DNA of 32,266 nucleotides from positions 1-32,266 of the IMG/VR virus record IMGVR_UViG_3300046517_000144; one strand, written 5' to 3'. This DNA comes from a virus. Under the pieces are notes generated by a model. That model made no database searches and was not told the DNA's origin. It saw nothing but the letters and a program-made list of their open reading frames with translations. A program made the translations under genes and the position numbers. Of this stretch, positions 1 through 32,266 are shown one piece after another (within the stretch, counting starts at the first letter, position 1; each line of letters begins with the position of its first letter).

Positions 1-576
1 GCTGGTAGAACATCTTTTGGTCGTCGGTTTAAAAAGATATATCCAAATTATACATTACCGGAACCAATAAGAGAACAGATAGAAATTAATGATCAGCTAG
101 AGTTAAATTATCTAGAAACTGTTTGGATGTTTAAGTATCATACTTGGCGTGGGTACTTAGATGGCATGAATTTAACGTTCCCCGGTTCTTCAGATTATAA
201 AAATATTTGTTCTATAGGTAGTTCTGATAGGGGTCGCAAGGCCGTTGAAAGCGGACAATTGTTTGCGGCCGCTATAAAAGGCGGAATTGTACAAGGTAAT
301 AAAAACGTAGAGAGCGGCCATTTGGCCAACATCTCTCGGTTAGTAAAAACACCAGAGCATCAATCAAAAGCAGGTAAAATAGCCGGTCGTAATAACGTTG
401 AGAAAAAACGGGGTATATTTTCTCCTCATTACGATAGAGGAATCGGCGGTCGGAGAACTAGAGAACTACACCCAGATTTAGCACGGCGTATGGGGCGCAT
501 GGTTGCTTGTTTACAGAACAACGTACGCCGAGGCAAATCTTGTATTTGTGGAAGGCACTTAGGAGAAACAAAGTGA
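1..576 (+). CDS. GIY-YIG/NUMOD-like endonuclease, 3' end (partial)
   Basis: The frame is open from base 1, so the gene starts upstream of the window; the Met at 127 is internal. The visible 191 residues begin with a segment like the end of a GIY-YIG nuclease fold (ELNYLETVW, then MNLTFPGS, matching the family pattern of a conserved Glu followed by a GYNLT-GG-like turn). Basic Gly-rich repeats follow (GRKAVESGQL, GGIVQGNKNVESGHL, KIAGRNN), of the NUMOD kind that bind DNA in phage homing endonucleases. The protein ends with a small Cys/His motif, CICGRH. The GIY-YIG catalytic half is outside the window, so activity cannot be judged. TGA overlaps the next gene's GTG start (GTGA). The family call is inference from motif pattern. 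Confidence 0.55.
   Translation, partial: AGRTSFGRRFKKIYPNYTLPEPIREQIEINDQLELNYLETVWMFKYHTWRGYLDGMNLTFPGSSDYKNICSIGSSDRGRKAVESGQLFAAAIKGGIVQGNKNVESGHLANISRLVKTPEHQSKAGKIAGRNNVEKKRGIFSPHYDRGIGGRRTRELHPDLARRMGRMVACLQNNVRRGKSCICGRHLGETK
561..565 (+). promoter_or_regulatory. RBS that sets the GTG start at 573
   Basis: AGGAG lies seven bases upstream of the GTG at 573 and inside the end of the preceding gene. It favours the GTG over the in-frame ATG at 507, which would overlap the upstream gene by about 70 bases. Confidence 0.7.
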
Positions 577-848
577 AGTTTAAAACTACAATTCCCGCAG
601 CACCACCTGAAGCAAATCCTCGAGCAGGTGCGCGAAAGGTCGCGGGTAAAACAAACGGACCAGAAGCGGTTATGACGGACGCCCCTAGTTGTAAAGCAGC
701 GCCTGTAAAAGAAGCTAAATACGTCGACGGCGCGGCTAAAAAGGCCATCTGGTCACAAGTCACTGGCGACGGCGGAAGCAATTCACCGAACGGTGACCCG
801 AAGCGACGAGGCCGGTCATTTTGGGGAGTAGAAGAACCAAAGACTTAA
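573..848 (+). CDS. Small basic Ala/Pro/Lys-rich protein, unknown
   Basis: A 91-residue protein whose start is taken as GTG 573 because of the AGGAG upstream and the 4-base GTGA overlap with the preceding gene. It is rich in Lys, Ala, Pro and Gly with one Cys and no evident fold; the sequence looks mostly disordered (PAAPPEANPRAGARK near the N-terminus, KRRGRSFWG near the C-terminus). No family is recognised. It sits at the head of a run of small genes leading to the terminase, so a minor virion or accessory role is possible but not shown. Confidence 0.65.
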   Translation: MKFKTTIPAAPPEANPRAGARKVAGKTNGPEAVMTDAPSCKAAPVKEAKYVDGAAKKAIWSQVTGDGGSNSPNGDPKRRGRSFWGVEEPKT

Positions 849-852
849 GGAG
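847..852 (+). promoter_or_regulatory. RBS that sets the ATG start at 857
   Basis: AAGGAG sits four bases before the ATG at 857 and overlaps the stop of the upstream gene. It favours this start over the in-frame TTG at 821, which has no ribosome-binding site. Confidence 0.7.
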
Positions 853-856
853 ACTT

Positions 857-1012
857 ATGATTACGCTAATTATTCTTATTGTTCTGGTTGTTGGATACGC
901 GACTTACAAACACGTCACTATTAACGAAATCAAGGACATCGTAGCGAAGTATGAGCCCTCGGTTGTGTCTGAAGTTCAGAAGCTTATCGCGGAACTGAAA
1001 GCCAAACTGTAA
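857..1012 (+). CDS. Small single-span membrane protein
   Basis: A 51-residue protein. Residues 2-17 are almost purely Ile, Leu and Val (ITLIILIVLVVGYATY), giving one clear N-terminal membrane span. The rest is a charged helical tail (EIKDIVAKYE, VQKLIAELKAKL) with heptad-like spacing. It could be a small inner-membrane protein of the lysis or superinfection type, but nothing identifies which. It lies 12 bases upstream of the exported beta-barrel-like gene, so both probably act at the envelope. Confidence 0.65.
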   Translation: MITLIILIVLVVGYATYKHVTINEIKDIVAKYEPSVVSEVQKLIAELKAKL

Positions 1013-1024
1013 ATAAAGGAAACA

Positions 1025-1732
1025 GTGAGAAAACTAATAGCAGGATTGGTTCTAGCAGCGGCTCTTTTGTTCACCCCGACGGTTAAGGCTCAACGGTTTA
1101 CCGTCGGCATTGCTGGCGGAGATAGTTTCGATAACTACAGTCTGGGTGTTCAGGCTGGAATTGAAATTCCCTTTCTGAAACATTATGAATTAGATTTGAA
1201 AGATACTTTTTCTCCAGTTGAAGCGCACGTCTCTTTAGGCAGTGGTCGGGCTAATAAGGCTGAAGTCGGTGGTATCGTTTGGCTATCTGATAGCTTCGGA
1301 TTGACGGGCAAAGTTGAAGACTCATCCTATAACGTCACTAAGGTTGGTAAAGATGCCGATTATGCTTTTGGTGGTCTGGCTTACCGTACTGTTATTGGTG
1401 GGCTCCCGACGCGGTTATCGCTCCAATACATCCAACAATTCAACAACGGGATATCAGCGACAGGCCTCGAAACTTCGCACCTCAAAGGCGCTGATCTCGG
1501 TTTCACCGTACGTTACGGTTGTACGGGCAGAGTCTGCATCCGGTCGACGGAAGACTTCACGTTCGGCAGGGTACTAACTCAAGGAAATCCTCAGTGCGAC
1601 GGAACTTACGGAATTATAAACGGCCCTAATGGCGGACCATGCTATAGGACTCCTGCCTTCGGTGGCGGGTTTACGGGCTCAGTAGTATTTGAATTTCCTC
1701 GACCGCGAGGCCATGAATACGAAAAGTTCTGA
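1025..1732 (+). CDS. Exported beta-barrel-like envelope protein
   Basis: A 235-residue protein with a GTG start preceded by AAAGGA. Residues 1-22 form a standard Sec signal peptide: MRKL, a hydrophobic core, then VKA before Gln at the cleavage site. The mature chain alternates polar and hydrophobic residues with many Gly and aromatic residues (VGIAGGDSFDNYSLGVQAG, YRTVIGGLPTRLSLQYIQQF) and ends in a strand-like VVFEF segment, as in small outer-membrane barrels. Four Cys (two in GCTGRVC, then QC and PCYR) could make two disulfides. Phages are known to encode outer-membrane proteins, such as lambda Lom, that alter the lysogen or infected cell surface. A similar role is inferred here, not demonstrated. 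Confidence 0.6.
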   Translation: MRKLIAGLVLAAALLFTPTVKAQRFTVGIAGGDSFDNYSLGVQAGIEIPFLKHYELDLKDTFSPVEAHVSLGSGRANKAEVGGIVWLSDSFGLTGKVEDSSYNVTKVGKDADYAFGGLAYRTVIGGLPTRLSLQYIQQFNNGISATGLETSHLKGADLGFTVRYGCTGRVCIRSTEDFTFGRVLTQGNPQCDGTYGIINGPNGGPCYRTPAFGGGFTGSVVFEFPRPRGHEYEKF

Positions 1733-1767
1733 AGTATAGTAACTGGATTGTAGTATAGGAGAATAAA

Positions 1768-2052
1768 ATGAATGTCGTATCTATAGTAGCTAATTTACAA
1801 AAAGAATGCGATTATTATAAAGAGCAGTGCGAAGAGTGCAAACAGATAATTAAGCAGTTGACCGATGGTCCAGGAGAGTTTGAGTATATTCATCCGTTTG
1901 ATGTGTCGGCTATGCTTAATGATGATACATCGAATACCTATATTGATATTTGGAAATCACCTAATCAGGCGAGCATTTTTACGATAGGTCGCAGTGGAAA
2001 GAAGTATAAGCAGTCCGTGAATATCCCGGCTAAAGATAAGAGATTTAAATAA
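1768..2052 (+). CDS. Hypothetical protein with N-terminal coiled coil
   Basis: A 94-residue protein preceded by TAGGAG. Residues 1-33 form a likely short coiled coil with four closely spaced residues of interest, including three Cys (KECDYYKEQCEECKQIIKQL). The remainder is mixed, with a Ser/Tyr/Trp-rich middle and a basic end (KYKQSVNIPAKDKRFK). No family is recognised. The TAA stop shares its last base with the ATG of the next gene (TAATG), suggesting coupled translation. Confidence 0.65.
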   Translation: MNVVSIVANLQKECDYYKEQCEECKQIIKQLTDGPGEFEYIHPFDVSAMLNDDTSNTYIDIWKSPNQASIFTIGRSGKKYKQSVNIPAKDKRFK

Positions 2053-2249
2053 TGTTTCAACTTCTCCTTTTTATTACTCTACCTCTTATTTTAATCATGT
2101 TTGTAGCGACTGTTACGCTTCACCTTTATCTAGGGTGGGCAATCCGTCGCGATGTCCGAGACATCCTGACTGAACTATTCGAAGATGCTTATCAGGAAGG
2201 ACGTCAAGAACTAGCACGCACCATTGCTACACCAGGCGGTAAAGAATAA
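2052..2249 (+). CDS. Small membrane protein with charged tail
   Basis: A 65-residue protein. Residues 2-30 are a long hydrophobic segment (FQLLLFITLPLILIMFVATV and onward), followed by an amphipathic acidic/basic helix (RRDVRDILTELFEDAYQEG). The layout is one N-terminal span with a cytoplasmic or periplasmic helix. Start ATG overlaps the upstream stop by one base. It is the last gene before a 269-base non-coding region. Function unknown; a lysis accessory role is possible. Confidence 0.65.
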   Translation: MFQLLLFITLPLILIMFVATVTLHLYLGWAIRRDVRDILTELFEDAYQEGRQELARTIATPGGKE

Positions 2250-2253
2250 TTGA

Positions 2254-2490
2254 GTTTATCCCGAAGGGGTAGGGTGTAACTCCCGAAACTAAAACGCACC
2301 GGATTCCGGTCGTGCACCTGAAGGGATAAAATTTCTTGACCAGAAGTAAAATAGGTCACGCCCGACCAGAGTCGTATCTGGCATGTCCGAGGCGTCCGGA
2401 ATATCGGCTTAATATTTACAGTAAGTAAATCGGAGACCCTATCTCCGTGAGCGAGGTGATCCAGCCGTAAGGATTGTCGCTTCATTTTTA
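2254..2490 (+). ncRNA. Candidate structured non-coding RNA
   Basis: This gap has no credible reading frame but contains a chain of inverted repeats. A long stem pairs 2255-2262 (TTTATCCC) with 2323-2330 (GGGATAAA) and encloses nested stems (2272-2278 with 2313-2319, and ACCGG/CCGGT at 2298-2310). It is followed by TGACC/GGTCA (2337-2358), CCAGA/TCTGG (2366-2381), ATTTAC/GTAAAT (2414-2430), CGGAGA/TCTCCG (2431-2447) and a final two-part hairpin (2449-2482) followed by TTTTT. It lies between two + strand genes. It could be a free RNA, a long 5' leader of the gene at 2519, or a set of processing sites. No known RNA family is recognised. Confidence 0.45.
2449..2489 (+). terminator. Possible intrinsic terminator
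   Basis: GAGCGA (2449-2454) can pair with TCGCTT (2477-2482, one G-T pair), with a second stem ATCC/GGAT inside, and TTTTT follows at 2485-2489. The stem is modest, so strength is uncertain. It would end the structured RNA just before the ribosome-binding site of the gene at 2519. Confidence 0.35.
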
Positions 2491-2518
2491 AAATCTACAC
2501 TTATTCATTTGAGGTAAT

Positions 2519-2905
2519 ATGTCTACCGCTACCACGACAGCGCTTCTTGGTACTTTTAGAGGTTCGTCTATTTCTAATGCTTTTGTTGACGCCGGAACGC
2601 ATGCTGCGAGCGCCCCGAAACTAGACCTTCTTCAAATCGTTATTCCTGGCGATAATGCTAGTGATCTTCCGACCGTAGCTGTCAATGTTGACTATACCGG
2701 TACGGTTCATAATCCGGCCTTGAGCCCGACGGTTGGAACTCGGCTAGGTGTTTGGCAGGCTAATATTCCCGCTAGCAGCACGACGGCTCTGTTCTTTTCC
2801 GTGGCGTTTAAGAATCCTTCGCTTATTGATATTATTCAATGCGTCAATCTCGGCGGTCACGTTTCCTATAACCTCAACTATCTTGGAGTTACCGCAGGCA
2901 CCTAG
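2519..2905 (+). CDS. Beta-rich probable virion protein 1
   Basis: A 128-residue protein with a GAGG ribosome-binding site. It is rich in Thr, Ser, Val, Asn and Gly with alternating strands (LDLLQIVIPG, TVAVNVDYTG, FSVAFKNPSLIDIIQCV) and no signal peptide or membrane span, which suits a small jelly-roll or Ig-like capsid-surface or tail protein. It is the first of three such genes in a row, each with its own structured upstream gap. That suggests separate, possibly high-level expression. No named family can be assigned; a virion role is inference. Confidence 0.6.
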   Translation: MSTATTTALLGTFRGSSISNAFVDAGTHAASAPKLDLLQIVIPGDNASDLPTVAVNVDYTGTVHNPALSPTVGTRLGVWQANIPASSTTALFFSVAFKNPSLIDIIQCVNLGGHVSYNLNYLGVTAGT

Positions 2906-2924
2906 CCTGAAGGATTAAATTTTT

Positions 2925-3305
2925 ATGGCAATCACTTCTGTAAATGTGTCGAGTCCGTCCAACGAGATAATCTATCAAGATACCGTTGCGACAAACGCTG
3001 TTGTAGGTATTAAAGCTAGTTCTGCGAAGGTTTATTATATCATCGTAGATAATAGTTTGAACAATGCCGCGAGTTATCTTAAAATCTGGAATACAGCCAG
3101 TGGTTCAGTGACTTTGGGCGTTACGGCTCCTGACTTTATTGCATATATCCCCGCCACCTCGATTATCACTATTCCATTCTTTACTAGCGCCGCCAATGGC
3201 ATTACGTTCGGAACCGCCCTGTCTTATGCTGTCGTAACGACCGCAGGTACGGCTGGAAGCACGGCCGCTTCAAGCGCAGTCACAATGACTGTGTCCTACG
3301 TCTAA
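2925..3305 (+). CDS. Beta-rich probable virion protein 2
   Basis: A 126-residue protein. The chain reads as consecutive beta strands: KVYYIIVDNSLNNAASYLKI in the middle, then VTLGVTAPDFIAYIPATS, ending in AVTMTVSYV. The pattern of a VDNS-N-AASYLK strand, a TAPD turn and a final TAGS-SAVT strand resembles small conserved phage virion proteins of unknown function. It lies 19 bases downstream of the previous gene and probably shares its transcript. No decoration activity can be proven from sequence. Confidence 0.6.
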   Translation: MAITSVNVSSPSNEIIYQDTVATNAVVGIKASSAKVYYIIVDNSLNNAASYLKIWNTASGSVTLGVTAPDFIAYIPATSIITIPFFTSAANGITFGTALSYAVVTTAGTAGSTAASSAVTMTVSYV

Positions 3306-3328
3306 TTAAAATATTATAAAAATTTGTT

Positions 3329-3398
3329 AGGGTTCCGCAGCACGTTCAAGCGTTCCCTTTACAAAAATGTCCGATGACGGTGATCCTGTCTCCCGGAC
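3329..3398 (+). promoter_or_regulatory. Two-hairpin leader upstream of 3420
   Basis: AGGG (3329-3332) pairs with CCCT (3355-3358) around a weaker inner ACG/CGT stem, followed by TTT. A second hairpin pairs GTCCG (3369-3373) with CGGAC (3394-3398). The last 40 bases before the start codon resemble those before the gene at 6571. This may be a weak terminator plus leader, or a phage promoter region. Confidence 0.4.
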
Positions 3399-3419
3399 GT
3401 ATACTAAAAAAGAGGAAAC

Positions 3420-4007
3420 ATGTCACAGGTATTTGCAAATTGGCAGATTAACGGAGCGAATCCGGTAATCGTTAGCGGAACTGGAACTGCTAAGAAGTAT
3501 TTCCCGGCTCCCAGTGGTAACTTCACTAGCGGCGTGTCGACGACCCCGTCTTCGACTAACGCGACCGGCCAGTTGAACATCGATGGCGATAATCAGCTGA
3601 ATGGTCAAGTCTTCACGGTTACCGCTGCTGGTGACGTTGAAGTCGGAAACGGCGGCGCTTGCCCGTCTATCACGATTACTCTGGAAGCTAACACTGGAAC
3701 TCTGACGTCCCCGACCTATACCGTTATCGCGTCTACTGGCGCAATCACGGCTCAGGCGAACACGAACGTTCTGTATCCTTGGTTTTTGCGAGCCACGATT
3801 ATCGGAACGTCCGGTGCGGGAACGATTGGTGGAATTCAGGTCGGGTCCGTGGATAACACGAATGCCCCGGCAGCTGGCACCCTGACGAACGTCTTGTCTG
3901 GCCTTGATTTCACGGCCTTTCCGGTGTTCGGTCTTGTCGTGGCAGTGGCGTTCTCGGTTAGCGAGTCCGGCAACAAGGCTCGTATGTATCAATTTGACGT
4001 TCAGTAA
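3420..4007 (+). CDS. Beta-rich probable virion protein 3
   Basis: A 195-residue protein with a strong GAGGAAAC ribosome-binding region. The composition is dominated by Thr, Gly, Ala, Asn, Val and Ser, and strands alternate throughout (QVFTVTAAGDVEVGNGG, SITITLEANTG, FGLVVAVAFSVSESGN), with no membrane span or signal. It looks like a virion surface or decoration protein. Its C-terminal segment NKARMYQFDVQ is strand-like. It is flanked on both sides by hairpin-rich gaps and so may be expressed as its own unit. Function is inferred only from composition and location. Confidence 0.6.
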   Translation: MSQVFANWQINGANPVIVSGTGTAKKYFPAPSGNFTSGVSTTPSSTNATGQLNIDGDNQLNGQVFTVTAAGDVEVGNGGACPSITITLEANTGTLTSPTYTVIASTGAITAQANTNVLYPWFLRATIIGTSGAGTIGGIQVGSVDNTNAPAAGTLTNVLSGLDFTAFPVFGLVVAVAFSVSESGNKARMYQFDVQ

Positions 4008-4087
4008 ACGTCAGTAAGATTCGGCTGATTCGGCGGCATGCCATTATTAAGCAGCCCCGCAGCACGAAATGTGAAACTCATAGCAAT

Positions 4088-4113
4088 GCCCGTTAAAGCC
4101 GGGCTAAATTTTA
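4088..4113 (+). terminator. Weak terminator-like hairpin in the gap 4008-4172
   Basis: GCCCG (4088-4092) pairs with CGGGC (4100-4104) around a 7-base loop and is followed by an A/T-rich stretch with TTTT. The rest of this 165-base gap holds a second small CGGG/CCCG stem near 4132 and a 10-base motif (4057-4066) also found in the gap before 3420. No convincing gene is seen in the gap. Confidence 0.3.
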
Positions 4114-4172
4114 TAGTAAATTCACAAGTATCGGGCACCGCTACCCGGTCTTGAATCTAACATCGGGGATCC

Positions 4173-4532
4173 ATGAATGTCAATTTGGAACAGCTCTATT
4201 TATATTGTAAAATAATTGGAGCAGTTAGCACTGTTGGCGGTATCGTAGTCGGTGGTTTTAGTTGGTTGAAGAAAACGTATAATCAGGCTCAGAAGACGAG
4301 TGATAATGTCACGCTTCTGATGACAAACCATTTCCCGCATTTACAGCAATCAATTACTAAACAAGATGTAATTTTAGATAATCTATCTTCTGATTTGAGA
4401 AATGTAACTACTACAGTAGGCGGAATAGAACAGCAACAAGAAGATCTAAAGGTTAGCGTTCGCGGACTGAGTGATAGTTTTCTAAGACATCTGGAATTCG
4501 TAGCAGATCAACCTAAAAAGAAAAAGAGATAA
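4173..4532 (+). CDS. Membrane-anchored coiled-coil protein
   Basis: A 119-residue protein. Residues 11-31 form a Gly-rich membrane span (KIIGAVSTVGGIVVGGFSWL). Residues 40-110 form a long helix with heptad-like spacing (VILDNLSSDLRNVTTTVGGI, LKVSVRGLSDSFLRHLEFV). The end is strongly basic (PKKKKR). A single N-terminal span plus a coiled coil is the layout of inner-membrane spanin subunits and of some holin-like proteins; neither can be confirmed. It is followed two bases later by the start of a small gene at 4535. Confidence 0.6.
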   Translation: MNVNLEQLYLYCKIIGAVSTVGGIVVGGFSWLKKTYNQAQKTSDNVTLLMTNHFPHLQQSITKQDVILDNLSSDLRNVTTTVGGIEQQQEDLKVSVRGLSDSFLRHLEFVADQPKKKKR

Positions 4533-4534
4533 TT

Positions 4535-4705
4535 ATGCCTTATAAGAGTAAAGCTCAGGCCGCCTATTTTAACATCCACAAGAAGGAACTTGAAAAACAG
4601 GGTGTTAACGTAGACGAATGGAATTCCTCATCTAAGGGTAAGAAACTGCCCGAGCACGCCGCTTCCTATAAGATAGCTCACGCTGAGAGAAAGAAGAATG
4701 CCTAA
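4535..4705 (+). CDS. Small basic phage protein (56 aa)
   Basis: A 56-residue gene starting MPYKSKAQAAYFNIHKKELE and ending HAERKKNA. The opening MPYKSKAQ followed by aromatic and basic residues is a pattern I associate with short conserved phage proteins of unknown function. The composition is rich in Lys, Ala and Glu and helical, with no membrane span. Its last eight bases (ATGCCTAA) contain the start codon of the next gene, so the two are probably translationally coupled. Confidence that it is real comes from the tight packing and protein-like composition. Confidence 0.65.
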   Translation: MPYKSKAQAAYFNIHKKELEKQGVNVDEWNSSSKGKKLPEHAASYKIAHAERKKNA

Positions 4706-4874
4706 CGACTTCGCCGGTATAACTACTAGACCAGGGGAGTCGACGGATTTAGTTAAGGTCGAAGATAACACACCAGCTCCTCCTAAACCAGAACCACCAA
4801 AGCCGCCGTCCGGTTGGGATACTACGCATGTCTCATACCGGATGGCGCATAAAGCACGGAAAACTAATGGCTAA
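4698..4874 (+). CDS. Small Pro-rich protein (58 aa)
   Basis: A 58-residue gene that starts eight bases before the end of the previous one (ATGCCTAA) and ends eight bases into the next (ATGGCTAA). The N-terminus is MPNDFAGITTRPGE, the middle is a Pro-Lys-Glu linker (PAPPKPEPPKPPSGW), and the end is basic (SYRMAHKARKTNG). It has no recognisable family. The double ATGNCTAA overlap is the main evidence that this frame is translated. Confidence 0.55.
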   Translation: MPNDFAGITTRPGESTDLVKVEDNTPAPPKPEPPKPPSGWDTTHVSYRMAHKARKTNG

Positions 4875-5163
4875 AAAATCGTGGCTTAAAATAATCGGGA
4901 AGCTTAAAAAATTTATTGCAGACGTCGGACCGCTCTGGCCGGATAGCACCAAGTTATCTGGTTTTGCGAGTGACGGACCGTATCATTGCGGTAATTGCGA
5001 ATATTTCAAAGGCGATAAAGTCGGTGTTTGCACGCAGGCAGTCGTTATAGCAGATCCGGAAGTTAAGAAAAATAATAAGGGTTTACCTATCATAGATGAC
5101 CCTGAGCACCAGTGTTGCGAGTTTGTCGAACCACCTAAAAAGAAATCAGAAAAAGAAAGCTAG
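4867..5163 (+). CDS. Cys-rich small protein, possible metal binder
   Basis: A 98-residue protein when started at ATG 4867; an in-frame ATG at 4828 would add 13 residues. The 4867 start is preferred because it recreates the same 8-base ATGNCTAA overlap seen one gene upstream. The N-terminal third is basic and helical (MAKKSWLKIIGKLKKFI). The core has CGNCEYF at about residues 41-47, a third Cys in GVCTQ, and a CCEF pair near the end. Five Cys and a His around short strands suggest a zinc-ribbon-like or metal-binding fold. Function unknown. Confidence 0.65.
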   Translation: MAKKSWLKIIGKLKKFIADVGPLWPDSTKLSGFASDGPYHCGNCEYFKGDKVGVCTQAVVIADPEVKKNNKGLPIIDDPEHQCCEFVEPPKKKSEKES

Positions 5164-5171
5164 GAGATTTT

Positions 5172-5435
5172 ATGAAAGGTAACAGTCCTGAAGAAACACT
5201 GCTGAAGGGTAAGCGCCCGTCCGGCAACGCCGGTCTTTCCGCTCCCGGAAACAGCCAAGCTAAACCTGAACGAGCTAACGCCATGAGCAATCAAGAGGCT
5301 CTTGGAAATCCTCCGGCTCCTGAGAAAGTCCGTTCTGTCAAGATGGATACGGGCGCTCAGAAGAAGGCGTATAGTCTTAATAAGCGTAGCCAGGAAGGTG
5401 GCGCTAATCCTTCTGCATTTGCGGATTGCGAGTAA
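5172..5435 (+). CDS. Hypothetical hydrophilic protein
   Basis: An 87-residue protein with TAGGAG upstream. It is low in hydrophobic residues and rich in Lys, Pro, Asn, Ala and Ser, so probably disordered (RPSGNAGLSAPGNSQAKPER). It ends with a basic stretch and an acidic CE terminus. No family recognised. It is close-packed between the Cys-rich and His-rich genes and probably belongs to the same transcript. Confidence 0.6.
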   Translation: MKGNSPEETLLKGKRPSGNAGLSAPGNSQAKPERANAMSNQEALGNPPAPEKVRSVKMDTGAQKKAYSLNKRSQEGGANPSAFADCE

Positions 5436-5447
5436 TAGGAGAATACA

Positions 5448-5732
5448 ATGGCTGAATCTAAGAAAAAGAAGCACGCCGGACACGGCTTTACGCATACACA
5501 TGTGGAGCACCACGCTGACGGAAGTCACACTGTCCATCACGTCCATGAAGACGGGCCGCACAAGGATGTCAAAGGTGCGGTTGGCGATCATGACGGTTTG
5601 ATGGATCACATGATGGACCATACGTCTGCCCCGAATCCCGGTGAAGCTGAAGCTAACGCCGGACCCGCTGCCCCGACTGCTGCGCCAGGAGCGCCTGTTC
5701 CTGGAGCCCCGGCCGGACCGATGGGGGCGTAA
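5448..5732 (+). CDS. His-rich protein with Ala/Pro tail
   Basis: A 94-residue protein. The first 60 residues carry 14 His in clusters (GHGFTHTHVEHHADGSHTV, then HHVHEDGPH, then LMDHMMDH) interspersed with Asp and Glu, suited to metal binding. The C-terminal third is a Pro/Ala/Gly linker (PGAPVPGAPAGPMGA). I recall similar His-rich short proteins in other phage genomes but know of no function for them. The TAA shares a base with the next ATG. Metal binding is inference from composition. Confidence 0.65.
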   Translation: MAESKKKKHAGHGFTHTHVEHHADGSHTVHHVHEDGPHKDVKGAVGDHDGLMDHMMDHTSAPNPGEAEANAGPAAPTAAPGAPVPGAPAGPMGA

Positions 5733-5923
5733 TGGCTAAGCATAATGTTTCTCTCTATCGCGCTTTGCATCATCTTCGCCACGGCGGCCTTCACAAGGCT
5801 TTGGGAGTTAAAGAAGGGGACACTATTCCCGTCAATAAAATCCACGAAGCCGCAAAAAAGGGCGGGCACCTCGGGCACATGGCTAATTTTGCCTTGACTA
5901 TGCGCGGCTTCAAAAAGAAATGA
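5732..5923 (+). CDS. Small basic His-rich helical protein
   Basis: A 63-residue protein beginning MAKHNVSLYRALHHLRHGGL and ending MRGFKKK. It is basic and His-rich like its upstream partner but predicted helical throughout (KIHEAAKKGGHLGHMANFAL). The start overlaps the upstream stop by one base and the TGA stop overlaps the next ATG (ATGA), placing it in a tightly coupled trio. No function can be assigned. Confidence 0.65.
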   Translation: MAKHNVSLYRALHHLRHGGLHKALGVKEGDTIPVNKIHEAAKKGGHLGHMANFALTMRGFKKK

Positions 5924-6171
5924 AAGAGTTTATAAAGAATGTTTTTTCTGATAATGGCATTCCTAGTAGCTCTAGAATTCTAGCCGCCACTCATTCTTTA
6001 GCTGCTGTATTTGCGTTGTTGTTTTATGTAGTCAAAACACACAGTATGCCAGATGGAACAGCGCTCGGTGGACTAGGCGCTTTCGCCACTTCGCCGTATC
6101 TAGTTAACAAGGCCGGATCCGCAATAGAATCATTTTCTAAAAAAGATAAAACGCAAGACGGAGATAAATAA
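5920..6171 (+). CDS. Small membrane protein, holin candidate
   Basis: An 83-residue protein with a 4-base ATGA overlap with the upstream gene. A hydrophobic span covers about residues 20-42 (AATHSLAAVFALLFYVVKTH) and a weaker second one about 48-66 (GTALGGLGAFATSPYLVNKA). The C-terminus is charged (FSKKDKTQDGDK). Size, two spans and a charged tail fit small phage holins, but no endolysin is found nearby, so the call stays tentative. Confidence 0.6.
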   Translation: MKEFIKNVFSDNGIPSSSRILAATHSLAAVFALLFYVVKTHSMPDGTALGGLGAFATSPYLVNKAGSAIESFSKKDKTQDGDK

Positions 6172-6455
6172 TGAGTCACCAGGTAGTGCTTTCATGGACG
6201 GCGTCACCGGATGCCGTTGCGGGGTATAATATTTATCGTGGTACCAATCCTCCAGGAAACGAGGGCTCTTCTCCGATTAACCCCGGCCTAGTAGCCGGAA
6301 CGACGTTTACAGATACGAATGTTCTTGCAGGACAGAAGTTGGATTACGTTGTTACGGCAGTTTCGGCTACTGGAGTGGAGTCAATCCATTCTAATGAAGT
6401 AGTCGCAACGGTGCCACTTCAACCCCCCTCAAACCTCGTGGCAGTCGTTTCTTAA
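6171..6455 (+). CDS. Fibronectin type III domain protein
   Basis: A 94-residue protein made of one FN3 beta-sandwich: the VVLSWTASPDAVAGYNIYRG strands B-C, the TTFTDTNV strand, YVVTAVSATGVESIHSNEV with the conserved Tyr and the SNEV signature, then a linker QPPSNLVAVVS that looks like the start of a second FN3 repeat but ends. FN3 domains in phage virion proteins are thought to aid weak binding to cell-surface carbohydrates. A run of six C at 6423-6428 lies near the end. A virion-surface role is inferred. Confidence 0.8.
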   Translation: MSHQVVLSWTASPDAVAGYNIYRGTNPPGNEGSSPINPGLVAGTTFTDTNVLAGQKLDYVVTAVSATGVESIHSNEVVATVPLQPPSNLVAVVS

Positions 6456-6493
6456 CATCATTAAAAAGATTTTTCAATTCTGGAAGTGGTAAA

Positions 6494-6561
6494 CACCGAA
6501 CAGAGGTTCGTCTAGAACGGTGCTATTTTCATACAGGTGCTCTGTCAAGGACGTATGAAAA
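6494..6561 (+). promoter_or_regulatory. Two-hairpin leader upstream of 6571
   Basis: CACCG (6494-6498) pairs with CGGTG (6518-6522); inside it GTTC can pair with GAAC on either side. A second hairpin pairs TTTTCATAC (6526-6534) with GTATGAAAA (6553-6561), a perfect 9-base stem. The sequence from 6536 to 6570 resembles the leader before 3420. The role may be RNA leader control, processing, or a phage promoter. Confidence 0.45.
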
Positions 6562-6570
6562 AGAGATAAC

Positions 6571-6888
6571 GTGAAGATACCTTATTGGTACCTTTTGCTA
6601 GGCCCCACCTTTATTTATTATCTTGGTGGCTTATTTAACTTAGGCACTATGGCTTTAAATAACGGCCAGATGCCTGTGTTGATGCCTGCCGATTTAGCTG
6701 CTCAGGTAGGTTTTGATGCTAGACACGTTCTAATGACACACTCAACTCATTTGAAGTTCTTTTGTGATTGGCTCAATTTAGGCGAAGGAATTGCTAGTCC
6801 CGGAGATCTTCTAGTTTGGCTGGGAGATTCAATAGCCGTGACGTCATGGGCGTTGTGGGCCGCGTTAGTAATTAAAGACTCTAATTAA
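6571..6888 (+). CDS. DUF5317-like membrane protein
   Basis: A 105-residue protein with a GTG start. Hydrophobic spans lie near residues 5-28 (LLLGPTFIYYLGGLFNLGTM) and 80-100 (LLVWLGDSIAVTSWALWAAL). Between them are NGQMPVLMPAD, a His-containing turn (ARHVLMTHSTHL), a WLNL segment and a SPGDLL motif. That order (Asn-Gly-x-Met-Pro-Val, Thr-x-Leu, then Ser-Pro-Gly-Asp before the last span) matches what I recall of DUF5317, a bacterial membrane family without known function. The start overlaps nothing annotated but follows a structured leader. Confidence 0.6.
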   Translation: MKIPYWYLLLGPTFIYYLGGLFNLGTMALNNGQMPVLMPADLAAQVGFDARHVLMTHSTHLKFFCDWLNLGEGIASPGDLLVWLGDSIAVTSWALWAALVIKDSN

Positions 6889-6895
6889 GGAAGAT

Positions 6896-7141
6896 ATGTC
6901 AGCAGGCAAATCAGCATCAGACATACTAGCTGGCGCGAAAGAAGCTGTTCAACATGCGGATGAGACGGAGCGATTAACTCGCCCGTCTCCTACTCCGGTT
7001 CCTGAAGGTTTAAAATCCCCGAAACATGAATACTCAGACGCTAGCTATTCAATGGTTAAGAAAGATAAAAAGCCAGGAATTTCTGAAGAGCTGGACGCCA
7101 AGCAGGGGATGCTAGACAAAGCAAAACAAGCACTACAATAG
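6896..7141 (+). CDS. Hypothetical protein upstream of terminase
   Basis: An 81-residue hydrophilic protein. It has a helical N-terminus (ASDILAGAKEAVQHADETER), a Pro-rich turn (RPSPTPVPEGLKSPK) and a helical C-terminus (EELDAKQGMLDKAKQALQ). It lies directly before the large terminase, the usual place for a small terminase subunit, but it is short and lacks a visible helix-turn-helix, so that role is not supported. Function unknown. Confidence 0.6.
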   Translation: MSAGKSASDILAGAKEAVQHADETERLTRPSPTPVPEGLKSPKHEYSDASYSMVKKDKKPGISEELDAKQGMLDKAKQALQ

Positions 7142-7148
7142 AGGGGCT

Positions 7149-9179
7149 ATGTCGTTCAATGACGATCCGGTAAAGAAAGCGGCTTATAATAAAGAATATC
7201 AACGAAAAGTAAAAGAGCGAAAGAAGTTATTTGAAGAAGCGGCCGAGAAGGACAAGCAAGAAAACGGAATTAGGTACCGTTCTGAAGCTTTGTCCTACGA
7301 GGATTTAGTTAAGATTTTCCACGGCGAACCTTATAAGACTGTAGAGGACGAAGAAGAGGAAGATACCAGAACGCGAAAGGTAAAGAAGCCCAAGCGTATT
7401 AGTCCGTTCGATACTGAGATACTAGGTCGAACTGTGACGTTTCAAGAGTGGCTAGATCTTCGAGATAAAGCCAGGAAGGATTTATTCTGGTTCGGCACGG
7501 AAGTTCTGAAACACGATTTTCTTCCTCGTGTCCATCAGCCAATTTGCGATGTCTTTGTAAAGAAGAATTTCGACGGGGCGTTTCCGAAGGGCTATACTGT
7601 CGGTAACGTCCATGATGCAATTAAGATTCAAAGCAGAACCGACGCTAATGGATATCCTACTCGAGAAGCTCTGATTCTGGATCCTAGAGGATTTTATAAG
7701 TCCACCATCAATCGTGTAGATTGCGTCCAGTGGATTATTAACGTCCCGGACATCCGTATTCTTTTGATTACTGGTGAGCACTCATTAGCGAAAGCGATGA
7801 TGCGAGCCATTAAGGGGTATCTCTGCCTTTCAAAAGGTGAGACGCCTACAGACTTTCATCTTCTGTTCCCTGAATACGCCCTGACCGGCAGAGATAGTAC
7901 GACCGGGACGCCTTTTACAGTTCCTTGCCGAAAGCATAACCAAACTGAGCCCACCTTCTGGGTCAGGCCGATTGGTGGAAACCTTTCCGGTTGGCACTGT
8001 GATATTAAGAAGGGCGATGACGTCATTACAGATAAAAACGCCAATACGGATGACGTCCGAGAAGAACTTAACAAGAAATACAGCGGGTCTAGGTTTATCG
8101 TAGATAGCTGGGGCTTTACGGACACGATTGGTACTAGATACTTCGGTCCTCCGAGTCCTGATTGGTACGGTTTGAAACTTAAACTTGCTGCGGATTCGTC
8201 TGATTCTGCTATTAAGGTTTGGCATCGCGCCGCTTGGAACGTCCTTCCTGAATACATTGAAGTTCCTTTAAGAGATCTAACTGAGGATATGGTCACGTTG
8301 ACCTTTCCGGAGAAAGTCTCGTTTAGCGAGCTTCGCGCTGAACTATTAGATAATGAAAACCTATTTAGGTGCCAGCGTTTAAACGAACCTCGTGGTTCAG
8401 ATGAAGATAGTGGCTATAAGGTTTCGTTTGATGAACAATCTCTACAAAGGCACCTTTACCAGAAAGAGGCCGTCCCTCAGATAGGCGAAATCTTTATTTG
8501 TTGGGATTGGGCTCCTACGGCTACAAGTCGGTCTGATTACTCAGCTGGTGTTGTTGCTAAGGTTTATAAGTGTCCAGATGGTCGGGATGGTTTAGTTATC
8601 CTTGAGGTCGCCTGCGATAAGTGGACACAGAGCGAATTAGCTTATCAAATCATCGCGTTGAATAAGAAGTGGAATCCTAAAAGGACGATGGTTGAAAAGT
8701 CAATGGGCGCGGAGGGTTTGGCTGTTTACCTTCATGACCTTTCTATTCGCTATGGCGTCACGCTGGATATCTTCTGGCGAGCACCGTCCGTTGAAATACA
8801 CGCTAAGCGTTCACGTATCAAGGGACTCGAGATTCTTCTTAAAGAAGATCGTCTGTGGTTTGTGTCCGGTCATTGGATCCAACAGACTTTCGATCAACTG
8901 ACAAGATATACAGGTGATACGAAGAATCGCGGTCGACATGACGATATCCCGGATGCAATGAGCTATTTCCCGATAACGTTCTTTTCTCTTTCTTCAATGA
9001 CCATTAAAGACCAGGCCGCTGCTAGGATGTATTTTGAGCAAGAGAAAGTCAGAGCCCAAGTGAAGGCTCAGTATGACAGGATATTTGGTAAACCGCCCAG
9101 CCAACAACTGTATACGCTGCCTTCTGATAATCCGGAAGCCTCAGGCTGGCGTCCTGTATGGCCGGTTAAAAAGAGTTAA
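7149..9179 (+). CDS. Terminase large subunit (TerL)
   Basis: A 676-residue DNA-packaging motor and nuclease, acting at the portal during head filling. The ATPase domain shows a variant Walker A, PRGFYKST, at about residues 179-186 with Lys184, and a likely Walker B/acidic pair around KKGDDVITD (288-295). The nuclease domain has the RNase H-like triad: Asp453 in CWDWAPTATS, Glu516 in MVEKSMGAEG, and the HDDIPDAM motif (Asp598/599, Asp602). The length is somewhat above typical TerL because of a charged N-terminal extension (about 1-95). All key residues are present, so it should be active. It is followed nine bases later by the portal gene. Confidence 0.95.
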   Translation: MSFNDDPVKKAAYNKEYQRKVKERKKLFEEAAEKDKQENGIRYRSEALSYEDLVKIFHGEPYKTVEDEEEEDTRTRKVKKPKRISPFDTEILGRTVTFQEWLDLRDKARKDLFWFGTEVLKHDFLPRVHQPICDVFVKKNFDGAFPKGYTVGNVHDAIKIQSRTDANGYPTREALILDPRGFYKSTINRVDCVQWIINVPDIRILLITGEHSLAKAMMRAIKGYLCLSKGETPTDFHLLFPEYALTGRDSTTGTPFTVPCRKHNQTEPTFWVRPIGGNLSGWHCDIKKGDDVITDKNANTDDVREELNKKYSGSRFIVDSWGFTDTIGTRYFGPPSPDWYGLKLKLAADSSDSAIKVWHRAAWNVLPEYIEVPLRDLTEDMVTLTFPEKVSFSELRAELLDNENLFRCQRLNEPRGSDEDSGYKVSFDEQSLQRHLYQKEAVPQIGEIFICWDWAPTATSRSDYSAGVVAKVYKCPDGRDGLVILEVACDKWTQSELAYQIIALNKKWNPKRTMVEKSMGAEGLAVYLHDLSIRYGVTLDIFWRAPSVEIHAKRSRIKGLEILLKEDRLWFVSGHWIQQTFDQLTRYTGDTKNRGRHDDIPDAMSYFPITFFSLSSMTIKDQAAARMYFEQEKVRAQVKAQYDRIFGKPPSQQLYTLPSDNPEASGWRPVWPVKKS

Positions 9180-9188
9180 AGGAATATA

Positions 9189-11312
9189 ATGAACGAAGAT
9201 CTGTCCGTGCAGGCTAATGATTTATATTTAACACCTGCGTCAGAAATAACGGAAGATAATGCTCATATAGATAAAGAAACTAATACGATGAGCTTCGCTG
9301 ATGAAGCGGCTCTGAAATTAGTTCTCGACGATACAAATACCGCTGACAATTACATCAACATAAACCAGTGGGCTTCTGGGTGGACATTAGCAGATACACT
9401 GTATCAAAGTCCGGCCGCTGCAACTGCGTTTGACGGATCGAACGTCGCTCAGTCTAACGTTCCTAAGTTTATTTTGAGTAATCACATCAGCTCAATTGTA
9501 CCTAAGCTGATGGGCGGCATTTTTTATGAAGATCCCCCGTTTCTTCTTCGCCCCCGTCCCGGCGTATCTCAAGATATAATTCGTGCCAAAACCGCTTTAT
9601 TCAGCGCTCAGCTTTGGGATATGCGGTTTGAAGAAGAGTCTGAGCGTGCGCTAGATCAGATGGCCCTTTTCGGCACATGCATAATGAAATTTGGGTACCT
9701 AGAGTATACCAAGAAAGAAAAAAAATATACTCGTAAAGAAGATAAGCAGCCGATTCCGAATCCTCTAGGCGGACCGCCGACTTTAGTAGATACGCCAGGC
9801 TCCGATGAAGTAGTCATTGAATATTTTGACAAACTGATTTCTCGTCCTTGGATTAAATATTGTGATATCCGTAAGGTATTGGTTGATCCAGGCTGTCGGT
9901 ACGGTGATATCCAACGTGCTCAGTGGGTTGTTTATCGGGATTATGCGACTTATTCTGATCTTGAAGCCCTTCGTGGCGTAGAAGGTTATGTAATCCCTAG
10001 CGAAGAAGTATTGAAGTATATTTTCCTAAACGGCATTACGTCCGGAATGGAAAATATCTCTTTGACTATTCCTGAAGGCATGCTTGGATATCTCCAGCAC
10101 GCCGTTCCTGCTAACCGCCAGACATCTGCGGATCCCATGAAAGCGCCGATGGAGATTTTAGAGCGCTGGGATAAGGAACGAGTTATAGTTGTTTTGTCGT
10201 TCAACGGCCATAATGTCCTGATTCGTAATGAAGCAAACCCGTACGGTAAGATTCCTTTTTATTCCGCAAACTGGCGTAATATTCCTGACTGCTTTTATGG
10301 TCAAGGGCTGGGAGTCCTAATCGGCAGTGAACAACTCGTCGAGCAGGGTGTCACGAACTTGGCTTTGGATCTTCTTGCTTATGGTTTGCAGCCTACCGCT
10401 GTTAGGAAAAGCGGCTTTAATGCTCCTACACAGAACACACGTTGGAAGCAAGGGGGTATAATTGAGGTTGATGAAGACGTCGACAAGGCGTTCAAATTCC
10501 TCGAAATGCCGCCAATTCCGGCGGGCGCGTGGGCAGCTATCCAGCAGGCTCAATCTAGCGCAACGGCATCCTCCGGTGCCAACGAGCAGACCGTTCAGGG
10601 CGTCGGTTCCGCAGGTATCAAAACCACAGGAATGAGATCAGGGACTGGTGCTGCGGCCGTTATTCAGGCTAATGCAAGTCGGTTAGATGGTCCGGACAGT
10701 CGGTTTATTCGTCAGATTTTTGTTCCGTGGCTGTATCAGATGGACACGATGAACAACGACCTTATTCCGACTAAGGTTCTGCGGGACATTCTCGGGGAAA
10801 CCTTCGATAAGAAGGACGCCGCATATAACGTCGATCACATCGATTTCCGTGAAGCCAAATTTGAATATGAAGTTCTAGCGGGCTCGCATCTTGGCGCTAA
10901 GAAGGAAATGGCCCAGGCTTTGCCGATTATTATCCAGCTTCTGAACAATCCTACGTTTATGACTAACGTCACGGACGGCGGGTATATGTTTGATGGCATA
11001 GCTATCTTTAAGGCATTTACAGACGCCGCCGGTTGGAAGTTTAGTCAGCCTTTCTTGCGTCCCATGACGCCAGAAGAGAAGCAAAAACATGATGCTAACT
11101 CTCCTTCCGCCTTACAACAACGTCAGCTTCAGGCACAAGGCCAGATGCAAGATAAGCAATTCCAACAACAGCAAGTTCTAGAAGACCAGAAGCAATTAGG
11201 CAAGGCCGGAGCGGAGGCATTACGCCAAAGTATTCAGCATTCTCTAGACATGGAAATAACCGGAGAGCCCAGCAGCAATCCTAAAGGCTTTGGTAGTGAA
11301 ACGAATTTATAA
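9189..11312 (+). CDS. Portal protein (head-tail connector)
   Basis: A 707-residue protein directly downstream of TerL, where portal genes are normally found. The middle matches portal features: ISSIVPKLMGGIFYEDPPFL near residues 100-120, ALDQMALFGTCIMKFGYL (about 155-172), IRKVLVDPGCRYGDI, and FYGQGLGVLIGSEQLVEQGV (about 365-385), the stem/wing segment common to portals of short-tailed phages. The C-terminus is a Gln-rich helix (QQRQLQAQGQMQDKQFQQQQ), as in portal barrel regions. The protein forms a dodecameric ring through which DNA enters and leaves. Length is within the range of large podovirus portals. Confidence 0.9.
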   Translation: MNEDLSVQANDLYLTPASEITEDNAHIDKETNTMSFADEAALKLVLDDTNTADNYININQWASGWTLADTLYQSPAAATAFDGSNVAQSNVPKFILSNHISSIVPKLMGGIFYEDPPFLLRPRPGVSQDIIRAKTALFSAQLWDMRFEEESERALDQMALFGTCIMKFGYLEYTKKEKKYTRKEDKQPIPNPLGGPPTLVDTPGSDEVVIEYFDKLISRPWIKYCDIRKVLVDPGCRYGDIQRAQWVVYRDYATYSDLEALRGVEGYVIPSEEVLKYIFLNGITSGMENISLTIPEGMLGYLQHAVPANRQTSADPMKAPMEILERWDKERVIVVLSFNGHNVLIRNEANPYGKIPFYSANWRNIPDCFYGQGLGVLIGSEQLVEQGVTNLALDLLAYGLQPTAVRKSGFNAPTQNTRWKQGGIIEVDEDVDKAFKFLEMPPIPAGAWAAIQQAQSSATASSGANEQTVQGVGSAGIKTTGMRSGTGAAAVIQANASRLDGPDSRFIRQIFVPWLYQMDTMNNDLIPTKVLRDILGETFDKKDAAYNVDHIDFREAKFEYEVLAGSHLGAKKEMAQALPIIIQLLNNPTFMTNVTDGGYMFDGIAIFKAFTDAAGWKFSQPFLRPMTPEEKQKHDANSPSALQQRQLQAQGQMQDKQFQQQQVLEDQKQLGKAGAEALRQSIQHSLDMEITGEPSSNPKGFGSETNL

Positions 11313-11336
11313 AAAATAGAAATAGAAAGGACAACA

Positions 11337-11675
11337 ATGGCTGAAAAAGAAATGCCCCTTTTGATGAAAGAACTTACTATCGGTGAGAAAATAGCATTAG
11401 GTCAAGTTAGTCGTCTTCCAGGTTTTCAGGTTATCGTTAAACTTATTGAAGCTGGATGCAATAAGGCCACGGCGGATACAATTAATCTTAACCCAGAAGA
11501 TACGAATTACGATCAGCTTCTTAAAGCTAAGCATAACTATTCTCACAGTATTAATAAGTTTACCAGGCTTGTAAGAAACTCCATCAATTATCATGTCGAA
11601 CACGGCGTGGTAGAAGATGCCGAAGAACAAGAAAAGGCAAAAAAGTTAATAGATCAGCAGAAAGAATCTAAGTAA
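11337..11675 (+). CDS. Hypothetical protein between portal and scaffold
   Basis: A 112-residue, mainly helical protein (KELTIGEKIALGQVSRLPGF, KLIEAGCNKATADTINLNPE) with a charged C-terminal tail (KKLIDQQKESK). It lies between the portal and scaffold-like genes and is probably an assembly or minor head factor. No motif identifies a function. Confidence 0.65.
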   Translation: MAEKEMPLLMKELTIGEKIALGQVSRLPGFQVIVKLIEAGCNKATADTINLNPEDTNYDQLLKAKHNYSHSINKFTRLVRNSINYHVEHGVVEDAEEQEKAKKLIDQQKESK

Positions 11676-11702
11676 GACAATCCAATTTCTAGGAGTTTAA
11701 AA

Positions 11703-12926
11703 ATGAGTACCGCACCTATTACGAGGGAGTCCCTTCTCTCGATGTCTGAAGAAGATCTAAAAAAGATTGTAAAAGATCCGTCCAAGCTAGCCGAGATCAA
11801 CGCTTTCCTTTCGTCGCCCGAAGGCCGAGGAATGATTGCCGAGACAGTGACGGAAGCAACGACTGAACTGACAGAAGAGAATACTGAAATTGATCCGGTC
11901 GAAGTTGAAAGACAAGCAGCTGAAGCTAAGGTTGCAGCCGAGAAGGCTGTAGCAGATCAAGTTGAAGCCGAGCGTAAAGCTGAAGAAGACGCCGCTTTGG
12001 TTGCTGCTGGTATTACGGTTTATCGTGACGCTTTCGGAAACATCACGAAGCTTATTCAAGAGTATCAAGCAGATGACGAGAACGGTAATCCCATCGGTCG
12101 TTCTACGCATCTTGAGGCTCGCAATTGGGCTGAACTCGCCCGAAAGCAGAAGGAAGCGCATACTCAGGCGACTCGTGCTTTCCATAGGTTGAAGGACCAG
12201 AAAACTACATTTAAGAAGCCTACGGCTCCTATTCAGATTCCGGACGTTCCACTGTTGTCTGAAGACGAGCGAATTAAAGCCGCTCTGGATCTAAACAGCG
12301 AAGATGAAACCGTTGTTCTTAAGGCGGATAGAAAACTTCGCGCTGATCAGATACTTAGAGACCAGCGTTTAGAAGCTATCCAGAAAGAAGAACATAGGCA
12401 GGAGTACGCTTCCGCCGAATTTAAACAACGTCATATTCACGATTTTAATCCCTGCAATGCTAACGCCGCGTTTATATCCAACTACCTTAAGGAAAATAAC
12501 CTTACGTGGACAGTTGATAATCTCGAGCTAGCCTTTGCAGCGACGGAACCGCAACTGGTACCTGTTCAGGTATCGGTTGCAGAAGAAACGGCTCCAGCGG
12601 CTAATCCCGTTGAGCTAAAAACACAACCACAAGCTTTGGTGACGGGAATAAACCCACAACCTGAAATCGTGGTTCAAGAACCAAAACCAACGCAGGTAGT
12701 CACGCCTAATCCGCAAGCTACGCCGCGTCGGGGAGTCAACGGGGGCCTTGTGCCTGGTCAGTCTACTGGACTGAAACCGGCGGGTATCCCGGCAGGACTC
12801 ACTATGAAAGAGATCATGAAGTGGACCTCCGATCAGATGAAGATGGAGCGGAAGAATCCCGCCCGTCGGGCAGAGATCGATAGGGTGATTACGGCTTATA
12901 ACAAAGCCAGAACTTCACGGATCTAA
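11703..12926 (+). CDS. Scaffold-like head assembly protein
   Basis: A 407-residue protein just before the major capsid gene, the usual scaffold position. Residues 60-105 form a strong charged Ala/Glu/Lys coiled coil (VEVERQAAEAKVAAEKAVAD). A second helical region covers about 190-245. The stretch around 240-275 (KQRHIHDFNPCNANAAFISN) is a compact module with conserved-looking aromatic residues. A Pro/Gln linker precedes a helical C-terminal end (MKEIMKWTSDQMKMER) that is well suited to capsid binding. Scaffold function is inferred from location and composition; it might also be a minor head protein. Confidence 0.6.
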   Translation: MSTAPITRESLLSMSEEDLKKIVKDPSKLAEINAFLSSPEGRGMIAETVTEATTELTEENTEIDPVEVERQAAEAKVAAEKAVADQVEAERKAEEDAALVAAGITVYRDAFGNITKLIQEYQADDENGNPIGRSTHLEARNWAELARKQKEAHTQATRAFHRLKDQKTTFKKPTAPIQIPDVPLLSEDERIKAALDLNSEDETVVLKADRKLRADQILRDQRLEAIQKEEHRQEYASAEFKQRHIHDFNPCNANAAFISNYLKENNLTWTVDNLELAFAATEPQLVPVQVSVAEETAPAANPVELKTQPQALVTGINPQPEIVVQEPKPTQVVTPNPQATPRRGVNGGLVPGQSTGLKPAGIPAGLTMKEIMKWTSDQMKMERKNPARRAEIDRVITAYNKARTSRI

Positions 12927-12939
12927 ATTAAGGTGATAT

Positions 12940-13965
12940 ATGAGTGGACCGAATCCCTCAGCACAGAACGTATCAAATACCCTTACGGCCCAGGCGATTC
13001 TTTTTGACAAAGAATTGATCCCGAACCTGAAGGGCGAAACGGATGCCTTTGTTGCTTGCGCTGAACGGCGCGTGCAGCCTTTGCATGCCGGTATTAACCG
13101 GACTTTCTTCCAATACAACACGCTGGCTGGCGATACTACCCAGTCTGCTGACGGTACGGTTGGAAACCCGGAACTCATCACTCAGATCAGCGCTCCGGCG
13201 CAACTGGGTGAGTGGAACAACTACACGAACTTCTCTTCGTTTGCCATCGCGGCTTCGATTGACGAGTTGGTGGGAAATTCGGCCGTCGAGCTTGGTTACC
13301 AAGCTGGTCAGTCTATTTCCGAGTTGTATTCCGCAGTGGCCGATAGCGCGTCTGCCGTTGACTCTAACGTCAACCAGTCCGCTCTTCTGTCCACCCCGTT
13401 TACTCTTGACCTCGGCACCATTCGTGAACTGAAACAGCAGTTGGTTGCTGATGACGTTCTGCCTTGCAAAAAGGGTAAATTCATGGGCGCAATCAGCCCG
13501 AACGTGTTGGGAGATATCTATAACGCAACGACAGTGAACAACTCTATCGTTGATTTGTGGAAGTATGCCAACATGGAAAAGTTCGATAAAATGGGTGGCG
13601 CTGACCAGACTATGGAAATCGAACTGCCGGGCACGAACATTGTGTTCCGTCAAACTCCTTTCGTTACCAAGACTTCGAACTACAGCGGTAGCGGAAAGAT
13701 CGCCTATAGAACTTACGTCTTTGGGAATTATGCTCTCATTGGTGTTTGGCTCGAGGTGCCGGGAGATACGGATCTGGATGAGGGGGACTGGCGTACTATC
13801 GAATGTCGGGTAGTGACGGATGCTCCTCCTTCTTCTTTTGATCCAACTGCTACAATCGGGGGATGGGCTTCGTATAAGTTTCATCAAACCGTTACACTTC
13901 CGCCCGCTACTGGCGTAAATTCGCAGAGGATCAGATATATTGACAGCGTCCCCGCGATTCAGTAA
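12940..13965 (+). CDS. Major capsid protein, N4-gp56-like
   Basis: A 341-residue HK97-fold-type capsid protein. Family-like features include the N-terminal arm, the AERRVQPLHAGINRTFFQYN segment, the long acidic spine-helix region (ELGYQAGQSISELYSAVADS), FMGAISPNVLGDIY, and the C-terminal signature GGWASYKFHQTV...RIRYIDSVPAIQ typical of the N4-gp56 capsid group. Codon use looks strongly biased (AAC, GCT, GGT, CAG favoured), as expected of the most abundant virion protein, and this bias also creates a long antisense reading frame that is not a gene. It builds the icosahedral shell around TerL-packaged DNA. Confidence 0.88.
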   Translation: MSGPNPSAQNVSNTLTAQAILFDKELIPNLKGETDAFVACAERRVQPLHAGINRTFFQYNTLAGDTTQSADGTVGNPELITQISAPAQLGEWNNYTNFSSFAIAASIDELVGNSAVELGYQAGQSISELYSAVADSASAVDSNVNQSALLSTPFTLDLGTIRELKQQLVADDVLPCKKGKFMGAISPNVLGDIYNATTVNNSIVDLWKYANMEKFDKMGGADQTMEIELPGTNIVFRQTPFVTKTSNYSGSGKIAYRTYVFGNYALIGVWLEVPGDTDLDEGDWRTIECRVVTDAPPSSFDPTATIGGWASYKFHQTVTLPPATGVNSQRIRYIDSVPAIQ

Positions 13966-13985
13966 CTAAATAGCAAATAAAATTC

Positions 13986-14014
13986 TTGATACTAGTTGCA
14001 ACTTGTATTAAGAT
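13986..14014 (+). promoter_or_regulatory. Possible sigma70-type promoter before the endonuclease
   Basis: TTGATA (13986-13991) is separated by 17 bases from TAAGAT (14009-14014). The first matches the -35 consensus in five of six positions and the second the -10 in four of six. It sits in the gap between the capsid and endonuclease genes and would drive the latter if real. Confidence 0.35.
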
Positions 14015-14020
14015 TAGATT

Positions 14021-14049
14021 GGGGGAGCATACCGTAAATATGCTCCTCT
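14021..14049 (+). terminator. Strong hairpin after the capsid gene
   Basis: GGGGGAGCATA (14021-14031) pairs with TATGCTCCTCT (14039-14049), an 11-base stem with two G-T pairs and a 7-base loop. No T-run follows directly, so it may be a stabilising 3' end, a processing site or a weak terminator for capsid mRNA rather than a full intrinsic terminator. Confidence 0.45.
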
Positions 14050-14074
14050 GATCATACTCTTTTACGGAGAGAAC

Positions 14075-14545
14075 ATGAGAAAAATCGGTTTAAAAGCGCT
14101 AACGAAATCAGAAAGAAATAAAAGATTTTATGATAACCATAAAGAATCTGAATTAGCTCGTAATAAGCAATTCTACCGAGATAATAAAGACACTCAAAAA
14201 ATTCGCCATCGCAATAACCGCCATCATATAAAACAAGACTGGTTCGACGTTAGATTGATGGAGCAAGATAATAAGTGTGCTGTTTGTTTAGAAGAATTTA
14301 CCGATACGCCTCACATAGATCATAACCACGAATGTTGTAAACCATCTACTAGTTGCGAAAGATGTCGACGGGACCTTCTTTGTAAAGACTGTAACCTGGG
14401 CCTCGGTCGTTTTAAAGATAATACAGAAGTCCTAGAGCGAGCAATCCAATATCTAAAGCGCCATAAGGAAAACGAATGGAAGACATGCGAAAGTACGTCT
14501 CAGGCTCAGACGTCCGAGACCCCTTTAAACATCGCCACGATCTAA
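14075..14545 (+). CDS. Endonuclease VII-like HNH nuclease
   Basis: A 156-residue protein of the recombination endonuclease VII family (beta-beta-alpha metal fold). Zinc ligands are Cys68 and Cys71 (CAVC) and Cys103 and Cys106 (LCKDCNLGLG). The catalytic motif IDHNH gives Asp82, His83 and His85, with Asn107 after the second CxxC. The family includes T4 gp49, which cuts branched DNA, and many stand-alone homing nucleases. The N-terminus is very basic. The last 22 or so residues, past KRHKENEW, are read from the start of the next gene in another frame, so the gene looks inserted right before that start. A/T-richer codons than the capsid gene fit acquisition by transfer. Confidence 0.88.
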   Translation: MRKIGLKALTKSERNKRFYDNHKESELARNKQFYRDNKDTQKIRHRNNRHHIKQDWFDVRLMEQDNKCAVCLEEFTDTPHIDHNHECCKPSTSCERCRRDLLCKDCNLGLGRFKDNTEVLERAIQYLKRHKENEWKTCESTSQAQTSETPLNIATI

Positions 14546-15132
14546 AAACTACCCAGGCTACAATTAAACAATTACTCGCTGACGGTACGCCAAATTGGAT
14601 ACGGTTCCCGAACGATTATAAGAGCTTTGTGAAGGAGTCGTTTCAGGCTGCTAAAGAAGAATCCGACAATCAAGTAAGCCAGTATAAGATGGACCGCCAA
14701 GAACTATTGATGAATGCTAAGGCGCGAAAGGTCAATGCAATTTCAACTCGCGACTTCATTGATAAGCTTCGTAGGAACGGAGTTAAATGCTTCACGGTGG
14801 ATAACGGCTTTCCGCCTCAGACTATCGCTCTATGGGCTATTAAGCCTGATAGCGACAAATTGACTTATGTTTGCTATCTGCAGGTTCCGGCAATGTACGA
14901 ATGGTCCGTACTGAAGGTAGACCGCCACGGCCTTCCAGCAGGCGAAGACTTCCGAGGCTGGCGCACGGTTCTAGTCCAGTTGATTACCAAGGGTATCCTG
15001 ACTGAGACCAAGGCTCACCAGATTTTCGGTCGACCAACGGACGGCGAAACTAGCATTATCTACAGAGAGAGTCTTTATTTCCTCCGAAACAAAGCTGACC
15101 TCAACGCAGGTCCAGAAGATTACCAACTTTAA
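14476..15132 (+). CDS. Conserved-looking unknown, downstream of capsid
   Basis: A 218-residue protein with AGGA six bases before the ATG. It overlaps the endonuclease gene by 70 bases. The N-terminal half is helical and charged (FVKESFQAAKEESDNQVSQY). The middle holds ISTRDFIDKLRRNGVKCF, and the C-terminal half mixes strands and helices (YVCYLQVPAMYEWSVLKVDR, GWRTVLVQLITKGILTETKA). There is no signal, span or known motif. Location after the major capsid suggests a head-completion or minor virion role. Its stop codon is directly followed by tRNA-Thr. Confidence 0.7.
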   Translation: MEDMRKYVSGSDVRDPFKHRHDLKTTQATIKQLLADGTPNWIRFPNDYKSFVKESFQAAKEESDNQVSQYKMDRQELLMNAKARKVNAISTRDFIDKLRRNGVKCFTVDNGFPPQTIALWAIKPDSDKLTYVCYLQVPAMYEWSVLKVDRHGLPAGEDFRGWRTVLVQLITKGILTETKAHQIFGRPTDGETSIIYRESLYFLRNKADLNAGPEDYQL

Positions 15133-15207
15133 GCTGGAGTAGCTCAGCGGCAGAGCGGCTGTTTTGTAAACAGCGGGTCGGTGGTTCAAATCCATCCTTC
15201 AGACCCA
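15133..15207 (+). tRNA. tRNA-Thr (anticodon UGU)
   Basis: The 75 bases fold as a full cloverleaf: acceptor 15133-15139, D stem GCTC/GAGC with GG in the loop, anticodon stem GCTGT/ACAGC with loop TTTGTAA giving anticodon TGT, variable loop GGGTC, and T stem GGTGG/CCATC with TTCAAAT. CCA is encoded at 15205-15207. Oddities: the first acceptor position is a G-A mismatch, and the discriminator base is C. It begins on the base after the TAA of the upstream gene, so it must be cut out of an mRNA. It would read ACA codons. Confidence 0.88.
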
Positions 15208-15272
15208 TTTTAAAGATGTTCTAGTATCAAATAGGGTTTGCCCACCCAAACAGGCACAGCGTAAGGAGAAAT

Positions 15273-15860
15273 ATGGAAAACGAAAAACAACCAACTCAGG
15301 TTCCGGTTAGTCGACTGGAAAACGGACAGGAATCGAAGGTTCAACCTGTTATTGCTAGTAAACCGAAGAGCATGGAAGAGAAGCTAGATCTTCTTTTGAC
15401 GTTCCTGGCTACTAAAGAAGCCCGTATCGCAGAAGACGAACAGAGCAAGGAAGTCGCCCGATTGGCTCGTAACGTCCAGCGTGAGAAGTCCTCAGCGGCT
15501 AACGTCGAGAAAGAGCTTCTGAAGCAGGCCCGTTGCCGTCATTTGAAGGGCGGGAAACTCGGCCCTCTGGGCGGCGTCCCGAATTATAACGTCACGATGC
15601 ATACTTTCATCGATAACAAGACTATCGGAAAGTGCAACAACTGCCGTATGCGTTGGATGCCCGGAGACACTCAGGAGTTCTTGTTCAGGGTGGATAGCAA
15701 AGGCGTAAAGCGTAAGATTGCTAATCACACGAAGCAAGGCTGGGGCGAGTTCCAAGCTATGTTTACCCAGTCGACCAACACCCCGACGTCCAGCGAAGTT
15801 CCGCTTCAGGCTGTATCGGCCGTAGCTTCTGCTGATGTTCTAAGCGACGTACAGATCTAA
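15273..15860 (+). CDS. Coiled-coil and Cys/His protein, unknown
   Basis: A 195-residue protein with AAGGAG upstream. Residues 30-90 form a charged helix (SMEEKLDLLLTFLATKEARI, VARLARNVQREKSSAANVEK). Residues 87-131 hold a possible metal site: CRHLKGGKLG, a middle YNVTMHTFIDN, then CNNCRMRWMPGD. A Thr/Ser/Ala-rich tail follows. The CRH, H, CxxC spacing looks like a small zinc-binding domain. It lies between the tRNA and a terminator, probably closing the head transcript. A minor head or tail-joining role is inferred. Confidence 0.65.
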   Translation: MENEKQPTQVPVSRLENGQESKVQPVIASKPKSMEEKLDLLLTFLATKEARIAEDEQSKEVARLARNVQREKSSAANVEKELLKQARCRHLKGGKLGPLGGVPNYNVTMHTFIDNKTIGKCNNCRMRWMPGDTQEFLFRVDSKGVKRKIANHTKQGWGEFQAMFTQSTNTPTSSEVPLQAVSAVASADVLSDVQI

Positions 15861-15898
15861 AAGTTAGCGGACTGACGTACCCGATCCGGCGGGACAGA

Positions 15899-15929
15899 CT
15901 CGGGATCCGGATTTAATTCCGAGTTTTTT
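15899..15929 (+). terminator. Intrinsic terminator / possible attenuator
   Basis: CTCGGGAT (15899-15906) pairs with ATTCCGAG plus A (15916-15923) in an 8-base stem with one G-T pair and a 9-base loop, then TTTTTT at 15924-15929. CCCGA at 15880-15884 can instead pair with TCGGG at 15900-15904, which would break the terminator. GGAG at 15930-15933 is the ribosome-binding site of the next gene, so its expression needs read-through. Confidence 0.75.
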
Positions 15930-15938
15930 GGAGAATAA

Positions 15939-16811
15939 ATGAAATTTAAAATGTTTTTAATGTCCGTTATTCTGTTAGTTTCTTCGACGTGCTTTGCTCA
16001 AGGACACGTCAATTCTCTTAATAGTCTGACCGGTAGTATTTCTATTCTTCCGGGTTCCGGTATAACTGTAACCAACGGAACCAGTACCATTACTATTGCG
16101 GCTTCAGGCGTACAGGGTAGTGTTTCGTCAAATCAGATTGGGTTTGGATCTGTGTCGGGTATTACAAGTAGCAGTGATTTTACTTTTAATAATTCAACAA
16201 AGCAGTTTATCCATCAATCTAATTGCGCTTTGACCCCTGTAGGACAGAATAGCGTCTGCGGGGCTGGACTCGGGACAAGCTACTATTCATCTCCTGTTTT
16301 GCATGAAAACGTACTTGATAGCTCCCAGTTTTTGAATGTTTGTTATGCCAATTCTGGAGCACCCGGAAACTCCGCAACATCAAGAAGCACCTTCATGTGT
16401 CTCGCTACGGAGTCGAATGGCATGATGGGGCTTTTTACACAACTTTCTACATTAGCTAATGGCGTTGGTGCGAACATTCTTTTCGACGGACAACCATCTA
16501 CGAATCCAGGCTCGCTTGAAGTTGGTGTGAACAATTCTGACGGTACTGTAAATGAGTGGTGGGCTGTGCTAGACGACGCAATGAATCTCGTCTCTAGTAA
16601 TGGTAAAGGTCTTTGTTTGTTGAGTCCAGCAAGCTCGCTCAGTGATCGTGCTTGTATAAGTTATAATGGAACTACCTTACCGGGTACTACACATATACCC
16701 ACATTATCTTTTGACCCTTGTTCTATTGGACAAATTGCTTGGGATTCTAATTATGTTTATGTTTGCGTAGCAGTTAATAGTTGGAAGCGCTCAGCTATTT
16801 CTTCTTGGTAA
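15939..16811 (+). CDS. Exported fibre-like protein with signal peptide
   Basis: A 290-residue protein. Residues 1-20 look like a Sec signal peptide (MKFKMFLMSVILLVSS, then TCFA before Gln). The next segment reads like a tail-fibre module (LNSLTGSISILPGSGITVTN). The mature chain has eight Cys, an even number fitting disulfides in an oxidising compartment. The C-terminal segment GQIAWDSNYVYVCVAVNSWK matches the end of the fibre protein at 25602, and IGFGSV-FTF is also shared with it. A signal peptide on a fibre-like protein is unusual: it may be displayed on the host surface, or the hydrophobic start may be a virion anchor. It lies right after a terminator. Confidence 0.7.
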   Translation: MKFKMFLMSVILLVSSTCFAQGHVNSLNSLTGSISILPGSGITVTNGTSTITIAASGVQGSVSSNQIGFGSVSGITSSSDFTFNNSTKQFIHQSNCALTPVGQNSVCGAGLGTSYYSSPVLHENVLDSSQFLNVCYANSGAPGNSATSRSTFMCLATESNGMMGLFTQLSTLANGVGANILFDGQPSTNPGSLEVGVNNSDGTVNEWWAVLDDAMNLVSSNGKGLCLLSPASSLSDRACISYNGTTLPGTTHIPTLSFDPCSIGQIAWDSNYVYVCVAVNSWKRSAISSW

Positions 16812-16821
16812 TCGGAGTGTC

Positions 16822-17727
16822 ATGAGTCGAGTATTTGATTCTTCGCAAGTGGGCGCTAATCTTCAGACTATTATTACGCCGTCTAGTGCTGTTTATAATA
16901 ATCTGCAAGCGTGGACTATGGCTTGTTGGGTTAATCCTACTACGGATACTGGATTCTCGGCTCTTATTACTAAAGATCCTCAAACAAGCTATGGCATACA
17001 GTTAAATCTTGAAGCCGGATTAAAAGTACAGGGTTTTGGTAACTATACTGTTGCTACTCCAACTACCACTACAAATGAAGCAGTCTCTTTAAATACGTGG
17101 TCTCATCTCGCTGCAACATTCGATAATGCCGGAGATAGAAAAGTTCATATTTATATAAACGGGATAGAAGCTACTTATTCCGTACAAAACGCGGCTAGCG
17201 GAACTATCATAGATGACTCCGCGCACGGTTGGGTTTTTGGTAGCGATACTTTCAGTGGAGACAGCCTTAATGGGTCAATTGCCGAAGGGGCTATTTATAA
17301 CACGGCTCTTACTTCAGGACAAGTCGCAACTTTAGTTGCCAGCACCGTTGGCGCTACGGGTTCACCAGTAGGTTATTGGCACTTTTGCGGCTTTGCTAGT
17401 CCTGAGCCGGATTCTTCTGGTAATGGAAACGACGCGGTTCTAAGTACCAATCCCCCAACTCAAGGATCTAATAGTCCGGGTTATAGTGCATGTACTCCTC
17501 CTACACCGACGCTTCCATATAGCGTTCCTGATTGCCGTAACTATGCAACTTTTCCGAATAGTTCACGGACAGTCAATCAGACTAAGATTTATGACGTCCA
17601 GACATCAAGTAATTCTGCAGTTCCCGGTACTGATTCTCGAGCCGCCGGAGCACCAACGGACGATAGGATTACACCAAACATTCCAGAGAACAGCAGAACT
17701 CCCGGAACCTACGGGCCAGGTGAGTAA
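16822..17727 (+). CDS. LamG/concanavalin-like lectin-domain protein
   Basis: A 301-residue protein with GGAG upstream. Residues 25-180 form a LamG-type sandwich: AWTMACWVNPTTDTGFSALI, the strand LNTWSHLAATFDNAGDRKVH, YINGIEA, and a SLNGSIAEGAIYNTAL end strand with the usual position for the ligand loop. A short Cys-containing module follows, then a Pro/Ser/Thr tail. Such domains bind sugars; in a phage tail cluster a receptor-binding or accessory fibre role is likely. The stop shares its last base with the next start (TAATG). Confidence 0.8.
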   Translation: MSRVFDSSQVGANLQTIITPSSAVYNNLQAWTMACWVNPTTDTGFSALITKDPQTSYGIQLNLEAGLKVQGFGNYTVATPTTTTNEAVSLNTWSHLAATFDNAGDRKVHIYINGIEATYSVQNAASGTIIDDSAHGWVFGSDTFSGDSLNGSIAEGAIYNTALTSGQVATLVASTVGATGSPVGYWHFCGFASPEPDSSGNGNDAVLSTNPPTQGSNSPGYSACTPPTPTLPYSVPDCRNYATFPNSSRTVNQTKIYDVQTSSNSAVPGTDSRAAGAPTDDRITPNIPENSRTPGTYGPGE

Positions 17728-19037
17728 TGGCAAACAGCCAATGTACAGTTACGCTCCAGGACGAGTGCGATATCCTGGAGACATTCGCGGACCTCGAGCC
17801 GATTCTTAACGTCGGTGGTCAGACGAGTAGAGTAATTCTTACGGCCGCAAATAATGTAATGAACGCTATGTGCGCGGTTCAATTTCCGTGGAAATGGAAC
17901 GAGTTCAATCTTCCTCAATTTTATACGAACTCTCTTCAACAGGACTACGCTGTAGTTAATCCGAACGGGACGTCTGTTACTAATTTAGCTTGGCTTGAGC
18001 GCGGCATTGTTATTGACATTAATAACACGGCTCAGCCTAAGCCGTTTAGAGATGTAGAGACTGGACGAGAGCTTCCACAGTCTACGGGCACGGTGTTTAA
18101 CGGCGGCATGGCTAATAGTCCGATGTTTCTCGTCAATTGGTTGACGAATAATCTTCTGTCCTACGGCGTCTGGGGATTGGATAACACAGGCAACGCGACG
18201 TTAGGAAACAATCCTACGGCTGGTTCTGTTTATACTGACCCGCTAGGCGCATCTGTCATGGCGGCTGCGTGGTCTAGTAATTCAGGCGGTCAGATTACGT
18301 TCAGTTTGAATTACGTCCCGAGCACTATCATTGCTGGCGCTACGCTAGTCGTAAGTCAGGCTTTTCCAGTGACGTTTAATAACTCATACACAGTCGTAAC
18401 CGTAGCTGGAAATAACGTCATCGTTACGTCTACATCGAATCCCGGAGTATATGAAGCGGGCGGTATTATCGGAAATACGACAAGTAATTCCATGCCGAAT
18501 AATCCCGTCACGCAGATTCAAGATGTCAACGGCAACCTTCTCCTTTTGACGGGTTACGGAGTGGAAGGCACAACTCCGCCACTAGCGCCTGTTAACGCAG
18601 CTCCAGGAACGCTAGTTTCAGGAACGGGCGCTACGACAGTTTGGACTGTTATAGATCCTTTCGGTCAAGGTTTTCGCATTCTGCCTGTTCCAGTTCAGAC
18701 TGGTCTTTTGTGGCAGTTTAATCTAGTAGGTCAAATGAAACCTACTCGCTTTACTAACCTGCAGCAGACGCTTGCTCCTCTGTGGGATCAGTATGAGCCA
18801 CATTTTCAAATGGGCTTGATTGCTCAGCTTTATCGGTTCTCTCCGCTAAAGACGGTTTATAGCAAATTTGAACCGGCTTGGCAGCACTGGCTTCGTTCGC
18901 TTCAAGAAATGAGAAGCAAGGAAGACAGGGAAATGGAAGAGAATATTTTTGTTCCTGATAGGGGAATTATGGGCGGGACCGCTGGACGAAATCGATTCGT
19001 CGGACCTTATTGGCCCTTCAATTACCCAACGCGGTAG
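17727..19037 (+). CDS. Tail adaptor-like protein 1 (tail tubular A type)
   Basis: A 436-residue protein that starts on the last base of the previous stop. The N-terminus (LETFADLEPILNVGGQTSRV, then WKWNEFNLPQFYTNSLQQDY) and C-terminus (FRILPVPVQTGLLWQFNLVG, then PLWDQYEPHFQMGLIAQLYR) fit the gp11/gp4-like adaptor fold that closes the portal and carries the nozzle. About residues 190-248 are a probable inserted beta domain (ITFSLNYVPSTIIAGATLVV). The length, about twice that of T7 gp11, is explained by insertions. A second, related gene follows directly. Confidence 0.65.
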   Translation: MANSQCTVTLQDECDILETFADLEPILNVGGQTSRVILTAANNVMNAMCAVQFPWKWNEFNLPQFYTNSLQQDYAVVNPNGTSVTNLAWLERGIVIDINNTAQPKPFRDVETGRELPQSTGTVFNGGMANSPMFLVNWLTNNLLSYGVWGLDNTGNATLGNNPTAGSVYTDPLGASVMAAAWSSNSGGQITFSLNYVPSTIIAGATLVVSQAFPVTFNNSYTVVTVAGNNVIVTSTSNPGVYEAGGIIGNTTSNSMPNNPVTQIQDVNGNLLLLTGYGVEGTTPPLAPVNAAPGTLVSGTGATTVWTVIDPFGQGFRILPVPVQTGLLWQFNLVGQMKPTRFTNLQQTLAPLWDQYEPHFQMGLIAQLYRFSPLKTVYSKFEPAWQHWLRSLQEMRSKEDREMEENIFVPDRGIMGGTAGRNRFVGPYWPFNYPTR

Positions 19038-19040
19038 GAG
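19036..19040 (+). promoter_or_regulatory. RBS for a TTG start at 19047
   Basis: AGGAG lies six bases before TTG 19047. No ATG or GTG in a better position keeps the conserved N-terminus, so a TTG start is likely. Confidence 0.65.
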
Positions 19041-19046
19041 TTAATT

Positions 19047-19982
19047 TTGAATACGTTACAATCGACTGTTAATTTTGCCCAGACGTATATTCAGTATTCT
19101 CCCTTGACGGCTGGAACTGGAAGTGAGCCTGCGGTTACTATTGCATCTATGGTTCGTAATTCTATTCTAAATCCGCCGATGACTTGGGATTTTAATCGCG
19201 TCGAAAATAGTAATACGAATACTACGACCTCAGATCAAGATTACACTATCGCTTTAGATGATTTCGGCTATCTCGAAAAAGTGTCTCTGACAGATGCTTC
19301 TGGAAATACGCAAGAAATTAAAGACGTCTATAACAATTCAGCCCTGTCCAAGAACTCTGTAGTACAGCGTCCCAGCGCTATAGCGGTTATCATGAGTAAT
19401 CGTGGAACTGATGTTAAGCTACGCTTTAACTCAATTCCGGATAAGATTTATACGATCAACTTGACGTATCAAGCTGTCGCAGCGCAGTTCGGCCCGTTCG
19501 TGGTTAATTCGTGCGGTAACGCCGCTGGCGGCAATACAACCTATACAGGTATCTTTGATCCACTGTCCTTTACAGTCGGAGCTACGGCTACTATTCAGGG
19601 TTTTCTAACCGCAGCGAACAATGGAATCTATATAATCGTATCCGTTACATCTACCCATCTAGTTTTGTTTAATCCGAACGGTGTTGCTGAAATTGCTCCG
19701 ACGCTTCAAGGTTCGGCGATTAACAGCAGCTGGTTTCCGATTCCCGATTCCTATAGTGACATTTATAATAACCTCTTCTTGGCTGAAGCATTTCAAGCAG
19801 TTGGAGAGGACGCCGATGCCGCTCGTTATCGCCAACGTGGAATAGCGGCATTTCTGGCGAAATCCGAAGGGTTGGACCAGACTCAGATTAATATCTTCAG
19901 ACAACAGTGGCTTCAACGCGATACTGAGGTTCAGGCTAGTCAGCTTAGAACAGCTCAGGGCAATCAGGCTCGTGGTGTTTAA
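19047..19982 (+). CDS. Tail adaptor-like protein 2 (tail tubular A type)
   Basis: A 311-residue protein with a TTG start. It follows the adaptor plan: MTWDFNRVENSN, a DQDYTIALDDFGYLEKVSL strand pair, QRPSAIAVIMSNRG, then RFNSIPDKIYTINLTYQ. After an inserted domain it resumes with PIPDSYSDIYNNLFLAEAFQ and a helical end (ARYRQRGIAAFLAKSEGL). Residues 164-222 are an inserted beta domain (YTGIF, then GFLTAANNGIYIIVSVTSTH) that resembles a segment of the next gene. It sits between the first adaptor and the nozzle gene, so it likely stacks in the short tail. Confidence 0.75.
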   Translation: MNTLQSTVNFAQTYIQYSPLTAGTGSEPAVTIASMVRNSILNPPMTWDFNRVENSNTNTTTSDQDYTIALDDFGYLEKVSLTDASGNTQEIKDVYNNSALSKNSVVQRPSAIAVIMSNRGTDVKLRFNSIPDKIYTINLTYQAVAAQFGPFVVNSCGNAAGGNTTYTGIFDPLSFTVGATATIQGFLTAANNGIYIIVSVTSTHLVLFNPNGVAEIAPTLQGSAINSSWFPIPDSYSDIYNNLFLAEAFQAVGEDADAARYRQRGIAAFLAKSEGLDQTQINIFRQQWLQRDTEVQASQLRTAQGNQARGV

Positions 19983-19985
19983 TTA

Positions 19986-22900
19986 ATGGCAAATCTCCTC
20001 GAACAGCATGGAGCGAGGCCATCCAACAAGGAACCTAAATGGGTTCCATTGTTTGTTGACCGCGCCTTCACTGGTTTATTTACGCAACGTGCGGCTCTCC
20101 ATGACCCCTCCGACTTAGGTACGCTTAAGTTTTATGGCGGACGTCCAGATTCTCTTTGGATGGGCTCTAACATCGAGCTTACCAATCGTCTAACTCTCCA
20201 GCGCCGACCAGGACTTAGTCAGTTTTCAGGGGCGGTATATCCAACTGCGCCAGATAGAGCTTATTCTTTTGAATTAATTAATAGCACGATTCAGGTTATT
20301 GTTGATACAGGAGCGACTGGCAATCTTGCCATTACGTCAGTCGTCGCGGCTAGTGGCGGTTTGGCTATCTATATAGGAACGTTTCCTAACGGGGCTTCTA
20401 ACGGTTTAGCTGGATTAATTTTTGACGTTACTGGATTTTCGACTGCAGGAAACAACGGTGTTTTTACTTGTATCGCGTCCACGACTACTACGATAACTTT
20501 AATAAACCCGTTAGCAACTCCTGAAACGATATCAGCTATTGCAACGTCCACCGGCGCTGTTTATGTAGATAATCAAAACGGCACAAAGACGGGGCTTTTT
20601 GGCAAACTTCCTGGAGCTGGGCAGACTTATTTTGTAGGTGTTGGCGGCGTCCTTTACATGGGCGATGGCGTCAGCGTCGTGAAGTATACCCCATTAAACA
20701 CTAACGGGACTATCTGGATGTGGGGTATTAACCCGCCTACGTCTGCTCCATCTGTCGTTATTACACCTAGCGCCGCATCCGCCGTTCAGTGGCAGGCTAA
20801 TACAGTCTGGTCGACGATGGGACTCATTTACGTCACATCTGGTACCGGAACGGGGTCAGTTCAGCAGCTAATTAACACAAACGCTTTAGGAACGAACGCC
20901 ACACCGCTGTTTAACACTACCGGCAACGGTGGTCCTAATTGGAATCAGACTCCTGGCGGAACTACTCCTGGAGATGGCTCTATTGCGGCCTGGACGAACA
21001 AAGGTCCGATTGATACTTGGCACTCTAATAAATTCTATAGCAACGGAACTACGGGCGGTACGACTGCGGCACCGGCTTATGTCTGGGATCCAGTCACGCA
21101 AGGCCTTTACGTTAATGGTAATGCTGGGGGCGTATCCGGAACGGCCTATCCGCATTTCGTAGCGGTTCATAACTCGGATGTTCCTGATAACCAGGTTAAA
21201 TGGGATTGGACTGGTGTTACGGATGTTTGGCAACCGACACACGCCTATCCTGTATTCAATAACGTCTCAAATACGTTTATCGTTGAACCTTTAGCTCTTG
21301 GCACGGTTGGACCTCCTTCGAGTCCGCCTATTTATGTTCAGGCGTCTAGCGGCGGGACTTCCGGAACCGGCGGTCCTCCGTCATTTAGTCCTATAGCTGG
21401 TGCTACTACGTCTGACGCCGTAGACGGTAGTATGACTTGGCTGTCTTTAGGTTCTTATAACTGGGCCGCATTGCACGCTTTTACAGCCTGGACTGCGGAC
21501 GGCGTTACTTTTTCCGCTATCCTAGATGGCAACGGAAACTTTCAAGTTTGCACGACTAGCGGTACTAGCGCCGCCGCACCCCCGACATGGGCTACTGCGT
21601 ATGGTTCGCATACGACTGATGGCTCGGTTGTTTGGGTTTGTGTCGGAACTGCGATGCAATGGGCTGCGAACACGATCTGGTTCCGTCCTGTTGTAGGTTT
21701 CTCTCCGCCGTCAAGTAGCTCTCCGTATGGCGGCGCTTCTGTAATCGACTCTAATAGTGACGTAGAATTTGTAATTAATAGTGGCAAGGGCGGGGCAATA
21801 CAACCAACGTGGAATGGTATCGGGTCAACTACCGTCGATGGTGCTGCGACCTGGTTTAATCTTGAAGCCTTTTCTTCTAGGTCAATTTCCTGGACAAAAG
21901 GGCACGTATACGCTTATTCGTTTAAGGCCCGTTCGCTAACTGATTTTTATACAGTAGACGTAGCTGGAACCAGCACTCCTCCGGTTCCTCCTGGTTTGAG
22001 TAATCCTCTGCCGCCTCCTACGGGCAGCGAGACTAATGCTATTTCTACGGCATCACCTGTTTTCACTATTGTTGGTCCGGATCCCGGAGCGGTTAATACG
22101 ATTTCAGGTTTAGGGTCTACGGATCCTCAGGTTGATACAATCGTTATTTGGCGAGACGCTGATGGCGGCGGTCCGTCAAATATGTTCGAGTTGACTGAGA
22201 TTCCTGCGCCTCCGCCAATAGGCGGAATTGCTCAACCGTGGTCGTTTACGGACTTTCTGCCAGATTCTCCTACTGCGGAGTTTCCTGGTTTGAATATCCT
22301 TATACCTGCGCCTATTGATGATTCAAACGACCCTCCGCCTAGCGACTTTCTTCCGATGGTTTATAACTTCCAGCGTATTTGGGGCGCGGAAGGTCAATCT
22401 GTTAGATTTAGCGGCGGTCCGGATGTAGTTACAGGTAATCCTAATGAAGCGTTCAATCCTGTGGACGAGATTCCTTTTCTAGCGAACGTTATCAGTCTAG
22501 TTAAGAATACGCAAGGATTGGTAACCTTCCTGACTGATAGCATTGAACTGATTGCCGGTGGTCCTCAGACAGCATCGTTCTTCTCGGTGGAACTGGCTCC
22601 TAACATCGGCCTTCTGAGCTATAATATGCTTGACGTCCATGCGGGAGAGATTTATTTCTTCAGTGCGGACAATCAGTTTTACGCCATAAGTCCTAGTCTT
22701 AACCTTAGCCGCGTAGGTTTTGCGATTGGCGATCAGTTAGCGAATATGCCGTCGTCTGGCGTATCTGATGCAACGTGGAATCCCGCCGTCGGATATGTCA
22801 CGGTTCACCAAACCGGCATCGACAACTGCATGTTTATTGCAGACGGTAGCACCGGCTGGTATCGGTTGAATCCGTATCAGACGCCGGGCGGTTATCAAGG

Positions 22901-23426
22901 TCCAGAACCTATCTGGAGCCCATTCGCTAACATTACGAACGGTTGCAAGTTGGTTCAAAGCGTCCAGACTGCGCCAGGAATCAAGAAACTTCTAGTAGGC
23001 GCTACGACTGGCGGACAGCACATTCTATATCGGGATCTTACGAAATTTACTGATGACGGCACTGAGTATGATGCCTATTTTGTTCTCGGATCTGTGATGC
23101 TTGTGCATCCTGGACAACTTGCTGTTTTGAAATTTCTTGAAATGGACTATAGCGGTCAAAGTTTCGAACCTACCGTTAGCTATTTATTGAACGAGATAGC
23201 GGGAACATTTACGCCGTTTACTACAAGTCCGCAATTCGATCCCCCCAGTATCTACGGTACAACCGGCGTTCCTGGGAGCTATTCTCCGAACCGATATTAT
23301 TTTTCCAGCACAAAAAGTCTGGCTCGTTGCAGACATCTGCAAATTAAGATTGACTTTGGACGAACGTCTATAGGTGACGAACTTTTCAATCTTACAATTT
23401 TCGGACGGCTAATGGAAGAATTCTAG
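19986..23426 (+). CDS. Large nozzle-like tail protein with tandem repeats
   Basis: A 1146-residue protein, the tail tubular B/nozzle equivalent by order and by N-terminus (WVPLFVDRAFTGLFTQRAAL, then LTNRLTLQRRPGLSQF). About residues 120-185 carry the beta domain shared with the upstream gene (GFSTAGNNGVFTCIASTTTT). Residues 267-628 contain five tandem repeats of about 70 residues with an opening W-x-A-x-x-x-W/F and an end P-x-W/F, T-x-DG, W. The C-terminal 500 residues (FLPMVYNFQRIWGAEGQSVR, HAGEIYFFSADNQFYAISPS) read as propeller-like strands. Its length greatly exceeds that of T7 gp12 because of the repeats. It probably forms the tail tip and may bind surface sugars. Confidence 0.75.
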   Translation: MANLLEQHGARPSNKEPKWVPLFVDRAFTGLFTQRAALHDPSDLGTLKFYGGRPDSLWMGSNIELTNRLTLQRRPGLSQFSGAVYPTAPDRAYSFELINSTIQVIVDTGATGNLAITSVVAASGGLAIYIGTFPNGASNGLAGLIFDVTGFSTAGNNGVFTCIASTTTTITLINPLATPETISAIATSTGAVYVDNQNGTKTGLFGKLPGAGQTYFVGVGGVLYMGDGVSVVKYTPLNTNGTIWMWGINPPTSAPSVVITPSAASAVQWQANTVWSTMGLIYVTSGTGTGSVQQLINTNALGTNATPLFNTTGNGGPNWNQTPGGTTPGDGSIAAWTNKGPIDTWHSNKFYSNGTTGGTTAAPAYVWDPVTQGLYVNGNAGGVSGTAYPHFVAVHNSDVPDNQVKWDWTGVTDVWQPTHAYPVFNNVSNTFIVEPLALGTVGPPSSPPIYVQASSGGTSGTGGPPSFSPIAGATTSDAVDGSMTWLSLGSYNWAALHAFTAWTADGVTFSAILDGNGNFQVCTTSGTSAAAPPTWATAYGSHTTDGSVVWVCVGTAMQWAANTIWFRPVVGFSPPSSSSPYGGASVIDSNSDVEFVINSGKGGAIQPTWNGIGSTTVDGAATWFNLEAFSSRSISWTKGHVYAYSFKARSLTDFYTVDVAGTSTPPVPPGLSNPLPPPTGSETNAISTASPVFTIVGPDPGAVNTISGLGSTDPQVDTIVIWRDADGGGPSNMFELTEIPAPPPIGGIAQPWSFTDFLPDSPTAEFPGLNILIPAPIDDSNDPPPSDFLPMVYNFQRIWGAEGQSVRFSGGPDVVTGNPNEAFNPVDEIPFLANVISLVKNTQGLVTFLTDSIELIAGGPQTASFFSVELAPNIGLLSYNMLDVHAGEIYFFSADNQFYAISPSLNLSRVGFAIGDQLANMPSSGVSDATWNPAVGYVTVHQTGIDNCMFIADGSTGWYRLNPYQTPGGYQGPEPIWSPFANITNGCKLVQSVQTAPGIKKLLVGATTGGQHILYRDLTKFTDDGTEYDAYFVLGSVMLVHPGQLAVLKFLEMDYSGQSFEPTVSYLLNEIAGTFTPFTTSPQFDPPSIYGTTGVPGSYSPNRYYFSSTKSLARCRHLQIKIDFGRTSIGDELFNLTIFGRLMEEF

Positions 23427-23434
23427 ATACCTAA

Positions 23435-24733
23435 ATGGATGAGAAAAAGGAACCAACTCTAGCTCAGGAAGCAGGCCTGCCCGAGAGTTGGCATCCGGTA
23501 GACGCGCCAGCAATTAACCCGGCTATGGCCCCTAACAGGCCAAACCCGATGGCTTCTTTTTTTGCTGGACCTATTTCTCCGACGCTGCAGCATGATAAGA
23601 TTTTCGTAGATACGCAATATGGATCTTCGCTTATTGCGAAGCTGCCGCTGGTTCCTTTATCCGCGTCCGGTCAAGCTACAGTTGGAGCCGCTGTTCAAAG
23701 CGGCTCTTCAACGACCATCAGTAACAACATAAACGCCGTCGCCGCTGGCCCGAACGGGGCTATACAGTTTAATAACGGCGGCGCTCTTGGCGGTACGGCT
23801 CTTTTAGAGTGGGATAACGTCAACAACGTCGTAAATGTTGGTGGTAGCGTTAGTATTAGCGGCTCGTTGATTATTACAGGTACGATTACAGCGTCTGTAT
23901 TTAACGCCCTGACTGGATTTGAAATCGGCGGATTGGCTCCTTCCGGACACATTCTTATTGGAAACGGTACTAATTATATAGATGGTACCCTATCTTCTAC
24001 GCTTTCTGGTATTCTTAAGGTTATAAATGGTGGAACCGGGGCTAATCTTTCTGCTACTGGCGGCGCTAGTCAAGTTGTCCAACAGACGTCTGTAGGCGGC
24101 GCTTTTACAGTCGGACAGCTGACGTTCCCGGATATCTCAGGAATTTTAGCTATAGCTCAAGGCGGAACCGGAACCGCAACGCCCGCGTTAGTTCAAGGCA
24201 ACGATATCACGATTACCGGTTCGTGGCCTAATAATACTATAGCGGTGAAGGTTCAGGCTGGCGTTACGCCCGGTTCTTATACGAACACGAACCTTACTGT
24301 TGACGCTCAAGGAATTATCACCGCAGCAGCAAACGGTACTGGCGGCGGGGTAACTATTCCTGGCGTAGTTAACCTGTCCACTCAAACAGCAAACATTACA
24401 GCAACAACTTTGTATGCTACTGGTGTTTCTGGTGCCGGAACATATATTATTACTGTTTATCTGGTTGTAAGTCAGGCAGCGTCAAGTTCGTCTACGTTGC
24501 CGGATTCACAGATAATCTATACGGATCAGGATAGCGGGGCGTCGATTACAGTGCCTGTAACGTCCGGATTAACTACGAATACTACGTCTACGTTTGCTCA
24601 AGCTACGTTTATTGTTAATGCTAAGGCGTCCACTAATATACAATACTCGACCGGACAGGTTACGCCCTACGCGTCATCTGGCGGGACGCCTATGCAGTAT
24701 GCAGCTCATTTTAGAGCCGTCTTTCTAAGTTAA
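23435..24733 (+). CDS. Tail fibre protein 1
   Basis: A 432-residue protein. The N-terminus has a charged leader, then PNPMASFFAGPISPTLQHDK, which may dock to the tail. The shaft is a repetitive Gly/Thr/Ala/Asn beta pattern (GAIQFNNGGALGGTALLEWD, VNVGGSVSISGSLIITGTIT) with two copies of a GGTG motif (VINGGTGANLS, AQGGTGTATP) typical of fibre shafts. The C-terminal 130 residues are a compact beta head (TLYATGVSGAGTYIITVYLV). The start lacks a strong ribosome-binding site; its ATG follows the upstream stop by eight bases, so re-initiation is possible. It probably binds the receptor. Confidence 0.75.
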   Translation: MDEKKEPTLAQEAGLPESWHPVDAPAINPAMAPNRPNPMASFFAGPISPTLQHDKIFVDTQYGSSLIAKLPLVPLSASGQATVGAAVQSGSSTTISNNINAVAAGPNGAIQFNNGGALGGTALLEWDNVNNVVNVGGSVSISGSLIITGTITASVFNALTGFEIGGLAPSGHILIGNGTNYIDGTLSSTLSGILKVINGGTGANLSATGGASQVVQQTSVGGAFTVGQLTFPDISGILAIAQGGTGTATPALVQGNDITITGSWPNNTIAVKVQAGVTPGSYTNTNLTVDAQGIITAAANGTGGGVTIPGVVNLSTQTANITATTLYATGVSGAGTYIITVYLVVSQAASSSSTLPDSQIIYTDQDSGASITVPVTSGLTTNTTSTFAQATFIVNAKASTNIQYSTGQVTPYASSGGTPMQYAAHFRAVFLS

Positions 24734-25593
24734 TGTCAAACGCCACGAACAAATATAATACTCCTGTTGGCCTTCAGCAACCTGCTGCGGCCGATTTATC
24801 AAACGGAACTACTGGAAGCGGCGCAGTTGTCTTGGCCGGTTCGCCAACGCTTACGGGTACTCCCTTAGGCCCGACACCAACGCCGCTAGACAGCTCAACC
24901 AAGCTGGCTACTACGGCTTTCGTTGCTGCTGCTGTGGCTGGCGGCGGAGTCGTGCCCTTCGTATTCTCGCGTAAGTCGGGTACAACTCTCAACGGTAATG
25001 GATCAATACCGAACGACTACGGAGATGTATCAACGGTTACAGGGTCATCTGCAGTACAGGGAACAACCGCAACATTAAGCGCATCACTCGCAATCTTTAG
25101 CGGAACAACGACTACTGTAAGTGGGATTGCTGGCTCTTTGATTTATCGTACTGGTAGAAATATTCACTTAGTGATGCTTGCGGCAGCCGCTGGAAAGATC
25201 ACGGATGAACGATACTGGTTTGGCTTAACTGATCAGACTTTAGCGACACAAGGCGGAAGCGACAATCCAGCTGGAAATTATGCAGCTTTTCGATTCTCTA
25301 CTAACGCTAGCGATACGGTCTGGCAAGCGATTACGAAAGACGGAACAACACAGAACGTTCAGTCAACGGCGGTCGCCCCGGTTATTAATACAACGCAAGC
25401 ATTCGCAATCGTTTTCGACGACACGAACAATAACGTGAAGTTTTACATTAATGGGACGCTCGTTGCGACCTCTTCTTCGAACCTGCCAAGCGCAGGAACG
25501 AATCTTCGCTACGTCGCAACGAATAACTGTTTTGCGAGTACGACGAACAACGGGTTCTATTTCGCTCAGACGCAAATATCGTCAGATTTCTAG
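24733..25593 (+). CDS. Tail fibre protein 2 with lectin-like head
   Basis: A 286-residue protein whose start shares a base with the upstream stop. The N-terminal part is a fibre linker: DLSNGTTGSGAVVLAGSPTL, then LDSSTKLATTAFVAAAVAGG, a motif set widely seen in phage fibres. The C-terminal 170 residues form a ConA-like sandwich: LIYRTGRNIHLVMLAAAAGK, ERYWFGLTDQTL, then FAIVFDDTNNNVKFYINGTL. It likely binds host-surface glycans. It probably joins fibre 1 through its N-terminal segment. Confidence 0.75.
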   Translation: MSNATNKYNTPVGLQQPAAADLSNGTTGSGAVVLAGSPTLTGTPLGPTPTPLDSSTKLATTAFVAAAVAGGGVVPFVFSRKSGTTLNGNGSIPNDYGDVSTVTGSSAVQGTTATLSASLAIFSGTTTTVSGIAGSLIYRTGRNIHLVMLAAAAGKITDERYWFGLTDQTLATQGGSDNPAGNYAAFRFSTNASDTVWQAITKDGTTQNVQSTAVAPVINTTQAFAIVFDDTNNNVKFYINGTLVATSSSNLPSAGTNLRYVATNNCFASTTNNGFYFAQTQISSDF

Positions 25594-25601
25594 GAGTATT
25601 C

Positions 25602-26852
25602 GTGGGAACTTCAGCAACAAAAGAAGCTATCATAGGACAGTATATTAACGGCCGTAACGCAACTGACGATTTCCTTCAGTTAGCGGATAACCACGGCGGA
25701 ACTGTCTTTGGTTGGATTGACGCGGACGGGCATCTGCAGGGAAGTCTTCTTTTTGGTACTACGTCTACATTGACAGCCGGTGAGGTAGGATTTGGCTCTG
25801 TAACAAACACAATAACCGGAGACCCGAGCTTTACGTTCTCTACGATAATTGGACTGTCTGTCCCTAACTTAATAAGTAACAGCAATGTTACCGCAAACGG
25901 CGGATTCGGCTCTGCTGCGATCAATGGTTCGCCTGCATTGTTCGTAAACGGTAGTACCGCTGCTACAAACATCGCCAATGTTTCTTCGGGAAAGATAACC
26001 CTGACCGGCAAGTATTGGGACAGCGCGGCCAGCCAAGACGACACATGGACCGTTAAGAGCGTGCTCGCTACAGGAACCAATCCAGCAAGCACGTTGTCTA
26101 TAACTCACGCCGGTTCTCCGGGTAGTAATTATGTTTCGGCGCCCGCTTTGTCTGTGACAGGATCAGGACTAACAGCCACAGTTCCAGTTACGATTACCCA
26201 GTTGGGGACCGGCCCGACCAATGCTACGACCACAGCCCTATTTTTGACCGACGGTGTTACCCCAGGAGCCGGTGTTTATTTTAGCACAACCGGAAATACA
26301 TTCAGAATTAGAATGGACGCGGATATAGTTAACGCGCACGGAAATCTCCAGTGGGGCTCTACAGGAATGAATGTGGATGGTGGGTCTAACTCTCCCGTTC
26401 TTCTTTTGTACACAGGCGCTCCCGCTGGCGGATATACAGGGATTACAAACAACAGCGCTCAGATTGACTTCAATTCTACAGGCTTGCTAGCGCTGACAGA
26501 GAATCCCGGTTTAGGCGGACACGGAGAAATCCTTCTGTCTCCGGTCGATGACACTATTACATTCTACGGGCACACGTCCGGTAACGCGGCAATCGGAACA
26601 GCCCTGGCTGCGGGCACCCCGAATAAGATCAATTTACCTATTACAACTGCGGCGTCTTCTGGAATGTTCCTTATTTCAGATGGTGGAAGTCCCCAGCAGA
26701 CATCCTGGACTAATGTCATGCCGTTTGTTTCTCCTCCGGCAAACGCCGGTTCTTCTGGAACACAAGGCCAGATAGCATTTGATGCAACACATATGTATGT
26801 TTGTATTTCAACAAATACCTGGATTCGAGCTGTTTTTGCAGGCGGATTTTAA
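25602..26852 (+). CDS. Tail fibre/spike protein 3
   Basis: A 416-residue protein with GTG start and AGGAG at 25592-25596. It begins with a compact domain (YINGRNATDDFLQLADNHGG), then a fibre shaft with EVGFGSV-FTF, a beta-rich middle (NVSSGKITLTGKYWDSAASQ, TFRIRMDADIVNAHGNLQWG), and a C-terminal module GQIAFDATHMYVCISTNTWI also present in the exported protein at 15939. The shared end suggests a common trimerisation or attachment tip. It closes the fibre operon. Confidence 0.72.
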   Translation: MGTSATKEAIIGQYINGRNATDDFLQLADNHGGTVFGWIDADGHLQGSLLFGTTSTLTAGEVGFGSVTNTITGDPSFTFSTIIGLSVPNLISNSNVTANGGFGSAAINGSPALFVNGSTAATNIANVSSGKITLTGKYWDSAASQDDTWTVKSVLATGTNPASTLSITHAGSPGSNYVSAPALSVTGSGLTATVPVTITQLGTGPTNATTTALFLTDGVTPGAGVYFSTTGNTFRIRMDADIVNAHGNLQWGSTGMNVDGGSNSPVLLLYTGAPAGGYTGITNNSAQIDFNSTGLLALTENPGLGGHGEILLSPVDDTITFYGHTSGNAAIGTALAAGTPNKINLPITTAASSGMFLISDGGSPQQTSWTNVMPFVSPPANAGSSGTQGQIAFDATHMYVCISTNTWIRAVFAGGF

Positions 26853-26871
26853 TTTATAAAGGATAGTAAAA

Positions 26872-27000
26872 ATGCCAATTGAAAAAATTTTAGTAGAATA
26901 CGCTAAGTTGCATATCCAATTGACTCTTGCTACTGAGAAGATTAATCAACTGGAAGCACAGATTAAAGCGTTAACCGAATCAAAGCAAGATCAGCAGTAA
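26872..27000 (+). CDS. 42-residue coiled-coil protein
   Basis: A short gene with AAAGGA upstream, starting MPIEKILVEYAKLHIQLTLA and ending in ESKQDQQ. The whole chain fits one amphipathic coiled coil with regular Ile/Leu spacing. Its stop TAA overlaps the ribosome-binding site of the next gene (AAGGAG at 26999-27004). Possible roles are a fibre chaperone or a small virion protein; nothing decides between them. Confidence 0.6.
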   Translation: MPIEKILVEYAKLHIQLTLATEKINQLEAQIKALTESKQDQQ

Positions 27001-27010
27001 GGAGTTTACC

Positions 27011-27730
27011 GTGGGATTTTTCAGTGACCTCTTCGGAGGTCCGAGTGCACAAGAAAAACAAATTGCCAACCAGCAACAGACTTTGGCCGCAACACTAAAT
27101 GCGAATTATGGACAAAGATTCGGAGAGCAAAGCCAAATTTTTCAAAATCTAAATAAGGCTCTCACACCCATAGTTAATCTTGGTGCAAGCCAAATGGGCT
27201 GGTCTCCTCAGCTGGCGTCCGCAGTTAACACTCAGAACATCAATGCTGCGGGAGCTGCGGCTAGAAATGCCCAGCAGTATACAGGTTCTGTTTTAGCTGG
27301 TCGTGGCGGTGGCGGAGCTAATCCGCAAGGTATTACGTCCGGCATTGAAGCGGCTATTAGAGGCACTGAGGCAAGCGCTGCTGAGAATCAACTGTCTGCA
27401 AGTCAATTGCAAGCAACGGAAGAAAACGCCCGCGCAGGACAACAGAACTTCTGGAACGCAACATCCGGCGAACATGCTTTAGCGACTGCTGAGAATCCAG
27501 AAGCATACGGCCAAATGGCTGATACCGCTGGTCAAAATGCTTTAAAGGATGCTACACAGCTTAGTACCGAGAGACGGAACGCCGCATTTGCGCCGATTAG
27601 TTTGGCTATGAAAGGCGTCGGTGCTGCATTAGGCGGGTTCGGAAATCTCGACATGGCGGGATCGTCTAGTTTTGGTGAACAGCTCGGAAACTTCGGTTCT
27701 GGGGCTCTTAATTCTTTGGCGGGGCAGTAA
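27011..27730 (+). CDS. Candidate internal virion protein A
   Basis: A 239-residue protein with GTG start and AAGGAG six bases before. It opens with MGFFSDLFGGPSAQEKQIAN, an amphipathic start seen in many phage virion proteins. It is rich in Ala, Gln, Asn and Gly with long helical stretches (ATEENARAGQQNFWNATSGE) and a Gly-rich hinge (LAGRGGGGANPQG). No Cys. Size, composition and place after the tail genes match the small ejection proteins of podoviruses. It probably leaves the head with the DNA and helps form the envelope channel. Confidence 0.6.
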   Translation: MGFFSDLFGGPSAQEKQIANQQQTLAATLNANYGQRFGEQSQIFQNLNKALTPIVNLGASQMGWSPQLASAVNTQNINAAGAAARNAQQYTGSVLAGRGGGGANPQGITSGIEAAIRGTEASAAENQLSASQLQATEENARAGQQNFWNATSGEHALATAENPEAYGQMADTAGQNALKDATQLSTERRNAAFAPISLAMKGVGAALGGFGNLDMAGSSSFGEQLGNFGSGALNSLAGQ

Positions 27731-27738
27731 GGAGAACT

Positions 27739-29823
27739 ATGGCAGTTACTGATATTTCGCAATTGTCACCGGACTTGCAGAAGTCTATTTCGACTCTTCA
27801 GCCCGGTACAGTTCCGACTACACAAGGCGAGAACTCACTTCAAACTGCTCCTGGAACGCTTCCCGGTGGCGCGGATACAACTGGTCTAGCTGCGCCCGCC
27901 GCAGGCAGCTTCGGCGATACTCTCCAGAAGTCATTGATGAATCCTGAGAACGGCCAACCGTTGACGTTTAACGAGCGCTTTAAACAGGGCGTCAATGCGG
28001 CTGCTAAGGCTACACCCCCTCAGGAACAGGCTAAACCCGGTGCGTGGGCTCGCCAGATATTGGCTGGTGCCCAACACGCTCTAGGCGGGATTGAAGATTC
28101 GCTATCAGATGCAGGAGCGGCTGCGAAGGAATCGCTTCCAGGTGAAGGCGCTCTGGCTGCTATCGGCAGGATCCGCGCCGCACAGCAGGCACGAATTCAA
28201 GGTCAACAGAAGTTCCAGACGGAACAGCAAAAGGCGCAAGCGGATATTGCTGCTACTAACGTCCAGAAAGTTTATCACCAGGCTTTACTTCATCAACTAG
28301 ATGATACTACAAACGAAAAAGATATCAAGTATGGTCAGGAACAAGTTGAATCAATGACCAGTCATTTGACATCTTTAGGTTTGAAACCAGGAGAAATCGT
28401 CGCTAAAAATGTTACAGAAGCCCAGCTTCAAAAGGCTGTTGATGACGGCACCTGGAATCCCACTGAAGAGACTAAGTACCCGACCGGTAGTTTTGAGGTT
28501 CCTGGTAAGAAGGACGATCAAGGCAATCCACTCCGTCAAAAGACGTACACGATTGTTAAGGTTCCACCTGAGCAGACTCTCACTAAGGATATGGTTGATA
28601 GAGTTAATAAGTTTGTTCCAGGAGTTAAGTTCGATCCAGATAAGCCGCCGACTATGCCTGGTGCTACTGCGGTATCGCTTATGGAACAGGCTCATATGGG
28701 CGAGACGTTCCAAGACCAGCGTGACCAACAGATAGCTGCGGCTGATGCGGTTAAGATTAAAGAACTGGATCAGAAAGATCAAATTGCCGCTAAAGAAGCC
28801 GATGGCAGATTGGCTAAAGATCCGGAATACATTAAAGCGCAAGGTCAGGCGCACAGTAATTTATCAGGCATGTACGATTATTTAAAATCAAAAGATCCGC
28901 AAGCTGCGGCCGATTTGATTACGTCCAGGGGTGGTCCTAAGAATTTTGATGCAATAGTTGAAAAACAGACAGCCGATCTCAGGAAGAATCAGGAAGACGC
29001 CGAAAAAGAACGTCACGACCGAGCAGTAGAGATTATAAGCGCCACGAAAGAAAAAGATAAGGCGGATAAAGAGAATTCATATGTCGGAGACGATAACGCC
29101 AAGACGCCTGAAGACTACCTCAAGAGCTTGAAGCCTAATGAAGCTGCAATTGTGCAATCTATCGCTTCTGGTCATCTTGACGCAGGACGAATGGCTTATC
29201 TTCTGGCCCGCAACCCTAATCTAGTATCTGCGGTTATTCGATATGATCCTAACTTTGATAATAGTAAGGTTGCCGGATACGCTAAGAACCTTATTGACTT
29301 TACGAGTGGTAAGGTCGGGGAATCTCTGAAGGCGGGCGCAACTGCTATGAACCACTTGCGGGAGTTGTATGATCTTAATACCGAATGGAGTCGCATGCCA
29401 GGAACGTCTGATCATCAGAAATACGAAAATAAACTCGATACTGTGGCATCCGAACTAGCGGGATTTTACGGAGACACAACTATTCCGGCAATTGAGGGTA
29501 TTAAAAAGACTTTAGGGGCTACGTTTAATCGTGGGGCAGCTATACAAACGCAAGCAAATTCAATGGCCGATAGGTATGATAATATCAAACAGCAGTGGAT
29601 AGCCGGAGCACCGTCAGATAAATACTACGGTCTGATGCCGGACATTAATCAAAAGGCTAAAGATGATCTTCAGTATGTAAGAAATGGCGGAAAGTCTCCG
29701 GTCGGTAACGGCAGCGGTAAGGCTGTCAGTCTAGCCGCTGCTATGGCTTTGCCTATAAATAAGGGAAAGACGGAAGCGCAAGTCCGAGCTGATATCCAAG
29801 CTCACGGACACCAGGTACAATAA
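27739..29823 (+). CDS. Candidate internal virion protein B
   Basis: A 694-residue protein with AAGGAG upstream. It is mostly charged helix with long coiled-coil stretches (QRDQQIAAADAVKIKELDQK, KNQEDAEKERHDRAVEIISA). There is a Pro/Thr-rich N-terminus, a Gly/Ala segment (QILAGAQHALGGIEDSLSDA) and a globular C-terminal third (MNHLRELYDLNTEWSRMPGT). There is no signal or enzyme motif that I can see. By order it equals the middle ejection protein of short-tailed phages. Its stop shares a base with the next start. Confidence 0.6.
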   Translation: MAVTDISQLSPDLQKSISTLQPGTVPTTQGENSLQTAPGTLPGGADTTGLAAPAAGSFGDTLQKSLMNPENGQPLTFNERFKQGVNAAAKATPPQEQAKPGAWARQILAGAQHALGGIEDSLSDAGAAAKESLPGEGALAAIGRIRAAQQARIQGQQKFQTEQQKAQADIAATNVQKVYHQALLHQLDDTTNEKDIKYGQEQVESMTSHLTSLGLKPGEIVAKNVTEAQLQKAVDDGTWNPTEETKYPTGSFEVPGKKDDQGNPLRQKTYTIVKVPPEQTLTKDMVDRVNKFVPGVKFDPDKPPTMPGATAVSLMEQAHMGETFQDQRDQQIAAADAVKIKELDQKDQIAAKEADGRLAKDPEYIKAQGQAHSNLSGMYDYLKSKDPQAAADLITSRGGPKNFDAIVEKQTADLRKNQEDAEKERHDRAVEIISATKEKDKADKENSYVGDDNAKTPEDYLKSLKPNEAAIVQSIASGHLDAGRMAYLLARNPNLVSAVIRYDPNFDNSKVAGYAKNLIDFTSGKVGESLKAGATAMNHLRELYDLNTEWSRMPGTSDHQKYENKLDTVASELAGFYGDTTIPAIEGIKKTLGATFNRGAAIQTQANSMADRYDNIKQQWIAGAPSDKYYGLMPDINQKAKDDLQYVRNGGKSPVGNGSGKAVSLAAAMALPINKGKTEAQVRADIQAHGHQVQ

Positions 29824-32266
29824 TGGCTGATCAAGATCCGTACGCCGCGATTGCTACACCAGTTCAGTCTGCCTTAGCTGCGCCTCAACCGTCAGCCAGT
29901 CCTGCGGCGCAAGCATCTAACCCTAACGACCCTTATGCCAGCATCGCTACACCAATTCAAGCTCCTCCGCCCGCTCAAAATCCTAACGAGCCGTTAGGGA
30001 CGTTTGGTAAGATATTTCTAGGTCCTAATACAGCCGCCGGTGCCCCGCTTCCTGATACCTGGAAAGAAGAAGGCTCGGGTGTCTCGGATATCATGCACGG
30101 AGATATCAGTCAAGGATTTAATAAAATCGTCCACGCTGAGACTCCGCATGTTATTTCCGGCAGTCCTATTGAGAAGTTGATTCAGCAATTTAAACCTGAT
30201 TTTAAAGGCAGCATGAGTCCTGAACAGGCTGAATTCCAAGACCGTCAGGTGCATGCTGGACGAGATAATCCCCTATTCGACGCTGCACAGGCTATTGATA
30301 AAGATCAGCATCCTGTTCTGAAGGCGTTGACTGAAGCCGCGCAAAGTATGACTAGTCCTGGAAACGTCGCTACTATGATTGCGACAGGCGGTATGGGATT
30401 AGTAGAATCTCCTAAAGCTCTGGCGGTTGCAAATCGGCTATTAAGCGCCGGTTTTACGGCGAATACGGTAGGTCAAGCATATAAGCATTTAAAGGCTTTT
30501 AAAGAAGCGTATGATAAACACGATACCAACGAAGCTTTATATCAATTGACGCATGCAGTTACGAGCGGCACGATGGCGTATCTTGCAGGAACGCACGCCG
30601 CAGGAAAGCCGGTCGGTGAAGCTCAGCCGTCTACTGAATTGGGCAAGATGGCTCAGGAAAGGGTAGTTGAGCCAATAGCGCAGGGCGTCAGTAAGGCGGC
30701 AAGCGCTACAGGCGAAGCTGTCGTTAATGCTGCTGGAAATGTCGCTGAAGGCGTCAAGAAAGGGCTCGGTATAGGCGACGACTTCTATACTACTGTCAAG
30801 AAGATTAGCCCGCCATCTAAAGGCGCTGCTATGGAGTATAATAACAGTCTGAAGACAGCTGAGCCCCAGCTGCGGGAAGTTTTCCGGCAGAATCCGGACG
30901 TCCAGACGCCTAAGGATATGCATGACGCAATCGATGAGCATATCAAACAGACGGAAGCCCGTTTAGGCGCTAAGGCTGCTGAATTTGAAGGCAAGCCGGA
31001 AGCTCAGATGACCGGTATCGAAAGCGAAGTCAGAGCTGATCTCGAGAAGGCCTTTGACGAGAATAAAGGCCAATATAAGCCGGAAGAGAAAGAAAAAGCC
31101 ATCCAGTCAGTAATGAGCCATCTCCTTCAGGAAGGGCCCGGACAACTTGAAGGTACAAAGACAACGAGAGAGCCCAGCCTGGCGGAAGCGGAAGGCGTCC
31201 GTCGTCGATTTAACGATGATACCCAGGCCAGTTTCGGTAGTAATGCTCCGGCCGTACCTGCTGCGGAAGCATTCGCTAAGAAGGCGGCTGCGAATTCTCT
31301 CCGGCAAGCTATAGATCAGAAGTTTGATGATCTTGGCGTCACAGATGTCAAAGAGTGGCGTAAACAGGAAGCCGGATTAATCGATGTCCGAGATCAGATT
31401 GCTAACGCCGTTAAGAAGTCTGAAGAAATGGGTAATTATAACGTCTTCGAATCTCTAACTAAACAGCTAGGTTGGAAGACGCTATTAGGCTTTGCTGCAG
31501 GAGCGGGCGGAGGTGCGGAGACAGGTTTGGCTGGGGCGTTGGCCGCTTCCGGATTAGGCGCAGTGGCGGATTACATCCGTGACCTTAAATTAAACCCTAA
31601 TCGTAAAGTAGCTAAGGCCTCTAAATTAGCTAATGAACCTGGTCCGACTGGCGCAGCGCTTCCTAGAGAAAAACCACCAACCCAATCCGGACCGTCTTCA
31701 ACCGCTCCTCCTGCGGCTAATCCGTCACCCGCTTCTTCAACCGCTCCTCCTGCGGCTAATCCGTCACCCGCTTCTTCAACCGCTCCTGCAGAATTCACCC
31801 CGATTAAGAGACCAGTCGGAGGGTGGTTAGAAAAAGGCCCAGAAGAAATTAAATCTCCGAAAGATTTAATGATTCGTGATAAAGCTAAAATGCACTATGA
31901 AGGACAAGTTTATACAGACGAAGGATTACGAAAAACATTTAATATTCCGTCATCTGTATCGTTAAAAGATTTAGTAAATAAAGGCGTACTTGATTATGAT
32001 TCTAAAACAGGCGGGTACACCTTATCTAAACCAAACCCTACTCAGGCTACCGGGGGGTCGGACCAAGGTAGCATAGATTTAGAAACTAAATACGAAATAC
32101 CGACAGAACCAGTACAAGACGTTTCTAAAGATAAGGTTCCTCCTGGTTTCTTTCCTCAGGACGTTCATACGCATGAATGGGGCCATACTACTAACGCCGC
32201 GTTGGAAGGATGGGGTACCGCTGGCATTAAAAGCGATTTACATGAATCTCTAGGACCTAGAACTGC
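29823..32266 (+). CDS. Large ejection-type protein with HEWGH motif (partial)
   Basis: The frame opens at ATG 29823 and stays open to the window end (814 codons), so the 3' end is missing. The N-terminus repeats DPYAAIATPVQ (residue 5) as DPYASIATPIQ (residue 36). Helical Ala/Glu/Lys-rich regions follow (VVNAAGNVAEGVKKGLGIG, HIKQTEARLGAKAAEFEGK). A Gly/Ala-rich hydrophobic segment lies at about 551-580 (WKTLLGFAAGAGGGAETGLA). A 13-residue Ser/Pro/Ala repeat runs from 625. Near the end is HTHEWGHTTNAALEGWG, with His784, Glu785 and His788 as an HExxH zinc-peptidase motif. It is probably the largest ejected protein, with a peptidase domain to cut a wall or envelope target; the third metal ligand is beyond the window. 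Confidence 0.7.
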   Translation, partial: MADQDPYAAIATPVQSALAAPQPSASPAAQASNPNDPYASIATPIQAPPPAQNPNEPLGTFGKIFLGPNTAAGAPLPDTWKEEGSGVSDIMHGDISQGFNKIVHAETPHVISGSPIEKLIQQFKPDFKGSMSPEQAEFQDRQVHAGRDNPLFDAAQAIDKDQHPVLKALTEAAQSMTSPGNVATMIATGGMGLVESPKALAVANRLLSAGFTANTVGQAYKHLKAFKEAYDKHDTNEALYQLTHAVTSGTMAYLAGTHAAGKPVGEAQPSTELGKMAQERVVEPIAQGVSKAASATGEAVVNAAGNVAEGVKKGLGIGDDFYTTVKKISPPSKGAAMEYNNSLKTAEPQLREVFRQNPDVQTPKDMHDAIDEHIKQTEARLGAKAAEFEGKPEAQMTGIESEVRADLEKAFDENKGQYKPEEKEKAIQSVMSHLLQEGPGQLEGTKTTREPSLAEAEGVRRRFNDDTQASFGSNAPAVPAAEAFAKKAAANSLRQAIDQKFDDLGVTDVKEWRKQEAGLIDVRDQIANAVKKSEEMGNYNVFESLTKQLGWKTLLGFAAGAGGGAETGLAGALAASGLGAVADYIRDLKLNPNRKVAKASKLANEPGPTGAALPREKPPTQSGPSSTAPPAANPSPASSTAPPAANPSPASSTAPAEFTPIKRPVGGWLEKGPEEIKSPKDLMIRDKAKMHYEGQVYTDEGLRKTFNIPSSVSLKDLVNKGVLDYDSKTGGYTLSKPNPTQATGGSDQGSIDLETKYEIPTEPVQDVSKDKVPPGFFPQDVHTHEWGHTTNAALEGWGTAGIKSDLHESLGPRT
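31695..31787 (+). repeat. 39-base exact tandem repeat
   Basis: Two identical 39-base units (31695-31733, 31734-31772) and 15 bases of a third, in frame in the last gene, each coding SSTAPPAANPSPA. Identity at silent positions points to recent slippage or unequal exchange. It forms a flexible linker between the hydrophobic segment and the C-terminal peptidase-like region. Confidence 0.9.

Follow-up and report, generated by a model that had tools for sequence, protein, structure and literature searches.

M41 peptidases are best known as the proteolytic component of FtsH machines, which are driven by ATP and in which the M41 domains act as hexamers fed by the ATPase. The zinc in M41 enzymes is held by an aspartate together with two histidines (PMC12994072). 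Among the modules of polyvalent proteins, zincin-like peptidases occur most often, and their proposed role is to process the carrier or to target the host (PMC5512222). A literature search on phage ejection and polyvalent proteins retrieved no description of an M41- or FtsH-like domain in them. The last gene of the viral record analyzed here appears to encode such an arrangement: judged from the sequences and predicted structures of its relatives, a motor-less M41-like domain lies in a polyvalent protein, a reading to which we assign a probability of about 80%.

The window, meaning the whole stretch of DNA that was analyzed, is a 32,266-base viral record, a fragment of a soil phage with nearly all genes on the plus strand. 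The terminase and portal genes are recognized by PHROGs (Table 1), the major head protein gives a weak match only, and tail protein genes come after that. The cultured Tunturiibacter phage Tunturi_3, a podovirus infecting Acidobacteriota, has a portal 35% identical to the one encoded here; similarity to N4-like portals is distant. The last gene is part of the late structural region and adjoins the gene of a likely internal protein. Its open reading frame (29823..32264, plus strand) shows 814 amino acids with no stop codon up to the record end, and the long N-terminal region has no match in Pfam or PHROGs. The first-pass annotation, made from the window sequence, ascribed an ejection-protein composition to this protein; gene order and the Ala/Pro-rich linkers fit that view, which is a soft statement that makes ejection likely at most.

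Table 1. Positions of the features discussed, numbered from the first base of the window.
Feature	Positions	Strand	Remark
Terminase large subunit	7149-9179	+	PHROGs match
Portal	9189-11312	+	PHROGs match
Preceding gene, 694 aa	27739..29823	+	Adjoins the last gene on its 5' side
Gene for the polyvalent protein, 814 codons of its 5' part	29823..32266	+	Open at the record end
N-terminal region, ~aa 141-640	30243..31742	+	Conserved in relatives, ~23-34% identity
Ala/Pro/Ser linker, ~aa 625-663	31695..31811	+	13-residue tandem repeat SSTAPPAANPSPA
M41-like peptidase domain, N-terminal third, from ~aa 759	32097..32266	+	
HEWGH, predicted zinc-binding and catalytic motif, aa 784-788	32172..32186	+	

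Identification of relatives relied on the portal. As direct queries, neither the window protein nor the preceding 694-aa protein retrieved relatives, the former from viral contigs and phage genomes. The portal retrieved 34 contigs; when the longer of these were queried with the window protein, five proved to carry the gene, and domain searches gave four more. The gene is thus present in nine related viral contigs, with complete reading frames of 1056-2822 aa (the L071 frame lacks its start, as the contig is cut there), and a homologue of the preceding gene lies immediately upstream in all eight contigs that reach that stretch. The domain was found neither by tblastn in annotated phages or plasmids nor by a pattern scan of bacterial and archaeal genomes, both searches being limited in sensitivity, and an HMM search of PDB sequences returned only noise.

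The translation of the last reading frame closes with ...VHTHEWGHTTNAALEGWGTAGIKSDLHESLGPRT, in which 31 residues run from the first histidine of HEWGH to the record end. The motif had been read correctly in the first-pass annotation, in letters and in coordinates, and it is conserved in the relatives. It is the sole HExxH across all six frames of the window, with 0.025 expected by chance from the composition of the reading frame; conservation in relatives is stronger support for the motif than this chance estimate. An HMM of the relatives from which the window row was left out recovers the last ~55 residues of the window at E 2.7e-10, the runner-up among 516 six-frame segments having an E of 0.4. 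When the two closest relatives are also removed, the window match is weak yet still the best (E 0.0028). Over aa 736-810 (~76 residues), the window protein and its closest relative are 58% identical. The metzincin form HExxHxxGxxH, already discounted for the window, where the sequence is HEWGHTTNAALEG, is equally absent from the 12 copies of the domain in relatives.

These 12 copies, each of ~185 aa, are distributed over the nine contigs, three of which hold two each. Both histidines of the motif and an aspartate ~90 residues downstream are invariant in every copy, as are several glycine, asparagine, arginine, and histidine columns. The third zinc ligand had been placed beyond the window, which agrees with the position of this aspartate; the accompanying guess of a glutamate is probably wrong, as the residue that aligns with the M41 ligand is aspartate in 12 of 12 copies. 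Relatives thus contain the HExxH motif together with the downstream aspartate, and the window shows HEWGH only. Because two thirds of the domain lie outside the window, we infer the window's own aspartate ligand, and likewise a complete and active domain copy, from the relatives.

Structural comparison was carried out on AlphaFold models of two relatives from branches ~30% identical, the window domain being cut short. The models of the closest relative (pLDDT 83.6, pTM 0.84) and the distant branch (pLDDT 82.9, pTM 0.83) both display an M41 fold. In Foldseek searches the leading rows are nearly all of the FtsH family, with a modest best E of 0.03 and probabilities up to 1.0, and the models match the peptidase domains of FtsH, AFG3L2, Yme1, and FtsHi. 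Alignment by VIA-align to residues 412-605 of Thermotoga maritima FtsH gives Z 13.2 with an rmsd of 2.6 A over 140 residues for the closest relative and Z 13.6 with 2.6 A over 141 residues for the distant branch, compared with Z ~3 for unrelated folds. High Z scores can arise by chance for helical models; here the high-scoring rows belong to one family, stand far above the remainder, and cover the whole domain. As VIA-align re-scores only the top ranks of Foldseek, the absence of other zincin folds from the results does not speak against them. The sole clear structural match outside the FtsH family is PDB 5iqj, a 131-residue Vibrio cholerae protein of unknown function (Z 6.8 and 7.6 with the two models), which is perhaps a stand-alone M41-like domain. 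The zinc-peptidase assignment of the HExxH core is supported by this fold and by the invariant His/His/Asp set. The first-pass annotation would have abandoned a peptidase had the completed domain lacked a third ligand and a peptidase fold; the relatives have the FtsH M41 fold and the invariant residue. It also suggested structure prediction from residue 660; the start of the domain is somewhat further on, near aa 759.

At the sequence level, the M41 relationship emerges from profile-profile comparison. Against a set of 11 M41 sequences, comprising residues 400-610 of Escherichia coli FtsH and ten diverse M41 domains, hhalign gives a probability of 95% (E 2.4e-8, score 58.0), with a range of 94-95% and E of 1e-7 to 2e-8 across runs. 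Column-shuffled templates that keep HExxH score 22 on average and 32.2 at most in 100 trials, against a real score of 55.9. In this alignment HExxH lies opposite HEAGH and AANEL opposite AAEE, and the invariant aspartate falls on that of FtsH TGASND. Six related phage records and Tunturi_3 contain nothing that matches Pfam PF01434 (M41) at E 10, and the domain is therefore labeled M41-like rather than a Pfam M41 member. Pfam detects no AAA family in the window protein or in eight relatives; with no AAA+ ATPase domain found, the protein is not an FtsH.

Relatives carry several unrelated domains in one polypeptide, which is the mark of a polyvalent protein; the window copy stops before that part. 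Pfam scores ART-PolyVal at 44.6 bits in the G005 protein, above a cut-off of 31.2, and identifies DUF7178 in the proteins of four relatives; phrog_17560 is also found in relatives. The L074 polyvalent protein (7889-14434) contains FtsK_gamma, a DNA-binding winged helix (50.8 against a cut-off of 30.6). A phrog_3170 module with the pattern HD[VLI][FL]GH ... T[ED]T[KR]GQ is present in L048 (11498-12088) and in the polyvalent proteins of L059 and L074; from its residues it looks metal-binding, and it has no match to solved sequences. An unnamed module of ~75 aa with FHDPxTGSTL recurs in the polyvalent proteins of L048, L050, L051, L059 (twice), L071, and L073, C-terminal in some. L071 additionally encodes a separate 494-aa reading frame (5744-7225, minus strand) with an HExxH of its own, HEYYH. 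At the same gene position in Tunturi_3, gp25 (L042 26674-29886) contains a different HExxH, QQGHELTHVWQNN, which we take to resemble the DUF4157 type; gp25 has no match to the M41-like profile and no Pfam family.

In the layout proposed for these proteins, a long N-terminal region would be followed by a motor-less M41-type zinc peptidase and then by variable modules separated by flexible linkers, this last part being seen in relatives. Zinc would be held by both histidines of HEWGH and the aspartate ~90 residues downstream, with the motif glutamate acting as general base. The phage probably packages the protein inside its capsid and injects it along with its DNA. A peptidase without an ATP-driven unfoldase would be expected to cleave flexible or unfolded segments, and the modules could be released by cleavage of the linkers before or after injection. 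The protein's own inter-domain linkers are the likeliest substrate, at slightly less than even odds, and a host protein is the next likeliest, a possibility given clearly less credence. Recurrent inter-domain motifs resemble cleavage sites (DLxTG in G001, TKQ in G003, and PQL in others); such dispersed linker motifs show no clear excess over shuffles. A motor-less M41 domain may be weak as a protease. A more speculative extension, held to be improbable on present evidence, is that the motor-less M41 lineage is an ATP-independent self-processing protease of injected phage polyproteins that frees modules in the host, with two-copy members pairing inactive HD and active HE copies.

The same modules bear on a host-directed role, in which the M41-like domain would, after injection, cut a specific host protein such as a defense or transcription factor; the first-pass annotation had likewise raised the disarming of a host protein. 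ADP-ribosyltransferase and DNA-binding modules alongside the peptidase are of the effector kind, and FtsH degrades regulators in bacteria; on the other hand, no target is known, there is no unfoldase for folded targets, and some copies are HD variants. An effector function is accordingly possible but rather unlikely.

The HD variants are central to another explanation, namely that the fold is retained for assembly or metal binding by a pseudo-protease, like the plant FtsHi proteins, which are without a working HExxH. The motif glutamate is kept in 8 of the 12 copies and replaced by aspartate in the remaining four (HDLAH), which form one clade and keep both histidines and the downstream aspartate. 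HDLAH occurs in the first copy of L071 (902-1441), L072 (10001-10540), L073 (10001-10534), and L074 (10001-10537). While L072 and L073 have a second copy with HELGH, the 2182-aa L074 protein contains the HDLAH copy alone; the lack of a second copy there indicates that catalysis is dispensable in some members. Judged by the motif, some members may therefore be inactive and have a structural or pseudo-enzyme role. As an account of the family as a whole, loss of catalysis seems doubtful, given HExxH in two thirds of the copies and in the window.

A further explanation is that the domain belongs to one of the zincin-like MPTase clades already described in polyvalent proteins, as in the N4 virion RNA polymerase, with a glutamate third ligand in the second helix. 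The carrier protein is alike and the HExxH is shared (PMC5512222), and the acidic residue of GGAAANEL, glutamate or aspartate in the 12 copies, occupies a possible place for a gluzincin ligand. The profile comparison speaks against it, as hhalign gives 0.5% to the N4 zincin (aligned from nine phages) and 95% to M41, with N4 representing one of 12 described clades. Pfam MPTase-PolyVal (PF18818) has no match in nine phages, though it misses N4 too, and the structure search returns M41. The published description of the clades gives a glutamate ligand and does not mention FtsH (PMC5512222). Membership in one of these clades is quite unlikely. The weakest explanation, an envelope-opening enzyme that cuts, for example, cell-wall peptides, was raised in the first-pass annotation and fits a gene among late structural genes beside a likely internal protein, but it is very improbable, since M41 enzymes to our knowledge cleave proteins and not peptidoglycan, domain scans found no cell-wall-binding domain, and the co-resident modules fit a polyvalent, probably injected protein.

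The M41-like domain in a polyvalent protein resembles several known systems in part. With the peptidase domain of FtsH, AFG3L2, and Yme1 (M41, PF01434) it has in common the fold (Z ~13), HExxH, the AAxE helix, the aspartate position, and the order of elements. In contrast with those enzymes, the phage domain lacks an AAA+ ATPase, is 15-20% identical and below Pfam detection, is variable in the stretch that leads from the first helix to the AAxE helix, includes HD variants, occurs in up to two copies, and is embedded in polyvalent proteins. Jumbo phages such as PA5oct likewise encode an M41 domain, but theirs are ordinary homologues, annotated as FtsH, whose peptidase domain shows 42% identity to that of E. 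coli FtsH. N4 virion RNA polymerase gp50 is a giant protein too, found in the virions of a short-tailed phage; it carries an HExxH zincin, and its phage has a distantly related portal. The two zincins are unrelated by profile. A mini-vRNAP search, which had no positive control and shows little, did not detect the N4 polymerase core in the relatives. Polyvalent proteins encoded by phages and plasmids (Iyer et al. 2017, PMC5512222) are likewise very long mosaics with peptidase, ADP-ribosyltransferase, and DNA-binding modules and at least one peptidase copy; their zincin-like MPTases form 12 other clades, of which only the N4 clade was compared by profile. The recurrence of the M41 fold without a motor in giant phage mosaics, tandem copies included, would add a peptidase type to the polyvalent set. 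A profile of the domain is useful to annotators, as Pfam, NCBIfam, and PHROGs currently miss it, and the family is a small system in which to ask whether M41 chemistry can work without the motor that drives FtsH.
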